Translations under genes and position numbers: made by a program | Shown: piece by piece, positions 1 through 64,000 of the stretch | How positions within the stretch are numbered: the stretch's first letter is position 1 | Layout of the letters: each line of letters begins with the position of its first letter | Origin: Gelidibacter pelagius | Lineage (GTDB): Bacteria; Bacteroidota; Bacteroidia; Flavobacteriales; Flavobacteriaceae | Assembly (NCBI RefSeq): GCF_017581925.1 | Contig: NZ_JAGEVG010000007.1 | Span: 62,001-126,000 of the forward strand | Direction: 5' to 3' | DNA: 64,000 nucleotides | Notes under the pieces: generated by a model | What the model was told of the DNA's origin: nothing | The model's input: the letters and a program-made list of their open reading frames with translations, nothing else | Databases searched by the model: none

Positions 1-1
1 T

Positions 2-622
2 GTTATTGATTGCGGACCTGATTTTAGACAACAGATGCTTAATGCCAAATGCACTAAGTTGGATGGCGTTGTCTTTACACATGAACATGCTGATCATACG
101 GCCGGTTTAGATGATATTAGACCGTTTTATTTTAAGCAGGGTGATATTCCTATTTATGCCCATAAAAGAGTTTTAAAAGCGCTTAAGGAACGTTTTGCAT
201 ATATTTTTGAAACCAAAAACAAATATGCCGGAGCACCAGGAGTCATGCCCATCAGAATTGAAAATAAACCGTTCCAATTAGGCGACTTAAATGTGATACC
301 TATTAATGGGATGCATTATAAGCTACAGGTTTTTGGTTTTAGGTTTAATGATTTCGCCTATCTAACCGATATGAAAACCATTGAAGATAAGGAGCTTGAA
401 AAGCTAAAAGGTGTTAAGGTACTTGTGGTGAACGCCTTGAGGGAGACAGAACACATTTCTCATTTTTCCCTTAGTGAAGCTTTGGAGGTCATAGATAAAG
501 TAAAACCAGAACGTGCCTATTTAACGCATATCAGTCACATGCTCGGATTTCACGACGAAGTAGAAAAGATACTTCCAGAAAATGTCTTTTTGGCTTATGA
601 TAACTTACAAATTAACTTATAA
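2..622 (+). CDS. MBL-fold metallohydrolase, PhnP-like (5' end outside window)
   Basis: The reading frame is already open at base 2 (V-I-D-C-G-P-D-F-R...), so the true start lies upstream and this is a C-terminal part of 206 residues. The sequence HEHADHTAGLDDIRPF carries the HxHxDH zinc-binding signature of the metallo-beta-lactamase fold. The later 'YLTDMK' and 'YLTHISH' segments fit the further metal-binding Asp and His positions of the PhnP/RNase Z-like branch. Family knowledge suggests a phosphodiesterase-type hydrolase; the substrate cannot be read from the sequence. The gene is followed after 5 bases by a small membrane-protein gene, so the two are probably cotranscribed. Confidence 0.9.
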   Translation, partial: VIDCGPDFRQQMLNAKCTKLDGVVFTHEHADHTAGLDDIRPFYFKQGDIPIYAHKRVLKALKERFAYIFETKNKYAGAPGVMPIRIENKPFQLGDLNVIPINGMHYKLQVFGFRFNDFAYLTDMKTIEDKELEKLKGVKVLVVNALRETEHISHFSLSEALEVIDKVKPERAYLTHISHMLGFHDEVEKILPENVFLAYDNLQINL

Positions 623-627
623 ATTTT

Positions 628-828
628 ATGAAAGGTAAACTCTTTATGTATATGTTCGTTTTTGCATTGTTGTTGATCGTGTTTCAATATGTGAACTCCA
701 AGAATATATTTGAAACCTATCAAGAAAAAATGACAAAGCTGATAGCAAAAGAGCAAGTGCTTAAAGATTCTATCAATCACTTAAATAGAGAATTGAAAGC
801 GCTTAAAAGTGAGCTTCCAGTGGAATAG
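628..828 (+). CDS. Small single-pass membrane protein with coiled coil
   Basis: This 66-residue protein is not recognised as a named family. Residues 5-22 form one hydrophobic segment (FMYMFVFALLLIVFQYV). The rest is polar and heptad-like (EKMTKLIAKEQVLKDSINHLNRELKALKSEL in outline), so a membrane-anchored coiled coil facing one side of the membrane is likely. It starts 5 bases after the upstream metallohydrolase stop. An antisense frame overlapping its first half has no such features and was not called. Confidence 0.7.
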   Translation: MKGKLFMYMFVFALLLIVFQYVNSKNIFETYQEKMTKLIAKEQVLKDSINHLNRELKALKSELPVE

Positions 829-885
829 AGCCTATCAAAGCTGAAATTGAATTTGAAATTGACTTGCCTGTCCGTCAGTACCTAA

Positions 886-914
886 ACTGCAACTGAAAAC
901 TGCGACTGAAAACT
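886..914. repeat. Tandem 13-mer, dispersed 'ACTGCGACTGAAA' repeat
   Basis: Two adjacent 13-base units, ACTGCAACTGAAA (886-898) and ACTGCGACTGAAA (899-911), lie in the short convergent spacer between the small membrane protein and the esterase gene. Related sequence occurs in two other spacers of this window, at about 13076-13110 and, in opposite orientation, at 41031-41058. This is therefore a dispersed intergenic repeat family; its function is unknown. Confidence 0.6.
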
Positions 915-923
915 ATTTACGCA

Positions 924-1580
924 CTAATTTCCCAAACGCTTATTCAGCCAACTCCTCAATTCGTAAAAGTTTTCAGGTGCAACTCCATGCCCAACTGGGA
1001 ATTCTTTGTAGGTGTTTTTGATAGACAAGGTGTTTAAAAACTGAGGTACTTTTCTTGCCCATTCTACTGGAATGACTTGATCTGCACTACCATGTGAACA
1101 ATAAAAAGCTAAATGTGAATAGTCTTTAGTTTCTATATCGTCAGGAAGCATTTCAGGGCTGATATAGCCGCTTAAAGCAATGACGTTTCGTATCTTCTCC
1201 GGATAGGTGAGCGCTACAGCATAACTCAGAATTGTACCTTGGCTAAAGCCTAAAAGTGTTAGGTTGTCTTTATTGATAGGATACTTTTCTTTCACTTCGT
1301 CAATGAAATTAGCGATCAGATCTCTCGATTTAAGAGCTTGTTCATTGTCATTCCATTTGTTCATCTTTGCGTCAAAATTGATCGCATACCATGCATTTCC
1401 GTAGGGTTGCATAGGGTAGGGTGCTCGCGCGGAGATGATAAATAACTCTTCTGGTAATTCAGAAGCGAAACTGAAAAGATCATTTTCATCACTTCCATAA
1501 CCATGGAACATGATGAGTGCAGGAGCGTTTTCCTTTAAATTTGAAGGTCTTGTAATATGATGTAAAGAGAGATCGGACAT
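924..1580 (-). CDS. Phospholipase/carboxylesterase family serine hydrolase
   Basis: This 218-residue alpha/beta hydrolase matches the phospholipase/carboxylesterase (YpfH/Est) group in length. An HGYGSDEND oxyanion-type motif lies near residue 26. The nucleophile elbow is GFSQG with Ser113, Asp167 sits in HGSADQVIP and His198 in PVGHG, which completes a catalytic triad. There is no signal peptide, so it is probably cytoplasmic. The start ATG lies 2 bases after the upstream gene's stop, so it is the distal gene of a minus-strand run with the DUF4870-like and dihydroorotase-like genes. The natural ester substrate is unknown. Confidence 0.9.
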   Translation of the reverse strand: MSDLSLHHITRPSNLKENAPALIMFHGYGSDENDLFSFASELPEELFIISARAPYPMQPYGNAWYAINFDAKMNKWNDNEQALKSRDLIANFIDEVKEKYPINKDNLTLLGFSQGTILSYAVALTYPEKIRNVIALSGYISPEMLPDDIETKDYSHLAFYCSHGSADQVIPVEWARKVPQFLNTLSIKNTYKEFPVGHGVAPENFYELRSWLNKRLGN

Positions 1581-1582
1581 TA

Positions 1583-1909
1583 TTAATTGATATTTTTAAA
1601 CCATTCTTGGAATTTTTCACCAAGAACAGGAATGAGTTTATATTCTTCTTTTATGGCATAATAGATGGCAAATAGCCAACACGCAAATGTGATGATCCAA
1701 AAGGCAGTTCCCAAAAGACTGTTGACATATTGTTCTACTAAATTTGAAAAAATTAGCATGATCATCAAGCCACACATCTGCCTGATGTGAAATAACGTGA
1801 ATGGATTTCGTTTTTCTAAATTCATGATAATGGCAATAATTAAGCCTATGAAAGTTAAATAACTAATGATGGCCAGTGTTTTACCATCCTTGATAACAGC
1901 ATCTTTCAT
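1583..1909 (-). CDS. DUF4870/Tic20-like small membrane protein
   Basis: The 108-residue protein has three to four hydrophobic segments (about residues 10-30, 41-60 and 66-86). A 'NPFTLFHIRQM' stretch after the first segment is typical of the DUF4870/Tic20-like family, in which a conserved FHxRQ follows the first helix. Its function is not established. It sits 2 bases after the dihydroorotase-like gene and 2 bases before the esterase gene, so all three are very probably one transcript. Confidence 0.75.
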   Translation of the reverse strand: MKDAVIKDGKTLAIISYLTFIGLIIAIIMNLEKRNPFTLFHIRQMCGLMIMLIFSNLVEQYVNSLLGTAFWIITFACWLFAIYYAIKEEYKLIPVLGEKFQEWFKNIN

Positions 1910-1911
1910 AA

Positions 1912-3165
1912 TTAACTTAAAACCATTTGATTGTTTGAAAAAATACCATAGACCTTGCCTTTGAGATCATAATTTTCAAAGATGGTATTTTTTGATGTAG
2001 AAAGAATCATTTCCTTGCTGAATTGATAGTTTTCATTTGGATTGAACAGGGTTAATTTAGCTTTTGTCCCAACAGTAATTGGCGTCGGTTCGATACCAAA
2101 ACGCTCTTTCCCTTTGGTTAGTAGATCGATCGTTTTCTTTATTGTGAAAATGGTATTCAAAGCCCCAAAAGCGGTTTCCAATCCGATGGTACCATACTTT
2201 GCATAATCAAATTCTATTTTTTTATGTTCAATATCAATCGGATTGTGATCACTCGTTACCATATCGATTGTACCATCCTTTAATCCTTCGATAAGTGCAT
2301 TACAATCAGATTGTGTTCTTAAAGGCGGCGTGACCTTAAAACGCGTGTCGAAAGTTTTTAATACCTCATCAGTTAAAATCAAATTATGAACGGCCACACT
2401 GCAGCTCACATCCAATTTTTTGGCTTTTGCATTTCTGATCAATTCGACCGATTTAGCCGAAGAAATCGTCGGAATATGCAATTTTCCACCTGTATATTCC
2501 AGTAAAAATAAATCGCGTACAATTTGTAACTCTTCTGCCAAAGTCGGGTTTCCTTTTAGACCCAATGACGTGCTCATGATATTTTCATTCATGACTCCAA
2601 ATCCAGAGATTTTAGATTCCTGAGGAAATGAATAGATCAATCCCCCGAAATTACTGGCGTATTGCAAGGCCAGTTTCATCAGGTTCGGGTTCCTAACAGG
2701 TTTTTGGTAGTCATAGTAAGCAATAGCTCCAGCATTTTTCATATCGAAAAGTTCCGCTAAATCTTCGCCATCACTATTTTTTGTCAAGGCGCCAATTGGA
2801 TATAAGTTCACAGCATTCCCTTGAGCTTTGCCTCTCAAGAAGGATATATCGGCATAGCTGTCAATCACAGGATTTGTATTGGAATTAACCGCAACATCTG
2901 TAAAACCTGACCGTGCTGCTGTTTCAAGTCCGTTCGCAATAGTTTCGCGTTCTTCATAACCTGGTTCTCCAAAACTCACACTACTATCAAACCAACCTTG
3001 AGAAACATGTAGATTGTCGAGTGCAATCTCCCTAACTTTATCAGGGTTTTTAATCTGTTTTGAGATTTGGGAGATGATGCCTTTTTCTATTAGAATATCG
3101 CAGCTTTGATTATGGAAATCGCTTTTTGAGTCAACTATTGTGGCAGATTTTATCAGTACGTTCAT
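1912..3165 (-). CDS. Dihydroorotase homologue lacking catalytic metal ligands
   Basis: The 417-residue protein aligns along its whole length with type I dihydroorotases (amidohydrolase fold). The landmarks SSAKSVELIRNAK, VKVTPPLR-like, TSDHNP and GLETAFG are recognisable. The metal site is degraded, however. The usual DxHVHxRxPG motif reads D60-S-S-V-S-F-G-E-P-G, so both His and the substrate Arg are lost. The usual HVSTA segment reads PTISSA, and the DHAPH motif reads DHNPI. The Asp at the catalytic position remains. Non-catalytic dihydroorotase homologues (PyrC') are known in other bacteria as structural partners of aspartate transcarbamoylase, and a similar structural role is possible here. 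Its stop-proximal start overlaps the BatA-like gene by 4 bases (ATGA), which indicates translational coupling. Confidence 0.85.
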   Translation of the reverse strand: MNVLIKSATIVDSKSDFHNQSCDILIEKGIISQISKQIKNPDKVREIALDNLHVSQGWFDSSVSFGEPGYEERETIANGLETAARSGFTDVAVNSNTNPVIDSYADISFLRGKAQGNAVNLYPIGALTKNSDGEDLAELFDMKNAGAIAYYDYQKPVRNPNLMKLALQYASNFGGLIYSFPQESKISGFGVMNENIMSTSLGLKGNPTLAEELQIVRDLFLLEYTGGKLHIPTISSAKSVELIRNAKAKKLDVSCSVAVHNLILTDEVLKTFDTRFKVTPPLRTQSDCNALIEGLKDGTIDMVTSDHNPIDIEHKKIEFDYAKYGTIGLETAFGALNTIFTIKKTIDLLTKGKERFGIEPTPITVGTKAKLTLFNPNENYQFSKEMILSTSKNTIFENYDLKGKVYGIFSNNQMVLS

Positions 3166-5087
3166 TTTAGAAATTTTAAGATGAGCATTTCAATAATTAA
3201 AAAAGCTATTGCAAAAATAACAAACCATTTCCATAGCTCATTAACATTTGTAGTACTTTTTATATCGTCGATAGCAGAAGCCACAGAACTGTTTTTAAGA
3301 CTATTCGTTACTTGGGAAAGGTTCATATAATTGAGGCGACTTTCATTTCTATCATAATTATAACTGAGGTGCCGTACCACTTTGTCTTTGTTCTTGATCT
3401 CATAAATTCCCGCTGTATTAGGGTATTCATCTGTAATTATTTGAACTTTATGACTATAGGTCTGTTGCTTGGGAATAATTGAAGCTTCGGCATTGTCCAA
3501 TCTCAAGATTTCATCCTGAAGTAAGTTGGTATTGATATCAATAGTATTTGTTGCGCCAATGGTGTAATATAAACGCGGTAGTTTTAAGCTTTGTTTGCCA
3601 ATATTGTAAAGCACGGGCACGATTAATGGCGAGTTTTTAAAATTGGAATTGCTCTCGTTCAAGCTTGCAGAAAAAGCATACACATTATTGGATTGGATCA
3701 AGAACGCTGCGTTATCCTCAAAACTTAAAACACTTGCCCCAGACGAATTGGACAATTTATAAAACGAATTGACCTTTGGATATTGAAAGTTATCTACCTT
3801 TTTATCGAATACATTTGCTAAAAGTGGATGTGAAAAGTTAATCTTCGTAATCCGTTTTTCTGATGATATTTTAGATGAAAAACTCGGTAGTAAAAATATA
3901 TTAAATAGCTGATTGTAAGTATTTAAGCCTGATTCATATGAAGGGATGATTAAGATGCTTCCACCATCATCAGAAAAAGAATTTAAAGAGGTAATCAACG
4001 CATTGGGAATGTCTTTCAACTCATTGAGAACAATCAAATTCTGATCGATGATACTATTGTAATTCAGTTCATTAAAGTTGACAATCGTCAGATCAAATTC
4101 GTCATCAGAATAGAGCTTTCTTAAAAAATCAGCATTAGCGTCATTAATCACCAATACCTTTATGCGTTCCTTTTTATCTAAATTAAAGTATAAAGTGTTG
4201 TCGTAGTTTAAATTAGCATCATCAATTGTAACCTTTCCTTTAAAAGATTTATTGCTGGGAATTGTGAAGATGGTTTCGATGTTGTCATCAATAGAGACCG
4301 CACTTTTTGCCATGAGTTGATCATCTTCAAATAACGATATCGACAAGGTTTCAATAGGGTTTCCTTGATTGCTCAACATGACTGTCAACTCCAAGGTTTC
4401 CACATTGTTTTTCGAAATATATAGTGAATCGACACTGACATTCCCAGTGTTTTTGGGTTGTAGTTGAACCAATCGATAATTAACGAGACTATCGCTTTCC
4501 AGCGTCAAAGCATCATTTTTTTGTTGAAAATCAGAAATTAGTACCAAATTTTTAATACTGCCTTTATCTTTGGAGAATGCTTTTTTCCCTTTTAAAACAA
4601 CGGCGTCGTATTCCAATTGATAAGGGGAATAGGAAAGTTGTATCAAATCATTTTTTATGGCCTTGATGCTCGTATTTGGAAAATTGAGCTCATTGGTAAA
4701 AAGGCTGATGGTTTCATTTTCATCTACGTGCTCAATTAAATTTTGTACAGCGGCATTTAATAAAGTGCCATTATCGCCTTTAGCTTGCATGCTAAACGAG
4801 TTGTCCAAATAGATGACGGTTTCGTTGGTGGTGGTAAAACTATTTTTATTGGCTTGATAAGGTTGGGCAAAAGCGATGATGATGCAGGCTAAAAGTAACA
4901 AGCGTGTCAATAATGTCAGCCATTTTTTTATTTGTGAGCTTTTACGGGTTTGCAGAGTGATGTTTTTAAGAAACTGAACATTGGTAAAAGCAACTTTTTC
5001 GAAGCGTCGGAGTTGAAATAAATGGACAATTATAGGAATAATGAGCAGCAGTAGTGCATAAAGAATTTCGGGGTTTTTAAACTGCAT
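3162..5087 (-). CDS. BatA-domain membrane protein with VWA-like domain
   Basis: The 641-residue protein begins with a BatA/aerotolerance N-terminal region: membrane segment 8-24, the LRRFEKVAFTNVQFL element, and a second membrane segment 56-75. A von Willebrand A-like domain follows, with MIDAS-type D95-N-S97-F-S99. A long periplasmic region comes next and a C-terminal membrane helix ends the protein (about 620-640). Family knowledge places such proteins in the inner membrane, often beside Bat/MoxR systems, but no MoxR or other Bat gene is adjacent here. A second protein of the same build lies at 44336-46369. The start ATG is preceded by a perfect -7 box at 5123-5130. Confidence 0.85.
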   Translation of the reverse strand: MQFKNPEILYALLLLIIPIIVHLFQLRRFEKVAFTNVQFLKNITLQTRKSSQIKKWLTLLTRLLLLACIIIAFAQPYQANKNSFTTTNETVIYLDNSFSMQAKGDNGTLLNAAVQNLIEHVDENETISLFTNELNFPNTSIKAIKNDLIQLSYSPYQLEYDAVVLKGKKAFSKDKGSIKNLVLISDFQQKNDALTLESDSLVNYRLVQLQPKNTGNVSVDSLYISKNNVETLELTVMLSNQGNPIETLSISLFEDDQLMAKSAVSIDDNIETIFTIPSNKSFKGKVTIDDANLNYDNTLYFNLDKKERIKVLVINDANADFLRKLYSDDEFDLTIVNFNELNYNSIIDQNLIVLNELKDIPNALITSLNSFSDDGGSILIIPSYESGLNTYNQLFNIFLLPSFSSKISSEKRITKINFSHPLLANVFDKKVDNFQYPKVNSFYKLSNSSGASVLSFEDNAAFLIQSNNVYAFSASLNESNSNFKNSPLIVPVLYNIGKQSLKLPRLYYTIGATNTIDINTNLLQDEILRLDNAEASIIPKQQTYSHKVQIITDEYPNTAGIYEIKNKDKVVRHLSYNYDRNESRLNYMNLSQVTNSLKNSSVASAIDDIKSTTNVNELWKWFVIFAIAFLIIEMLILKFLK

Positions 5088-5122
5088 TCCTTTTTTTGAT
5101 TTTAGTGGTCGAACAGGCGTGT

Positions 5123-5130
5123 CAAATATA
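5123..5130 (-). promoter_or_regulatory. Bacteroidota -7 box (TATATTTG) for the BatA-like gene run
   Basis: On the minus strand this reads TATATTTG, a perfect match to TAnnTTTG, 35 bases upstream of the BatA-like start. I do not see a clear -33 TTG at the usual spacing, so support rests on the -7 box and its position. Confidence 0.4.
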
Positions 5131-5193
5131 AAAAATACAAGAAGATTAGCCCGTTCTGATTTTGAGAAATTTAACCTTTATAACTTGAGATTG

Positions 5194-6201
5194 CTAACAA
5201 AAGAAGAAAAAATCTTTGGCTTTTGTCAATTGGTGGTTTTCTAAAATGGCAGTGATGTGCTTTTGGGACTTTTTATTGGCCACAGTGACGATCACTTGAG
5301 GTTGGTGCAACTTACTTAGAGTAGAAATGGGATGCAGTTTTACTTTATAAATATGTTTACCGATTTTTTTTGGGTTATTGCAAATCCATATAAAAGGGAC
5401 TTTATTCATCTTCAATAGTTTAGCGCAGAATTTCCCTTTGAAACCAGCACCCCATAACACTAATGGACGTTTGCTGTCAAAATCGAGTTCTAAAAAATAG
5501 TGCACTTTCAATTTTAAAAAATGATTATCAGAATAATGATCATCAGTTCGCGAGGTTCTGTTGCTGTAATCTCTCCAATAATGAAGGACTTGGTCGGATG
5601 GAATACACTTTAAGCCCTGTTTGTAGAATCGAAACGCCAAATCATAATCTTCGGGATAGATATTTCTTTCAAAAGCGCCACAAGCCATTAAATCATCACG
5701 AGACACCATCCAGCAAGGCGATGGGATAACACATTCCTTATAGATTTCAGTGTAATTGGTTCCTGATTTGGTAAGTCCATTGAGCCATTCTTCATAATGC
5801 TGATAACCGTCTCCAAGTTGACCTTCACAGAAATATTTGACCAATCCTAAAGCGACATGTCCTTTTCCATGGGTTTTTAAATCACGGTGCATGAGCTCCA
5901 GTTTTTTTGGAGCCATGAGATCATCGCTGTCCATTCGGGTGATGTAGTGTCCAGAACTATTTTTAAAAGCCAATTTTAAAGCATCAATAATACCCTGACC
6001 ATTGTTTTTAAGTAGTTTTATTCGAGCATCTTTTTGAGCGAATGCCGCAACCAAATTATAACTGTCATCTGTGGAGTGGTCGTCCACGATAATCAATTCC
6101 CAATTAATATAAGTTTGTTCAAGTATGGATTCGAGATAAGGGGATAAAAAGGCGGAACTGTTTTTAAAAGGTGTTAAAATGCTGATCAAAGGCTGTGGCA
6201 T
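5194..6201 (-). CDS. Family 2 glycosyltransferase with C-terminal nucleotide-fold-like extension
   Basis: The 335-residue protein opens with a GT-A fold of family 2 (PLISILTPFKNSSAFL, then VDDHSTDDS at about residue 40). The metal-binding DxD motif is MDSDD near residue 96, and an ED motif (YPEDYDLAFRFY) near residue 185 supplies the likely catalytic base. The last 90 residues form a second region with a glycine-rich LWGAGFKGK motif that resembles a Rossmann-like module. No membrane segment is seen. Surface polysaccharide or glycolipid assembly is the usual role; donor and acceptor are unknown. It is separated from its neighbours by more than 100 bases on each side and may be transcribed alone. 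Confidence 0.85.
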   Translation of the reverse strand: MPQPLISILTPFKNSSAFLSPYLESILEQTYINWELIIVDDHSTDDSYNLVAAFAQKDARIKLLKNNGQGIIDALKLAFKNSSGHYITRMDSDDLMAPKKLELMHRDLKTHGKGHVALGLVKYFCEGQLGDGYQHYEEWLNGLTKSGTNYTEIYKECVIPSPCWMVSRDDLMACGAFERNIYPEDYDLAFRFYKQGLKCIPSDQVLHYWRDYSNRTSRTDDHYSDNHFLKLKVHYFLELDFDSKRPLVLWGAGFKGKFCAKLLKMNKVPFIWICNNPKKIGKHIYKVKLHPISTLSKLHQPQVIVTVANKKSQKHITAILENHQLTKAKDFFFFC

Positions 6202-6471
6202 ACTGCTAAAATACGATTTCTATATAGACATAAAAATTCACTAAAATAATAGTTCCGCAAGATTTGGATAAACACTGAATTGCAACGCGTTATTGGCCTA
6301 TTGATTTTCAGTATTGTATTTCCGGAAAAAGCAAAGTCTCTATTTCAATTGCTTTAATTTTTTATCAATAGAAAAATGTGTATATTTTTTTTGTAAAACA
6401 CTCAAAACCAAATCCATAATAGCCAATTCATTGATTTTTAAATAATCATTTACTCGGTTATGAAATAAACA

Positions 6472-7320
6472 CTATGGGTTATAATTCATATAATTATCCA
6501 ATTCCTCAAGAAGTTCTGTACTGCTAATTTGTAGATGTTTTGGAAGTTTATTGCTTTTGGGCATCACGGCCAAATAGCGATCTTCATTGGTGGTATACAC
6601 TTGTTTGAAAACTACATGTTCTGAGGTGATCACTTCAACGATTTCCTTTATAAAATCGTCATGATGTACCAAATCTGAACTTCCCAAATGGAACACGCCA
6701 GATTTATTTCGATTGATCATATAATGGACTTGTTGGGTCATCTTAAAATCTGTGGTGACATTCATGATCAGATTGGGGAACACTTCAATTGCAGTTTTTT
6801 CTGCTATATGCTGCTTGATTACCTTAAGGCGGGGAGATTGTGTGCCAAAAACCATAGGAAGTCTAATAATGATCACTTTCTTTTTGGGTAGGCGCAACAG
6901 CATGTTCTCAATCTTAATTTTGAAATGTCCGTAAATACTATCGCTCAAAGTTTTATCCTCCTCATAACTGGGATATTTACTATACGCATCAAACACATTG
7001 GCCGACGAGAAGAAAATGATCTTACAGTCATGAGACATCACATATTCAGCCATATGTTGGTGCGCAATCACTTGGGCATGAAAATCGCCACGCAAACAGG
7101 AGATGATGATTGAAGGTTTGATCGCTTGAAGGATTTCAAAAATATCATCTTCTTCCACCCGATATTGAAAAAAGTGCTGATTGTTCTCGTAAGTTTTGTT
7201 GGATAGGTGATAGGTGCCAAAAGTTTTAAAATATGGCCCCAGTTCTTTATACAGCGCATTTCCTATAAAACCACTGGCTCCAAGGATAAGAATACGATGT
7301 TTGTTGTCTGGTGTCTTCAT
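6472..7320 (-). CDS. RmlD-like SDR family NAD(P)-binding protein
   Basis: This is an extended short-chain dehydrogenase/epimerase. The GASGFIG nucleotide-binding motif is near residue 15, FFSSANVF holds the catalytic Ser region and YGHFK is a YxxxK motif. The layout resembles dTDP-4-dehydrorhamnose reductase (RmlD), but no other rhamnose gene is present, so the substrate is unknown. I chose the ATG at 7320 (MKTPDNKHR, 282 residues); an in-frame TTG at 7332 would add four residues. It begins 18 bases after the glutaminase stop and is probably in the same transcript. The frame reopens directly after the TAG stop for 43 codons (see findings). Confidence 0.85.
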   Translation of the reverse strand: MKTPDNKHRILILGASGFIGNALYKELGPYFKTFGTYHLSNKTYENNQHFFQYRVEEDDIFEILQAIKPSIIISCLRGDFHAQVIAHQHMAEYVMSHDCKIIFFSSANVFDAYSKYPSYEEDKTLSDSIYGHFKIKIENMLLRLPKKKVIIIRLPMVFGTQSPRLKVIKQHIAEKTAIEVFPNLIMNVTTDFKMTQQVHYMINRNKSGVFHLGSSDLVHHDDFIKEIVEVITSEHVVFKQVYTTNEDRYLAVMPKSNKLPKHLQISSTELLEELDNYMNYNP

Positions 7321-7338
7321 TTTGTGGGGCAAAATTTT

Positions 7339-8253
7339 CTAAAAAATGGATAATTTGGTCATGGTTGTAAACTGTTCCAAAGCTTGCATTCCCAACAATG
7401 AATTGCCTTTCATATTTAAACCTGGCGACCATACTGCTATTGTGAAATGGTTAGGTAAAAGCGCTACAATACCACCTCCAACACCACTTTTTCCCGGTAG
7501 GCCCACTTCAAAAGCGAATTCACCTGCTTCGTCGTAAAATCCGCAGGTGAGCATAATGGCATTGATACGTTTGGCTTGGCTTGGTGAAAGTTGGTTCGTC
7601 TTTAAACAACAAGCGCCATGATTTGCAAACATAATGAAGGCTTTAGATAATTGCTCACAGGTCATTTCAATGGCACATTGATGAAAATAGAAATCCAAAA
7701 CGTCGTCGACATCATTTTCCAAATTGCCGTAAGCCTTTAGCAAATTGGCGGCGGCATAATTGTTATAGCCGGTCAAACGTTCGGATTCGGCAACCTTTAA
7801 ATTAAAAGCAATAGTGGGGTCATCAACAACATTGCGTACATAATTCAAGAAATCTTCTTTCGGATTCTTAAGAAGACTGACCAAAATATCGGCAATAACA
7901 AGGGCTCCAGCATTTATTAACGGGTTTCTTGGAATCCCATTTTCCAGTTCCAAAAGTGATAAATGATTAAAGGGGTTTCCTGAGGGTTCCACATCAACCC
8001 GTTGCCACAAGTTTTCTGGATACATGGGCAATGCCATCGCGAGTGTCAAAACTTTTGAAACACTCTGAATGGAGAATTTCTTGTTCCAGTCGCCAGTTGC
8101 AAAAGTCTGACCATCTAAAAGCCTTAAATGGATTCCAAGATTCTGTGCATCAATATCTGCTAATTCCGGGATATAATTAGCTACCAGTCCTCTAAAGACT
8201 TCATCCTTTAAATTATGATGAATGGTATCAATGACATTTTGGAAATCAATCAT
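7339..8253 (-). CDS. glsA: Glutaminase
   Basis: Glutaminase hydrolyses glutamine to glutamate and ammonia. The 304-residue length is typical of bacterial glutaminases. The beta-lactamase-like SxxK catalytic dyad is in KFSIQSVSKVL, with Ser64 and Lys67. The conserved stretches NPLINAGA, ESERLTGYNNYAAANLLKAYG and LPGKSGVGGGI are all present, so the enzyme should be active. The start lies 3 bases after the gcvT stop, which indicates cotranscription with gcvT and the following SDR gene. Confidence 0.96.
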   Translation of the reverse strand: MIDFQNVIDTIHHNLKDEVFRGLVANYIPELADIDAQNLGIHLRLLDGQTFATGDWNKKFSIQSVSKVLTLAMALPMYPENLWQRVDVEPSGNPFNHLSLLELENGIPRNPLINAGALVIADILVSLLKNPKEDFLNYVRNVVDDPTIAFNLKVAESERLTGYNNYAAANLLKAYGNLENDVDDVLDFYFHQCAIEMTCEQLSKAFIMFANHGACCLKTNQLSPSQAKRINAIMLTCGFYDEAGEFAFEVGLPGKSGVGGGIVALLPNHFTIAVWSPGLNMKGNSLLGMQALEQFTTMTKLSIF

Positions 8254-8256
8254 GTA

Positions 8257-9339
8257 TTAAACTTTATAAAATGGCGTTTTTACAATGGTTGCCGGCACTG
8301 CATTTTTTCTTATTTGAATATTGATTTTGGTACCTGCTGCGGATAGATCCGTAGGTACATACCCTAAACCAATGCCTTTATGAAGCGACGGCGACATGGT
8401 TCCTGAAGTCACCTTTCCGATGATTTTACCTTGGTCATCCACAATATCATAGCCCTGACGCGGAATGCCTTTTTCGTCCAGTTCAAATCCTACCAATTTA
8501 TTTTTAGGACCGTTTTCCTTTTCGGCTTTAAGTGCTGCACTATTGGTGAATTCTTTAGTGAATTTGGTGACCCAACCCAATCCTGCTTCAATAGGAGAGG
8601 TGGTCTCGTCAATATCATTTCCGTAGAGGCAATAGCCCATTTCCAAACGTAAAGTATCACGAGCGGCCAACCCTATAGGTTTGATGCCGTAGGCTGCGCC
8701 AGTTTCAAAAACCTTGTCCCAAATTTGTTTCACTTCAGAGTTTTTACAGTAGATCTCAAAGCCGCCACTTCCAGTATATCCTGTTGCAGAAATGATCACA
8801 TGTTCCACACCAGCAAAATCACCTACTACAAAGTTATAGAATTTAATTTCTGAAAGGTCATGACTTGTTAAACTCTGCATAGCTTCAACCGCCTTAGGTC
8901 CTTGAATGGCCAGCAAAGAATACTCTGGAGAAAGATCTCTAACTGTTGCACCAACATCATTTTTAGAGTTGATCCAGTTCCAGTCTTTCTCAATATTACT
9001 GGCATTGACCACCAATAAATAGGAGTCTTCCTTCATCTTATAAATAATCAAATCATCTACAATCCCACCTTCTTCATTAGGCAAATAACTATATTGCGCT
9101 TTCCCGATGGTTAATTTTGAAGCATCGTTACTACATACTTTTTGAATTAATTCAAGTGCATGTGGTCCTTCAATTAAGAATTCACCCATATGTGAGACAT
9201 CAAACACACCAACGCCATTTCTGACGGTTTCATGTTCTGCGCTGACACCTTCGTACTGGACAGGCATATTAAAGCCTGCATAAGGCACTAATTTTGCTCC
9301 AAGAGCTTCGTGAGTTGTGGTTAATGCTGTGTTTTTCAT
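8257..9339 (-). CDS. gcvT: Glycine cleavage system T protein (aminomethyltransferase)
   Basis: GcvT releases ammonia from the H-protein-bound aminomethyl group and passes the one-carbon unit to tetrahydrofolate. The 360-residue protein is full length. It has the N-terminal [21 protein letters not shown] landmark (split here as [12 protein letters not shown] and AGFNMPVQY), [11 protein letters not shown] with the conserved Asp, and [14 protein letters not shown]. The other glycine-cleavage genes (gcvH, gcvP) are not adjacent, as is common in Bacteroidota. No glycine riboswitch is visible upstream. Instead a 50-codon membrane-protein gene lies 37 bases upstream on the same strand. Confidence 0.97.
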
Positions 9340-9376
9340 GTTTTGTTGTTTATTTCCGCGACGGCGTACTTCTTAT

Positions 9377-9529
9377 TTAAAAATCCTTTGTTAAAATATA
9401 AACGACAATAATAACGAGGGTCAGTATTAAAAACGCATATAAAAGTCCCTTTTTAAAGCTGAAACCAGAAATGATATTTTGGATGATGTTTCCGAAAAAC
9501 TTCAGGATCCCTGTTAATACTTCCTCCAT
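9377..9529 (-). CDS. Small membrane protein, 50 residues
   Basis: This short gene encodes MEEVLTGILKFFGNIIQNII followed by SGFSFKKGLLYAFLILTLVI and a short tail ending TKDF. Residues 29-46 form one strong transmembrane helix after an amphipathic N-terminal part. A perfect -7 box (TACTTTTG, minus strand) at 9540-9547 sits just upstream of the ATG. The GGAGG in its second and third codons should not be mistaken for a ribosome binding site. It precedes gcvT by 37 bases and may be its promoter-proximal cotranscribed gene. The function is unknown. Confidence 0.6.
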   Translation of the reverse strand: MEEVLTGILKFFGNIIQNIISGFSFKKGLLYAFLILTLVIIVVYILTKDF

Positions 9530-9539
9530 AATTGCGTCA

Positions 9540-9547
9540 CAAAAGTA
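9540..9547 (-). promoter_or_regulatory. -7 box (TACTTTTG) for the gcvT gene run
   Basis: The minus-strand sequence is TACTTTTG, a perfect TAnnTTTG match, ending 10 bases upstream of the ATG at 9529. Transcription would begin within about five bases of the start codon, giving a very short leader. Confidence 0.45.
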
Positions 9548-9749
9548 TCGAAAATTATCTGTTTTAAAAATGAATCCTTCCGATTAAAAATTTGTTAAAG
9601 GAGTCCTTTGGAACATTTGTCGAAATCATTATGATCACGATCTTAACTTAGGTTTTTCAAGTTGTATAAAAGGTTTGCTTGACTTGATAAACTTAAGTTA
9701 AATGTCCTATAAATATTGTAAATGCTTCAATTTCTGTTACATTATAGGT

Positions 9750-10385
9750 ATGGAAAACGTATTAGTAGCAGGTGCTAACGGCACCACAGGAAAACAGATT
9801 GTAAAACTTTTATCAGAAACTCAGTATTTTAAACCAGTAGCTATGGTTAGAAAAAAGGAGCAGATGGGTCAGTTCGAAAACAATGGCATTTCAACGGTGT
9901 TGGGCGATTTGGAGCAGGATGTTTCACACGCTTTTAAAAATATAGATAAAGTCATATTTGCTGCCGGTTCAGGTGGAAAAAATGTGATTGGTGTAGATCA
10001 GGAAGGTGCAAAACGCCTGATCGACGCTTCAAAAAATTCAAATATCAAGAAATTCGTGATGTTAAGCTCTATGGGCGCTGATGCTCCCGAGAAAGCTGAT
10101 CAATTACAAGATTATTTAAAGGCAAAGCATAATGCCGATGAACATTTGAAAAGTAGTGGTTTGAATTATGCCATTGTAAGACCGGGAACCTTAAATAATA
10201 ACAATGCCACTGACCATATTCAGTTAAAAGAAAAGCTGTCCCAGACTGGTGAAATCAGTAGGGCGGACGTGGCTCAAACTTTGGTGCGGGTTCTGAATGA
10301 CGATACGGCGAATAAAGTGTCTTTTGAAATTTTGAATGGAGATACCCTTATCGGGAAGGCTTTGGAAGGATTTTCTGAAAAATAG
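9750..10385 (+). CDS. SDR family NAD(P)-binding protein (NmrA/YwnB-like)
   Basis: The protein begins MENVLVAGANGTTGKQIVKL, a clean GxxGxxG nucleotide-binding motif at residues 8-14. It also has MLSSMGADAPE and an atypical SDR YLKAK (YxxxK) element. Its roughly 211-residue length and the RPGTLNNN stretch match atypical SDRs of the NAD(P)H-binding YwnB type, whose substrates are mostly unknown. A longer frame opening 48 bases upstream is possible, but it adds a cysteine-rich tail that is not family-like, so I chose the ATG at 9750. It is a single-gene unit between the divergent gcvT run and the convergent threonine operon. Confidence 0.88.
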   Translation: MENVLVAGANGTTGKQIVKLLSETQYFKPVAMVRKKEQMGQFENNGISTVLGDLEQDVSHAFKNIDKVIFAAGSGGKNVIGVDQEGAKRLIDASKNSNIKKFVMLSSMGADAPEKADQLQDYLKAKHNADEHLKSSGLNYAIVRPGTLNNNNATDHIQLKEKLSQTGEISRADVAQTLVRVLNDDTANKVSFEILNGDTLIGKALEGFSEK

Positions 10386-10633
10386 AACTAAGAAAATAAA
10401 ATCTATGTAGTATATGAAATGGATCAGGACCGCTTGACTGTAGGCTTAAAGATTCAAGACTTTTTTTTAGGATGATTTTAATTTGAAAAGTGTTTTTCGC
10501 TGAGTTTAAGATATAAAAGACAGATGATTGAGTGGTTTTTTTGAGGATGTTATAAGATTCTAAAAAATAATCGACTTGATGGCTTAAAGTATGAGATCCT
10601 TTAAAAATTGTACAAATTTCTGGGGAACAACAA

Positions 10634-10664
10634 TAAAAAAAGAGGCGCTTGGCCTCTTTTTTTT
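10634..10664. terminator. Bidirectional Rho-independent terminator
   Basis: The inverted repeat AAAAAGAGGC-gcttg-GCCTCTTTTT has an A-tract on one side and a T-tract on the other, so it can end transcription in both directions. It overlaps the thrC stop codon and lies between the convergent SDR and thrC genes. Confidence 0.85.
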
Positions 10665-11964
10665 ATGATAAAGTGTTCAATAAAACAGCTTTCAATTCGT
10701 CGTAGTGCGCAATTGGAATCGCGGTTTTTTCATGATCCATAACCGCTTCAATCTGCGATGGCAATTCAATTTTTTCAGGAATGATTTCTTCTACAACATT
10801 TAAAAATTTTGTAGGATGTGCGGTTTCTAAAAAGACACAATGTGCATCGTTGTTATCTTTCAAATACGATTTACACCCTAAATAACCGACGGCTCCGTGG
10901 GGGTCTGCGATATATTTGAAATCAGTGTAAAGTTCTTTTAAAGCCTCACGCGTTTGATCATCAGAAAAACTATAAGACGATAAATTGGATTTCAAAGCCT
11001 CAAAATTGTTCTTGTAGATTTCCTGAATTCGGATAAAGTTACTCGGATTACCCACATCCATAGCGTTACTAATGGTCTGTACAGATGGTTTTGGTTGGTA
11101 TAATTTAGTGATCAGATACTCCGTCACCACATTGTTTTCATTGTTTGCTGCGACAAAGTGATGGATTGGCAAGCCCAATTGTTGTGCCATCATGCCCGCA
11201 CAAATATTTCCGAAATTACCACTTGGTACTGAATAGACTATATTTTTATGCGTTTTGTGTAGCTGTTTGTAAGCAAAAAAGAAATAGAACATTTGCGGCA
11301 ACCAACGTGCAACATTAATCGAGTTGGCCGACGTCAACTGCATTTTATTGGTCAATTCCTCATCTAAAAAAGCACGCTTGACCATGTCTTGACAATCATC
11401 AAAAACACCATCTACTTCTAAGGCGGTAATGTTTTGCTTAAGCGTTGTCAATTGCTTTTCCTGAATATCGCTTACTTTTCCACTCGGATATAAAATGACC
11501 ACATTAACGCCTTTTACACCTAAAAAACCATGGGCAACGGCGCCACCGGTATCACCTGAAGTAGCTACCAATACAGTAACTTCTTCTGTATTATGTTGAT
11601 TGAAATAACCTAAGCAACGCGCCATGAATCGTGCGCCAACATCTTTGAACGCCATGGTTGGACCATGAAACAGCTCTAAGGTAGAAACTTTGTCATTGAT
11701 TTTCACAATAGGAAAATCGAAGGATAGCGTTTCGGAAATAATAGTTTTTAAAACATCCTCAGGAATATCTGGACTGACAAATTGCTTTATTGCCTCAAGA
11801 GCGATGGCTTCATAGGATAAAGAATCGATGTTTTCAAAAAATGAAGCGGGTAGTGGTGTAATGGTTTCAGGAAAATAAAGTCCTTTATCTGGTGCAATAC
11901 CTTTGATAACCGCTTCTTTGAATGAGGTGCTTGGGGCTTTTTTGTTTAGTGATTTATAATTCAT
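10663..11964 (-). CDS. thrC: Threonine synthase
   Basis: ThrC converts O-phosphohomoserine to threonine with pyridoxal phosphate. The 433-residue protein has the PLP lysine in GPTMAFKDVGARFM (Lys107), the phosphate loop VATSGDTGGAVAHGF and the PSGNFGNICAG segment. The length is that of the long-form bacterial enzyme. It is the last gene of a thrA-thrB-thrC run on the minus strand. The 106-base spacer before it holds two repeats, so it may be transcribed with thrB or independently. The terminator at 10634-10664 closes the run. Confidence 0.97.
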   Translation of the reverse strand: MNYKSLNKKAPSTSFKEAVIKGIAPDKGLYFPETITPLPASFFENIDSLSYEAIALEAIKQFVSPDIPEDVLKTIISETLSFDFPIVKINDKVSTLELFHGPTMAFKDVGARFMARCLGYFNQHNTEEVTVLVATSGDTGGAVAHGFLGVKGVNVVILYPSGKVSDIQEKQLTTLKQNITALEVDGVFDDCQDMVKRAFLDEELTNKMQLTSANSINVARWLPQMFYFFFAYKQLHKTHKNIVYSVPSGNFGNICAGMMAQQLGLPIHHFVAANNENNVVTEYLITKLYQPKPSVQTISNAMDVGNPSNFIRIQEIYKNNFEALKSNLSSYSFSDDQTREALKELYTDFKYIADPHGAVGYLGCKSYLKDNNDAHCVFLETAHPTKFLNVVEEIIPEKIELPSQIEAVMDHEKTAIPIAHYDELKAVLLNTLS

Positions 11965-11979
11965 TTTTATTTTTATTTA

Positions 11980-12010
11980 CCACGTCCTGAAAGCTATCGG
12001 GACCACGAGT
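11980..12010. repeat. Palindromic intergenic repeat (thrB-thrC spacer)
   Basis: CCACGTCCTGAAAGCTATCG followed by GGACCACGAG is an imperfect inverted repeat centred on AGCT. It is a close relative of the palindrome in the thrA-thrB spacer (13014-13042) and shares the CCGATA core with those at 53431-53460 and 53513-53530. RNA copies would fold into a hairpin in the operon transcript. Confidence 0.7.
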
Positions 12011-12021
12011 GTTTTTTAGAT

Positions 12022-12061
12022 TTTCTTTGTGTAACTCTGTGTTTCTCTGTGTAACTCTGTG
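12022..12061. repeat. Two tandem 20-base units
   Basis: TTTCTTTGTGTAACTCTGTG (12022-12041) is followed directly by TTTCTCTGTGTAACTCTGTG (12042-12061), which differs by one base. The pair fills the spacer immediately downstream of the thrB stop. Confidence 0.85.
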
Positions 12062-12070
12062 ATATAATTT

Positions 12071-12997
12071 TTAAAGTTCTCTAATACCTTCTGTATTAAT
12101 CTTCGATACATAAGTTTCAAACGCAATCGCCGTTTTAGAATACACTTCCCGCATTGCTTTTTCCACATTTTCCGCATTTTCAATTCCTTTTGAAAGCGCA
12201 AATATCGCAGGGCCCGCGCCAGAAATGCTTGCTCCCAAAGCACCATGCTCCAATGCCGCCAATTTGACCTCTGCAAAATGCGGAATCAATTGGCTTCTAT
12301 GCGGCTCAACAATAACGTCCATCAAGCTTCTTTTCAATAACTCATAATCGCTGGTATGAAGGGCATGCACAAAGCTTCCCAGATTTGCCCATTGCGTTAT
12401 GGCATCCTTCAATGGAAATGTCTTAGGTAAAATGGCTCGGGCATCTGATGTTTTTATTTCTATTTGCGGATGGATGATGGTTGCATAAATATCCTTTGGG
12501 GTTGGCAATTGTAATACTTCTAATGGTGATATACTTTTTACTAAAGTAAATCCCCCAAAAATCCCAGGCGCTAAATTGTCAGCATGTTCACTTCCACTTG
12601 CTAAAGCTTCACCTTTCATCGCGAAACCGGTGACTTGTGTCTTAGTATACGGTCGACCTAAAAGTTCATTAATGGCAAATACACTACCTGAAGCACTGGC
12701 GCTACTGCTACCAATACCGCTTCCCGGTTTAATGTTTTTGTAGATTTCAATCTCAAATCCGAAGTCTGGTTTTGCATCTGCAATCATCGCTAATGCCGAT
12801 ACACCTGCAACATTTTTAGTGGCATCAAGAGGTAAATCATAACCTTCGATTTTGGTGATGAAGATCCCTTTTCTTTCGGTCGTTCTTATAACCATCTCAT
12901 CACCGATCGTATCCAAACAAAACCCGAGGACGTCATATCCGCAGGACACATTGGCTACCGTTGCGGGTGAGAATATTTTGATTTCTTTTTTATTCAC
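12071..12997 (-). CDS. thrB: Homoserine kinase
   Basis: ThrB phosphorylates homoserine, the substrate step before threonine synthase. It is a 308-residue GHMP-kinase. The opening KIFSPATVANVSCGYDVLGF and the ATP loop PGSGIGSSSAS (residues 91-101) are diagnostic, and ALGASISGAGPAIFAL is the C-terminal GHMP motif. It sits between thrA and thrC with spacers of about 110 bases on each side, both containing repeats. A longer antisense-like frame over its 3' end is a shadow. Confidence 0.97.
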   Translation of the reverse strand: MNKKEIKIFSPATVANVSCGYDVLGFCLDTIGDEMVIRTTERKGIFITKIEGYDLPLDATKNVAGVSALAMIADAKPDFGFEIEIYKNIKPGSGIGSSSASASGSVFAINELLGRPYTKTQVTGFAMKGEALASGSEHADNLAPGIFGGFTLVKSISPLEVLQLPTPKDIYATIIHPQIEIKTSDARAILPKTFPLKDAITQWANLGSFVHALHTSDYELLKRSLMDVIVEPHRSQLIPHFAEVKLAALEHGALGASISGAGPAIFALSKGIENAENVEKAMREVYSKTAIAFETYVSKINTEGIREL

Positions 12998-13013
12998 AAG
13001 TTTTTATTTTTCG

Positions 13014-13042
13014 CCACGTCCCGATAGCTATCGGGATCACGA
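13014..13042. repeat. Palindromic intergenic repeat (thrA-thrB spacer)
   Basis: CCACGTCCCGATAGCTATCG followed by GGATCACGA contains the perfect palindrome TCCCGATAGCTATCGGGA. It is a close copy of the element at 11980-12010. Downstream (13076-13110) the same spacer also carries the ACTGCGACTGAA-type repeat seen at 886-914. Confidence 0.8.
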
Positions 13043-13110
13043 ATATTTATTTTTCTTAACTTAACTTCAATTTAGACTGCGACTGAAGCCTGCAAACTGG
13101 AGACTGAAAC

Positions 13111-15555
13111 CTAATTCCCAATCCTAATAATATCCGCAAACAATCCCGAAGCAGTCACATCAGCACCAGCACCTGCACCTTTAATAATTAAAGGCTGTTC
13201 TGGATAACGTTGTGTGTAAAACATGACAATATTATCTTTCCCTTTCAGATTATAAAATGGATGATCTTTAGGAATTTCTTTTAAACCAACTTTAGCCTTT
13301 TCACCATCAAATTCCGCCACATATTTCAATTGACAATCGTTCTTTTTGGCAGTGGCGTATAATTTTTGGAAGTGATCTTCATCGGCTATTAAGGTCTTGT
13401 AAAAATCGTCAACAGAATCACTCTTTAAGTTACTTTCAGTCAAAAAGGAATCATTTTCGATATCTTCCAGATTCATTTTTGTACCGCTCTCACGTGCTAA
13501 AATCAAGATTTTACGGGCAACATCCACACCGCTCAAATCGATACGTGGATCAGGTTCTGTATAGCCTTCTTTTTGAGCTTGTTTTACAACATCGTGAAAG
13601 TTTGTGGTATCATCAAAATTATTGAACACAAAGTTCAGACTTCCCGAAAGAACTGCTTGAATAGAAGTTATTTTATCCCCTGAAGCAATGAGATGATTTA
13701 AGGTGTCAATAATTGGCAAGCCAGCACCAACATTGGTTTCAAACAGAAAGGGTGCATTGTACTTTACGGACAGTCTTTTGAGGTTGCTATAATTTTCAAA
13801 AGTACTTGAACAGGCAATCTTGTTGCAAGCCACCACAGCGATACTTTCCCTTAGGTAATCGGCATATACTTTAGAAACCTCTTCGTTGGCGGTTACATCG
13901 ACGAAAATACTATTGCGTAAGTTTAAGCTTTTTATACGCTCTAAAAACCCATCCAGAGTCGCTTTTTCTCCAGTGGCCAATTGTTCTTTCCAAGATTTTA
14001 AGGAAAGTCCGGATTCATCGAAAATCATGGTTCTGGAATTGGATAGCCCAATGACTCTCATATTGATTTTCAAATGTTCTTTTACATACTTTTTCTGTTG
14101 TTGGATTTGTTCCACAAGACGTTCACCCACATTACCAACACCGGTGATATAGACGTTCAACTGTTTGGTCTGGTCTTCAAAAAAGCGCTCATGAATGGTA
14201 TTTAATGCCTTTTTTACGTCTTTTTCAGCAATGACTGCAGAAATGTTCTTTTCTGAAGCACCCTGAGCAATAGCTCTTATATTGATATTATTTTTTCCCA
14301 ATGCACTAAACATCCTGCCACTGATACCTTGGTGGTTTTTCATATTATCTCCCACCAAAGCCACAATCGATAAATCTTTTTCTACAATAATAGGATCAAT
14401 TTTCAGCAATGAAATTTCATTTTCAAAGGTTAAATTAATGCTTTCTGCAGCAAGAGCTGCATCATTTTCATCAATTCCAAAACAGATGGAATGCTCAGAA
14501 GAGGCTTGTGTTATGAAAATAACATTGATTTTCTCCTGGGCCAAGGTTTCAAAAAGTCGCTTGGAAAACCCAGGAATGCCTATCATTCCATTGCCTTGCA
14601 AGGTCAATAGGGCAATATTGCTAATATTACTGATGCCTTTGGCTGCCTTAGAAAAACCATTGCTTTTATCACTGGTAATAACAGTGCCATGGGCGTCTGG
14701 TTCTGTTGTGTTTTTAATATGAATAGGGATATCTAAAACGAGAACCGGCTGGAGCGAGGGTGGGTAGAGCACTTTTGCACCAAAATGCGATAATTCCATG
14801 GCTTCCTGATAAGATAGCCGCTCAATAGGGTAGGCCTGTTTTACAAGTTTTGGATTTGCCGTGTACATCCCGTTCACGTCAGTCCAAATCTCCAATCGAT
14901 TGACTTTTAAAGCAGCTGCAATAATAGCCGCGGTAAAGTCAGATCCGCCGCGTCCCAAAGTAGTAATTTCTCCAGAATTGGATTTTGCAATAAACCCAGG
15001 AAGGATCGTAATTTTTTGATTGGCATTCTTGAAATACTCACGAATATTCATGTTGGTAATCCCATAGTTGACTTCTGCTTTCGTGAATTTAGAGTTGGTG
15101 ACTATCAGATCTTGGCTGTTTTTTCTAACGGCGTTTAAACCTTGGCTTTTCATGGTTTCCGCAACAATATAAGAGGAGAGGAGCTCGCCAAAACTCACGA
15201 GCTTATCGGAGGTTTTAGGCGAAAGTTCATTGATGAGATAAATGCCATCCAGCAGGCTCTTTAAACTTGCCAATTTGCTTTCAATATACTCTTTTACAGC
15301 TTCACTCTGACTGGGAATAAGTTCAGACAAAAGATTGATATGAATCTCTTTAATCGTCTTAAATTCAGATAAATAGCTTTCATTTTTATGTTGAGCAAAC
15401 TCACCTGCCCTTAATAACCTATCTGTGATGCCACCCACAGCAGAAACCACGCAAATAACGGATTCCTTTTGTGAATAATTATTGAGAATAGCGATGACTT
15501 TTTTAATGTTTTCTGTGGAACCGACAGATGTTCCTCCAAATTTTAATACGTTCAT
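13111..15555 (-). CDS. thrA: Bifunctional aspartokinase / homoserine dehydrogenase
   Basis: This 814-residue fusion catalyses the first and third steps of threonine/methionine synthesis from aspartate. Residues 1 to about 285 are aspartokinase, starting MNVLKFGGTSVGS, with TTLGRGGSDFTA. Two ACT-type regulatory modules follow (about 310-460; GNGMIGIPGFSKRLFETLA and VALVGDNMKNHQGISGR). Homoserine dehydrogenase starts near 465 (NVYITGVGNVGERLVEQI) and includes the KSLNLRNSIFVDVTAN region and a GADVTASGLFADIIRI end. Threonine feedback through the ACT region is typical of the family. It heads the thr operon. Upstream is a possible -7 box at 15749-15756. Confidence 0.97.
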   Translation of the reverse strand: MNVLKFGGTSVGSTENIKKVIAILNNYSQKESVICVVSAVGGITDRLLRAGEFAQHKNESYLSEFKTIKEIHINLLSELIPSQSEAVKEYIESKLASLKSLLDGIYLINELSPKTSDKLVSFGELLSSYIVAETMKSQGLNAVRKNSQDLIVTNSKFTKAEVNYGITNMNIREYFKNANQKITILPGFIAKSNSGEITTLGRGGSDFTAAIIAAALKVNRLEIWTDVNGMYTANPKLVKQAYPIERLSYQEAMELSHFGAKVLYPPSLQPVLVLDIPIHIKNTTEPDAHGTVITSDKSNGFSKAAKGISNISNIALLTLQGNGMIGIPGFSKRLFETLAQEKINVIFITQASSEHSICFGIDENDAALAAESINLTFENEISLLKIDPIIVEKDLSIVALVGDNMKNHQGISGRMFSALGKNNINIRAIAQGASEKNISAVIAEKDVKKALNTIHERFFEDQTKQLNVYITGVGNVGERLVEQIQQQKKYVKEHLKINMRVIGLSNSRTMIFDESGLSLKSWKEQLATGEKATLDGFLERIKSLNLRNSIFVDVTANEEVSKVYADYLRESIAVVACNKIACSSTFENYSNLKRLSVKYNAPFLFETNVGAGLPIIDTLNHLIASGDKITSIQAVLSGSLNFVFNNFDDTTNFHDVVKQAQKEGYTEPDPRIDLSGVDVARKILILARESGTKMNLEDIENDSFLTESNLKSDSVDDFYKTLIADEDHFQKLYATAKKNDCQLKYVAEFDGEKAKVGLKEIPKDHPFYNLKGKDNIVMFYTQRYPEQPLIIKGAGAGADVTASGLFADIIRIGN

Positions 15556-15748
15556 AGTTGGTAATATGATGGATTAGAAGTAATAGATGTAAAATTATAA
15601 TAAATGGGAAAATACAGGACGAGATAAAATATAACAATTAACCCCAAAGGGTAATCATGTTAAAAGGAATGTTGCCTTCGGAAGAGATAAAGGTCATGAA
15701 AACATTTTTTATGTGTTGTAAAGTTTGCATATCTTGTTCTATACCTGT

Positions 15749-15756
15749 CAAAAGTA
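15749..15756 (-). promoter_or_regulatory. Candidate -7 box (TACTTTTG) for the thr operon
   Basis: The minus strand reads TACTTTTG, a perfect TAnnTTTG match. It would give a leader of roughly 185 bases before thrA. No good -33 element is visible. A 30-codon frame in this leader is discussed under rejected observations. The 289-base spacer 15556-15844 holds nothing else I can identify. Confidence 0.35.
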
Positions 15757-15844
15757 TTATTTTTACTGTTATAAAAAAATTTACAGCCCTTTTTTAGGGA
15801 TAAAATATAAATAATTAAGCATATCATAAAAAAAGACTGCTAAA

Positions 15845-17398
15845 ATGAAGATATTCTCAAAAGAACAAATCTATGAAGGCGATCAGCTAACGGCTAAAAA
15901 GCAAAACATAAGTTCTACCGAATTAATGGAACGTGCTGGCACGCAAATCTTCAACTGGATTCACCAACGAATGCAAGGTGCCCAAGTGCCCATTCATGTT
16001 TTCTGTGGGATTGGAAATAATGGCGGCGACGGATTGGTATTGGCGAGACAATTGATCAACTATGGTTACAATGTACATACCTATGTGGTAAATTGCAGCG
16101 ATAAGCGTACTAAGGATTTTTTGGTCAACTATGACCGAATCAAACAAACCACAAAGAAATGGCCAATAATGCTCAATTGTAAAGCTGATTTTCCGCCTAT
16201 TGGTCCGGATGATATTATTGTAGATGCCGTTTTTGGAATAGGTTTAAATAGACCTCCAAATGAATGGGTGAAAGGTTTGTTCCAACATTTTAGAGCTTCA
16301 AAGGCCTTTACATTAGCTATTGATCTACCTTCGGGATTGTATGCGGATAAAGTCCCTGAAGATGAAAATGGTGTCGTATGGGCAGATTACACCTTGAGTT
16401 TTCAATCTCCTAAACTGGTGTTCTTTCTTCCCGATACTTCAAAATACACCCGTCAATGGGAAGTCCTCGACATTGGAATTGATCTTGAATTTCTGCAACA
16501 AACAGAAACCGAAGTGGAGCTGATTGGCAAAAATGAAATGTTGCCAATTTATAAGCCAAGAGAAAAATTTTCGCACAAAGGCACTTATGGCCACGGATTG
16601 CTCATAGGCGGAAGTCATGGAAAAATAGGGGCGATGATACTTTCGGGAAGGGGTGCGTTGGCTTCTGGTGCAGGTTTGATCACTACTTTTATTCCTAAAT
16701 GTGGTTATATCCCCATGCAATCGGTTGTTCCGGAAATCATGGTCATAACCGATGTTGATGAAGAGAAACTTACCGCAATCAAATTTGATATCGAACCAAC
16801 TGCTATTGGTATAGGCATGGGTCTGGGATTGGATGATAAAACCCACATGGCGTTTCAAAAGTTTCTAAAATCCAATAGCGTTCCTTTAGTTATTGATGCG
16901 GACGGTATCAATCTGCTATCCAAACATAAGGTCGATTTAAAATTGTTGAAGCCTCAAACCGTATTCACACCGCACCCTAAAGAGCTTGAACGTTTATTGG
17001 GCAAATGGAAAAACGATTTTGATAAATTAAAAAAGGCTAAGACCTTCTCAAAGAAATACAAATGTATTCTTGTTATTAAAGGTGCCCATACCATTACAGT
17101 GTTTGAAGACAAATTGTACGTCAACTCAACTGGTAATCCGGGCTTGGCCACGGGAGGCACTGGAGATGTTTTGACAGGGATAATTACTGGGCTTATTGGA
17201 CAAGGTTATGAATCTTTAACGGCCAGTTTGTTCGCGGTGTACTTGCATGGAAAATCGGCAGATATCGCTGTAGAAGACTATGGTTATCAGAGTTTAACCG
17301 CAAGTCATATCATTGATTATTTAGGACAGGCCTATCTTGATTTGTTTGCAAAACCTCCTGTTCAGCCTCAGCAAGAAAATGGAGAGGAAAACCCATAA
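15845..17398 (+). CDS. nnr: Bifunctional NAD(P)H-hydrate epimerase / ADP-dependent dehydratase
   Basis: The protein repairs hydrated NADH and NADPH. The 517-residue fusion has an epimerase domain (about 1-215; ELMERAGTQIFNWI, CGIGNNGGDGLVLARQL, DAVFGIGLNRP). A ribokinase-like dehydratase domain follows (about 230-505; GHGLLIGGSHGKIGAMILSG split as GHGLLIGG and GKIGAMILSG, TPHPKELERLLG, and GNPGLATGGTGDVLTG with the catalytic Asp). This is the usual bacterial fusion (E. coli YjeF/Nnr). It is a single-gene unit ended by the hairpin at 17406-17440. Confidence 0.96.
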   Translation: MKIFSKEQIYEGDQLTAKKQNISSTELMERAGTQIFNWIHQRMQGAQVPIHVFCGIGNNGGDGLVLARQLINYGYNVHTYVVNCSDKRTKDFLVNYDRIKQTTKKWPIMLNCKADFPPIGPDDIIVDAVFGIGLNRPPNEWVKGLFQHFRASKAFTLAIDLPSGLYADKVPEDENGVVWADYTLSFQSPKLVFFLPDTSKYTRQWEVLDIGIDLEFLQQTETEVELIGKNEMLPIYKPREKFSHKGTYGHGLLIGGSHGKIGAMILSGRGALASGAGLITTFIPKCGYIPMQSVVPEIMVITDVDEEKLTAIKFDIEPTAIGIGMGLGLDDKTHMAFQKFLKSNSVPLVIDADGINLLSKHKVDLKLLKPQTVFTPHPKELERLLGKWKNDFDKLKKAKTFSKKYKCILVIKGAHTITVFEDKLYVNSTGNPGLATGGTGDVLTGIITGLIGQGYESLTASLFAVYLHGKSADIAVEDYGYQSLTASHIIDYLGQAYLDLFAKPPVQPQQENGEENP

Positions 17399-17405
17399 AA
17401 CAAAA

Positions 17406-17440
17406 AAACCGCACTTTAATACTGAATTTAAGTGCGGTTT
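17406..17440. terminator. Bidirectional Rho-independent terminator
   Basis: The inverted repeat AAACCGCACTT ... AAGTGCGGTTT, with an A-tract upstream and T's downstream, lies between the convergent nnr and TlpA-like genes. Confidence 0.85.
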
Positions 17441-17462
17441 TAATAAGAAGTATTTTTTCAGC

Positions 17463-18500
17463 TTAGATATTTAAGCTATCAAATAATTCTATAAGTTTTT
17501 TGCTTGAAGGTCTTGGGGCGTTAGCATCGACAACATTCCCATTTGGATCAATTAAGATAAAACGCGGAATTCCATTAATTTTATAGTCTTTAACAAAATC
17601 TGATTGCCAGTTTTTATCAGAAAATAACTGTAAGCCTATCAAGTTCTCTTCTTCAACCATAGTTTTCCATTTCGACTTTGCTACCTCTAAATCACCACCA
17701 CCACTTCTCATGGCATCATCAATAGAAATACTCACAAATTGAATGTTTTTATCGGCATATTTAGCGTCCAATTCCTTTAATGATGGAATTTCTGCTATAC
17801 AAGGTCCGCACCAGGTAGCCCAAACATCTACATAAACATATTTACCTTTTAAATCTGCCAAAGAAGTTGTTCCGCCTTTGAAATTCTCATAGTTTTCAAA
17901 AGTTGGAGAAGGAGATCCTGCTGGAAATTGTTCTCTTATGGCAATGGATTCAGCAAAGAAATTCTGATACATATTCAGCATTGGCTCTAAGTTTGCTTTG
18001 GCCATACTGGTGAGCGTACTGTCTACACTTTTATCATGATTGTAAAATGTAGTTAATTCTTTTCTAATGTTCTCAATTTCTTTCTTAAGACCTTCAGAAC
18101 TCAAACTACTTAGTTTATCCTGATCCAATAATTTCTTCTCCAGCTGCATTTGCTGCGTCAAATAATTATTGTGTTCAGATCCAGGTCCAGAAAACTCAAC
18201 TGTTTCCTCTAAATTCTCCATGTCAGCGGTCATCTTGATATCAAATCCGTTTTTCAAGAAAATTGGTGCAGCGATATTTCCGTTAAAAAAACCGAAAACT
18301 TCAGGCTGACCGATTTTAATTGTGTCTGAAAACGTCCCATCTGGAGACAATAAAATGGTTTTGTTCATCATTCTGCTTCTCAATAAAAGAGAATCACTAA
18401 TCTTGTTGGAGATTTTCCCAGAAAAAGTAACATAATCTTTAGGTTCTTCCTTACATGACACAATAGTTAATACACATAAGAAAATAAGTAGTTTCTTCAT
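17463..18500 (-). CDS. TlpA-like thioredoxin lipoprotein with DUF4369 domain
   Basis: The 345-residue protein starts with a lipoprotein signal (MKKLLIFLCVLTIVSC; acylated Cys at residue 16). A DUF4369-like beta-rich domain follows (about 25-110), then a helical linker, then a thioredoxin/AhpC-TSA domain with WATWCGPC, whose CxxC is the redox pair. Such proteins are common envelope thiol-disulfide oxidoreductases in Bacteroidota. The redox partner cannot be inferred. It converges on nnr and has its own -7 box at 18528-18535. Confidence 0.93.
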   Translation of the reverse strand: MKKLLIFLCVLTIVSCKEEPKDYVTFSGKISNKISDSLLLRSRMMNKTILLSPDGTFSDTIKIGQPEVFGFFNGNIAAPIFLKNGFDIKMTADMENLEETVEFSGPGSEHNNYLTQQMQLEKKLLDQDKLSSLSSEGLKKEIENIRKELTTFYNHDKSVDSTLTSMAKANLEPMLNMYQNFFAESIAIREQFPAGSPSPTFENYENFKGGTTSLADLKGKYVYVDVWATWCGPCIAEIPSLKELDAKYADKNIQFVSISIDDAMRSGGGDLEVAKSKWKTMVEEENLIGLQLFSDKNWQSDFVKDYKINGIPRFILIDPNGNVVDANAPRPSSKKLIELFDSLNI

Positions 18501-18527
18501 TTTTGTAATTTAATTTTTATAATTTTT

Positions 18528-18535
18528 CAAAAGTA
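18528..18535 (-). promoter_or_regulatory. -7 box (TACTTTTG) for the TlpA-like gene
   Basis: A perfect TAnnTTTG on the minus strand, 27 bases upstream of the start codon at 18500. The -33 element is not clear. Confidence 0.45.
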
Positions 18536-18632
18536 ATAGTTTGTGAACACATTGTATGAATTTTTATTAATTATTAACATTTGTTGCATAATGAAAAGGT
18601 TATGCTGATTTTTGAAGATTGAAACACTACGC

Positions 18633-20144
18633 ATGATATTAACACATTCCATATCTTCAAAAACTTTAGAATTAACAACTATAAGCGACATCCTCTTTTA
18701 TGATAAAAAGTTAGAACTTTCAGAAGAGGCTATCTCAAAAATTGACAGTTGTAGAAACTACTTGGATGAGAGGATGCTTGGTCAGGATGAGCCTATTTAT
18801 GGTATCAATACCGGTTTTGGTTCCTTGTACAATGTAAAAATATCCAAGGATAGGTTAACCCAACTGCAAGAAAACTTGGTGATGTCCCATGCTTGTGGCA
18901 TTGGTGATCAAGTGCCAAATCCTATTGTTAAATTGATGCTATTGCTGAAAATTCAGTCGCTGAGCTACGGCCATAGCGGCATTCAATTAGATACGGTATT
19001 GCGTTTGATAGATTTTTACAATCACGATGTTCTGCCGGTCATTTATACGCTAGGCTCGTTAGGGGCATCTGGAGATTTAGCGCCATTGGCACATTTAGCA
19101 TTGCCTTTAATCGGAAAGGGAGAAGTGTTTTACAAAGGACAGATAAAGTCAACGCAAGAGGTTATGGACGATTTCAACTGGAAGCCAATTACGCTTTTAT
19201 CTAAAGAAGGATTGGCTCTTTTGAACGGCACTCAATTTATGAGTGCTTATGGGGTGCACTTGTTGTTGAAATCGTATAAACTATCCTATTTGGCAGATTT
19301 TATTGGAAGTATTTCCTTAGACGCATTCGATGGAAGAATTGAGCCGTTTAATGAATTAGTACATTTGGTAAGGCCGCATAATGGTCAATTAAAAACGGCA
19401 AAACGCATTCGAGAGTTTTTGGAAGACAGCCAACTTATTTCACAACAGAAACAACATGTTCAAGATCCCTATTCTTTTAGATGTATCCCGCAAGTCCATG
19501 GTGCTACAAAAGATACTTTGGAGTTTGTGCATAAAACCATAAAAACCGAAATCAATTCTGTGACTGACAACCCAAATATATTCATTGAAGAGAATGAAAT
19601 CATTTCAGGAGGCAATTTTCATGGGCAACCATTGGCTTTGGCTTTGGACTATTTAAAGATTGCGATGGCTGAATTGGGAAATATATCTGAGCGACGTACT
19701 TATCAATTGATTTCCGGTCAAAGAGGTCTTCCAACATTTTTGGTAGATAATCCTGGGCTTAATTCGGGGTTTATGATTCCGCAATATACCGCCGCAAGCA
19801 TTGTAAGTGCGAATAAACAGTTGGCAACCCCAGCGAGTGTTGATTCCATCGTTTCTTCTAACGGACAAGAAGATCATGTGAGTATGGGAGCAAATTCAGC
19901 AACTCAAGCGCATACTTTAATATATAATGTAGAGCGTATTTTGGCCATTGAGTTATTAAACGCAGCTCAGGCCATAGCCTTTAGAAAACCAAAAATATCA
20001 TCGCCTTTAATCGAGTCTTTCTTAAAGAGTTATCATGATGAAATCAAATTTGTAACTCAGGATGAAATTTTTCATGACCTTATGAAAAAATCTGTTCAGT
20101 TTATCGATGATTTCAATATTGATAATGATTTGCTTTTCGATTGA
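18633..20144 (+). CDS. hutH: Histidine ammonia-lyase
   Basis: HutH deaminates histidine to urocanate. The 503-residue protein has the self-processing MIO triad Ala145-Ser146-Gly147 in GSLGASGDLAPLAHL. It also has YGINTGFG with the catalytic Tyr56, and DPYSFRCIPQVHGA. The selectivity segment NLVMSHACGIG keeps the Ser-His pair of histidine lyases rather than the aromatic-lyase pattern. I chose the ATG at 18633; an in-frame TTG at 18612 would add seven residues. No hutU, hutI or hutG is adjacent, so it is a lone hut gene in this window. Confidence 0.92.
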   Translation: MILTHSISSKTLELTTISDILFYDKKLELSEEAISKIDSCRNYLDERMLGQDEPIYGINTGFGSLYNVKISKDRLTQLQENLVMSHACGIGDQVPNPIVKLMLLLKIQSLSYGHSGIQLDTVLRLIDFYNHDVLPVIYTLGSLGASGDLAPLAHLALPLIGKGEVFYKGQIKSTQEVMDDFNWKPITLLSKEGLALLNGTQFMSAYGVHLLLKSYKLSYLADFIGSISLDAFDGRIEPFNELVHLVRPHNGQLKTAKRIREFLEDSQLISQQKQHVQDPYSFRCIPQVHGATKDTLEFVHKTIKTEINSVTDNPNIFIEENEIISGGNFHGQPLALALDYLKIAMAELGNISERRTYQLISGQRGLPTFLVDNPGLNSGFMIPQYTAASIVSANKQLATPASVDSIVSSNGQEDHVSMGANSATQAHTLIYNVERILAIELLNAAQAIAFRKPKISSPLIESFLKSYHDEIKFVTQDEIFHDLMKKSVQFIDDFNIDNDLLFD

Positions 20145-20233
20145 TAGAAATCAAGAACATCGGGGTCCGTCCGGCGACCGCACGGGCGGGTATACCCACG
20201 AGGTATGAATAAGGAATTGTCTTTTAGATAGAT

Positions 20234-20269
20234 GCAAGCCTCGAAGTATTAAGACCCACTAGTGGGAAT
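20234..20269. repeat. 36-base dispersed repeat, copy 1
   Basis: GCAAGCCTCGAAGTATTAAG plus ACCCACTAGTGGGAAT recurs with few changes at 61764-61799. It contains the palindrome CCCACTAGTGGG. The preceding 20160-20205 stretch is unusually GC-rich for this genome (GTCCGTCCGGCGACCGCACG and on), so the whole 136-base spacer between hutH and the convergent small gene looks like repeat-derived sequence. Confidence 0.8.
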
Positions 20270-20280
20270 GAACTAAGTGA

Positions 20281-20649
20281 CTATTTGTTTAAAATGGAAT
20301 CCTTCCAGGAAATAGCTTTATTGAGGTCGTCGAATATTTCCAGCGGTTTGTTGAGAAATAATTTTTCAACTTCGGCGTTAGATTTTGCTTTATAATCTTT
20401 TGAAACCACAGCAAAGCCTTTAAGATTTTTAATCTTTGACGTTTCAAAATAAGTGGCTGGATCCACAGCATAGGAATTTATTCGATGTGATATATAAACA
20501 AATTTCGTGTTGCGAAAATATGTTTCCACCACATTGTTAAGCTCTATGTTGTGTTTAGGAGAAATAGTTATGCCTTCGTTAATAATTACAATAACGTAGT
20601 CATCATAAATTTGCATCTCACAGAAATCAAACTTTAATAAATCTGTCAT
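20281..20649 (-). CDS. STAS/SpoIIAA-like small protein
   Basis: This 122-residue protein has no signal or membrane segment. The alternating beta/alpha pattern (DYVIVIINEGI, KFVYISHRINSYAVDP, LKGFAVVS, FLNKPLEIFDDLNKAISW) resembles the SpoIIAA/STAS-like fold seen in many flavobacterial proteins of this size, but I cannot name a function. It lies between hutH (convergent) and clpC (same strand). A hairpin terminator at 20684-20713 separates it from clpC, so it is probably transcribed separately. Confidence 0.7.
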   Translation of the reverse strand: MTDLLKFDFCEMQIYDDYVIVIINEGITISPKHNIELNNVVETYFRNTKFVYISHRINSYAVDPATYFETSKIKNLKGFAVVSKDYKAKSNAEVEKLFLNKPLEIFDDLNKAISWKDSILNK

Positions 20650-20683
20650 ATTTAAAGATACTCAATAAACTAATTTAAATCAA

Positions 20684-20713
20684 AAAAGCATCCGTTAAAT
20701 TACAGATGCTTTT
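20684..20713 (-). terminator. Rho-independent terminator downstream of clpC
   Basis: The stem AAAAGCATC / GATGCTTTT with loop CGTTAAATTACA has T's on the minus-strand 3' side, just after the clpC stop. Confidence 0.75.
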
Positions 20714-20733
20714 AATTTTATATAATGAAATAA

Positions 20734-23283
20734 TTAAGACTCTGTCTGTGTCTCTGGCTTTTCAATCTTAATGACCAGTTCATTTGACTTCTTATCCAAA
20801 TCCATAGTAATGGTGTCTCCTTCATTAATTTTTGCAGATATAATTTCCTCGGCCAATGTGTCCTCAACATATTTTTGAATCGCACGTTTTAACGGTCGAG
20901 CACCATATTGTTGATCAAATCCTTTTTCAGCAATATAATCTTTTGCGTCAGAAGTAAGAATAAGTTCATAACCTAAATCTTTAATGCGGATAATCAATTT
21001 CTCAAGCTCAATATCAATAATTTTATTGATATGTTCTTTCTCTAAGGTATTGAATACCATAACATCATCAATACGGTTTAAAAACTCCGGTGCGAAGGCT
21101 TTCTTAAGTGCATTTTCGATAATACTTCTCGTATTGTCACTTGCCTGGGCGGTTTTTGCAGCCGTTCCAAAACCAACACCTTGTCCAAAATCCTTAAGTT
21201 TACGGGCTCCAATATTAGAGGTCATAATGATAATGGTGTTTCTAAAATCAATCTTTCTTCCGAGGCTGTCCGTAAGATATCCATCATCCAGAACTTGCAA
21301 AAGCATATTAAATACATCTGGATGTGCTTTTTCAATTTCGTCCAATAAAACTACGGCATAGGGCTTGCGTCTGATTTTCTCGGTCAGTTGTCCGCCTTCT
21401 TCGTAACCAACATATCCTGGAGGTGCACCAACAAGTCTTGAAATGGCGAATTTTTCCATATACTCACTCATATCAATTCTTACAAGTGCATCTTCACTAT
21501 CAAAAAGTTCTCTCGCCAAAACTTTGGCCAACTGTGTTTTACCAACACCTGTTTGACCCAAAAATATAAATGAGCCAATAGGTTTGTCAGGGTCTTTTAG
21601 TCCAGCTCGGTTACGCTGAATCGCTTTAACTACCTTTGCGACTGCTTCGTCCTGTCCAATAACTTTTCCTTTAATCAGTTCTGGTAATTTAGCGAGTTTG
21701 TTGCTTTCGGTTTGAGCGATTCTATTGACGGGAATTCCTGTCATCATCGAAACCACGTCGGCAACATTGTCTTCCGTTACAGTTTCTTTGTGCAATTTGG
21801 TTTCTTCTTCCCATTTTTCTTGAGCTATGGCCAGTTCTTTCTCCAATCGTTTTTCGTCATCCCGCAATTTAGCAGCTTCTTCATATTTTTGCTTTTTGAC
21901 GACAGTATTTTTAGTTTCCTTAACCGCTTCCAATTGCTTTTCAAGTTCTAAGACCTGCTTCGGCACATTGATGTTGGTAATATGGACTCTTGAACCTGCT
22001 TCATCCAAGGCATCAATAGCTTTGTCTGGCAAGAAGCGTTCGGTCATATATCTATTGGTCAATTTTACACAAGCTTCAATGGCTTCTTGTGTATATCGAA
22101 CGTTATGATGTTCCTCATACTTGTCTTTGATGTTTTCCAAAATCTGAATTGTTTCCTCAACGGTTGTTGGTTCAACAATCACTTTTTGGAAGCGACGTTC
22201 TAAGGCACCATCTTTCTCAATATATTGTCTGTATTCATCGAGAGTAGTAGCGCCAATACATTGAATTTCACCTCTTGCCAAAGCGGGTTTGAACATATTG
22301 GATGCGTCCAAACTGCCTGTAGCGCCTCCTGCGCCAACAATCGTATGGATTTCATCAATAAAAAGAATAATATCATCATTCTTTTCCAATTCGTTCATAA
22401 CGGCCTTCATACGCTCTTCAAACTGGCCTCTGTATTTAGTTCCAGCAACTAAGCTCGCCAAATCCAAGGTAACCACTCGTTTATTGAAAAGTATTCTGGA
22501 TACTTTACGCTTGATAATCCGAAGTGCCAAACCTTCAGCAATGGCTGATTTACCAACTCCAGGTTCGCCAATTAGAAGTGGATTATTCTTTTTACGTCGG
22601 CTCAATATTTGAGACACGCGCTGTATTTCTTTTTCTCTTCCAACTACGGGGTCGAGTTTGCCTTCTTCTGCCAAAACTGTCAAATCACGGCCAAAATTGT
22701 CTAAAACAGGTGTTTTTGATTTTTTGGCGCCCTTTGCAGCCGATTGGCTGAACGGGTTGTGTTTCGTCTCATCCTCGTCATTTATATCATCATCAGAAAA
22801 TGACTCCGCCTTTGGAGATTCTGTGTAGTCATCATTGTTAGTTATCATAGATTTGAATTGTTCTTTAACGTTATCATAATCCACTTTAAGCTTATTTAAA
22901 AGCTTTGTTGTTGGATCATTTTCATTTCTTAAGATGCACAATAATAAATGTGCCGTATTAATAGAGGTGCTTTGAAATAACTTTGCTTCTAAGAAAGTAG
23001 TTTTAAGCGCACGCTCCGCCTGCCTTGTCAAATGCAAGTTTTTCTTTTCATTTGACATGGTTGCATTGCTTGGGTTTGCCGGGCTTAATATTTCGACTTT
23101 GCGTCGTAAGTGGTTCAAGTCGATTTCTAGCGCGCTCAAAATATCAATAGCCTTGCCATTGCCATCTCTTAGCAACCCTAGCATTAAATGTTCTGTTCCT
23201 ATAAAATCATGTCCTAACCGTAAAGCTTCTTCTTTGCTGTAGGCTATAACATCTTTGACTCTTGGGGAAAAATTATCATCCAT
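20734..23283 (-). CDS. clpC: ATP-dependent Clp protease ATPase subunit ClpC
   Basis: ClpC is a AAA+ unfoldase that feeds ClpP. The 849-residue product has two Clp N-terminal repeats (about 1-145) and a first ATPase module with Walker A GEPGVGKSAIAEG. A central UVR-like coiled region follows (KKQKYEEAAKLRDDEKRLEK) and then a second ATPase with Walker A GQTGVGKTQLAK. The UVR region separates ClpC from ClpB and ClpA. I chose the ATG at 23283 (MDDNFSPRVKDV), matching the family's start; a longer frame adds 12 unrelated residues. It is divergent from gyrA across a 259-base spacer. Confidence 0.96.
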   Translation of the reverse strand: MDDNFSPRVKDVIAYSKEEALRLGHDFIGTEHLMLGLLRDGNGKAIDILSALEIDLNHLRRKVEILSPANPSNATMSNEKKNLHLTRQAERALKTTFLEAKLFQSTSINTAHLLLCILRNENDPTTKLLNKLKVDYDNVKEQFKSMITNNDDYTESPKAESFSDDDINDEDETKHNPFSQSAAKGAKKSKTPVLDNFGRDLTVLAEEGKLDPVVGREKEIQRVSQILSRRKKNNPLLIGEPGVGKSAIAEGLALRIIKRKVSRILFNKRVVTLDLASLVAGTKYRGQFEERMKAVMNELEKNDDIILFIDEIHTIVGAGGATGSLDASNMFKPALARGEIQCIGATTLDEYRQYIEKDGALERRFQKVIVEPTTVEETIQILENIKDKYEEHHNVRYTQEAIEACVKLTNRYMTERFLPDKAIDALDEAGSRVHITNINVPKQVLELEKQLEAVKETKNTVVKKQKYEEAAKLRDDEKRLEKELAIAQEKWEEETKLHKETVTEDNVADVVSMMTGIPVNRIAQTESNKLAKLPELIKGKVIGQDEAVAKVVKAIQRNRAGLKDPDKPIGSFIFLGQTGVGKTQLAKVLARELFDSEDALVRIDMSEYMEKFAISRLVGAPPGYVGYEEGGQLTEKIRRKPYAVVLLDEIEKAHPDVFNMLLQVLDDGYLTDSLGRKIDFRNTIIIMTSNIGARKLKDFGQGVGFGTAAKTAQASDNTRSIIENALKKAFAPEFLNRIDDVMVFNTLEKEHINKIIDIELEKLIIRIKDLGYELILTSDAKDYIAEKGFDQQYGARPLKRAIQKYVEDTLAEEIISAKINEGDTITMDLDKKSNELVIKIEKPETQTES

Positions 23284-23542
23284 AGTAAAATCCTTTCTGC
23301 ATAAAATTAATGAAAACATCTTGAATAGGGCAAAAACTATACCTTAAATGTTTTCATATGGGCTAAGTGACGAAAAAAACTTCACAATTTCAAAACATTT
23401 AACGAGATACTTATCAAATGAAAAGCCCTATATATTGTTAATAAAATATACCAAAAAACCCTCAATAAAGTGGCGTTAAAACTCGTAAAATGGTTATCTT
23501 AGCACGATTTGAAAATCTACAAAAAATCTAATTAACTTATAT

Positions 23543-26110
23543 ATGACAGAAGGAGAAAAAGTGATTCCTATCAACATTGAAGATGAAATGAAATCGGCTT
23601 ACATTGATTATTCAATGTCGGTCATTGTGTCACGTGCGTTACCGGATGTTAGAGATGGTCTTAAACCTGTGCACAGACGTGTGCTTTTTGGCATGCATGA
23701 GCTCGGTATTAGATCTAACACCGCGCATAAAAAATCAGCAAGAATTGTTGGGGAAGTTTTGGGTAAGTACCATCCACACGGTGATACATCAGTTTACGAC
23801 ACCATGGTGCGTATGGCCCAAGAATGGAGTTTGCGTTACATGTTAGTGGATGGCCAAGGGAATTTTGGTTCCGTTGATGGCGATAGTCCAGCGGCAATGC
23901 GTTACACAGAAGCGCGGATGCGGAAGATATCTGAAGACATGTTGGCAGATATTGATAAAGAAACAGTAGATCATAAACTGAATTTTGACGATACTTTACA
24001 AGAGCCAACTGTTTTGCCAACTCGTATCCCGGGACTTTTAGTCAATGGTGCTTCTGGTATTGCGGTAGGGATGGCTACAAATATGCCGCCACATAATATT
24101 AGTGAAGTGGTTGATGGTATCATTGCTTATATTGATAATCATGATATTGATATTGATGAACTGATCACACATATCAAAGCTCCAGACTTTCCAACTGGAG
24201 GAACAATTTACGGTTATGATGGCGTTATAGAGGCGTTTAAAACAGGCCGTGGACGAATTGTTATGAGAGCGAAAGCTAATATTGAAGAGGTACAGGGCAG
24301 AGAATCGATCGTGGTCACTGAAATCCCTTACCAAGTCAATAAGGCAGACATGATCAAGAAAACTGCAGATTTGGTCAATGAAAAGAAAATTGACGGTATC
24401 TCCATGATTCGTGATGAATCTGACAGAAATGGGATGCGTATCGTGTATGTTTTAAAGCGTGACGCCATTCCAAATATTGTACTAAATACCTTATATAAAT
24501 ACACGGCATTGCAGTCGTCGTTCAGTGTGAACAATATTGCACTCGTTAATGGTCGCCCACAATTGTTGAATTTAAAGGAGATGATTCTTCACTTTGTTGA
24601 ACATAGACATGAGGTTGTGGTAAGAAGAACCACTTATGAACTTCGTAAAGCTGAAGAACGCGCTCATATTTTAGAAGGATTAATCATCGCTTCCGACAAT
24701 ATTGACGAAGTTATTGCTTTAATCCGTGCATCATCCAACGCTGACGAAGCTCGCGAGAAATTGATTGAACGTTTTGAACTTTCAGAAATTCAAGCGAAAG
24801 CCATTGTTGAGATGCGTTTGCGTCAGTTGACTGGTCTGGAGCAAGATAAACTACGTTCGGAATATGAAGAACTGATGAAAACCATTGAAGATTTGAAGGA
24901 TATTCTTGACAAGAAAGAACGTCGTATGCAAATCATCAAAGACGAATTGATTGTAGTTAAAGAAAAGTATGGCGATGAGCGTCGTTCTGTAATTGAATAT
25001 GCAGGTGGCGATTTGAGTATTGAAGATATGATTCCTGATGAGCAAGTGGTCATCACTATTTCCCATGCGGGCTATATCAAACGTACGTCGCTGACAGAAT
25101 ATAAAACCCAGCATAGAGGAGGAGTTGGCCAAAAGGCGTCCACAACGCGTAATGAAGATTTCTTAGAGCATTTATTTGTGGGTACCAATCATCAATACAT
25201 GTTATTCTTCACTCAAAAAGGAAAATGTTTCTGGATGCGAGTCTATGAAATACCTGAAGGCAGTAAAACATCAAAGGGTAGAGCAATCCAAAACCTTATC
25301 AATATTGAACAGGACGATAAGGTGAAAGCGTTCATTTGTACACAAGATCTTAAAAACGAAGACTATATTAACAGCCACTATGTCATTATGGCAACCAAGA
25401 ATGGCCAGGTTAAGAAAACGTCATTAGAGCAATATTCCCGTCCAAGAACTAATGGTATCAATGCCATTACTATTAAGGACGATGATATTTTATTGGAAGC
25501 AAAACTAACAACTGGCAATAGTCAGATTATGTTAGCTTTAAAATCAGGTAAGGCGATTCGTTTCGAAGAAGCTAAAACTCGACCAATGGGAAGAAACGCT
25601 TCTGGAGTGCGCGGGATTAGTTTAGCACACGCCAAAGACGAAGTAATAGGGATGATCACCATTGAGAATCCGATGGAAGAATCTGTTTTGGTAGTTTCCG
25701 AAAACGGCTATGGTAAACGTACTTATATTGACGATCCTGAAGATGGAGAGGCCATTTATAGAATAACCAACAGGGGAGGGAAAGGTGTAAAAACTATTTC
25801 CATTACTGAAAAAACAGGTAATTTGGTCGCCATAAAATCGGTTAGCGATGACGATGACTTAATGATTATTAACAAATCTGGTATTGCCATTCGTATGGCA
25901 GTTAATGATCTGCGTGTTATGGGAAGAGCTACTCAAGGTGTTAAATTGATTAATTTAAAAGGAAGTGATTCTATTGCAGCAGTCGCAAAAGTGATGAAGG
26001 AAGAAGAAGATCTACTATTAGAAGAAGGATCAGATGAGACCATTGAAAATGAGGCCGATGAAGAAAACGGCACAACTCTTGATAATTTAGACGACGAAAA
26101 CAATAATTAA
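23543..26110 (+). CDS. gyrA: DNA gyrase subunit A
   Basis: GyrA is the DNA breakage-reunion subunit of gyrase. The 855-residue protein has the winged-helix region, the catalytic Tyr121 in AMRYTEARM and the beta-pinwheel C-terminal domain with the GyrA-box-like [10 protein letters not shown] segment. The C-terminus is acidic ([13 protein letters not shown]). In the quinolone-contact segment [10 protein letters not shown], Thr82 is at the position of E. coli Ser83 and Asp86 at that of Asp87. Thr at this position is the wild-type residue in some bacteria, and the common resistance changes are absent. A TPR gene follows after 24 bases and is probably cotranscribed. Confidence 0.97.
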
Positions 26111-26134
26111 CACTTAAAATTAAAATAACTAAAA

Positions 26135-27409
26135 ATGAAAAAACAAATCATCATCGCTTTGGCACTTTTAGTAGGTTCTTTTTCTTTTGCACAAAAAAGC
26201 GAAATTAGAGATGCTGAAAGAGCTATAAAGAAAAGTAATTTTGCAGAAGCTAAATCTGCTATAAACGCTGCAGAATCCTTAATTGGAAATGCAGACGATA
26301 AAATGAAGGCTCAGTTCTACTTCGTAAAAGGACAGGCTTTTTATGCCAACGGAACAGGAACTGACACTGATATGGACGTTGCCATTGAAAGCCTGAACAA
26401 GGTAGAAGAAGTAGAAGGTAAAAACGGAAAGTATTCGAAAGAGGTTCAGGAAATAAAACAAGGTATGATTAATTCTTTCTTGACCAAAGCTAACGCTGCT
26501 TTAGAGAAAAAGAATTTTTCGGCATCGTCTAGCGGCTTTGAAAAAGCTTATAAAATGTCAAAATCAGACACTTTATACCTTTATTATGCAGCTGCGACAG
26601 CAGTAAATGGTGAAGACTATGAAACAGCATTAAAGCATTACGAAGAGCTTAAAAACTTGGGCTATGTGGGTGTTGAAACTGATTATGTGGCTATCAACAA
26701 GGAAACAAACGAAGAAGAAGCGTTTCCATCTAAAGCTATGATGGATATTTCTGTGAAAGCTGGCACACATACCGCGCCAACCACTAAGAAATCAGAATCA
26801 AAACAGGCTGAAATTGTTAGAAATGTGGCTTTGATTTATATGAATCAGGGAAACGACGAGAAGGCACTTGAAGCAATGAAAGACGCTCGGGCAGCAAATC
26901 CTGATGACGCAAGTTTAATTATTTCAGAAGCCAATATGCAATTGAAAATGGGCAATAGAGATAAGTTTAAGAGCCTTATTCAAGAAGCGTTGGTTAAAGA
27001 TCCCAACAATCCAGAATTGTTATTCAATTTAGGAATTGTTGCAGCAGAAGGTGGAGAAACTGAAGCTGCCAAAGGATATTACGAAAAAGCCTTAAAAATC
27101 AAGCCAGATTATACAGACGTACATAATAATATGGCAGTATTGATTTTAAGTCAAGAGCAAGACATTATTGAGAAAATGAATGCCCTTGGGAGTTCTGCTG
27201 CGGATAACAAAAAGTATGATGAGCTTAAAGCTGAAAGATCTAAACTGTATGAAGAGGCAATTCCTTACTTGGAAACGACGCTTAAGTTAAGACCTACAGA
27301 TTTGCAAACAGCAAAAACATTAGTAAATATTTACAGTGCTTTAGGTGATACCGCTAAGCAAAAAGAAATGAAAGCTAAAGTTGAAGCTTTAGAAAGTGGT
27401 CAAAACTAA
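26135..27409 (+). CDS. Tetratricopeptide-repeat protein, secreted
   Basis: The 424-residue protein has a Sec signal peptide (MKKQIIIALALLVGSFSFAQ, cleavage after about residue 19) and TPR-like helical repeats through its length. The clearest are KSNFAEAKSAINAAESL, NPELLFNLGIVAAEGGETEA, GYYEKALKIKPDYTDVHNNM and EEAIPYLETTLKLRP. It is a likely periplasmic scaffold; partners are unknown. It lies 24 bases after gyrA and is closed by the terminator at 27426-27460. Confidence 0.88.
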   Translation: MKKQIIIALALLVGSFSFAQKSEIRDAERAIKKSNFAEAKSAINAAESLIGNADDKMKAQFYFVKGQAFYANGTGTDTDMDVAIESLNKVEEVEGKNGKYSKEVQEIKQGMINSFLTKANAALEKKNFSASSSGFEKAYKMSKSDTLYLYYAAATAVNGEDYETALKHYEELKNLGYVGVETDYVAINKETNEEEAFPSKAMMDISVKAGTHTAPTTKKSESKQAEIVRNVALIYMNQGNDEKALEAMKDARAANPDDASLIISEANMQLKMGNRDKFKSLIQEALVKDPNNPELLFNLGIVAAEGGETEAAKGYYEKALKIKPDYTDVHNNMAVLILSQEQDIIEKMNALGSSAADNKKYDELKAERSKLYEEAIPYLETTLKLRPTDLQTAKTLVNIYSALGDTAKQKEMKAKVEALESGQN

Positions 27410-27425
27410 TATTGACTATTAAAAT

Positions 27426-27460
27426 AAAAAAAATGCTATCTCATTGAGGTAGCATTTTTT
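27426..27460. terminator. Bidirectional Rho-independent terminator
   Basis: The inverted repeat AAAAAATGCTATCTC-attg-AGGTAGCATTTTTT, with A- and T-tracts, lies between the convergent TPR and NlpC/P60 genes. Confidence 0.85.
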
Positions 27461-28210
27461 TTATATAATTTTTTTAATGACCCGAAGTTTGTGGGTATGC
27501 ATTTTCACATCGGTATTGTAAATTCCCGAATGATCCAATCTGTCAATACGTACTTTCCCGTGGGCATGAATGATATAATTATCCGGCATAATGATGCCAA
27601 CATGTACAATTTGTCCTTCGTTATTATCGAAAAAAGCCAAATCTCCTGCTTCACTTTCCTCTATAAAACTTAAGGCTTCACCTTGCTTTGCTTGTTGTTC
27701 TACTGCTCTGTACAGGTTATAACCATTGAGTTTATAAACCATTTGTGTCAAACCTGAAGCATCGATACCAAAAGGTGTTTTTCCTCCATACAAATATGGG
27801 GAGTTGCGATACAGGAAAGCGGTCTCTATTAACTTTGATTTCGGTTGAGTGCCTTCAACACAATTTCCATCAAAAAAGTGCTCAAGGACATTTAGGGCGG
27901 TCAACGAAGATCCCACCGGAATTGTTAGTAATTGATTGTTGGTGTCTTGGACGAATTCTATTAAATCACCAGAAAATTTTTGTGGACATTCTGCCAATAT
28001 ACTATATTCAGATTCTGGGAGTTCGAGATATTGGTTGTTGTCGATCCATCCTTCATATTGATCATAATCCAAACGGATTTTACTCCATTTTTTTCGACGT
28101 TCAGTCACCTTAAAAATTTCACCATATAATACTTGTGACACAAGTTCAGTAGTATCAGAAGGTTCTATTCTTAAAGGGACGATGCTTAAATTGGCAATTC
28201 CGTAGGTCAT
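27461..28210 (-). CDS. NlpC/P60 (C40) family protein with Ala in place of catalytic Cys
   Basis: The 249-residue protein combines an N-terminal SH3-like region (about 1-65, with EGWIDNNQYLEL) and a C-terminal NlpC/P60 cell-wall peptidase fold (about 120-245). The canonical active-site motif DCSG reads D150-A151-S-G: codon 27760-27758 is GCT. The rest of the site, His203 in IVHVGII and His215 in YIIHAHG, is intact, and no frameshift is present. NlpC/P60 enzymes need the Cys, so this copy should not hydrolyse peptide bonds and may bind peptidoglycan stems instead. There is no clear signal peptide at the annotated start. It is a lone minus-strand gene. Confidence 0.88.
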   Translation of the reverse strand: MTYGIANLSIVPLRIEPSDTTELVSQVLYGEIFKVTERRKKWSKIRLDYDQYEGWIDNNQYLELPESEYSILAECPQKFSGDLIEFVQDTNNQLLTIPVGSSLTALNVLEHFFDGNCVEGTQPKSKLIETAFLYRNSPYLYGGKTPFGIDASGLTQMVYKLNGYNLYRAVEQQAKQGEALSFIEESEAGDLAFFDNNEGQIVHVGIIMPDNYIIHAHGKVRIDRLDHSGIYNTDVKMHTHKLRVIKKII

Positions 28211-28346
28211 AGAGGTGAAATGGTCTATTGACTATTTTTATTGATTATTGGGGTATCATTACCCAATAATGTTAAACGAAAAAATGTTGTAATTGAAAAA
28301 TAATCCATCAATAAATACTGAGAATAGAATCTATAAAATACTTTTT

Positions 28347-29525
28347 TTATGAGCGTTCGATGACAATCGCCGAAGCGCCACCGCCACCATTACAAATGGC
28401 TGCTGCTCCAATTTTAGCATTGTTTTGTTCTAATACGTTCAACAGTGTAATGATAATCCGAACACCCGAACAACCTAATGGATGCCCTAAAGATACAGCA
28501 CCTCCATTGACGTTGACATCGCTATCATTGAGACCTAAAAGTTTCATATTGGCCAAACCAACTATTGAAAAAGCTTCGTTAAACTCAAAATAATCGACGT
28601 CATTTATTGAAATCCCAGCCTTATCAAGTGCTTTTGGCAAAGCTTTGGCGGGAGCAGTAGTAAACCACTTAGGTTCTTGTGCCGCATCAGCATAACTTCT
28701 TATGATAGCTAAAGGCTTTAGTCCGAGTTCATCGGCCTTTTCCTTGCTCATCAAAACTACTGCTCCAGCACCATCATTAATAGTTGAAGCATTTGCAGCT
28801 GTAACAGTGCCATCTTTTGTAAAAGCAGGTCTTAATGACGGAATTTTGTCCATCTTAACATTTGTATATTCTTCATCTTTTGAAACTACAATAGCATCGC
28901 CACGACGCTGAGGAACTTCTACAGGAACAACTTCATTATCAAATTTACCTGCATCCCAAGCCGCAGCGGATCGATTATAAGATTGAATGGCAAATGCATC
29001 CTGATCTTCTCTGCTGAATTTATATTCAGTGGCACAAGCATCAGCACAAACGCCCATGGCATTTTCGTCATAGGCATCTACCAAGCCATCCTTTTGCATC
29101 CCATCAATTAAGGTGGCGGGTCCGAATTTAGTACCATTTCTTGCGTGTAAATAATGAGGGATCAAGCTCATGTTTTCCATCCCACCAGCAACAATGATAT
29201 CAGCATCACCTAACGCAATGGCTTGAGCGGCTTGCATCACTGCTTTCATTCCAGAAGCACATACTTTATTGACTGTTGTGCATGGTACGGTATCAGGAAT
29301 TCCAGCATAAATAGCCGCTTGGCGTGCAGGTGCCTGTCCTGTTCCGGCTTGTACAACATTGCCCATAATCACTTCCTGTACTAATTCAGGATTGAGGTTA
29401 ATTTTATCCATGGCACCTTTTATGGCGATAGCTCCTAATCTTGGTGCAGGAACTGTAGATAAAGCACCTAAAAAACTACCTATCGGAGTTCTTGCTGCGG
29501 ATACAATGACGACTTCTTTACTCAT
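28347..29525 (-). CDS. Acetyl-CoA C-acyltransferase (thiolase)
   Basis: Thiolases join or cleave acyl-CoA and acetyl-CoA. The 392-residue protein has the nucleophile Cys in [14 protein letters not shown], the FEFNEAFS motif, the GHPLGCSG histidine motif and the final CNGGGGASA cysteine. It could act in fatty-acid oxidation or acetoacetyl-CoA formation. No beta-oxidation partners are adjacent, so the direction is unknown. I chose the ATG at 29525 ([16 protein letters not shown]) as the family start; the longer frame adds ten unrelated residues. A -7 box lies at 29553-29560. Confidence 0.95.
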
Positions 29526-29552
29526 TTTTAATGGGTTTTGATTTGAATGATG

Positions 29553-29560
29553 CAAAATTA
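29553..29560 (-). promoter_or_regulatory. -7 box (TAATTTTG) for the thiolase gene
   Basis: A perfect TAnnTTTG on the minus strand, 27 bases upstream of the thiolase start codon. Confidence 0.45.
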
Positions 29561-29625
29561 AACATTTTTAAATTGATTTTGGAATGAAACCTGACGTTAA
29601 ACCTACAAATCCCTTAATATTTTAT

Positions 29626-29633
29626 TACTTTTG
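29626..29633 (+). promoter_or_regulatory. -7 box (TACTTTTG) for the HD phosphodiesterase gene
   Basis: A perfect TAnnTTTG, 22 bases before the ATG at 29656. The -33 element is weak. Confidence 0.45.
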
Positions 29634-29655
29634 AAAGACAATTGATGCAACTTTG

Positions 29656-31701
29656 ATGAAAAACATTATAAACAAGTGGTATAAGAATCATTCACTTATT
29701 TACAAAATCCTTCTTTTTATAGGGACTACTTTTTTAATTGTTTATCTCTTCCCGAAAAGCGGCAAATTCAAATACAATTTTGATAAAAATAAACCATGGC
29801 AATCTGAAAACCTTTATGCTCCGTTTGATTTCGCCATTCAAAAGTCGCCAGAGGAATTACAAAAAGAAAAATCGGCCATAGTAAAAGAAAGTGCCGTGTA
29901 TTTTGATCTCATAGAAGAGGTTAAAGATTTTGTGTTTGAAGATTACAATAAGAAGTTTAACGCCACTTTTCATGATTCATTGGGTAGGAAAAAGACAGAA
30001 CTTTTTAGGGTAGGCAGATCGGTCTTGAATGAGATTTATAAAAATGGTGTATTAGAAGAAGATTACAATTATCCAAATGACAAGAACGTCATCCTGTTGG
30101 ATGGTCAAAACCAAATAGCCTCTACAACCTATTCTGAACTTTCTAAAATAGATGCCTTTAGGTCATTGTTGGAAAAACAATTGGAAGATAGGGGCAACTC
30201 AAAATTCACTGCGGTTTTTGTCTCCATGTTTTTTGATTTGATTGAACCCAATCTCAAGGTCAATAAGTCCATTACACAAAATGCATTGAATGAAGAATTG
30301 GATAAAATTTCTTCAACGCGCGGTAATGTTGAGAGGGAGACTTTAATCATCTCCAAGGGAGAATTAGTTGAAGGCCATAAATATGACATCTTAAAATCTT
30401 TGGAGTCAGAGTACGAGTCCCAGGTTTGGAGTTCTTCAAATTATACTTGGGTGGTAATTTCCTATTCCATACTAGTGGCCTTAACCTTATTGATGCTGCT
30501 GCTGTTTTTAAGAAAATATAGGATAGAAGTCTTTTTGGACAATACAAAAGTGACGTTCATATTTTTCAATATTCTATTAATGGTCTTGTTGACAACGCTC
30601 ATTGTCAATTACAATTCCAAATATGTTTATGTGGTACCACTTTGTGTTCTTCCATTGGTTTTAAAAGCATTTTTTGACGCGAGGTTAGGATTGTTCGCAC
30701 ATGTTTTGACTGTGCTTCTGTTGGGCTTTATCGTGCCAAATAGCTATGAGTATATGTTTTTACAGATCACCGCCGGTATTGTGACCATACTGACAGTTTC
30801 TGAATTGTACAAACGCGCCAATTTGTTTATTTCGGTGGGGCAGATCACGCTCATTTATATCATTACCTATTTTGCTTTCTTCGTTATTCATGAAGGTAGC
30901 ATAGCCACCTTGAATTTTGAAGCTTTCGGGATGTTCATTTTATGCGGATTGGCCACCCTTTTTGTACAGCCACTTATTTACATCTATGAAAAGTTGTTTG
31001 GATTAGTGTCGGATGTATCGCTATTGGAACTGTCAGACACCAACACGAAATTGTTGAAAGAATTGTCAAATAAGGCGCCTGGAACGTTTCACCATAGTTT
31101 AAATGTGGCCAATTTAGCGGAGGCATCAGCCAATGAAATTGGTGCGAATGCCATGTTGGTTAGGGTAGGAGCACTTTATCATGATATTGGGAAAATGAAA
31201 AATCCGACCTATTTTACCGAGAATCAATCCACAGGAATTAATCCTCATGATGAATTGTCTCCACAGGAAAGTACAAACATAATTTTTGCACATGTCTTGG
31301 ATGGTATTGAAATAGCAAAAAAGAACAATTTACCGGATCGCGTTATTGATTTTATCCGGACCCATCATGGCACTAGTGTGGTATATTATTTTTATATGAA
31401 GGAGAAAGAATTGGATATCGCCACAGATATTGCCGATTTCAGGTATCCTGGCCCAAAGCCTTTTAGTAAGGAAACCGCAATTTTAATGATGTGTGATAGC
31501 GTAGAAGCAGCGTCTAAAAGTTTAAAAGACCCGTCATCCACAAAAATCAATCACTTTGTAGAAAACATTATCAATAAACAAATGGAGGACGGGCAGTTTT
31601 TAAATGCCGATATTACCTTTAAAGAGATCGAATCCATTAAAAAAATATTGAAAAATAAATTAGCTAACATCTTCCATCTCAGGATAGAATATCCAGAATA
31701 A
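29656..31701 (+). CDS. PgpH-type membrane HD phosphodiesterase
   Basis: The 681-residue protein has an N-terminal helix (about 16-33), a large extracytoplasmic 7TMR-HDED region (about 40-260), seven membrane segments (about 270-460) and a cytoplasmic HD domain. The HD domain has HHSLNVANLAEA for the first His and YHDIGKMKNP for the HD pair; FIRTHHGTSVVYYFY supplies further ligands. This architecture is that of PgpH, which degrades cyclic di-AMP; the nucleotide is inferred, not shown. I chose the ATG at 29656; an in-frame TTG three bases upstream is possible. It ends 95 bases before the tRNA genes and has its own -7 box. Confidence 0.93.
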   Translation: MKNIINKWYKNHSLIYKILLFIGTTFLIVYLFPKSGKFKYNFDKNKPWQSENLYAPFDFAIQKSPEELQKEKSAIVKESAVYFDLIEEVKDFVFEDYNKKFNATFHDSLGRKKTELFRVGRSVLNEIYKNGVLEEDYNYPNDKNVILLDGQNQIASTTYSELSKIDAFRSLLEKQLEDRGNSKFTAVFVSMFFDLIEPNLKVNKSITQNALNEELDKISSTRGNVERETLIISKGELVEGHKYDILKSLESEYESQVWSSSNYTWVVISYSILVALTLLMLLLFLRKYRIEVFLDNTKVTFIFFNILLMVLLTTLIVNYNSKYVYVVPLCVLPLVLKAFFDARLGLFAHVLTVLLLGFIVPNSYEYMFLQITAGIVTILTVSELYKRANLFISVGQITLIYIITYFAFFVIHEGSIATLNFEAFGMFILCGLATLFVQPLIYIYEKLFGLVSDVSLLELSDTNTKLLKELSNKAPGTFHHSLNVANLAEASANEIGANAMLVRVGALYHDIGKMKNPTYFTENQSTGINPHDELSPQESTNIIFAHVLDGIEIAKKNNLPDRVIDFIRTHHGTSVVYYFYMKEKELDIATDIADFRYPGPKPFSKETAILMMCDSVEAASKSLKDPSSTKINHFVENIINKQMEDGQFLNADITFKEIESIKKILKNKLANIFHLRIEYPE

Positions 31702-31731
31702 AAAAATCATTTTAAAAAGTCTTAAAAATAG

Positions 31732-31762
31732 TTGTTTTCTTTGGAATGAAGGGCTACATTTG
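31732..31762 (+). promoter_or_regulatory. tRNA operon promoter
   Basis: A TTG at 31732-31734 and a perfect -7 box TACATTTG at 31755-31762, with 20 bases between them, fit the Bacteroidota promoter. The first tRNA begins 34 bases downstream. Confidence 0.6.
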
Positions 31763-31796
31763 CATCCGCATTTAGAAGATGTTCTTTAACAAAATA

Positions 31797-31880
31797 GGAG
31801 AGGTGCCAGAGTGGTAATGGAGCAGATTGCTAATCTGTCGACGGGTAACTGTCGCCAGGGTTCGAGTCCCTGTCTCTCCG
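31797..31880 (+). tRNA. tRNA-Ser (anticodon GCT)
   Basis: The acceptor stem GGAGAGG pairs with TCTCTCC and is followed by the discriminator G. The anticodon loop CAGATT-GCT-AATCTG places GCT at 31829-31831. A long variable arm (GACGGGTAACTGTC) identifies a serine tRNA, and the T-arm GGTTCGAGTCC is intact. CCA is not encoded. Confidence 0.96.
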
Positions 31881-31900
31881 CAATTTTTAGATAACCAATT

Positions 31901-31975
31901 CGGGGTGTAGCGTAGCCCGGTTATCGCGCCGCGTTTGGGACGCGGAGGTCGCAGGTTCGAATCCTGCCACCCCGA
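31901..31975 (+). tRNA. tRNA-Pro (anticodon TGG)
   Basis: The acceptor stem CGGGGTG pairs with CACCCCG and ends in discriminator A. The anticodon stem-loop CCGCGTTTGGGACGCGG carries TGG, and the T-arm is GCAGGTTCGAATCCTGC. It follows tRNA-Ser by 20 bases in the same transcript. CCA is not encoded. Confidence 0.96.
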
Positions 31976-32021
31976 CATAATGGAGGTCGTCACGCCTTAA
32001 AGCGTGATCAATCCAAATATT

Positions 32022-32057
32022 AAAAGCCTAACAAATCTAAGATTTGTTAGGCTTTTT
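32022..32057 (+). terminator. Terminator of the tRNA operon
   Basis: A 14-bp stem AAGCCTAACAAATC / GATTTGTTAGGCTT with a TAA loop is followed by T's, 47 bases after tRNA-Pro. Confidence 0.88.
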
Positions 32058-32413
32058 CCATTCGGGACGTTGCCACCCTAATAAAATATTTTTAATTGAT
32101 GTATATAATTGACCTCTGATTTTTATGATATAAGATATTATCATTTAAAAACAACTGAAATATTTACAATCAGGGCGTCATAATTCTATGACCTAGTGAA
32201 ATAAGCCGAAGTCTGGTTTGGTGAAGTGTATGGGGGTATTAGGATAATTGTTTATTGACAATCATACATGTTGAATATCGAAGTGAAGATTTCAATCATT
32301 AAAATATAGGACTTGTTTTCCTTGTTTCGAATAAATCTTTCAGATCAAAAAATAGAAATCAACGTCTGAAATTAAAGTTTTAAACGATATTAATGAATCC
32401 ACCGGGATGATCT
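32058..32413. other. Intergenic stretch without recognisable features
   Basis: About 356 bases between the tRNA terminator and the 3' end of the minus-strand membrane-protein gene. I found no convincing reading frame, RNA fold or repeat here. Confidence 0.5.
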
Positions 32414-32965
32414 TTAAAAGTATTCCTTTAATCTATTCATAACGCCTTTTGGTCTTATTCTGAACTCCTCTTCCAATTCCTCCATGGTTTTATCTACATC
32501 ATTGATTTTATTAAACATTTTGGCTCTGATAAGGTATATTGAGGGAACAATCACTGCCATTACTGGAACCATATAGATTAATTCAAATTCATCAAATCCT
32601 CGATCACTGATAAATAAACTTATAATTTGGTAAAGATACATGGTAATAGGTACCAATAAAGCGTGGTACCACCAATGTCTATTGGTGAAAAACCATAAAA
32701 TAAGAAGTGCGCAAGGGACGGCTTTCCCAGTAAATATCCACATGGATAAATTGGCATTACCCCATAATTTACTGTCGTATGTAAATAAAAAAGTGTTCCA
32801 AACTTGATCAGCTGGAACACTTTCATACAAATAGAACAATATAGGAGTGATCGCTATAAAAGTACCAATTACAGTACCAGTTATAATATCTTTCCTATTG
32901 TACTTTTTATCCGTTTGGTGGGACTTTAAAGTTATGTCTTTTGATTTCAGTTGTTGTTTGTCCAT
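32414..32965 (-). CDS. Four-helix membrane protein, unknown function
   Basis: The 183-residue protein has a polar N-terminal tail (about 1-25) and four membrane segments (about 28-46, 72-94, 100-118 and 128-147). A charged cytoplasmic-type tail follows, with a short coiled stretch (DKTMEELEEEFRIRPKGVM). I do not recognise the family. Its first 59 bases overlap, in another frame, the 3' end of a 47-codon secreted-peptide gene (32907-33050). No internal Met lies near enough to remove the overlap, so the two may be translationally coupled. Confidence 0.75.
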   Translation of the reverse strand: MDKQQLKSKDITLKSHQTDKKYNRKDIITGTVIGTFIAITPILFYLYESVPADQVWNTFLFTYDSKLWGNANLSMWIFTGKAVPCALLILWFFTNRHWWYHALLVPITMYLYQIISLFISDRGFDEFELIYMVPVMAVIVPSIYLIRAKMFNKINDVDKTMEELEEEFRIRPKGVMNRLKEYF

Positions 32966-33050
32966 CTAAATTGATAAGATTTGAAGCTTGTGCAGTGAAC
33001 AACGCACCACCGAAAATTGCCAAGGCAATCATGTACTTTTTTGTTTTCAT
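32907..33050 (-). CDS. Short secreted peptide, 47 residues, overlapping the next gene
   Basis: This unlisted small gene begins with a textbook signal peptide, MKTKKYMIALAIFGGALFTA, with likely cleavage after QA at residue 22. It continues with a polar mature part of about 25 residues ending in KVPPNG. A perfect -7 box (TACATTTG, minus strand) lies at 33081-33088, 31 bases upstream. Its 3' end overlaps the downstream membrane-protein start by 59 bases in a different frame. The signal peptide and the promoter make a chance frame unlikely; the function is unknown. Confidence 0.65.
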   Translation of the reverse strand: MKTKKYMIALAIFGGALFTAQASNLINLDGQTTTEIKRHNFKVPPNG

Positions 33051-33080
33051 AATTCAAGGGATTTAATTAATTAATTCTTT

Positions 33081-33106
33081 CAAATGTACCATCAACACCG
33101 TACAAA
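33081..33106 (-). promoter_or_regulatory. Promoter for the secreted-peptide/membrane-protein pair
   Basis: The minus strand has TACATTTG at 33088-33081, a perfect -7 box. A TTTG at 33106-33103 lies 14 bases upstream, somewhat closer than the usual -33 spacing. Confidence 0.5.
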
Positions 33107-33207
33107 TGGTGTTAATTAAATGTTAAAACTAATCGCTTAAACCGCTTGAACGTTACGGTTTTCCCGTACTTTTCAAAATTGACGCGGTGTGTGGTTGCTG
33201 AAATTTT

Positions 33208-33660
33208 TTAATTTTTTTCCTGCTTTTTTGCTTTTTGTTTGGTTAAGTTAGTATTGCTGCTCAATTTGAGAGCTCTTGAGCCATCTAAATTCAATTTTAT
33301 TTCAATTTTATTGAACATTTCAGGAAGAAAACTCCCTAATTTTTCGGGCCATTCAATGAAAATCCACTGGTCATTAAATAAATAATCTTCTATACCAAAA
33401 TTCAGAGCTTCCTCTTCATCCTTTATTCTGTACAAATCAAAATGATAGATGAGTCCGTCATTAATTTCATACTCATTTAAAATTGAAAATGTAGGGCTAC
33501 TGACGTTCGTCGTACTTCCCAATTGTTTTGACAATGCTTTTATTAAAGTCGTTTTGCCTACGCCCATATCGCCATAAAATAATAACGTCTTGGATGTGAC
33601 CTGTTTTAATAGGGCACTTGCAACTGACTCAATATCTTCAATAGAATATTGGAACTTCAT
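33208..33660 (-). CDS. tsaE: tRNA threonylcarbamoyladenosine biosynthesis ATPase TsaE
   Basis: TsaE is the ATPase of the complex that adds threonylcarbamoyl to A37 of ANN-decoding tRNAs. The 150-residue protein has Walker A GDMGVGKTTLIKAL, SSPTFSILNEY, the HFDLYRI motif and FIEWPEKLG, all diagnostic. The C-terminus carries an extra lysine-rich tail (LTKQKAKKQEKN). It lies 105 bases downstream of porX on the same strand. Confidence 0.96.
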   Translation of the reverse strand: MKFQYSIEDIESVASALLKQVTSKTLLFYGDMGVGKTTLIKALSKQLGSTTNVSSPTFSILNEYEINDGLIYHFDLYRIKDEEEALNFGIEDYLFNDQWIFIEWPEKLGSFLPEMFNKIEIKLNLDGSRALKLSSNTNLTKQKAKKQEKN

Positions 33661-33765
33661 GATATTGGCACTGATGAAATTGGTTTAGGTAGCAATATTA
33701 AACATAAAAAACGAAAAAAACTAATAAATACTGTATTTCGTCGGGTTTTTTGGTATTACGTAGAT

Positions 33766-35319
33766 TTATTTTGGATTCATAACCACAAATGGAATGATCA
33801 TTTCTTCTAACGAAACGCCGCCATGTTGATAAGTGTTCCTGAAGTAACCTACATAGTGGTTGTAGTTATTTGGGTAGGCCAAAAAGAGATCTCCTTTAGC
33901 AAAAATAAAAGAACTACTCATCGTTATGGAGGGTAGGTGGACAGTTTTTGGATCTTTGACCACAAACACATCTTTAGCTTCATAAGATAAACTACGCCCT
34001 GTTTTATAGCGCAAATTCAAACTAGTGTCCCTATCGCCAATGACTTTTGACGGATTGTTGACATTAATGGTGCCATGATCAGTGGTTAAAATCAATTTAA
34101 AGCCCATTTGCTGCGCTTTTTGTATCATTTCCAATAATGGCGAGTTCTTGAACCAGCTCACGGTAAGAGAGCGGTATGCTTTGTCATTCGATGCCAATTC
34201 CTTGACGACGTCCATTTCCGTTTTGGAGTGGGAAAGCATGTCAACAAAATTATAGACAATAACCGATAAATCGTTGCTTTTTAGGGTTTTGAAATTTTCA
34301 ACCAATTTTTTACCGGATTGCAGATTGGTTATTTTATGATATTCGGTTTTTAAGTTCTGAAGTCCCAAACGCTTTAATTGTGCTTCTAAAAATTCAGCTT
34401 CAAAAAGGTTTTTCCCACCATCATCTACGTCGTTTTTCCAATATTTTGGATGGCGCTTTTCCATCTCGCTTGGCATCAAGCCTGAAAAAATGGCATTACG
34501 TGCATATTGTGTGGCCGTTGGTAGAATACTGTAAAAAGAGCTTTCTGAGGTTTTTTTATAATAATTGCTGACAATCGGCTCAAAAGCTTTCCATTGATCA
34601 TATCGTAAATTGTCAATGACTATTAGCAAGGTCGGTTGTTTGGCACTTAGTTCCGGAACTATTTTGTTTTTGAATAATGTATGTGACATGACGGGTGCAT
34701 CGGCATTATGGTCAAACCAATCCGTATAATTTTTTTCAATAAATTTTCCAAACTGCGCATTAGCTTCGGTTTTTTGGGATTCTAAAATTTCGGTCATGCC
34801 CACATCTTCAATATCTTCAAGCTGTAGTTCCCAGTAAATTAATTTCTGATATAAATCTGACCATTCTTCATAGCTATTGACCATCGTCATGTCCATGGCA
34901 ATTTTCCTGAATTCCTGCTGGTAATTGGAGGTCGTTTTTTCTGATACCAATCTGGAATGGTCTAAATTCTTTTTTAAGCTCAATAGAATTTGATTGGGAT
35001 TCACCGGTTTTATAAGATAATCCGCAATTTTATTACCAATGGCTTCTTCCATAATATATTCCTCCTCGCTTTTGGTAATCATAACCACAGGAAGATTGGC
35101 ACGACGTTCCTTAATCTCATTCAACGTTTCCAAACCCGTTAATCCTGGCATGTTTTCATCTAAAAAAACAATGTCAAAGTTGGTGTCATCTATAATTTCC
35201 AGAGCTTCTGTGCCACTGTTACAGGTGGTGACCTTGTAGTTCTTTTTTTCTAAAAACAGGATGTGGGGTTTAAGTAAATCAATTTCGTCGTCAACCCAAA
35301 GAATATTTATATGGTTCAT
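33766..35319 (-). CDS. porX: PorX: response regulator with PglZ/alkaline-phosphatase-like domain
   Basis: PorX is a regulator of the type IX secretion system in Bacteroidota. The 517-residue protein has a receiver domain with acidic pocket VDDE (9-12), phospho-acceptor Asp54 in FLDENMPG, Thr82 and Lys104 in LIKPVN. A helical middle follows, then a PglZ/alkaline-phosphatase fold with LLIVIDNLRYDQW, a candidate catalytic Thr in TATQYARN, and metal-binding LTTDHGT. I chose the ATG at 35319 (MNHINILWVDDE); a longer frame adds 20 unrelated residues. Known PorX proteins act with the PorY kinase and, through their phosphodiesterase domain, on oligonucleotides. It is divergent from the HD gene with only 19 bases between the two start codons. 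Confidence 0.95.
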   Translation of the reverse strand: MNHINILWVDDEIDLLKPHILFLEKKNYKVTTCNSGTEALEIIDDTNFDIVFLDENMPGLTGLETLNEIKERRANLPVVMITKSEEEYIMEEAIGNKIADYLIKPVNPNQILLSLKKNLDHSRLVSEKTTSNYQQEFRKIAMDMTMVNSYEEWSDLYQKLIYWELQLEDIEDVGMTEILESQKTEANAQFGKFIEKNYTDWFDHNADAPVMSHTLFKNKIVPELSAKQPTLLIVIDNLRYDQWKAFEPIVSNYYKKTSESSFYSILPTATQYARNAIFSGLMPSEMEKRHPKYWKNDVDDGGKNLFEAEFLEAQLKRLGLQNLKTEYHKITNLQSGKKLVENFKTLKSNDLSVIVYNFVDMLSHSKTEMDVVKELASNDKAYRSLTVSWFKNSPLLEMIQKAQQMGFKLILTTDHGTINVNNPSKVIGDRDTSLNLRYKTGRSLSYEAKDVFVVKDPKTVHLPSITMSSSFIFAKGDLFLAYPNNYNHYVGYFRNTYQHGGVSLEEMIIPFVVMNPK

Positions 35320-35338
35320 GTATATTTGTTTATAATTA

Positions 35339-36580
35339 ATGATTAAACACTCAAGTTTGGATAAAGTAAACAAACTCAAAATATTTAACGACCCAATTTA
35401 CGGTTTTATTACCATACCCAATTCGTTAATCTTCGATTTGATAGCCCATAAATATTTTCAAAGGCTACGTCGGATTTCTCAAATGGGCATGTCTTATTTG
35501 GTATATCCTGGAGCTCACCATACAAGATTCCATCATGCTATGGGGTGCATGCATTTAATGCAAAAAGCTATCAATGTACTTCGTTTTAAGGGGGTTGACA
35601 TTTCTGAAGCGGAAGAAAATGGGCTATTGATTGCCATTCTCCTGCATGATATCGGACATGGCCCGTTTAGTCACGCTATGGAACATAGTATTGTTACGGG
35701 AATATCCCATGAGGCCATTTCGCTTCTATTTATGGAACATTTGAATGTGGAATTTAACGGAAGTTTAACGCTCGCCATTCAAATGTTTAAAGGCGAGTAT
35801 CATCGGAACTTCATGTGCCAGCTCATTTCGAGCCAGTTGGATATGGATAGGGCCGATTATTTAAAGCGTGATAGTTTTTACACCGGAGTCGCAGAAGGAA
35901 ACATCAATGCCGAGCGTTTGATAACCATGCTCAATGTGGTGGATGACGAATTGGTGGTGGAAGAAAAGGGTATTTACAGTGTTGAAAAGTTTCTCGTTGC
36001 AAGACGATTGATGTACTGGCAAGTTTATTTACATAAAACAAGTGTGGTAGCCGAGCAACTATTGATGCGCGTCTTAAAACGTGCCAAGGAGCTCACCCAA
36101 AGTGGGATAGATTTAAAAGCAAGTAGGGCATTGTCCTATTTTCTGAACAATGAAATCAACAATTCGAACTTCACAACAGACACCTTGGATGTTTTTGCCC
36201 AGTTGGATGATTATGATATTGTATCAGGCATGAAAGAATGGCAATACCATGATGATTTTGTATTAAAAAATCTGTGCGACATGATCATCAATAGAGATTT
36301 GCTCAAAGTGAAATTGAAAAATAAGAAACGTAAGTTGGACAGTGTGAAAGTGCATAAAGAAAATCTAATGCAGCGTTATAATATAAGTGAAGAGGAAGCT
36401 GATTATTTTGTCTTTACAGGTGAAATTTCAAATCAGGCCTATCAGCTAAAAACGCAGAGTATAAATATTTTACACAAATCGGGGAAGATCCAAGATATCG
36501 TAAAGGCATCCGATCAATTGAATTTAAAAGCGCTTTCAAAGCCTGTAACAAAATATTATATCTGTTATCCGAAGGCATAG
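35339..36580 (+). CDS. HD-domain phosphohydrolase (dGTPase/SAMHD1-like)
   Basis: The 413-residue protein has the HD signature: RFHHAMGCMHLM for the first His, LLHDIGHGPFSHAMEH for the HD pair, and QLDMDRADYLKRDSFYTG for the last Asp. The KIFNDPIYGFI N-terminus is typical of the bacterial relatives of SAMHD1 and deoxynucleoside triphosphohydrolases; the substrate is inferred only. Its ATG is 19 bases from the divergent porX start. It is followed by a long spacer before lpxD. Confidence 0.9.
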   Translation: MIKHSSLDKVNKLKIFNDPIYGFITIPNSLIFDLIAHKYFQRLRRISQMGMSYLVYPGAHHTRFHHAMGCMHLMQKAINVLRFKGVDISEAEENGLLIAILLHDIGHGPFSHAMEHSIVTGISHEAISLLFMEHLNVEFNGSLTLAIQMFKGEYHRNFMCQLISSQLDMDRADYLKRDSFYTGVAEGNINAERLITMLNVVDDELVVEEKGIYSVEKFLVARRLMYWQVYLHKTSVVAEQLLMRVLKRAKELTQSGIDLKASRALSYFLNNEINNSNFTTDTLDVFAQLDDYDIVSGMKEWQYHDDFVLKNLCDMIINRDLLKVKLKNKKRKLDSVKVHKENLMQRYNISEEEADYFVFTGEISNQAYQLKTQSINILHKSGKIQDIVKASDQLNLKALSKPVTKYYICYPKA

Positions 36581-37110
36581 GTATTGGGTATTAGGGATTA
36601 GGGTGATAAAGTTTAATTAATGATTAACGATTGTAGAATGTTGATTTTTGAAGAACTGTCAATACTAATCAGCTATGTTCATTTTAGAATAACGAATAAC
36701 GCTCAAGCTCAATCAGGAAAATTCAATATGATTGAAGTTTATTTAACGATTAACGCTTGCTCGTCCGAAGCGGTTGCGGAAGCGGGGAGGGAAGAGTGAA
36801 TTTTAAATCTGCGGATATTTGAGGGAAATGATCCTAAGTTCAGGGTTATGATTAGGTAGAAGGTAGAAAATAGCGGGTAGTTTCTGCGAACATCTGCGAC
36901 CCGAGCGATAGCGAACTGGCGAAGCAAATCTGCGGGAGATGGTTTTGGAATTTTAAAAATTATGACCTTAGAGTTATGAGTGGTGTTGATCAGTTAAAAA
37001 TGAATCGGAGGCTCTGTAGAACCTGAGACAAACTGTCCAATAGCAAACATGTTATCCTGAGCTTGTAGAAGTAACTTTACAGTAAATAACAATATATGAT
37101 ACATTTTTTC
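36581..37110. other. Repeat-derived spacer upstream of lpxD
   Basis: About 530 bases without a convincing gene. By eye it is a patchwork of short repeated phrases: ATTAACGATTAACGC, GGTAGAAGGTAGAAAATAGC, TCTGCGAACATCTGCGACC with a later AAATCTGCGGGAG, and TTATCCTGAGCTTGTAGAAG. This looks like accumulated intergenic repeats rather than a decayed gene. Confidence 0.55.
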
Positions 37111-37118
37111 TATTTTTG
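37111..37118 (+). promoter_or_regulatory. -7 box (TATTTTTG) abutting the lpxD start
   Basis: A perfect TAnnTTTG ends 6 bases before the lpxD ATG at 37125. If it is used, the transcript would begin at or next to the start codon. Confidence 0.45.
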
Positions 37119-37124
37119 CGGTTG

Positions 37125-38162
37125 ATGAAATTTACAGCAATACAAATAGCGGAGATTTTAGAAGGCGATATCATCGGTAATCCTGATGTTAGAGTCTCGA
37201 AACTTTCAAAGATCGAAGAGGGTACTGAAGGGTCATTGACGTTTTTGGCCAATCCTAAGTATAAGGCGCATATTTATTCAACAAAAGCATCGATAACTAT
37301 TGTTAACAAAACTTTTGAACCTGAACATGCCATTACAACCACACTTATAAAGGTTGAGGATGCCTACAAATCGTTTTCAAGACTTCTGGAGTATTACAAT
37401 CAAGGAAAACTTAATAAGTTTGGTATTGAGCAGCCGTCGCACATTTCAAAAACCACTAAATACGGTGAAGATGTGTATATTGGTGCATTCACATATATTG
37501 GAGAAAATGTAACCATAGGGAATAATGTAAAGATATTTCCTAATGCTTATATTGGTGATAACGTGACAATTGATGACAACACTGTGTTGTTTGCTGGGGC
37601 TAAAGTGTATTCTGATTGCGTTATTGGTAAAAATTGTGTCATTAACTCAGGTGCTATTATTGGAGCCGATGGCTTTGGTTTTTCCCCAAATGAAAAAGGA
37701 GAATATGCAAAAGTGCCACAAACCGGTAACGTCATCTTAGAAGATTTTGTTGATATTGGTGCTGCTACAACTATTGATAGAGCAACCCTAGGATCAACAA
37801 TAATTAGAAAAGGTGTTAAATTGGACAATCAAATCCAAGTGGCCCATAATGTTGAAATAGGAAGGAATACGGTTATTGCGGCACAAACAGGAATTGCTGG
37901 ATCAACTAAAATAGGTGAAAACTGTATTATTGGTGGTCAAGTTGGCATAGTAGGCCATATTATTATTGGAAATAATGTAAAAATACAAGCGCAGTCGGGC
38001 ATTGGGAGAAATATTAAGGACGATGAAGTACTCCAAGGTTCACCAGCATTTGCTTATGCAGATTACAATAAGTCTTATGTGTATTTTAAAAACTTGCCTA
38101 AGATCATGAAAGATATTAACAAAATAGATAAAATTGATAAGAAAGTAAATGGGAATAGTTAA
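37125..38162 (+). CDS. lpxD: UDP-3-O-(3-hydroxyacyl)glucosamine N-acyltransferase
   Basis: LpxD adds the second acyl chain to the lipid A precursor. The 345-residue protein has the uridine-binding N-terminal domain ([14 protein letters not shown]). A left-handed beta-helix of hexapeptide repeats follows ([20 protein letters not shown] and onward), with the catalytic His region [10 protein letters not shown] chose the ATG at 37125 ([12 protein letters not shown]), since the upstream TTG start would overlap the -7 box. Its end overlaps lpxC/fabZ by 14 bases, so the genes are translationally linked. Confidence 0.96.
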
Positions 38163-39555
38163 GACAGACATCAAGCAGAAAACAATCCAAAAGAAAGTTT
38201 CTTTAGAAGGTGTTGGATTGCATACAGGTAACGATGTAACACTGACATTTTCACCTGCACCAGTAAATACTGGATATGCATTCAAGCGAATGGACCTTGA
38301 AGGTACTCCGGTTATTGAAGCAATCGCAAGTTTTGTTACCAATACACAACGTGGCACTCGATTAGAGAAAAACGGGGTTGTTATTCAGACATCAGAGCAT
38401 GTCCTGGCGGCTCTTGTAGGAATGGATATTGATAATATTCTGATAGAAATCAACGCATCAGAACCTCCTATCATGGATGGCTCGTCAAAATTCTTTGTAG
38501 AGGCACTTGAAGAAGCAGGTGTTGAGGAACAAGATGAGTTCAGAGAAGAATACGTGGTTACCGAAGTGGTCTCTTATATAGACCAAGAATCTGGAAGCGA
38601 AATCATTATTATGCCAGCCAATGAATATCAGGTAACCACTATGGTCGATTTTGGCACCAAAATTTTAGGAACACAAAACGCAACCTTAAATACGATTCAC
38701 GATTTTAAAGATGATATTTCAAATTCAAGGACTTTTAGTTTCTTACATGAAATTGAAATGCTTTTAGAGCATGGACTTATTAAAGGTGGCGATTTAAACA
38801 ACGCTATTGTTTATGTAGATAAGGAATTATCGCCAGAAACCATGGAAAAGTTGAGAGTAGCTTTCAAAAAAGACGCCATAGCAGTAAAACCAAATGGTAT
38901 TCTTGATAATTTAACCTTGCACCATCCTAACGAGGCGGCACGTCATAAATTATTGGATGTTATAGGGGATTTGGCACTTATCGGCATCCCTTTAAGAGGA
39001 AAAGTCATTGCGAACAAACCTGGACATTTTATAAATACGCAGTTTGCGAGAAAAATGTTCAATATGATCAGGAATGAAAGAAGGAGTAATGTGCCTGTGG
39101 TCGACTTGAATCAGGAGCCATTAATGGACATCAATCAGATTATGGATATGTTGCCACATCGACAACCATTTTTATTGATCGATAAGATTTTTGAATTGAC
39201 AGATACTGGTGTTATCGGTGTGAAAAACGTGACGATGAACGAGCCTTTTTTTGCAGGCCATTTTCCGGGAGCTCCAGTTATGCCAGGTGTTTTGATAGTA
39301 GAAGCTATGGCTCAAACAGGCGGGATTCTCGTATTAAGTACCGTTCCAGATCCAGAAAACTACTTAACTTTCTTTATGAAGATTGATAAGGTGAAATTTA
39401 AGCAGAAAGTAGTTCCGGGAGATACTCTAATTTTTAAATGCGATTTGATTACCCCTATCAGAAGAGGTATCTGCCATATGCAAGGTTATGCCTATGCCAA
39501 CGGAAAACTTTGTGCTGAAGCGGAGTTGATGGCACAAATTTCAAAAATTAAATAA
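38149..39555 (+). CDS. lpxC/fabZ: LpxC/FabZ fusion: UDP-3-O-acyl-GlcNAc deacetylase and 3-hydroxyacyl-ACP dehydratase
   Basis: This 468-residue fusion is typical of Bacteroidota. LpxC (about 1-310) deacetylates the lipid A precursor; visible zinc-site and catalytic segments are [13 protein letters not shown] and [19 protein letters not shown]. FabZ (about 322-468) dehydrates 3-hydroxyacyl-ACP; it has [13 protein letters not shown] and the active-site helix [20 protein letters not shown]. The fusion puts a lipid A enzyme and the competing fatty-acid step in one chain. It starts inside the lpxD 3' end. Confidence 0.97.
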
Positions 39556-39638
39556 GAAAGAACAACCAATTAAGTTACCGATTAAAATCTAAATAATTGA
39601 TTTGTCAATTAAAAGAATATAAAAATAAAAAAAAGGAA

Positions 39639-40424
39639 ATGAACCAGCCATTAGCATACGTACATCCTGGAGCCAAAATAGCGAAGAATGTTGTGATTGA
39701 TCCGTTCACCACCATACACAACAATGTGATCATTGGTGAAGGTACTTGGATTGGGAGTAACGTAACCATTATGGAAGGGGCTCGCATTGGAAAAAACTGT
39801 AACATCTTTCCAGGAGCGGTGATTTCCGCTGTTCCACAAGATTTAAAATTTAAGGACGAGGACACGATCACTGAAATCGGTAATAATGTTACTATTAGAG
39901 AATGTGTCACGATCAATAGAGGGACTACCGATCGAATGAAAACCGTCATCGGCGATAATTGTTTGATCATGGCCTATTGTCACATTGCCCACGATTGCAT
40001 TATTGGTAATAATTGTATTTTTTCAAATAATAGCACACTTGCAGGACACATTACTGTAGGCGATTATGTGGTATTGGCGGGAATGACCGCAGTGCATCAA
40101 TTCTGTTCCATAGGTAACCACGCTTTTGTAACTGGTGGATCCTTGGTAAGAAAGGATGTGCCACCTTTTGTAAAAGCGGCCAGAGAGCCATTATCTTACG
40201 TAGGTATCAATTCGGTTGGATTAAGGCGAAGAGGGTTTTCGGCAGATAAGATTAGAGAAATACAAAATATTTACCGCATTCTTTACCAGAAGAACTACAA
40301 TAATACCCAAGCTTCAGAGATTATTGAAGCTGAGATGGAAGCCACTCCAGAGCGTGATGAAATCCTACAGTTCATCAAAAATTCGCATCGAGGCATCATG
40401 AAAGGCTATTTTAAATCGAATTAG
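39639..40424 (+). CDS. lpxA: UDP-GlcNAc 3-O-acyltransferase
   Basis: LpxA catalyses the first step of lipid A synthesis. The 261-residue beta-helix protein has repeated hexapeptides, the catalytic His in MAYCHIAHDC and GMTAVHQFCSIG, and the C-terminal GLRRRGFSADKIREI helix typical of LpxA. I chose the ATG at 39639 because an AAAAGGAA ribosome-binding stretch lies directly before it and the product begins MNQPLAYVHPGAKI. It lies 83 bases after the fusion gene. Confidence 0.96.
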   Translation: MNQPLAYVHPGAKIAKNVVIDPFTTIHNNVIIGEGTWIGSNVTIMEGARIGKNCNIFPGAVISAVPQDLKFKDEDTITEIGNNVTIRECVTINRGTTDRMKTVIGDNCLIMAYCHIAHDCIIGNNCIFSNNSTLAGHITVGDYVVLAGMTAVHQFCSIGNHAFVTGGSLVRKDVPPFVKAAREPLSYVGINSVGLRRRGFSADKIREIQNIYRILYQKNYNNTQASEIIEAEMEATPERDEILQFIKNSHRGIMKGYFKSN

Positions 40425-40444
40425 TTATTAATTATTAAAAGAGG

Positions 40445-40458
40445 CCCACTTTGGTGGG
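40445..40458. repeat. Hairpin repeat CCCACTTTGGTGGG
   Basis: A short inverted repeat immediately before the efp start. It belongs to the CCCAC-GAAA-GTGGG-like family found at 44291-44313, 47421-47441 and 47488-47505. Its position could let it influence efp translation. Confidence 0.55.
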
Positions 40459-40465
40459 AAATATT

Positions 40466-41032
40466 ATGGCAACAACATCAGATATAAGGAATGGATTGTG
40501 CATCAGGTACAATAATGATATTTATAAAATCACAGAGTTTTTACACGTTAAGCCTGGCAAAGGTCCGGCATTTGTAAGAACGAAAATGAAAAGTGTTACC
40601 AATGGTAAAGTCTTGGAGAATACATTTTCAGCAGGACATAAAATTGATGATGTACGGGTAGAAACACATAAATTTCAGTTTCTATACCATGATGGTGAAT
40701 TTTACCACTTCATGAATCAAGAAGATTATACGCAAATCAGACTCTTGGAAGCAGCTTTGGATAGACCCGACTTAATGAAAGAAGGAGAAATTGTAACTAT
40801 ATTAATCAATACAGAAGACAACATGCCGTTATCCGTAGAAATGCCGGCAAACGTAGTTTTGGAAGTTACCGCTACTGAACCTGGCGTTAAAGGAAATACA
40901 GCTACAAACGCTACCAAACCAGCAACGGTTGAAACCGGAGCGGAAGTGAATGTGCCCTTATTTATAAATGAAGGCGATAAAATCCGTATTGAAACTGAAA
41001 AAGGAACTTACAAGGAGCGGATTAAAGAGTAG
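40466..41032 (+). CDS. efp: Translation elongation factor P
   Basis: EF-P relieves ribosome stalling at proline runs. The 188-residue length is standard and the three beta-barrel domains are recognisable. The loop that enters the ribosome reads HVKPGKGPAFVR, with a Lys at the tip position that is modified in some bacteria. No EpmA, EpmB or EarP gene is present here. I chose the ATG at 40466 (MATTSDIRNG), rejecting an in-frame start 15 bases upstream. Confidence 0.96.
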   Translation: MATTSDIRNGLCIRYNNDIYKITEFLHVKPGKGPAFVRTKMKSVTNGKVLENTFSAGHKIDDVRVETHKFQFLYHDGEFYHFMNQEDYTQIRLLEAALDRPDLMKEGEIVTILINTEDNMPLSVEMPANVVLEVTATEPGVKGNTATNATKPATVETGAEVNVPLFINEGDKIRIETEKGTYKERIKE

Positions 41033-41058
41033 TTTTCAGTCAGCAGTCTACAGTTGGC
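41031..41058. repeat. Dispersed repeat, inverted copy of the 886-914 family
   Basis: AGTTTTCAGTCAGCAGTCTA followed by CAGTTGGC resembles the reverse complement of the ACTGCGACTGAAAACT units at 886-914. It lies just after the efp stop. Confidence 0.5.
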
Positions 41059-41096
41059 GGTACGTTTGCGACTTAACCATAAAAAAATAACCGTAA

Positions 41097-42032
41097 ATGA
41101 AGTTTCCCAAACCACATACGTTAAAACAAATTGCAGAAATCATCAACACCTCTTATGTAGGAGCTGATGATTTTCCTGTGTTGGGAATGAACGAAATTCA
41201 CGTGGTGGAACCGGGTGACATCGTGTTTGTAGACCATCCAAAGTACTATGACAAAGCGTTAAAATCTGCTGCAACTATTATATTGATCAATAAGGAAGTA
41301 GAATGTCCTGAAGGGAAAGCGCTGCTTATAAGTGATGATCCATTCAGGGATTTTAATAAACTAACCCAGCATTTTAAGCCTTTTAAAAGTGCGAATCAAA
41401 GCATTTCAGATTCCGCCAAAATTGGAAAAAACACGATTGTTCAACCTAATTGTTTTATAGGCCATAATGTAATTATCGGTGATGACTGTTTGATCCATCC
41501 AAATGTTATAATTTATGATGACACCATTATTGGTAATAATGTCACCATTCATGCGGGTACGGTTTTGGGAGCAAGTGCCTTTTATTATAAAAACCGTCCA
41601 GAAGGATTTGATCAATTGATTTCGGGTGGTCGCGTGGTGGTCAAAGACAATGTCGATATTGGCGCTCTGTGTACTATTGATAGAGGAGTTACAGGAGATA
41701 CCATTATTGGAGAAGGTTCAAAGCTTGATAACCAAATTCAAATCGGTCACGACACCATTATAGGAAAAAAATGTTTGATTGCTTCTCAAGTCGGAATAGC
41801 TGGCTGTGTAATAATTGAAGATGAAGTTACTATTTGGGGACAAGTGGGAAGCACAAGTGCAATTACCATTGGAACTAAAGCCGTGGTTCATGCACAAGCA
41901 GGAATCAGTAAATCTTTGGAAGGTGGTAAAACCTATTGGGGCAGACCTGCCCAAGAAGCAAAAGCAGAGTTGAAAGACAAGGTCTATATAAAGAGAATTC
42001 CAGAAATCATTGAACAGTTAAAAAAGAAATAA
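41097..42032 (+). CDS. LpxD-like acyltransferase, second paralogue
   Basis: The 311-residue protein is an LpxD-type hexapeptide transferase. The N-terminal domain is short ([20 protein letters not shown]). A left-handed beta-helix follows ([20 protein letters not shown] and onward), with [19 protein letters not shown] as the catalytic-His segment and a C-terminal [13 protein letters not shown]. It resembles lpxD at 37125 but is shorter and starts differently. It may use another acyl donor or acceptor sugar. The NTF2-like gene starts at its last base (TAATG), so the two are coupled. Confidence 0.88.
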
Positions 42033-42439
42033 TGTCTCCAAAACAAATAGTCAAAAGCTTTTACGAATCAGATTTAGCTAATGATAGTACTGTGATTGCT
42101 ACTTACATTCACAAAGATTGTTTGTTGCATTGGAATAATAGCACAGGATACAAAGTTTTCGATTACGATGGATTAAATCGTTTTTTCAAGAATATTAGGA
42201 TAGCTTATCACTCCTTAAGACCCCAAATCAGTCACTTACTGCAAGATAAAAATCAAGTTACCATTAGGTATACCATGTTTGTAAGTACCATTGAAGATCC
42301 TGATAATGAGATGCCTTTGGCTAATTTTATTAGTATTTGGGAAATAAAGGATGGAAAACTCTATAGAGGTTATGAAATAAGTCAAGTGGCGGACGATAAT
42401 ATTGAAAGTTACAAATCATTTTCAGAAATAAAAGTTTAA
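42032..42439 (+). CDS. NTF2/SnoaL-like small protein
   Basis: The 135-residue protein starts with a helix ([19 protein letters not shown]) and continues with a cone-like alpha+beta pattern (YIHKDCLLHWNNSTGYKVFDYDGLNRFFKNI in outline, ISIWEIKDGKLYRGYEISQV). This fits the SnoaL/NTF2-like fold, used for both binding and catalysis. No function can be assigned. Its start overlaps the lpxD-like stop by one base. Confidence 0.8.
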   Translation: MSPKQIVKSFYESDLANDSTVIATYIHKDCLLHWNNSTGYKVFDYDGLNRFFKNIRIAYHSLRPQISHLLQDKNQVTIRYTMFVSTIEDPDNEMPLANFISIWEIKDGKLYRGYEISQVADDNIESYKSFSEIKV

Positions 42440-42469
42440 CAAAGGCTTCATAAATGCTGTTAAAAGGAT

Positions 42470-42477
42470 TACTTTTG
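42470..42477 (+). promoter_or_regulatory. -7 box (TACTTTTG) for sucD
   Basis: A perfect TAnnTTTG, 30 bases before the sucD ATG, suggests a promoter of its own for sucD. Confidence 0.5.
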
Positions 42478-42507
42478 CGAAGTCTTAAAAATTAAAAAAT
42501 AATATAA

Positions 42508-43380
42508 ATGAGCGTTTTAGTAAATAAAGATTCAAAGATAATAGTTCAGGGTTTTACAGGCAGTGAAGGTAGTTTTCATGCTGAACAAATGATAGAATAC
42601 GGAACTAACGTTGTTGGTGGTGTTACTCCTGGTAAAGGTGGACAAGTCCATTTGGACAGACCTGTTTTCAATACTGTTGAAGACGCAGTTAAAGAAGCTA
42701 AAGCAGATACTTCTATTATATTTGTACCGCCTGCCTTTGCAGCCGATGCCATTATGGAAGCTGCTGATGCTGGAATCAAGGTCATTATTTGCATCACGGA
42801 AGGAATTCCGGTGGCAGATATGATTAAGGCCGCAAACTATATTAAATCTAAAGACTGTCGCTTAATCGGCCCAAACTGTCCAGGTGTGATTACACCAGGC
42901 GAAGCTAAAGTTGGCATCATGCCAGGTTTTGTTTTCAAAAAGGGTAAAGTTGGTATTGTTTCCAAATCAGGAACATTAACTTATGAGGCTGCTGACCAAG
43001 TTGTGAAACAAGGTCTTGGAATCACAACCGCTATCGGAATTGGTGGGGATCCAATTATTGGAACCACTACAAAAGAAGCCGTAGAATTATTGATCAATGA
43101 TCCAGAAACAGAATGTGTTGTGATGATTGGTGAGATTGGAGGACAATTGGAAGCTGATGCAGCGTATTGGTATAAAGAAAGTGGTAGTAAAAAACCTATT
43201 ATTGGTTTTATTGCTGGAGAAACTGCACCTGCAGGACGTACTATGGGGCACGCTGGTGCAATAGTGGGAGGAAGTGATGATACTGCTCAGGCCAAAAAGA
43301 AAATTATGAGAGCTTGCGGAATTCACGTTGTGGATTCTCCAGCCGAAATTGGTAAAAAAGTAGCCGAAGTAATGGCATAA
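42508..43380 (+). CDS. sucD: Succinyl-CoA ligase alpha subunit
   Basis: SucD carries the CoA-binding and phosphohistidine site of succinyl-CoA synthetase in the TCA cycle. The 290-residue protein is full length. It has [20 protein letters not shown] for CoA binding, [20 protein letters not shown], and the phospho-His segment [13 protein letters not shown]. The beta subunit gene sucC is not adjacent. A terminator follows at 43401-43426. Confidence 0.97.
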
Positions 43381-43400
43381 TTACTAAATAATATATTATA

Positions 43401-43426
43401 AAAACCTCGCAATTTTGTGGGGTTTT
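43401..43426 (+). terminator. Terminator after sucD
   Basis: The stem AAAACCTCGC / GTGGGGTTTT (with G-T pairs) and loop AATTTT is followed by T's, 20 bases after the sucD stop. Confidence 0.75.
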
Positions 43427-43540
43427 TTTATTTGAAACAGCATCTTATCCTTATATTTGAATAGAGAATTAGAGAATTATCAACCACAGTCGAGTGCCAA
43501 AGTTTAAAAACTATGACATCACTGCTAAAAAATTATACTT

Positions 43541-44287
43541 ATGAAGTTATTGGAAGGAAAAACGGCAATTATTACAGGAGCAAGTAGAGGTATCGGTAAA
43601 GGTATCGCACAAGCTTTTGCGGCACATGGTGCCAATGTGGCCTTTACCTATAGTTCATCTGCAGAATCAGCAAAAAAATTAGAAGAAGAATTAAACACCT
43701 TGGGTATTAAAGCCAAAGGCTACCAAAGTAACGCGGCCGATTTTAATGAATCCCAAAAATTAGTGGACGATGTTTTGGCTGATTTTGAAACCATTGATAT
43801 TTTAGTCAATAATGCTGGTATTACGAAAGATAACTTATTGATGCGTATGACCGAGGATGATTTTGATAAAGTCATTGAAGTCAACCTGAAATCTGTATTC
43901 AACATGACGAAAGCCGTACAGCGCACTATGCTGAAACAGCGTAAAGGTTCCATCATTAATATGAGTTCTGTTGTTGGTGTTAAAGGAAATGCTGGACAAA
44001 CTAATTATGCGGCTTCTAAAGCAGGGATTATCGGGTTTTCAAAATCGGTAGCATTGGAGTTGGGATCTCGGAACATTAGAAGCAATGTGGTTGCGCCCGG
44101 ATTTATAGAAACTGAGATGACTGCCAAATTAGATGAAGAAACTGTCAAGGGATGGCGAGCGGCTATTCCATTGAAACGTGGCGGAACCCCTGAAGATATT
44201 GCCAACACTTGTGTGTTTTTAGCGAGCGATTTAAGTGCATATATTACAGGACAGACGATCAATGTAGATGGTGGAATGTTAACTTAG
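43541..44287 (+). CDS. fabG: 3-oxoacyl-ACP reductase
   Basis: FabG reduces 3-oxoacyl-ACP in fatty acid elongation. The 248-residue SDR protein has the glycine motif TGASRGIGKGIAQAF, NNAGITKDNLLMRM, the catalytic Ser in NMSSVVGVKGNAGQ, and YAASKAG for the Tyr-Lys pair. The C-terminal GQTINVDGGM is standard for FabG. It lies just downstream of the lpx cluster but behind a terminator, so it has a separate promoter. Confidence 0.97.
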   Translation: MKLLEGKTAIITGASRGIGKGIAQAFAAHGANVAFTYSSSAESAKKLEEELNTLGIKAKGYQSNAADFNESQKLVDDVLADFETIDILVNNAGITKDNLLMRMTEDDFDKVIEVNLKSVFNMTKAVQRTMLKQRKGSIINMSSVVGVKGNAGQTNYAASKAGIIGFSKSVALELGSRNIRSNVVAPGFIETEMTAKLDEETVKGWRAAIPLKRGGTPEDIANTCVFLASDLSAYITGQTINVDGGMLT

Positions 44288-44290
44288 ACC

Positions 44291-44313
44291 AATTCCCACG
44301 AAAGTGGGAATCT
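44291..44313. repeat. Hairpin repeat TTCCCACGAAAGTGGGAA
   Basis: AATTCCCACGAAAGTGGGAA followed by TCT is a perfect 7-bp stem with a GAAA loop, directly after the fabG stop. It belongs to the dispersed hairpin family also seen at 47421-47441 and, changed, at 40445 and 47488. Confidence 0.75.
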
Positions 44314-44335
44314 CATGATTTTAACTATCCATTTA

Positions 44336-46369
44336 ATGCAGACAGAAACCCTTCCTTACATCATATTAGCTGGAATTATAGCGCTTTCATTAGCGCTTTT
44401 TCAGTATATATATAAATCAAAAAAACGCACGAGAGTTAATTTTCTATTAGCATTTTTGAGATTTGTAACACTGTTTTCTGTTTTTTTGCTATTGATCAAT
44501 CCTAAATTTGATAGAACCACCTATTTTAACGAAAAACCAAATTTACTGATTGCAGTCGATAATTCTGAATCGATAAAATATTTGGATCAGGATCAAAAGA
44601 CGCGAGATTTAGTAGCATTTTTAAAGCAAGATAAATCCTTAAACGAACGATTTGACCTCGAGTTTTATAGTTTTGGGAAGGATATCCACAACTTGGAAGC
44701 ATTAATCTTTGATGAAAAACAAACCAATCCCACTGTAGTATTTGAGCGTTTTTCACAGGTGTATGGCAATTCGATCGCACCTTTAATTTTGATTACCGAT
44801 GGTAACCAGACGTATGGGAATGACTATGAATTTGCCGCCCAAAATTATAAGCACGCGATCTTTCCGATTGTTTTAGGAGATACGACGCGCTATATCGACT
44901 TGAAGATTGAACAGCTCAACGTCAATAAATATGCGTATTTAAAAAATAAATTTCCTATAGAAATTATTGCAGTTTACAATGGCCTGGAGGAAGTAAGCAC
45001 CCAATTGACCGTAAGCTCTGGAAACACTTTAGTTTTTTCTGAGACTTTGACATTTAACCAGGAGCAATCCAGCAGACTCGTCAACTTAAGCCTACCAGCT
45101 AATAGTCCAGGAGTCCACAGCTATAAGGCCGAGTTAAAACCACTCGTCAATGAGAAAAACACCGTCAATAATATTAAGAATTTTGCTGTAGAGGTCATTG
45201 ACAGAAAAACCCATGTCGCTATTATCTCTGATATTATGCATCCTGATTTGGGAGCCTTGAAAAAGGCAATCGAAAGTAATGAGCAACGGCAAGCTTCCAT
45301 TATAAAACCTTCTGAGTTTTTGAAATTATCTGATGATTTTCAGCAAGTCATCATCTATCAGCCCAATCAGAGTTTTAAGTCCGTTTTTGATGAGATTGAG
45401 ACTTTAAACATCAACACATTTACCATTCTTGGCACCAAAACCAACTGGTTAGAGTTTAATAAGCTTCAACCTTATATGCAACAAACGGTGACCAATCAGT
45501 ATGAGGATTTTCAACCTTCGTTAAATTCCAATTACAGTGTATTTATTGTGGATGACCTTAACTTCTCGGATTTTCCACCCTTGCAAACGGAGTTTGGTGA
45601 AGCAACTTTCTCATTGCCCATTGAGATCGTTTTGTACAAAACCGTAAATGGCATTCAATTGAAAGAACCTTTGTTATTCACTTATGAAGTGAATCAGAAA
45701 AGAGCAACGGTGTTAAATGGGGAAGGTATCTGGCGGTGGAGAGCACAAAATTATTTAGATGATAAATCGTTTCATAACTTTGATAATTTTATTGGAAAGA
45801 TCATTCAGTATTTAGATTCTGGACAAAAGCGCGCGAGATTGAATGTCTCTTACGAATCTTTCTATAATGGCAATGACAATGTGATCCTGACGGCGCAGTT
45901 TTTTAACAAGACCTATGAATTTGACAATACCGCAAACCTTGAAATCACAGTAAAAAACATAGATAGCGAACAAGCCCAAACAATTCCATTTATCCTAAAA
46001 CAATCCAACTATCAAGTGGATTTAAGTGGTTTGGAGGCTGGTGATTATAAATTTACTGTCACATCCCAGAATGAAAACATTTTCCAGTCAGGAGCATTCA
46101 AGATTTTGGACTATAATGTGGAACAGCAATTCCTTAATGCGAATGTTTCCAAACTTCAAAACTTGGCTACCCAAAGCCAAGGCAAATCTTATTTTATTGA
46201 CGATACCAACGCACTTACTGAGCAGTTAATAAAGGATGAAAGGTTTGCTACCATCCAAAAAAGCATTAAAAAAGTTGTACCTTTGCTCGATTGGAAATTT
46301 CTACTAGCTTTTATTGTATTAAGCCTTAGTGCAGAGTGGTTTATTAGAAAATACAACGGATTAATTTAA
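44336..46369 (+). CDS. VWA-like membrane protein, BatA-related architecture
   Basis: The 677-residue protein has two N-terminal membrane segments (about 8-26 and 36-55), then a VWA-like domain with MIDAS-type D75-N-S77-E-S79 and a long extracytoplasmic beta-rich region. A C-terminal membrane helix (about 650-670, PLLDWKFLLAFIVLSLSAEW) ends the protein. It has the same overall build as the BatA-like protein at 3162-5087. I chose the ATG at 44336 (MQTETLPYIIL), a better start than the one seven codons upstream. The SPFH gene follows after 20 bases. Confidence 0.85.
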   Translation: MQTETLPYIILAGIIALSLALFQYIYKSKKRTRVNFLLAFLRFVTLFSVFLLLINPKFDRTTYFNEKPNLLIAVDNSESIKYLDQDQKTRDLVAFLKQDKSLNERFDLEFYSFGKDIHNLEALIFDEKQTNPTVVFERFSQVYGNSIAPLILITDGNQTYGNDYEFAAQNYKHAIFPIVLGDTTRYIDLKIEQLNVNKYAYLKNKFPIEIIAVYNGLEEVSTQLTVSSGNTLVFSETLTFNQEQSSRLVNLSLPANSPGVHSYKAELKPLVNEKNTVNNIKNFAVEVIDRKTHVAIISDIMHPDLGALKKAIESNEQRQASIIKPSEFLKLSDDFQQVIIYQPNQSFKSVFDEIETLNINTFTILGTKTNWLEFNKLQPYMQQTVTNQYEDFQPSLNSNYSVFIVDDLNFSDFPPLQTEFGEATFSLPIEIVLYKTVNGIQLKEPLLFTYEVNQKRATVLNGEGIWRWRAQNYLDDKSFHNFDNFIGKIIQYLDSGQKRARLNVSYESFYNGNDNVILTAQFFNKTYEFDNTANLEITVKNIDSEQAQTIPFILKQSNYQVDLSGLEAGDYKFTVTSQNENIFQSGAFKILDYNVEQQFLNANVSKLQNLATQSQGKSYFIDDTNALTEQLIKDERFATIQKSIKKVVPLLDWKFLLAFIVLSLSAEWFIRKYNGLI

Positions 46370-46389
46370 CAAAAAACTATTTATTATTT

Positions 46390-47205
46390 ATGGAAAGATT
46401 ACCTAAAGTTGCAATACCTGCAATTATTGCAGCAATTGTTTTAATTATAATTCTCGCCAAATCAGCAGTGACAGTTCAGTCAGGACAGGCAGGAGTATTG
46501 TACAAAACCTTCGGAGGAGGGGTCGTTACTGACGAACCGGCTCTAGGTGAAGGTTTTCATGTTATAGCCCCTTGGAATAACGTATTTATCTACGAAGTAA
46601 GACAGCAAGAAATTTTGGATAAAATGAGTGTTCTATCCTCAAATGGATTGGACATTAAATTAGAGGCCTCTGTATGGTTCCAACCGGCGTACGAAAGCCT
46701 TGGAAAATTGCACCAAGAAAAAGGTGAAATGTACAAAGAACGTATCCTGCTCCCAGCCATTCGTTCAGCTGCAAGAAGTGTTGTAGGTCGTTATACCCCA
46801 GAACAATTATATTCTAGTAAGCGTGATGCCATTCAGCAGGAGATTTTTGAAGAGACCCAAAAATTTGTCAAAGATCAATACATCCAATTGAATGAAGTTT
46901 TGGTACGTGATGTGACCTTACCAGCAACTATTAAAGATGCTATTGAACGAAAATTGAGACAAGAGCAAGAGTCATTGGAGTATGAGTTTAGATTGGTAAC
47001 GGCATCCAAAGAAGCTGAAAAAGTCATTATTGAAGCACAAGGTAAAGCAGATGCTAACCGAATTTTGAGTGCATCCTTAACGGATAAGATCCTTCAGGAT
47101 AAAGGGATTGAAGCTACGGTAAAACTTTCTGAATCCAATAATAGTAAAGTTATTGTCATTGGTTCAGGAGATTCAGGTCTGCCTATTATTTTAGGAAACC
47201 AGTAA
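46390..47205 (+). CDS. Prohibitin/SPFH-family membrane protein
   Basis: The 271-residue protein has one N-terminal membrane segment (about 9-28) and an SPFH domain (VTVQSGQAGVLYKTFGGGVV and onward). A helical coiled region follows (REQESLEYEFRLVTASKEAEKV in outline), with EAQGKADANRILSASL near the end. Family members form ring assemblies at the membrane and often associate with proteases such as FtsH; no protease gene is adjacent here. It follows the VWA-like gene by 20 bases. Confidence 0.92.
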   Translation: MERLPKVAIPAIIAAIVLIIILAKSAVTVQSGQAGVLYKTFGGGVVTDEPALGEGFHVIAPWNNVFIYEVRQQEILDKMSVLSSNGLDIKLEASVWFQPAYESLGKLHQEKGEMYKERILLPAIRSAARSVVGRYTPEQLYSSKRDAIQQEIFEETQKFVKDQYIQLNEVLVRDVTLPATIKDAIERKLRQEQESLEYEFRLVTASKEAEKVIIEAQGKADANRILSASLTDKILQDKGIEATVKLSESNNSKVIVIGSGDSGLPIILGNQ

Positions 47206-47301
47206 TAATTTATAGCGATTGAGTATTTTATCAATATTTTTAATAGAACTATTAGGATGGTAAGATATTTTTTCAAATATTTGTAGAACACAAAGAAGAA
47301 C

Positions 47302-47358
47302 ATGACATTTATTCAATCACATCATCACCATCATCATATTTGCACTCAAGCGAACTGA
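47302..47358 (+). CDS. hisL: His operon leader peptide
   Basis: The 18-codon frame encodes MTFIQSHHHHHHICTQAN, with six consecutive His codons at 47320-47337. It lies about 150 bases before hisG and just before a hairpin terminator. A run of six His codons in front of a complete his operon is the classic mark of translation-coupled attenuation: scarce His-tRNA would stall the ribosome in the run. The weak upstream element AATATTTG at 47276-47283 differs from TAnnTTTG at one base and may be the promoter. Confidence 0.9.
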   Translation: MTFIQSHHHHHHICTQAN

Positions 47359-47374
47359 AGATGTATTGAATAAA
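47308..47374 (+). promoter_or_regulatory. His attenuator alternative pairings
   Basis: Two competing pairings are readable. First, TTTATTCAATCACATC (47308-47323, inside the leader gene) pairs with GATGTATTGAATAAA (47360-47374) over 15 bp with one bulged C. Second, ACTCAAGCG (47344-47352) pairs with CGTTTGAGT (47392-47400), which would break the terminator stem at 47387-47415. A ribosome stalled at the His codons would free ACTCAAGCG for this antiterminator pairing; one that reaches the stop codon would cover it. The arrangement follows established attenuation logic; no folding was computed. Confidence 0.75.
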
Positions 47375-47386
47375 ATCAACATATTT

Positions 47387-47417
47387 AAAACCGTTTGAGT
47401 AAATCAAGCGGTTTTTT
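47387..47417 (+). terminator. His operon attenuator terminator
   Basis: The 12-bp stem AAAACCGTTTGA / TCAAGCGGTTTT (one G-T pair) with loop GTAAA is followed by T's. It is placed between the His leader gene and hisG, so it must act as a regulated terminator. Confidence 0.9.
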
Positions 47418-47420
47418 CAT

Positions 47421-47441
47421 TTCTGCCAAAGCAGGAATCTC
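47421..47441. repeat. Hairpin repeat TTCTGCCAAAGCAGGAATCT
   Basis: A GAAA-type hairpin repeat related to 44291-44313 lies between the attenuator and hisG. A degenerate copy, CCCCTACTTTCGTGGG at 47488-47503, lies just before the hisG start. Confidence 0.55.
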
Positions 47442-47510
47442 ACCCAAAAAGATTTACTCAGACAAACCTTAAGTTTAATTTAAAAGACCCCTACTTTCGT
47501 GGGCACTAAG

Positions 47511-48368
47511 ATGAGTAAATTAAGAATAGCAGTTCAAAAATCGGGACGTTTACATGACGATTCCATGAAAATCCTTAACGACGTTGGGATTTCAATAGAC
47601 AATGGCAAAGATCAGCTCAAAGCCTCAGCCAAGAATTTTCCTTTGGAAGTATTTTATCTTCGTAACGGTGATATTCCTCAATACCTTCGAGATGGCGTCG
47701 TAGATGCGGCCATTATCGGTGAAAATATCCTGGTAGAAAAAGGTTCCGATATCTCCGTCGTGGAAAAATTGGGGTTTTCAACCTGTAAGGTGTCTATAGC
47801 CGTGCCAAGATCCTTTAAATATAAAGACGTCAAAGATTTAGATGGAAAGCGAATAGCCACATCATACCCCAATACCGTCCAACAGTTTCTGGATAAAAAC
47901 AATATCAATGCACAATTGCACATCATCAACGGTTCTGTTGAAATCGCACCAAATATAGGGCTTGCCGATGCCATTGTAGATATCGTTTCAAGTGGGAGCA
48001 CCTTGTTTAAAAACAATCTCAAAGAAGTTGAAGTATTGTTAAAATCTGAAGCAGTTTTGGCCGCGTCACCATTGATTTCTGCTGAAAATGAAGCAGTGTT
48101 AAAACGATTGCAATTTCGATTTCAATCTGTTCTCAAAGGCCGACAATCTAAATATGTGCTTCTAAATGCTCCAAATGATAAGCTTGAAAAAATTATAAGC
48201 GTCCTTCCTGGAATGCGAAGTCCCACCGTTTTGCCATTGGCACAAGAGGGGTGGAGTTCCATACATTCCGTAATCAATAAAAATGAGTTTTGGGAAGTCA
48301 TCGACGAATTAAAGGCCAATGGTGCTGAAGGCATTTTAGTCTGTCCAATTGAAAATATGGTCATTTAA
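47511..48368 (+). CDS. hisG: ATP phosphoribosyltransferase (long form)
   Basis: HisG catalyses the first, committed step of histidine synthesis. The 285-residue length indicates the long form, with a C-terminal ACT-like regulatory domain (about 210-285) for histidine feedback. Motifs seen are LRIAVQKSGRLHDDSM, RNGDIPQYLRDGVVDAAIIG and the phosphate-binding EIAPNIGLADAIVDIVSSGS. I chose the ATG at 47511; the longer frame starts at a GTG inside the hairpin repeat. Confidence 0.96.
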   Translation: MSKLRIAVQKSGRLHDDSMKILNDVGISIDNGKDQLKASAKNFPLEVFYLRNGDIPQYLRDGVVDAAIIGENILVEKGSDISVVEKLGFSTCKVSIAVPRSFKYKDVKDLDGKRIATSYPNTVQQFLDKNNINAQLHIINGSVEIAPNIGLADAIVDIVSSGSTLFKNNLKEVEVLLKSEAVLAASPLISAENEAVLKRLQFRFQSVLKGRQSKYVLLNAPNDKLEKIISVLPGMRSPTVLPLAQEGWSSIHSVINKNEFWEVIDELKANGAEGILVCPIENMVI

Positions 48369-48414
48369 ATAATATGATTTCTACCTATTATGAAATCTCA
48401 AATAATAAAAAAGA

Positions 48415-49701
48415 ATGCAAATCATAAACAACCCAAATAAAGCCTCTTGGTCAGAACTCATTAAAAGGCCAACGCAATCAATCGACAGTATTGAAGACAC
48501 GGTTGTCCAGATATTTGAAGATGTCAAAAGAAACGGCAATCTGGCCATCCAAAAATATACAGCGCTTTTTGATGGTATCGATACTGAGGTAACTGAAGTT
48601 TCTATAGCCGAAATAGAAACTGCTTCCCAGAATGTATCAAGGGAATTAAAAGAGGCTATTCAAATGGCCAAACAGAATATTGAAACATTTCATAAGTCTC
48701 AAAAAACAGATAGGATTGAGGTTGAAACCATGCCAGGTGTCCTTTGTTGGCAAGAAAAACGACCAATTGAAAAAATAGGATTGTATATTCCGGGTGGTAC
48801 TGCTCCATTATTTTCAACGGTACTGATGCTTGCTGCCCCAGCGCAAATTGCAGGTTGCAAAGAAATGATTCTCTGTTCGCCGCCAAATAAACAAGGCGCT
48901 ATTGCCAACGAGATTTTATATGCGGCACAATTATGTGGTGTAACCAAGATTTATAAAGTGGGCGGTATCCAAGCGATTGCGGCCATGACCTTTGGTACAG
49001 AATCCATTTCACAAGTATATAAAATTTTTGGACCTGGGAATCAATTTGTAACTGTCGCAAAACAATTGGCAACCAAATACGGTGTGGCCATTGATATGCC
49101 TGCCGGCCCAAGTGAGCTCTTGGTTTATGCTGATGTCAAGGCAAATGCAGCTTATGTAGCTTCTGACTTGTTGAGCCAAGCGGAGCATGGAGCCGATAGT
49201 CAGGTGATATTGGTTTCAAATTCCGAATCGTTTATTGCAAAAGTGGAAATTGAGATCGCGCAGCAAATTGCCGTATTGCCAAGAAAAACCATCGCTCAAA
49301 AAGCCATTGCAAATTCGAAGCTGATTTTTATTGAAGATGATCAAGAAGCTTTGGACTTCATAAATGCTTACGGACCGGAACATTTTATTTTATGTGCAAA
49401 GAATGAAAATTTATTCATCGATGGCATTAACAATGCAGGATCTGTATTCATTGGTGATTATACTCCAGAAAGCGCGGGAGATTATGCTTCTGGCACCAAT
49501 CATACCTTGCCAACTAATGGATTCAGCAAAGCTTATTCAGGAGTTAATTTGGACAGCTTTCTGAAAAGTATGACCTTTCAGAAAATTACAAAACAAGGTT
49601 TACGAAATATAGGAACGACCATTGAGCTTATGGCTGCGGCCGAAGGATTGCAAGCTCATAAAAACGCCGTATCCATCCGATTAAAAAATATCAGCTCATG
49701 A
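48415..49701 (+). CDS. hisD: Histidinol dehydrogenase
   Basis: HisD carries out the last two oxidations to histidine. The 428-residue protein has GLYIPGGTAPLFSTVLMLA, the PAGPSELLV signature, the zinc-site DLLSQAEHGADSQ, and GPEHFILCAKN. The stop overlaps the hisC start by 4 bases (ATGA), which shows coupling. Confidence 0.97.
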   Translation: MQIINNPNKASWSELIKRPTQSIDSIEDTVVQIFEDVKRNGNLAIQKYTALFDGIDTEVTEVSIAEIETASQNVSRELKEAIQMAKQNIETFHKSQKTDRIEVETMPGVLCWQEKRPIEKIGLYIPGGTAPLFSTVLMLAAPAQIAGCKEMILCSPPNKQGAIANEILYAAQLCGVTKIYKVGGIQAIAAMTFGTESISQVYKIFGPGNQFVTVAKQLATKYGVAIDMPAGPSELLVYADVKANAAYVASDLLSQAEHGADSQVILVSNSESFIAKVEIEIAQQIAVLPRKTIAQKAIANSKLIFIEDDQEALDFINAYGPEHFILCAKNENLFIDGINNAGSVFIGDYTPESAGDYASGTNHTLPTNGFSKAYSGVNLDSFLKSMTFQKITKQGLRNIGTTIELMAAAEGLQAHKNAVSIRLKNISS

Positions 49702-50735
49702 CTATTCAAAATCTAATAAGACCCTCCATAAAGGCTTTGAAGCCTTATTCTTCAGCACGCGATGAATTTAAGGGCAATACCGACAACCTCACTTTTCTTG
49801 ATGCGAATGAAAACCCTTTCGAAAATGGGGTCAATCGCTATCCTGACCCACAACAAGGCAAGCTAAAAGCCTTGATTTCTCAGATAAAGGACGTTCCAAC
49901 AGAAAATATTCTCTTGGGGAATGGCAGTGATGAAGTGTTGGACTTGCTCATCAGGATGTTCTGTGAGCCCAATAAAGATAATATCATAATTCTTCCGCCA
50001 ACCTATGGCATGTATGAAGTTTTAGCCAATGTCAATGCGGTTGAAACGATTAAAATCAATCTTTCTGAGGACACATTCCAGCCAAAAAAAGAGACTATTT
50101 TATCTAAATCGAACGCGAACAGCAAAATTCTGTTCTTATGTTCGCCCAATAATCCCTCAGGGAATAGCTTTGAAGTATCAACCATAGCCTTTTTATTGAA
50201 GAATTTCAAAGGCATCGTGGTTATAGATGAAGCCTATATAGATTTTTCAAAACAAGAAAGTTGGCTTTCAAGATTGAATGAATTTCCAAATCTTGTGGTT
50301 ACCCAAACCTTATCCAAAGCTTTTGGAATGGCAGGTATCCGTTTGGGAATGTGTTTCGCTTCCGCAGAAATCATAGCCACATTGAACAAGATTAAACCAC
50401 CCTATAACATAAACGAACTTACACAGGCAAAAGCCATTGAAGGCCTTAGTAAAATGACTCTCATAAATTCGCAAATAGCCTCTCTTTTAGAGCAAAGAGA
50501 TATTTTAGTTAAAGCATTGGATGAAGTTAGATTTATAGAAAAAGTCTATCCATCTGAAGCTAATTTTGTGATGGTTAAGGTAGATGATGCCAATAAACGT
50601 TATCAGCAATTGATTGAAAATGGCATTGTCATTCGCAACAGAACAACACAACCCTTATGTGAAAATTGTTTGCGCCTTTCGGTTGGTACAAAAGAAGAAA
50701 ACAGGAGACTCGTTGAAAATTTAAAAAAATTATAA
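49698..50735 (+). CDS. hisC: Histidinol-phosphate aminotransferase
   Basis: HisC is a PLP-dependent transaminase. The 345-residue protein has LDANENPFENG, LLGNGSDEVLDLLIR, SPNNPSGN, and the PLP-lysine segment TLSKAFGMAGIRLGM. It starts within the last codons of hisD. Confidence 0.97.
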   Translation: MTIQNLIRPSIKALKPYSSARDEFKGNTDNLTFLDANENPFENGVNRYPDPQQGKLKALISQIKDVPTENILLGNGSDEVLDLLIRMFCEPNKDNIIILPPTYGMYEVLANVNAVETIKINLSEDTFQPKKETILSKSNANSKILFLCSPNNPSGNSFEVSTIAFLLKNFKGIVVIDEAYIDFSKQESWLSRLNEFPNLVVTQTLSKAFGMAGIRLGMCFASAEIIATLNKIKPPYNINELTQAKAIEGLSKMTLINSQIASLLEQRDILVKALDEVRFIEKVYPSEANFVMVKVDDANKRYQQLIENGIVIRNRTTQPLCENCLRLSVGTKEENRRLVENLKKL

Positions 50736-50747
50736 AGATTGAATCTG

Positions 50748-51872
50748 ATGAAAAAAGTATTATTTATTGATCGTGATGGCACCATCATCATTGAACCAAA
50801 GGATTATCAAATAGACAGTTTTGACAAGCTTTTGTTCTACCCTAAAGTGTTCAAATATTTGGGTAAAATTGCGAAAGAATTGGACTATGAAATCGTAATG
50901 GTGACCAACCAAGACGGATTGGGAACGGATTCTTTCCCTGAAGACACGTTTTGGCCAGTACATAATTTTATGTTAGAAACATTTAAATCTGAAGGTATTG
51001 AATTTAAGGAACAGTTCATCGATCGAACGTTTGATGAGGATAATGCAGATACACGTAAACCCCGAACTGGCCTGTTGACGCAATATTTTTCTGATGGATA
51101 TGATTTGGAGAATTCGTTTGTCATAGGGGATCGCTTGACGGATGTTGAATTGGCTAAAAATTTAGGTTCCAAGGCTATATTCATTAATAATCCAACGAGT
51201 GACTTTATTGATGCAGATCAGGAAACGTTAAAAGATTACATTGGTTTAGAAACTAAAGACTGGAAGGATATTTATAATTTCTTAAAGGCAGAAGATCGAA
51301 CCGCCAGTCTTGAGCGTAACACTAATGAAACCAAAATCTCCATCAACTTAAACCTTGACGGGACTGGAATAAGCAATATTGACACTGGAATAGCCTTCTT
51401 TGATCACATGTTGGATCAAATAGCACGTCATGGTCAATTGGACTTGGATATTGACGTAAAAGGCGATTTAGAGGTGGATGAACACCATACGATAGAAGAT
51501 ACAGGAATTGCATTGGGAGAAGTGTTTGCCAAAGCCTTAGGTAATAAATTGGGTGTTGAGCGTTACGGATTCTGTTTGCCCATGGACGATTGCTTGGCAC
51601 AAGTTGCCATCGATTTTGGAGGACGGAATTGGTTGGTTTGGGATGCAGAGTTTAAACGCGAAATGATCGGAAAAATGCCGACGGAAATGTTTTTTCACTT
51701 TTTTAAATCGTTTACCGACGGTGCCAGATGTAATTTGAATATCAAAGCTGAAGGCGACAATGAACACCATAAAATTGAAGCCATTTTCAAAGCGTTTGCA
51801 AAATCGATAAAAATGGCCATCAAGAGGGATCTGGAAAAAATGATTTTGCCATCAACGAAAGGGCTATTATAA
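50748..51872 (+). CDS. hisB: Bifunctional histidinol-phosphatase / imidazoleglycerol-phosphate dehydratase
   Basis: HisB catalyses two non-adjacent steps of the pathway. The 374-residue fusion starts with a HAD phosphatase (Asp8 and Asp10 in [22 protein letters not shown]). It ends with the dehydratase (about 180-374; [31 protein letters not shown], and [15 protein letters not shown]). I chose the ATG at 50748 ([12 protein letters not shown]), 12 bases after hisC. Confidence 0.97.
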
Positions 51873-52004
51873 GCCCATCCTAACCTTCCCAGAGGGAATG
51901 AACAATTATGCCAGCTTGTATGAGAATTTATCGTAATAAATAATCAATTCGTATGCATTTGTGATTTCGATTACTATTGATAAAAAGCAAAAAAATAGTT
52001 TTAA

Positions 52005-52586
52005 ATGAATATTGTAATAATAGACTACGGCGCCGGAAACACCAAAAGTGTTCAGTTTGCATGTAATCGCTTGGGGTATGATCCTATTTTGACCAATAGC
52101 TCAGAACTTATAAAGGCAGCTGATAAAGTGATTTTCCCTGGCGTAGGTCATGCAAGTAATGCCATGAAAATGCTTCAGGAATCTGGATTGGATGTATTGA
52201 TTCCAACGTTGAAACAACCGGTATTGGGTATATGTTTAGGAATGCAATTACTGTGTAATGCCACCGAGGAAGGTGCGACCAAGGGCTTAGGTGTTTTTGA
52301 TGTTCAGGTGATACGTTTTTCAGATAAAGTAAAAGTCCCACAAATGGGTTGGAATACGATTTCCAATTTGAAAACAAATTTATTTATGGGCCTTAAAAAC
52401 AATGCCTATATGTATCTTGTGCACAGTTATTACGCAGAGTTGTGTGACAATACTATAGCGCAGACGAATTATGGTGTGACCTATAGTTCTGCATTAAAGA
52501 AAAATAATTTTTACGGCGTTCAATTTCATCCCGAAAAAAGCAGTTTGGAGGGGGAAGATGTTTTGAGGAATTTCCTCAATTTATGA
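52005..52586 (+). CDS. hisH: Imidazole glycerol phosphate synthase, glutaminase subunit
   Basis: HisH supplies ammonia to HisF. The 193-residue class I glutamine amidotransferase has the nucleophile Cys77 in LGICLGMQLL and a His-Glu pair in VQFHPEKSS. A 132-base spacer without recognisable features separates it from hisB. Confidence 0.97.
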   Translation: MNIVIIDYGAGNTKSVQFACNRLGYDPILTNSSELIKAADKVIFPGVGHASNAMKMLQESGLDVLIPTLKQPVLGICLGMQLLCNATEEGATKGLGVFDVQVIRFSDKVKVPQMGWNTISNLKTNLFMGLKNNAYMYLVHSYYAELCDNTIAQTNYGVTYSSALKKNNFYGVQFHPEKSSLEGEDVLRNFLNL

Positions 52587-52633
52587 AATCAAAAATCAAA
52601 AATCGTAAATCAAAAATCGTAAATCATAAATCA
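52587..52633. repeat. Tandem AAATCAAAAATCGT units
   Basis: The hisH-hisA spacer is almost wholly made of A-rich units. Two exact 14-base copies of AAATCAAAAATCGT lie at 52593-52606 and 52607-52620, with partial copies on both sides. It is too short and irregular for a CRISPR array. Confidence 0.85.
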
Positions 52634-52635
52634 AG

Positions 52636-53370
52636 ATGAGGATTATTCCAGCAATAGATATTATAGATGGCAAATGTGTCCGTTTGACCAAAGGAGATTA
52701 TAATACGAAGAAAATATATAACGAAAATCCATTGGAAGTTGCCAAGCAATTTGAGGCTTCAGGGATTGAGTATTTGCATCTGGTCGATTTGGACGGTGCC
52801 AAGGCAAAACATATCGTTAATTATAAAGTATTGGAGCAAATTGCTTCAAAAACGAATTTGAAGATTGATTTTGGCGGCGGACTCAAATCTGACGAAGATC
52901 TTCATATTGCCTTTAATTCTGGTGCTAAACAAATTACTGGTGGCAGTATTGCGGTGAATGATCATGAAACTTTTGAATCGTGGTTGGAAAAGTATGGCTC
53001 TACAAAAATTATTTTGGGCGCTGATTGTAATGATGGGAAGATTGCCATAAGTGGCTGGCAGGAGCAAAGCAGCCTGGAAGTGATTCCGTTCATAAAAAAC
53101 TACCAAAGACAAAAAGTGCAATATGTCATCTGTACTGATATTGCGAAGGATGGCATGTTGGAAGGACCGTCATTTGACTTATACCGCGAGATCATTGAAG
53201 AATGCTCAAACAGTAGTACAGATCAATCTATAAAATTGATTGCTTCTGGCGGGATTTCACATATTGATGAATTGCCAAAACTGAGAGATTTAGGATGTGA
53301 AGGCGTCATCATTGGAAAAGCCATTTATGAGAACAGAATCAGTTTACAGGAATTGGAGCAATTCTATTAG
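52636..53370 (+). CDS. hisA: ProFAR isomerase
   Basis: HisA is a (beta/alpha)8 isomerase of the his pathway. The 244-residue protein has [20 protein letters not shown] with the catalytic Asp8, [14 protein letters not shown], and the second Asp in [19 protein letters not shown]-like [10 protein letters not shown] follows. It starts directly after the tandem repeat. Confidence 0.97.
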
Positions 53371-53430
53371 TGAAACCCTATTTTGAAGAAATTGCGAAGC
53401 AGTTTTTTCAAAACAGATGGTTGAACTAAT

Positions 53431-53460
53431 CCCGCTCCCGATAATTATCGGTATGGCGGG
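53431..53460. repeat. Palindromic repeat in the hisA-hisF spacer, first
   Basis: CCCGCTCCCGATAATTATCG followed by GTATGGCGGG is a nested inverted repeat: outer CCCGC/GCGGG and inner CCGATAATTATCGG. It shares the CCGATA core with the elements of the thr operon. Confidence 0.8.
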
Positions 53461-53512
53461 AACTCAAGAAGATACATATTTGTCATTTAGCTACAACCAA
53501 GTCTTTGTTCTT

Positions 53513-53530
53513 TCCCGATATCTATCGGGA
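53513..53530. repeat. Palindromic repeat in the hisA-hisF spacer, second
   Basis: TCCCGATATCTATCGGGA is an almost perfect palindrome of the same family (compare TCCCGATAGCTATCGGGA in the thr operon). It lies 52 bases after the first element, inside the his transcript. Confidence 0.8.
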
Positions 53531-53622
53531 CTATAAGCGCAGCGGTCTTGATTTTATATCAGACAACTATGATTCAGTATATTAATTAAACCCATTTAAA
53601 TCCTGCTTCCGCAGAAAATATT

Positions 53623-54378
53623 ATGCTTGCAAAACGAATAATTCCTTGTTTGGATATTAAAAATGGACGTACCGTCAAAGGTGTAAATTTCATCAACCTC
53701 ATTGATGCAGGAGATCCCGTTGTATTGGCAAAGCAATATGCCGAAAAAGGAGCGGATGAGCTGGTGTTTCTTGATATTTCAGCAACCTTGGAGGGACGGA
53801 AAACCACATTGGAAATGGTTCTAAAAGTAGCTGAACAAGTCAATATTCCGTTTACTGTAGGTGGCGGAATTTCATCTGTTGAAGACGTCGATTTACTGTT
53901 AAAATCGGGAGCTGATAAAGTCTCGATCAATTCATCCGCAATAAAACGTCCAGAACTGATTAATGAACTCTCTGATAAGTTTGGGAGTCAGTGCGTGGTT
54001 GTCGCCATTGACGCCAAGCAAATTGATGGTCAATGGAAAGTACATCTGGCAGGAGGAAGCATCCCTACAGAATTGGATCTTTTTGAATGGGCAAAAGAAG
54101 TTGAGACACGTGGAGCCGGTGAGATATTATTCACCTCTATGGATCATGATGGTACAAAAGATGGGTTTGCCAACGAGGCTCTGTTGCAGTTATCAACAAC
54201 ATTAAACATTCCAATTATTGCCTCTGGAGGTGCTGGAACGATTCAACATTTTGTGGACACCTTTCAAAAAGGAAAATCGGATGCCGCGCTTGCAGCCAGC
54301 GTATTTCATTTTGGTAAAATCGAGATTAAAGATTTGAAAGAAGCACTAAAGAAAAATAACATAGAAGTAAGAATTTAA
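53623..54378 (+). CDS. hisF: Imidazole glycerol phosphate synthase, cyclase subunit
   Basis: HisF closes the imidazole ring and releases AICAR. The 251-residue (beta/alpha)8 protein has [19 protein letters not shown] with the catalytic Asp, [14 protein letters not shown], and [14 protein letters not shown]. Its partner hisH is two genes upstream. It is separated from hisA by a 252-base spacer carrying the two palindromes. Confidence 0.97.
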
Positions 54379-54477
54379 AAAATGACCACAAATCGTGCTT
54401 CCGACAGAAAGATGGGGTAATGTGTTTCTTAGCAAGATCCACTCAAAAGTTATAATTGTGGCAAAAACAATACAATA

Positions 54478-55074
54478 ATGAACTTGAAATTTAATTCAGA
54501 AGGCTTAATTCCTGCCGTTATACAAGATGCTATCACCAAAAACGTCTTGATGTTAGGGTATATGAATGAAGAAGCCTTTAAGGAAACCCAAGAGACCAAA
54601 AAAGTAACGTTTTATAGCAGAAGCAAACAACGCTTATGGACCAAAGGTGAAGAAAGCGGTAATTTCCTGAATTTAGTAGATATTAAAGTAGACTGTGACA
54701 ATGATACGCTATTGATTCAGGCGCATCCAGTAGGTCCAACATGCCATAAAGGATCGGATACCTGTTGGGGCGAGGAAAATTCATCCAACTTCGGCTTTAT
54801 TTCTAAATTGGAACAGACGATTCTGGAGCGTCGTACCAACTCCAAACCAGAGGACTCCTATGTAGCCTCGCTTTTCGCAAAAGGCATCAACAAGCTGGCT
54901 CAAAAAGTAGGCGAGGAGGCGGTTGAAGTGGTCATTGAAGCCAAAGATGATAACGATGAGCTGTTTTTAAATGAAAGTGCCGATTTATTGTTTCATTATT
55001 TGATGTTGCTCCAGGCCAAAGGATTTAAGTTGGAGGATATTGAAATGATTCTTAAAAATCGGGAGAAAAAATAA
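54478..55074 (+). CDS. hisIE: Phosphoribosyl-AMP cyclohydrolase / phosphoribosyl-ATP pyrophosphatase
   Basis: The 198-residue fusion performs the second and third steps of the pathway. The cyclohydrolase part (1-100) has MLGYMNEEAF, SRSKQRLWTKGEESGN, and the zinc ligands around CDNDTLLIQ and GPTCHKGSDTCW. The pyrophosphatase part (about 108-198) has SYVASLFAKGINKLAQKVGE and the EEAVEVVIEAKDD metal site. It ends the his operon. Confidence 0.97.
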   Translation: MNLKFNSEGLIPAVIQDAITKNVLMLGYMNEEAFKETQETKKVTFYSRSKQRLWTKGEESGNFLNLVDIKVDCDNDTLLIQAHPVGPTCHKGSDTCWGEENSSNFGFISKLEQTILERRTNSKPEDSYVASLFAKGINKLAQKVGEEAVEVVIEAKDDNDELFLNESADLLFHYLMLLQAKGFKLEDIEMILKNREKK

Positions 55075-55194
55075 TCTTCTACCTTGAATCGCATCTTATT
55101 TTTCCGTGAAAGTTGAGTGATATAAAAGAACCAATTGGCATAAAGAAAATAAGAGATGTTTTCCAACTAATTCTTAAAATGGACTAATTGTCAA

Positions 55195-55202
55195 TAACTT
55201 TG
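55195..55202 (+). promoter_or_regulatory. -7 box (TAACTTTG) abutting the truA-like start
   Basis: A perfect TAnnTTTG ends 4 bases before the ATG at 55207. As at lpxD, a transcript from here would have essentially no leader. Confidence 0.4.
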
Positions 55203-55206
55203 AGAC

Positions 55207-55989
55207 ATGGATCAAAACTATTTTTATCTAATAACTATTCAATATTTAGGCTTTCGTTATCATGGATGGCAAAAACAGCCCAATCTAAAAACGGTGCATC
55301 TCGTAATAGATAAAACTTTGAATTATGTTTTTGACGGCAATAGAAAATTTAAAAGCTTAGCCGTAGGTAGAACAGATGCTATGGTCTCTGCCAATGAGAC
55401 GGCGTTTGAATTGTTTATGGAAGATCCTATTTCAGATTTTGATGCGTTTCTTGAACAATTCAATTATTATTTGCCACAAGATGTCAGGGCTTTATCGATG
55501 AAAGAAGTCGACAGAAACTTTAATGTCATTCAAAACGCAAAACTTAAAGAATATGTTTATCTGTTTGCACACGGACAAAAATCACATCCGTTTTGTGCCT
55601 CAATAATGACCACTTTTAGAGATGTCTTGGATATTGAACTGATGAAGAAAGGTGCCAAGCTCTATGAAGGCACACATAATTTCAGGGCATTCTGCTCACG
55701 GGTCTCAGAAAACGGGCTCTATAACAGAACAGTGATGTCATGTGGTTTAATTGAGAATAATATGTTTGCGGCCAGTTTTTTCCCTGAAGAATCCTATCTC
55801 TTCAAAGTTAAGGGCGAAGGTTTTGGGTATAATCAAATTAGAGGCATGATGGGCACCCTTGTCAAACTTGGCAAAAACGAATTAACATTAGACGATATTG
55901 CAAAAAGCCTACTGCCAGATAGTACAGAGGTTATGGAGTATATTGCGCCAGCTTCCGGATTGATCCTGAATTCTGTTGAATTTGATTAA
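55207..55989 (+). CDS. TruA-like tRNA pseudouridine synthase
   Basis: The 260-residue protein aligns with TruA, which isomerises uridines 38-40 in tRNA anticodon arms. The opening YLITIQYLGFRYHGWQKQP and the catalytic Asp in AVGRTDAMVSANE are clear. The usual motif is GRTDAGVHA; here Gly and His are replaced by Met and Ser, while the Asp is kept. THNFRAFCSRV replaces the usual HDFSAF-type motif. This pattern marks a divergent TruA branch, and it may be a second family member with its own target. It has its own -7 box and follows the his operon. Confidence 0.85.
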   Translation: MDQNYFYLITIQYLGFRYHGWQKQPNLKTVHLVIDKTLNYVFDGNRKFKSLAVGRTDAMVSANETAFELFMEDPISDFDAFLEQFNYYLPQDVRALSMKEVDRNFNVIQNAKLKEYVYLFAHGQKSHPFCASIMTTFRDVLDIELMKKGAKLYEGTHNFRAFCSRVSENGLYNRTVMSCGLIENNMFAASFFPEESYLFKVKGEGFGYNQIRGMMGTLVKLGKNELTLDDIAKSLLPDSTEVMEYIAPASGLILNSVEFD

Positions 55990-56116
55990 TGCAATTGCAA
56001 TAGCAGTTCTTTGCAGCCTATATCATATACCGACGTATCCGATTTGGTGATTAATCATAGAATTCAAGTTAGCATCTCCTAAAATTCTTTGAAATAAAAA
56101 TTGGCACGGCAATATT

Positions 56117-56536
56117 TTATTTTAACCATGTTCTTACAATCGCACGTTTTGAAAACCAAACGAGAAAAACAGCGATGACTATACTTGTTAAGGGCAGAAA
56201 TATATCTCTTGGATTAATTTCTGTTAACACATAAAACTGTCGGATCCCAACGGCGACAAAAGAAATTATAAATAGGGTATAGGCCCATCGTTTACGGAGG
56301 AGCCAGAAAATTGCAGCAAACAATCCAGCAAAAACAGCAATTGCAAATACGGAAACATACCATATTGGAAGATCGTCGTACAAATTGTGTTGTGCTTGTG
56401 AAAGTTGTGTGCGTTGTTCTGTGGTCAAAAATGCCTGCATAATATAGCTATAAACGCCAAAGGCATTCCAAAGCAAGGCAATAATACCCACAACCCAAAA
56501 GTAAACAGGTGGATTTTTTGAAGAAGTAAAATTCAT
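56117..56536 (-). CDS. Four-helix membrane protein, unknown function
   Basis: The 139-residue protein has four membrane segments (about 11-33, 54-76, 83-102 and 111-128) joined by short loops. I do not recognise the family. Short basic stretches (RKRW and SKRAIVRTW) suggest the cytoplasmic side. It converges on the TruA-like gene. Confidence 0.75.
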   Translation of the reverse strand: MNFTSSKNPPVYFWVVGIIALLWNAFGVYSYIMQAFLTTEQRTQLSQAQHNLYDDLPIWYVSVFAIAVFAGLFAAIFWLLRKRWAYTLFIISFVAVGIRQFYVLTEINPRDIFLPLTSIVIAVFLVWFSKRAIVRTWLK

Positions 56537-56624
56537 AAATTGTTGGTTTTGATATTTAAAGACACAACAATTTATGAATTTTTTATTTATAAACAGTAAT
56601 GTAAAGTGACTTTGGCAGAAAGAT

Positions 56625-56852
56625 TTAGTTGTCCTCTACCACATGAAGTACAGGCGTCTTATTGACCCATTTCCCATTCTTTGATTCGCCCAAGATGTAT
56701 ACTTCTTTTGATTGTTCATATTCTTTAATCGTACGAAGCATGTGTTCTTTAGTATCTCTATGGATCTTGATTCCCGTAGCTTTACCTTTATTTCTTATTT
56801 CTATATAGAAGCCGTCTCTAAATTTGATCGGTCTTGTAGGTGGTCTTCCCAT
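56625..56852 (-). CDS. Conserved small protein, 75 residues
   Basis: This small basic protein (MGRPPTRPIKFRDGFYIEIR at the start) has no signal peptide. The middle region (GIKIHRDTKEHMLRTIKEYE) is helix-forming and the tail is beta-like. I cannot assign a function. It lies between the four-helix membrane protein and corA, on the minus strand. Confidence 0.7.
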   Translation of the reverse strand: MGRPPTRPIKFRDGFYIEIRNKGKATGIKIHRDTKEHMLRTIKEYEQSKEVYILGESKNGKWVNKTPVLHVVEDN

Positions 56853-57056
56853 TTATTTAAAATATTTGAAGGATTTAACTCGCATATTAAACAAAATAAT
56901 GCCAAAAAGCAAACCCTTAATTAAACTTTTCAAAAATAGATTGCTTTTACTTGATATACCCCATTACTTGATAGTAATTTTATATTCTTTAATTGAGCCA
57001 TACTATACGAAAAAGTTTTTTACTTTTAAAGCATTGAAGTTGACAAGAAGCCCAGA

Positions 57057-58127
57057 ATGAAACCTAAAAAGAAAAGAAAATCCTATAAAACAGTCAACCG
57101 TTCTCCTGGTACGGTTTATTATAAAGGTAAAAAGCAATCTACAGTTACTGATGTTGAAATTATCAATTACACCAAGGAGGACTATCATAAAATTGAAACC
57201 CAAAACGTAGAAGAGGCATTTCATTTTAAAGGTAATAACCAAGTCACTTGGATTAATGTCAATGGATTGAACAATACCATAGAAATTGAAAAATTGGGCA
57301 TTCATTATGGCTTGCATCCTTTGACTTTAGAGGATATTGTGAATACTACCCACAGACCAAAACTGGATGAATTTGATAATTATTTATTCGTTATTTTAAA
57401 AATGCTTTACTTTAAGAATGAAACTGAACTGGTCTATGAACAGGTCAGTATGGTTGTAGGGGAGGATTATGTGTTGACTTTTCAAGAAGCAGATGGTGAT
57501 GTTTTTGATGATTTAAGAGAACGAATTTCTTCTGGAAAAGGTCGTGTGCGCAGTTTGGGTTCTGATTATTTAATGTACGCCATTATTGATGCCGTAGTTG
57601 ATCATTATTTAACTGTAATTGAGGTTTTTGGAGATAAAATAGAAGATATTGAAGACCGAGTTTTTGAAGCTGATTCTGATAGTAATGAAACCGCTACCAC
57701 CATTCAAGGTCTAAAGCGTGAGATCCTGAAAATCAGAAGATCAGTGCTTCCAGTGCGAGAGGTCATAAATCGACTCGATAAAATTGAGAACCCCATAATT
57801 GAAGAAAAAACCCATAACTATTTAAGAGATTTATATGATCATATCGTTCAGGTCAATGAAAGTATTGAGGTCTATCGGGAAATGGTCTGGAGTTTATTGG
57901 ATATGTATATGACCATCATCAGCAATAAGATGAATGAAGTCATGAAAGTACTGACCATTATTGCGACTATTTTCATTCCGTTGACTTTTATTGCAGGAAT
58001 TTATGGGATGAATTTTGATAACATGCCAGAACTGCATTATAAATACAGTTATTTCATACTTATAGGCGTCATGATTTTTATATTTTTGATGATGTTAATT
58101 TATTTTAGAAAAAAGAAATGGCTTTAG
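57057..58127 (+). CDS. corA: Magnesium/cobalt transporter CorA
   Basis: CorA is a pentameric inner-membrane channel for Mg2+ and Co2+. The 356-residue protein has a large cytoplasmic domain and two C-terminal membrane helices (about 295-313 and 330-350). The signature YGMNF ends the first helix (IPLTFIAGIYGMNFDNMPEL). The lysine-rich start MKPKKKRKSYK is a local addition. The mscS gene follows after 38 bases. Confidence 0.96.
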   Translation: MKPKKKRKSYKTVNRSPGTVYYKGKKQSTVTDVEIINYTKEDYHKIETQNVEEAFHFKGNNQVTWINVNGLNNTIEIEKLGIHYGLHPLTLEDIVNTTHRPKLDEFDNYLFVILKMLYFKNETELVYEQVSMVVGEDYVLTFQEADGDVFDDLRERISSGKGRVRSLGSDYLMYAIIDAVVDHYLTVIEVFGDKIEDIEDRVFEADSDSNETATTIQGLKREILKIRRSVLPVREVINRLDKIENPIIEEKTHNYLRDLYDHIVQVNESIEVYREMVWSLLDMYMTIISNKMNEVMKVLTIIATIFIPLTFIAGIYGMNFDNMPELHYKYSYFILIGVMIFIFLMMLIYFRKKKWL

Positions 58128-58165
58128 AGTATTGTAATTAACAAATCTTAAATCACGATGACTAT

Positions 58166-59059
58166 ATGAAAGACGAACTGAACAAATCATTTGACCTCCT
58201 TATTAACAAATTATTGGGCTGGATGAACTCCATAATCGAGAACCTCCCTAATTTGATCTTGGCGCTTCTCGTGTTATTGATTGCTTATTTCTTGGCTAAA
58301 TATCTCAGCAAGCTTACTCTAAGACTTATTGGTAATCGCGTCAAACAGAAGTCAGTGAGCAGTATTATAGCACGATTGACCACTGTTGTCATTGTTATGG
58401 GTGGTTTGTTTTTAGCTTTGGGAATTTTAAATCTTTCGCAGACACTCACCTCATTGATTACAGGTGCTGGAGTTCTTGGGTTGGTAATTGGTTTGGCTTT
58501 ACAAGGGACTTTGTCAAATATCATTTCAGGTATCGTCATTTCGTTTAGGGAGAAAATTCAAATAGGCAATTGGATAGAAACTAACGGGTTTACCGGTGAA
58601 ATCATAGATATCAATCTAAAAAACCTGACCTTGAAAGAATCGGATAATAATGTGGTTATGATTCCCAATAAACTCATCTTGGACAACCCAATGAAAAACT
58701 ATTCCCTGACCTCATATATCCGTGTAGATTTATCCTGTGGTGTTGGTTATGAGTCGGATTTAGAATTTGTCGAAAAATTGACTAAGGAAACTTTAGAGAA
58801 AACATTTGAAAAAATAGATGACAGCAAACCTGTAGAGTTTTTTTTCACGGAATTTGGAGACAGCTCTATAAATTTTAGATGTCGTTTCTGGATTGCAGGC
58901 ACAAAAAGTGTCCACACACTTAATGCCACTAATAAAGCGATTATTGCCATTAAAAAAGCGTTTGACGCAGAAGGTATCAATATCCCATTTCCAATCAGGA
59001 CCTTGCAGTTTGACAATAAATTGGGCTTGGAAAATAATACTTTCGAAAAAGGAGCGTAA
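58166..59059 (+). CDS. Small-conductance mechanosensitive channel, MscS family
   Basis: The 297-residue protein has three N-terminal membrane segments (about 29-50, 66-88 and 95-118). The glycine/alanine-rich pore helix is GVLGLVIGLALQGTLSNIIS, followed by the beta domain (GNWIETNGFTGEIIDINLKN) and a C-terminal alpha/beta domain. It matches the short MscS form (E. coli MscS has 286 residues). It is probably cotranscribed with corA, pairing ion homeostasis and osmotic release. Confidence 0.95.
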   Translation: MKDELNKSFDLLINKLLGWMNSIIENLPNLILALLVLLIAYFLAKYLSKLTLRLIGNRVKQKSVSSIIARLTTVVIVMGGLFLALGILNLSQTLTSLITGAGVLGLVIGLALQGTLSNIISGIVISFREKIQIGNWIETNGFTGEIIDINLKNLTLKESDNNVVMIPNKLILDNPMKNYSLTSYIRVDLSCGVGYESDLEFVEKLTKETLEKTFEKIDDSKPVEFFFTEFGDSSINFRCRFWIAGTKSVHTLNATNKAIIAIKKAFDAEGINIPFPIRTLQFDNKLGLENNTFEKGA

Positions 59060-59141
59060 AAATTGAGTTTTAGAGTGTGTTATGAAACTGGATTTCTCAC
59101 GACTTTTACGTATTTTTAAAAAAATAAAACGAACATCATAA

Positions 59142-59825
59142 ATGGCTTCACCTATTGCATTCTCTAACGATTTGTTGGAGTTTCTCAAACTTTTAAAAGA
59201 AAACAACGATAGAGATTGGTTCAATGAACACAAAAAAGAATTCAAAAAACTCGAGGTTGATGCCAAAGGCAACTTCAATGTTTTATTTGAAGCTTTGAAA
59301 GTACATGATGATTTAGACCGGCTCAAGAACTTTCGAATTTATAGAGATGTCCGTTTTTCAAAAAACAAAGCGCCCTACAAAACCCATTTTAGTGGCTCTT
59401 TTTACAGAAGAAAACCCGCGCTAAGAGGAAGTTATTATCTCCATATTCAACCTAATAATGAATCGTTTATTGCGGTTGGCTTTTGGGATCCTTCGAAGGA
59501 AGATTTAATGCGGATAAGAAAAGAATTTGAAATCGATGATGAAGACATCCGAGCCATCATTAATAATAAAAAATTCAAGGAAATTTGGGGTGATCTCTTG
59601 GGTGAAGAACTAAAAACTGCGCCGAGAGGTTTTGATAAGGAACATAGTGCCATAGACCTCATCCGTAAAAAACAATTTCTTTTTACGAAAAAATATACCG
59701 ATGTGCAAGTTGTCTCTCCAGGTTTTATAGAGGATGTCAATACATCATTTAAAGCGGTCAGGCCTTATCTCGACTATATGAGCAGCGTATTGACAACCAA
59801 TATTAACGGAGAACCACTTATATAA
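59142..59825 (+). CDS. DUF2461 family protein
   Basis: The 227-residue protein has the family's opening (SNDLLEFLKLLKENNDRDWF), FRIYRDVRFSKNKAPYKTHF, and GSYYLHIQPNNESFIAVGFW. The function of DUF2461 is not established. Its stop overlaps the 3' end of the convergent GreA-like gene by 8 bases. Confidence 0.9.
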   Translation: MASPIAFSNDLLEFLKLLKENNDRDWFNEHKKEFKKLEVDAKGNFNVLFEALKVHDDLDRLKNFRIYRDVRFSKNKAPYKTHFSGSFYRRKPALRGSYYLHIQPNNESFIAVGFWDPSKEDLMRIRKEFEIDDEDIRAIINNKKFKEIWGDLLGEELKTAPRGFDKEHSAIDLIRKKQFLFTKKYTDVQVVSPGFIEDVNTSFKAVRPYLDYMSSVLTTNINGEPLI

Positions 59826-60261
59826 CTTCAATAATAGTGAAGGTGTTTCCATTAAACTCTACTTGGTCTCCCTTAACTTTGTTTATTAAAAGCATACCAA
59901 TTGGCGAGCCTGATGAAATGGCAAAGACACTCATAGTCTCGGTATCAATTTTCCCAGCACTAATGGAGATAAAAAAGTTGTTAGTGGTTGTTTTGACCAA
60001 ACTTCCCAGAATCACTTTATCAGAAACCATTTTCGGACTGATGGCTTTTAAGCTATCAAGCATTTTTTGGGCATCTGTAAGATATTGAGAGTTTTTTTCA
60101 AGATCATTAAAGAGTTTGCCGTTTCCCGAATCATCTTCATCACCACTTTTATCATTGCTGTCAATGGACTCTTTGATGGTTTCAATTTCATTTTTGTAAT
60201 TGGCAATTCGCTTGTTGGCATAATCAAAACAAGCTTGCAAAACATCACTTTTTATTTTCAT
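59818..60261 (-). CDS. GreA/GreB-like transcription factor relative
   Basis: The 147-residue protein has an N-terminal coiled coil (about 5-75) interrupted by an acidic tip (SNDKSGDEDDSGNGK). A C-terminal beta-rich domain ends with SSGSPIGMLLINKVKGDQVE. This final motif matches the SPIGKALLGKKVGD signature of Gre factors, and the acidic tip fits their RNA polymerase channel insert. Proteins of this size in flavobacteria are often mislabelled in databases. Whether it stimulates RNA cleavage is unknown. Its start overlaps the upstream gene by 4 bases. Confidence 0.75.
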   Translation of the reverse strand: MKIKSDVLQACFDYANKRIANYKNEIETIKESIDSNDKSGDEDDSGNGKLFNDLEKNSQYLTDAQKMLDSLKAISPKMVSDKVILGSLVKTTTNNFFISISAGKIDTETMSVFAISSGSPIGMLLINKVKGDQVEFNGNTFTIIEVI

Positions 60262-60671
60262 ATAACTTTCGCCATCTGAGGCTCAAATAGTTGGATATGA
60301 CTAATAAAACGCTCTTTTACAAGATTCATCATGCGCTTGTTTAATGCTGATGAATTTTGGATATAAATAGCATACTCTTCAACTGTGAATTGACCTATGA
60401 TCATTCCTTTAATTGAGTTTCTGAATTTCATATCCTTGTGGATGGCGTTTTCGATATAGTCTAATTGTTTCGGCAAAGATAGCTCATAAAATACATTTTT
60501 GTGCTTGGCTATATAATTTTTAAAAACTTCAATTAAAAGCTCATTCTGAAGCATGAGCAAAGGTCTCAAAGTAGCGTTCTGAAAGCGCTCTTCACTGCTC
60601 ATGGAATCATATATTAAAGCAGTGGGAATGTTGGGTCTCATCTGGATTAATTCGTCGGATCTATTTGTCAT
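60258..60671 (-). CDS. Conserved protein of unknown function, 137 residues
   Basis: The protein is mainly helical by sequence (LLMLQNELLIEVFKNYIAKH, YAIYIQNSSALNKRMMNLVK) with no signal or membrane segment. I do not recognise a catalytic motif. Its stop overlaps the GreA-like start by 4 bases (ATGA), so the two are translationally coupled and may act together. Confidence 0.75.
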   Translation of the reverse strand: MTNRSDELIQMRPNIPTALIYDSMSSEERFQNATLRPLLMLQNELLIEVFKNYIAKHKNVFYELSLPKQLDYIENAIHKDMKFRNSIKGMIIGQFTVEEYAIYIQNSSALNKRMMNLVKERFISHIQLFEPQMAKVI

Positions 60672-60823
60672 AACTTTAAGTTTCCTTAAACTTATGCATA
60701 ATGATTAGCATAAAAAACCTGCCCGTGAGATGTTGTTAACTGGGTTATCAACAAATACACTCCTTGAAGTGATTTTTTAAACGGTTTTTATTCTTTTACG
60801 AACGATTTTAGTAATGATTGAAG

Positions 60824-60831
60824 TATCTTTG
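60824..60831 (+). promoter_or_regulatory. -7 box (TATCTTTG) for the DUF72 gene
   Basis: A perfect TAnnTTTG, 28 bases before the DUF72 start at 60860. Confidence 0.45.
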
Positions 60832-60859
60832 AGTATACAAATGCCCAAAACTGAATCCC

Positions 60860-61747
60860 ATGCAATTTGGTAGCGTTGACCATCCTCAACATATAGATTT
60901 TTCATTGCCCGCCGATCATTTGGACACTTCAGCAGTGCTTTTTAAACAAACCAATAAAGAGGATCCCAAAATCTTTGTAGGATGTTCGCAGTGGAGCCAA
61001 GCCAAATTAAAGGGATTTTATCCTACTGGAACCAAGGATGCACTTACATATTACGCTACGCAATTCAATTCGGTCGAGCTCAATGCAACATTCTATCGGA
61101 TTTTTTCTCCAGAAACCTTTACTGCTTGGTATCAAAAAACACCTGAAGGATTTAAATTTTTTCCAAAGCTATATCAGGATATCAGCCATTGGAAACGCTT
61201 GAATGGTGTAGATAAAGTAGTGGACGATTATTTGTACAGTGCTACAAATCTCAAGGAAAAATTGGGAGCTATTTTTTTACAAATGCACACAAATTTTACG
61301 CCTAAGGATTTTGATAGAGTGGAAGCCTTTGTCAAATCATGGCCGATAGAAATTCCCCTTGCTATCGAATTTAGACATACAGATTGGTATAATGATGTTT
61401 CGATTGCTAGTCGTTTATATAATTTATTGGAAACTTATAACATTTCAAATATCATTGTGGACACTCCTGGAAGACGTGATTTGATGCACATGCGATTGAC
61501 AAATGGCACTGCTTTTATCAGATTTGTAGGTGCGAACCACGACAGTGACTATTTGAGGTTGGATGGCTGGGTGAAACGTCTTAAGGATTGGAAACTACAA
61601 GGCATAAATGAGATTGATTTTTTTGTGCATCAAAATATTGAAATAGAATCGCCATTACTTGCGGCATATTTTATTAAAAAGTTAAATGCCGAGTTGGGAA
61701 TGGATTTACAAATTCCAAACAAAAACCAGAATCTGGAATTATTTTAA
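60860..61747 (+). CDS. DUF72 family protein
   Basis: The 295-residue protein has the DUF72 (beta/alpha)-barrel landmarks: VGCSQWSQAKLKGFYPTG, FNSVELNATFYRI, FKFFPKLYQDISH, LPLAIEFRH-like PLAIEFRHTDWY, and AFIRFVGANHD. The function of DUF72 is not established. It ends 65 bases before the thioesterase gene, with a repeat between. Confidence 0.9.
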   Translation: MQFGSVDHPQHIDFSLPADHLDTSAVLFKQTNKEDPKIFVGCSQWSQAKLKGFYPTGTKDALTYYATQFNSVELNATFYRIFSPETFTAWYQKTPEGFKFFPKLYQDISHWKRLNGVDKVVDDYLYSATNLKEKLGAIFLQMHTNFTPKDFDRVEAFVKSWPIEIPLAIEFRHTDWYNDVSIASRLYNLLETYNISNIIVDTPGRRDLMHMRLTNGTAFIRFVGANHDSDYLRLDGWVKRLKDWKLQGINEIDFFVHQNIEIESPLLAAYFIKKLNAELGMDLQIPNKNQNLELF

Positions 61748-61763
61748 AATCAATAACTCATTA

Positions 61764-61799
61764 GCAAGCCTCGGGGTATTAAAATCCACTGGTGGGAAT
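61764..61799. repeat. 36-base dispersed repeat, copy 2
   Basis: GCAAGCCTCGGGGTATTAAA followed by ATCCACTGGTGGGAAT matches the copy at 20234-20269 in all but a few positions. It lies just before the thioesterase start. Confidence 0.8.
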
Positions 61800-61812
61800 A
61801 AAACATATAGAC

Positions 61813-62199
61813 ATGAGATTTCAAACACAAAAATGGGTAAAGCCCCAAGATCTGAATCCCAACGGCACCTTATTTGGAGGTCTTCTTTTAGCGTGGATAG
61901 ATGAAGAAGCGGCCTTATATACTGCCATCCAATTGGACAACACAAAGGTTGTTACAAAATTTATCTCTGAGATTAACTTTATGAGTTCTGCCAAGCAAGG
62001 CGACATTATTGAGATAGGGATGCAAATTGTTAGATTAGGAAATTCTTCCTTGACTTTAAAATGTGAAGCGCGGAACATGATGACCAAGACTAAGATCCTG
62101 ACTGTTGATAATATTGTTATGATCAATTTGAACGAATCCGGCAAGCCTGTACCCCATGGTAAAACAAAGCTTGAGTTTGTAGATGATCGACTAATTTAG
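61813..62199 (+). CDS. Acyl-CoA thioesterase, hotdog fold
   Basis: The 128-residue protein has the YciA-type layout: VKPQDLNPNGTLFGGLLLAW with the catalytic Asn/Asp region, then DEEAALYTAIQL, then INFMSSAKQGDIIEI. The substrate is an acyl-CoA thioester, chain length unknown. I chose the ATG at 61813 because the upstream GTG lies inside the dispersed repeat. Confidence 0.92.
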   Translation: MRFQTQKWVKPQDLNPNGTLFGGLLLAWIDEEAALYTAIQLDNTKVVTKFISEINFMSSAKQGDIIEIGMQIVRLGNSSLTLKCEARNMMTKTKILTVDNIVMINLNESGKPVPHGKTKLEFVDDRLI

Positions 62200-62302
62200 A
62201 AATCCGACTTTGTGTTTAATTAACAAATAATGGGAAATCGTTAACAACCTATGTGTAGTAATAATCGTATATTTATTAGAAACCAATTTAACACTTATCA
62301 CC

Positions 62303-62785
62303 ATGAAAAAAATAGGAATTACACTGTTTATGGCGACGCTCCTAGTGTCCTGTTCACTATCAAAGGTCGAGAAATCGGCCAGAAAAACTATTGATGGCAA
62401 TTGGGTTCTCAATTCTGTCACTTATGATGAACAGGGAGTCTTCAATACGACTTTGTTTGATGATACCACAACTTCTTGTTTTAAGGATAGCCAGTGGTTC
62501 TTCAGATCCAATAACAGTACCGGAACTTATAATATTATCAATGCCGATTGTTCAACTGGAGTCAGGTACTTTAGATGGGCAGCCAATGAAATAGGTAAGG
62601 ATACCGGCGATTTTGATTTCACTTTAAAATTTACTGATGAAAAGAAAAAAGATCTTCAGGGTAAAACAGGATATAGAATGAAGATGAAATACTTGGACGA
62701 TAACTCCATGCAAATCACTCAAACTATTCAATTTGAGGGAAAACCATTTAATATTAATTTAAACTATACACGAACAACTTTATAA
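62303..62785 (+). CDS. Lipocalin-like lipoprotein
   Basis: The 160-residue protein has a lipoprotein signal (MKKIGITLFMATLLVSC, acylated Cys at residue 17). A beta-barrel-like body follows (DGNWVLNSVTYDEQGVF, STGTYNIINADCSTGVRYF, NSMQITQTIQFEGKPFNINL) typical of the lipocalin-like domain common in Bacteroidota. The ligand is unknown. The OmpA-family gene follows after 10 bases, so the two form a unit. Confidence 0.85.
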   Translation: MKKIGITLFMATLLVSCSLSKVEKSARKTIDGNWVLNSVTYDEQGVFNTTLFDDTTTSCFKDSQWFFRSNNSTGTYNIINADCSTGVRYFRWAANEIGKDTGDFDFTLKFTDEKKKDLQGKTGYRMKMKYLDDNSMQITQTIQFEGKPFNINLNYTRTTL

Positions 62786-62795
62786 AATTTAAAAT

Positions 62796-63488
62796 ATGAA
62801 AAATACGATAAAAACACTTGCATTATTATTTATGATCACAGCCTTAGTAAGTTGTGATGCAACCAGAAATGCAAACAACAAACAAAAAGGAACTGTCATT
62901 GGTGCCGGTAGTGGTGCTGTAATTGGTGGTGTAATTGGCAATAATGTTGGTAGCAAAAACAATTCTGCCTTAGGAGCTATTATAGGTGCCGTTGTAGGTG
63001 GTGTTGCGGGTAATTATATTGGCGACCGCATGGATAGACAAGCTGAACGGATTGAGGAAGAAATCCCAGGAGCTCAAGTGGAGCGTGTTGGGGAAGGAAT
63101 TAATGTTGTTTTTGATGAAAGCAGTGGGGTTTATTTTGATACTAACAAGCACAATATTAATGCTGCGTCCTCAGCAACACTTAGTAAATTGGCAGGTATC
63201 TTTAAAGAATACCCAGATACCAATATTCTAGTTGAAGGCCATACGGACAGTACTGGCCCGGATGCTTTTAATATGACACTTTCTAAGCAACGTGCACAAT
63301 CAGTAACGTCTTACTTATCAAGTCAAGGCATTTCATCTGGTCGTTTTACAACCAATTGGTACGGTCCTAATCAACCTAAGTATGATAATTCAACCGTTGA
63401 GGGGAGAGCTAAAAATAGACGTGTGGAGTTAGCAATTATTGCTAATGAGCAAATGAAAAAAGAAGCACGGGAAAATGCGGGAAATTAA
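62796..63488 (+). CDS. OmpA-family lipoprotein with glycine-zipper region
   Basis: The 230-residue protein has a lipoprotein signal ending LVSC (Cys at residue 20). A glycine-zipper segment follows (GTVIGAGSGAVIGGVIGNNV, then GAIIGAVVGGVAGNYIGDRM). The last 120 residues are an OmpA peptidoglycan-binding domain with ILVEGHTDSTGPDAFNMTLS and GRAKNRRVELAI. It resembles YiaD and would tether an envelope layer to the cell wall. It is closed by the terminator at 63515-63544. Confidence 0.94.
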   Translation: MKNTIKTLALLFMITALVSCDATRNANNKQKGTVIGAGSGAVIGGVIGNNVGSKNNSALGAIIGAVVGGVAGNYIGDRMDRQAERIEEEIPGAQVERVGEGINVVFDESSGVYFDTNKHNINAASSATLSKLAGIFKEYPDTNILVEGHTDSTGPDAFNMTLSKQRAQSVTSYLSSQGISSGRFTTNWYGPNQPKYDNSTVEGRAKNRRVELAIIANEQMKKEARENAGN

Positions 63489-63514
63489 TAATCTCACTTT
63501 TTCAATGTAAATTC

Positions 63515-63544
63515 AGCAGTCTTATTTAATTTAATAAGACTGCT
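63515..63544. terminator. Bidirectional Rho-independent terminator
   Basis: The stem AGCAGTCTTATT / AATAAGACTGCT is followed by T's and lies between the convergent OmpA-family and MscS-family genes. Confidence 0.88.
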
Positions 63545-63553
63545 TTTTTTTGT

Positions 63554-64000
63554 CTAATTTTTAGGAGCCTCAAAAATTGTTGGCGTCAGTTCAAATAATT
63601 CCAAATCAAAGTAATTTATGGAAGAAAATATATGATCGAAGATATCAGACATAATAGATTCATAATTCACCCAACGTATGTCATTGCTGAATGCATATAT
63701 TTCTAATGGGATCCCTTGAGAAGTTGGCTGTAGTTGTCTCACCATTAAGCTCATGTCTTTATGGATGCCTGGGTGACGCTCTATATAAGTTTGTAGATAT
63801 ATCCTAAAAACACCCAAGTTGGTCAGGTTACGACCGTTTACCAAATTCGATTGATCTATATTATTTACGCGATTGTATTCTGCGAGTTCTTCTTGTTTAT
63901 CCTCCAGATATTGGGTAATAAGCTGGATTTTTTTTAGGTTTTCAATCTCTTCATCTGTTATAAAATGTATGCTTTTTGATTTGATCAAAATAGACCTTTT
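63554..64000 (-). CDS. MscS-family mechanosensitive channel, C-terminal part (5' end outside window)
   Basis: The frame is open to the window edge: reading inward from base 64000 it gives KRSILIKSKSIHFITDEEIE, with no start codon needed inside. This matches the C-terminal domain of YbdG-type MscS proteins, in which a KRSI element follows the beta domain. The segment GVFRIYLQTYIERHPGIHKD and the TSQGIPLEIYAFSNDIRW stretch are typical. At least 148 residues are present. It is a second MscS-family gene, distinct from that at 58166. Confidence 0.85.
   Translation of the reverse strand, partial: KRSILIKSKSIHFITDEEIENLKKIQLITQYLEDKQEELAEYNRVNNIDQSNLVNGRNLTNLGVFRIYLQTYIERHPGIHKDMSLMVRQLQPTSQGIPLEIYAFSNDIRWVNYESIMSDIFDHIFSSINYFDLELFELTPTIFEAPKN

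Follow-up and report, generated by a model that had tools for sequence, protein, structure and literature searches.

A complete hisGDCBHAFIE operon lies on the forward strand at 47511-55074 of the analysed window, a stretch of 64,000 nucleotides from a draft genome of Gelidibacter pelagius (4.49 Mb in 101 contigs), and each of its genes exceeds an NCBIfam cut-off (Table 1). Among named contigs, the nearest HisG sequences are those of Gelidibacter algens (94% identity) and G. salicanalis (93%). Upstream of hisG is a short leader ORF, MTFIQSHHHHHHICTQAN followed by TGA, which carries a run of His codons and precedes an intrinsic terminator. The initial annotation had described an 18-codon leader with six consecutive His codons, the terminator, the antiterminator and a 15-bp upstream pairing, and every one of these is found at the positions it gave; it had missed the hairpin nested inside the antiterminator, the promoter and a second leader, located before pheA. 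The 15-bp pairing was also said to enclose the His codons: the pairing exists, but its strand A overlaps the first of them. Similarly, the term ‘translational attenuation’ is right as to attenuation, while transcription attenuation is what is meant.

Table 1. Features of the his locus, in window positions.
Feature	Position	Strand	Remarks
Promoter-like pair	47252-47283	+	TTAGGA (47252-47257) and ATATTTG (47277-47283); biased columns over 187 sequences (genus and family)
Leader ORF	47302-47358	+	18 codons; ATG at 47302, stop codon at 47356; kept in family and class
Strand A	47308-47323	+	Pairs with strand B (47360-47374) in ribosome-free RNA; 15 bp in the window
Pairing A:B	47308-47317 with 47365-47374; 47319-47323 with 47360-47364		15 bp, one bulged base
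Regulatory His codons	47320-47337	+	Six: CAT CAT CAC CAT CAT CAT
Strand D	47344-47352	+	5′ side of antiterminator, within the last leader codons; covaries with E; recurs across the class
Antiterminator D:E	47344-47352 with 47392-47400		9 bp including one G-U
Hairpin B:C	47359-47386	+	Inside the antiterminator; 5′ side overlaps strand B; nascent-RNA fold
Terminator E:F	47387-47415	+	12 bp, 47387-47398 with 47404-47415; U-run 47412-47417
Strand E	47392-47400	+	Common to antiterminator and terminator
hisG	47511-48368	+	
hisD	48415-49701	+	
hisC	49698-50735	+	
hisB	50739-51872	+	
hisH	52005-52586	+	
hisA	52636-53370	+	
hisF	53623-54378	+	
hisIE	54478-55074	+	

The 131-nt leader stretch folds at -31.9 kcal/mol, compared to -15.0 ± 2.7 kcal/mol for 200 dinucleotide shuffles (z = -6.2), none of which is as low. 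Both strands of the window were scanned for ATG ORFs of 8-40 codons containing a run of at least four identical residues and having, no more than 140 nt downstream, a hairpin more stable than -10 kcal/mol ahead of a run of five T. Among the 12 ORFs listed, the his leader alone has all of these properties, and the next best hairpin reaches -9.0 kcal/mol. An 18-codon gene of this kind is likely to be missed by default gene finders and is now available to annotation.

Upstream of the leader, an alignment of 187 sequences from the genus and the family shows a two-block promoter in its columns. In 47 of them the 80 nt ahead of the leader contain an exact match to the published promoter box TAnnTTTG (PMC9723704), vs. 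4 in a control window; the box of the G. pelagius window itself departs from the exact consensus. The promoter would be used to start transcription, probably at about 47287-47291, i.e. 11-15 nt ahead of the leader AUG. The AUG is located 18 nt after TTTG and has an A at position -3. An adenine at this position favours initiation in Flavobacterium johnsoniae, which belongs to a phylum without Shine-Dalgarno sequences (PMC6847099), and the leader is presumably translated.

Conservation and covariation of the leader element

In a first pass, a His-rich ORF was found in 115 of 117 hisG-upstream regions, a count in which named and unnamed loci overlap; one region scored as a miss (L053) is a contig start without upstream sequence and thus an artefact. 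A stricter test accepted ATG ORFs of up to 45 codons, no more than 260 nt from hisG, with either three consecutive His or a total of four. Such a leader is present in 107 of the 123 family genomes with hisG (one region per genome, from 149 genomes searched). Of the 72 class genomes fetched from other families, 56 have one and 16 do not. It should be noted that the class outside the family and order comprises 80 genomes with hisG, of which 72 are in this count; four others were seen separately (two with and two without a His-rich ORF), and G168, G306, G314 and G331 were left out of the count. The same test gave 0 of 284 on reverse strands and 1-3% on shuffled sequences (34/4040 family, 34/1440 class and 5/180 genus), while the control stretch from -700 to -440 gave two matches in 72 class loci and none elsewhere. 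The 16 misses within the family consist of two contig edges (L157 and L230) and 14 short His-bearing ORFs; inspected by eye, these 14 have an ORF with at least two His, a D-like tail and a terminator, and two of them apparently have GTG starts. Several small genomes (1.3-2.7 Mb; L217-L222, L228 and L234) have the His run down to two or three scattered codons and keep the tail and terminator.

Collapsing identical leaders left 243 rows, which include some doubtful class leaders among those picked automatically (e.g. L262 and L266), and in 235 of the 243 a terminator lies 3′ of the His run. The terminator is at or below -12 kcal/mol in 122 of 129 leaders (74 representatives and 55 from the class), compared to 1 of 387 shuffles. 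The 74 aligned representatives were drawn from 186 family and genus rows preselected for a leader and a terminator, and not for D:E. Because of this selection the terminator figures are favoured: it is paired in 97.3% of alignment cells, with 30 double changes against a shuffled mean of 4.0, a value reached in none of 500 shuffles, and with 17-57% paired for slid partners. The antiterminator is paired in 90.4% of cells (21-48% for slid partners) and shows 27 double changes against a shuffled mean of 10.0, again reached in 0 of 500 shuffles. Shared ancestry of the sequences inflates covariation counts such as these. A covariance model of the element has matches at E≤0.001 in 72 of 80 family genomes, many of which had also supplied sequences to the model, and 66 matches fall below 1e-10.

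Taken individually, D:E has p≤0.05 in all 8 loci of the genus, in 123 of the 178 from the family and in 19 of the 48 from the class. Members of the class form the same pairing with other letters, namely: GGTAGGCC with GGCTTACC (L257), AATAGGTG with CGCCTATT (L128) and GGGCAGGTGGTGAG with TTTACCACTTGCCC (L255). The distance from the first His codon to the start of D has a median of 24 nt (5-95% range, 21-27) in the 136 family loci where D:E has p≤0.1, and is 29 nt in 27 class loci. Lengthening D:E beyond a bulged A with a GGT:ACC step was dropped as too weak a case (fully paired in 46 of 164 vs. 37.3 expected). The hairpin nested inside the antiterminator is more stable over the 74 representatives, at -5.91 kcal/mol, than in shuffled interiors, at -3.56 kcal/mol (p = 8.6e-12), a comparison used for this hairpin, whose 3′ strand the aligner scattered; individually, 20 of the 74 have p≤0.05. 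The inference initially drawn from this one genome, that leader-peptide attenuation operates here, had been made liable to failure if close relatives kept neither His run nor stems; these relatives retain the His codons as well as a covarying terminator and antiterminator, which supports it.

In classical attenuators the usual first pairing is A:B, or 1:2, and the long-range pairing of the window corresponds to it. The pairing had been called distinctive; it is present in the window, and its register is not conserved in the family. In the exact register of the window, A:B was rejected as a family-wide trait, being paired in 55.7% of cells, which is not above shuffles. When the register is left free, significant pairing is seen in all 8 genus loci, in 117 of the 178 from the family and in 12 of the 48 from the class. 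Among the 74 representatives, 30 have p≤0.05, and in 48 strand A pairs better with its own partner than with those of others (p = 1.7e-4). These comparisons lend partial support to A:B as a real, loosely constrained pairing; it is the weakest part of the element.

Nascent-RNA folding and the choice of mechanism

The nascent RNA was folded with an assumed ribosome footprint of the A-site + 13. A modelled ribosome on any of His codons 1-4 allows the full set of nine D:E pairs before F emerges, around the hairpin at 47359-47386; at codon 5 eight pairs are formed, at codon 6 five. The terminator alone forms when the ribosome has reached the stop codon, and in ribosome-free RNA both A:B and the terminator form. 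The antiterminator thus excludes the terminator depending on ribosome position, a dependence that comes from the folding model. When the complete RNA is folded, the terminator prevails over D:E in every case, and therefore the decision must come before F is made, so that timing matters.

Taken together, we put at roughly 90% the probability that the locus is a ribosome-mediated transcription attenuator, through which charged tRNA-His sets the expression of hisGDCBHAFIE. Under histidine shortage, the first ribosome would stall on the His codons, covering strand A and leaving D free. D would then pair with E before F is made, with hairpin B:C inside, the terminator would be blocked, and the polymerase would go on to transcribe hisG. 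With ample histidine, the ribosome would reach the stop codon and cover both D and B; E:F would pair and transcription would end near 47417. Without a ribosome, A:B is predicted to form around D, and the terminator would form as well. Both termination at E:F and the response to histidine are expectations of this attenuator model.

The leader looks translated and has a similar sequence across the family, features that would also suit a gene for a His-rich peptide with its own function, e.g. metal binding, whose transcript ends at the hairpin; hisG would then be promoted separately, and a second promoter is possible between 47417 and 47511. Outside the family, however, nearly all residues of the leader peptide change with the exception of those specified by the His codons, the C-terminal residues shared within the family fall on strand D, itself covarying with E, and 64 of the 66 strong model matches, with positions compared by hand, stand directly before hisG. 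On this evidence we consider such a peptide gene improbable. It is less probable still that stalling depends on the nascent leader peptide or on free histidine, and not on charged tRNA-His. In favour of such stalling, FIQ and HHHHFH, near the His run, recur within the family, but they are missing in the other families of the class, and strands A and D account for part of these residues as RNA. Furthermore, runs of cognate codons are a mark of tRNA sensing.

The lowest likelihood is assigned to a translation-independent switch, be it a riboswitch or a protein-bound RNA, in which the ORF would be incidental. The RNA structures alone are able to alternate between two forms, yet the His codons are kept, in either synonymous form (954 CAT and 136 CAC over the 243 leaders), and the alignment shows no conserved region resembling a ligand pocket. 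In addition, no Rfam family scores above threshold around the window element or at 20 further loci, where the sole match is a tRNA.

Relation to known leaders and to other loci

The strands of the E. coli his leader, A to F, pair either as A:B, C:D and E:F or as B:C and D:E. The attenuator of G. pelagius is like the enterobacterial his leader (RF00514) in having a His-rich leader peptide, a terminator and an antiterminator before hisG, and is unlike it in the antiterminator, whose 5′ strand is part of the leader's final codons and, once paired, encloses hairpin B:C. A separate hairpin C:D is not seen here. The Rfam His_leader model itself gives 23.1 bits, below its gathering score of 49.

In the same family, a 2021 study of F. 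psychrophilum reports strong indications that leader peptides attenuate amino-acid operons, as well as conserved structured 5′ elements, hisG and pheA being named, that are shared with other Flavobacteriaceae and have no Rfam match (PMC9723704). Its hisG element precedes the same gene as ours and likewise has no counterpart in Rfam, and the section devoted to it gives no leader sequence or switch model. Since this structured element and attenuation were already reported, the present leader is not a first sighting. In Bacteroides thetaiotaomicron, of the same phylum, long 5′ UTRs contain short ORFs reminiscent of attenuation leader peptides; the example given there is a hypothetical gene, and the word ‘histidine’ does not occur in its text (PMC7366714). 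Similarly, a paper on the his genes of the superphylum does not contain the word ‘leader’ (PMC8305728). Among the literature matches listed, with subscription papers outside the scope, no title concerns a his attenuator in Bacteroidota. A Russian comparative study from about 2010 reportedly treats attenuation in several phyla, and may include Bacteroidetes.

His attenuators of the Bacillus cereus group, Peptostreptococcaceae and Erysipelotrichales (17 genomes) also have a terminator and an antiterminator before the his operon, with three to five His codons; they belong to another phylum and are likened here by their description (PMC9413887). By 2010, leader-peptide systems had been listed for Proteobacteria and Actinobacteria, in addition to that paper's own Firmicutes case (PMC2965389), and in 2022 his attenuators were named for Proteobacteria and some Firmicutes (PMC9413887). 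To these surveys our analysis adds a his attenuator documented with covariation in Bacteroidota. It is well supported that the his leader is a known and classic control device, convincingly conserved and poorly catalogued in this phylum; what is new here is the shared promoter, the hairpin nested in the antiterminator and the Phe leader before pheA.

This Phe-rich leader, MMQTANYTYQNWFYFFFSKRDETSYV, precedes pheA in the same genome (L287:1291-1465, upstream of a PF00800 gene) and has a terminator of -15.8 kcal/mol. Its tail, CGAGACTT, pairs with the 5′ arm of the terminator around a hairpin, ahead of synthesis of the 3′ arm. Of the 29 family loci that have a pheA-type gene, our own included, 20 carry a Phe-rich leader with a terminator, as counted with no shuffle control, and nine, one of them from a congener (L377), show none. 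Across these leaders the tail and arm co-vary, e.g. CGAGAC with GTCTCG (L373) and CGGGACTG with TAGTCCCG (L374). As read from its sequence, the pheA leader has the same design as the his leader.

Whether the locus is an instance of a design spread through Bacteroidota, absent from Rfam and serving at least the his and phe operons, we regard as evenly balanced; its marks would be a 5′ antiterminator strand in the last leader codons, a ribosome-sized distance behind the regulatory codons, that closes over a nested hairpin. A class-wide design would imply that the first ribosome trails RNA polymerase closely enough for control, despite the lack of Shine-Dalgarno sequences. Because attenuation needs a ribosome close behind the polymerase, such leaders make transcription-translation coupling testable in a phylum of this kind.

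For trpE, ilvD and thrA of the same genome, no leader is evident by eye in the upstream stretches. A 30-codon ORF, MQTLQHIKNVFMTFISSEGNIPFNMITLWG, lies upstream of thrA (15646-15731 and 13111-15555 of the window, respectively, both on the minus strand), and has no Thr run and no evident terminator. In other classes of the phylum, His-rich short ORFs occur before hisG in 14 of 31 loci (L317-L330; GTG starts allowed, no control), and in 0 of 11 loci whose HisG is only about 30% identical. The former may point to an older origin of the leader, and are a lead only.

Two of the strong model matches are not before hisG, namely: a contig-end fragment in G055 and a locus in G034. Five model matches without a strong resemblance to the his element were fetched as well and, by eye, are not His leaders; the sixth locus fetched, that of G034, is one. 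Here (L348, G034:C11:14398-14533, minus strand), an intact his leader and terminator are present in a genome that has no hisG match, and now precede a CorA-like gene and an HsdM-like methylase gene.
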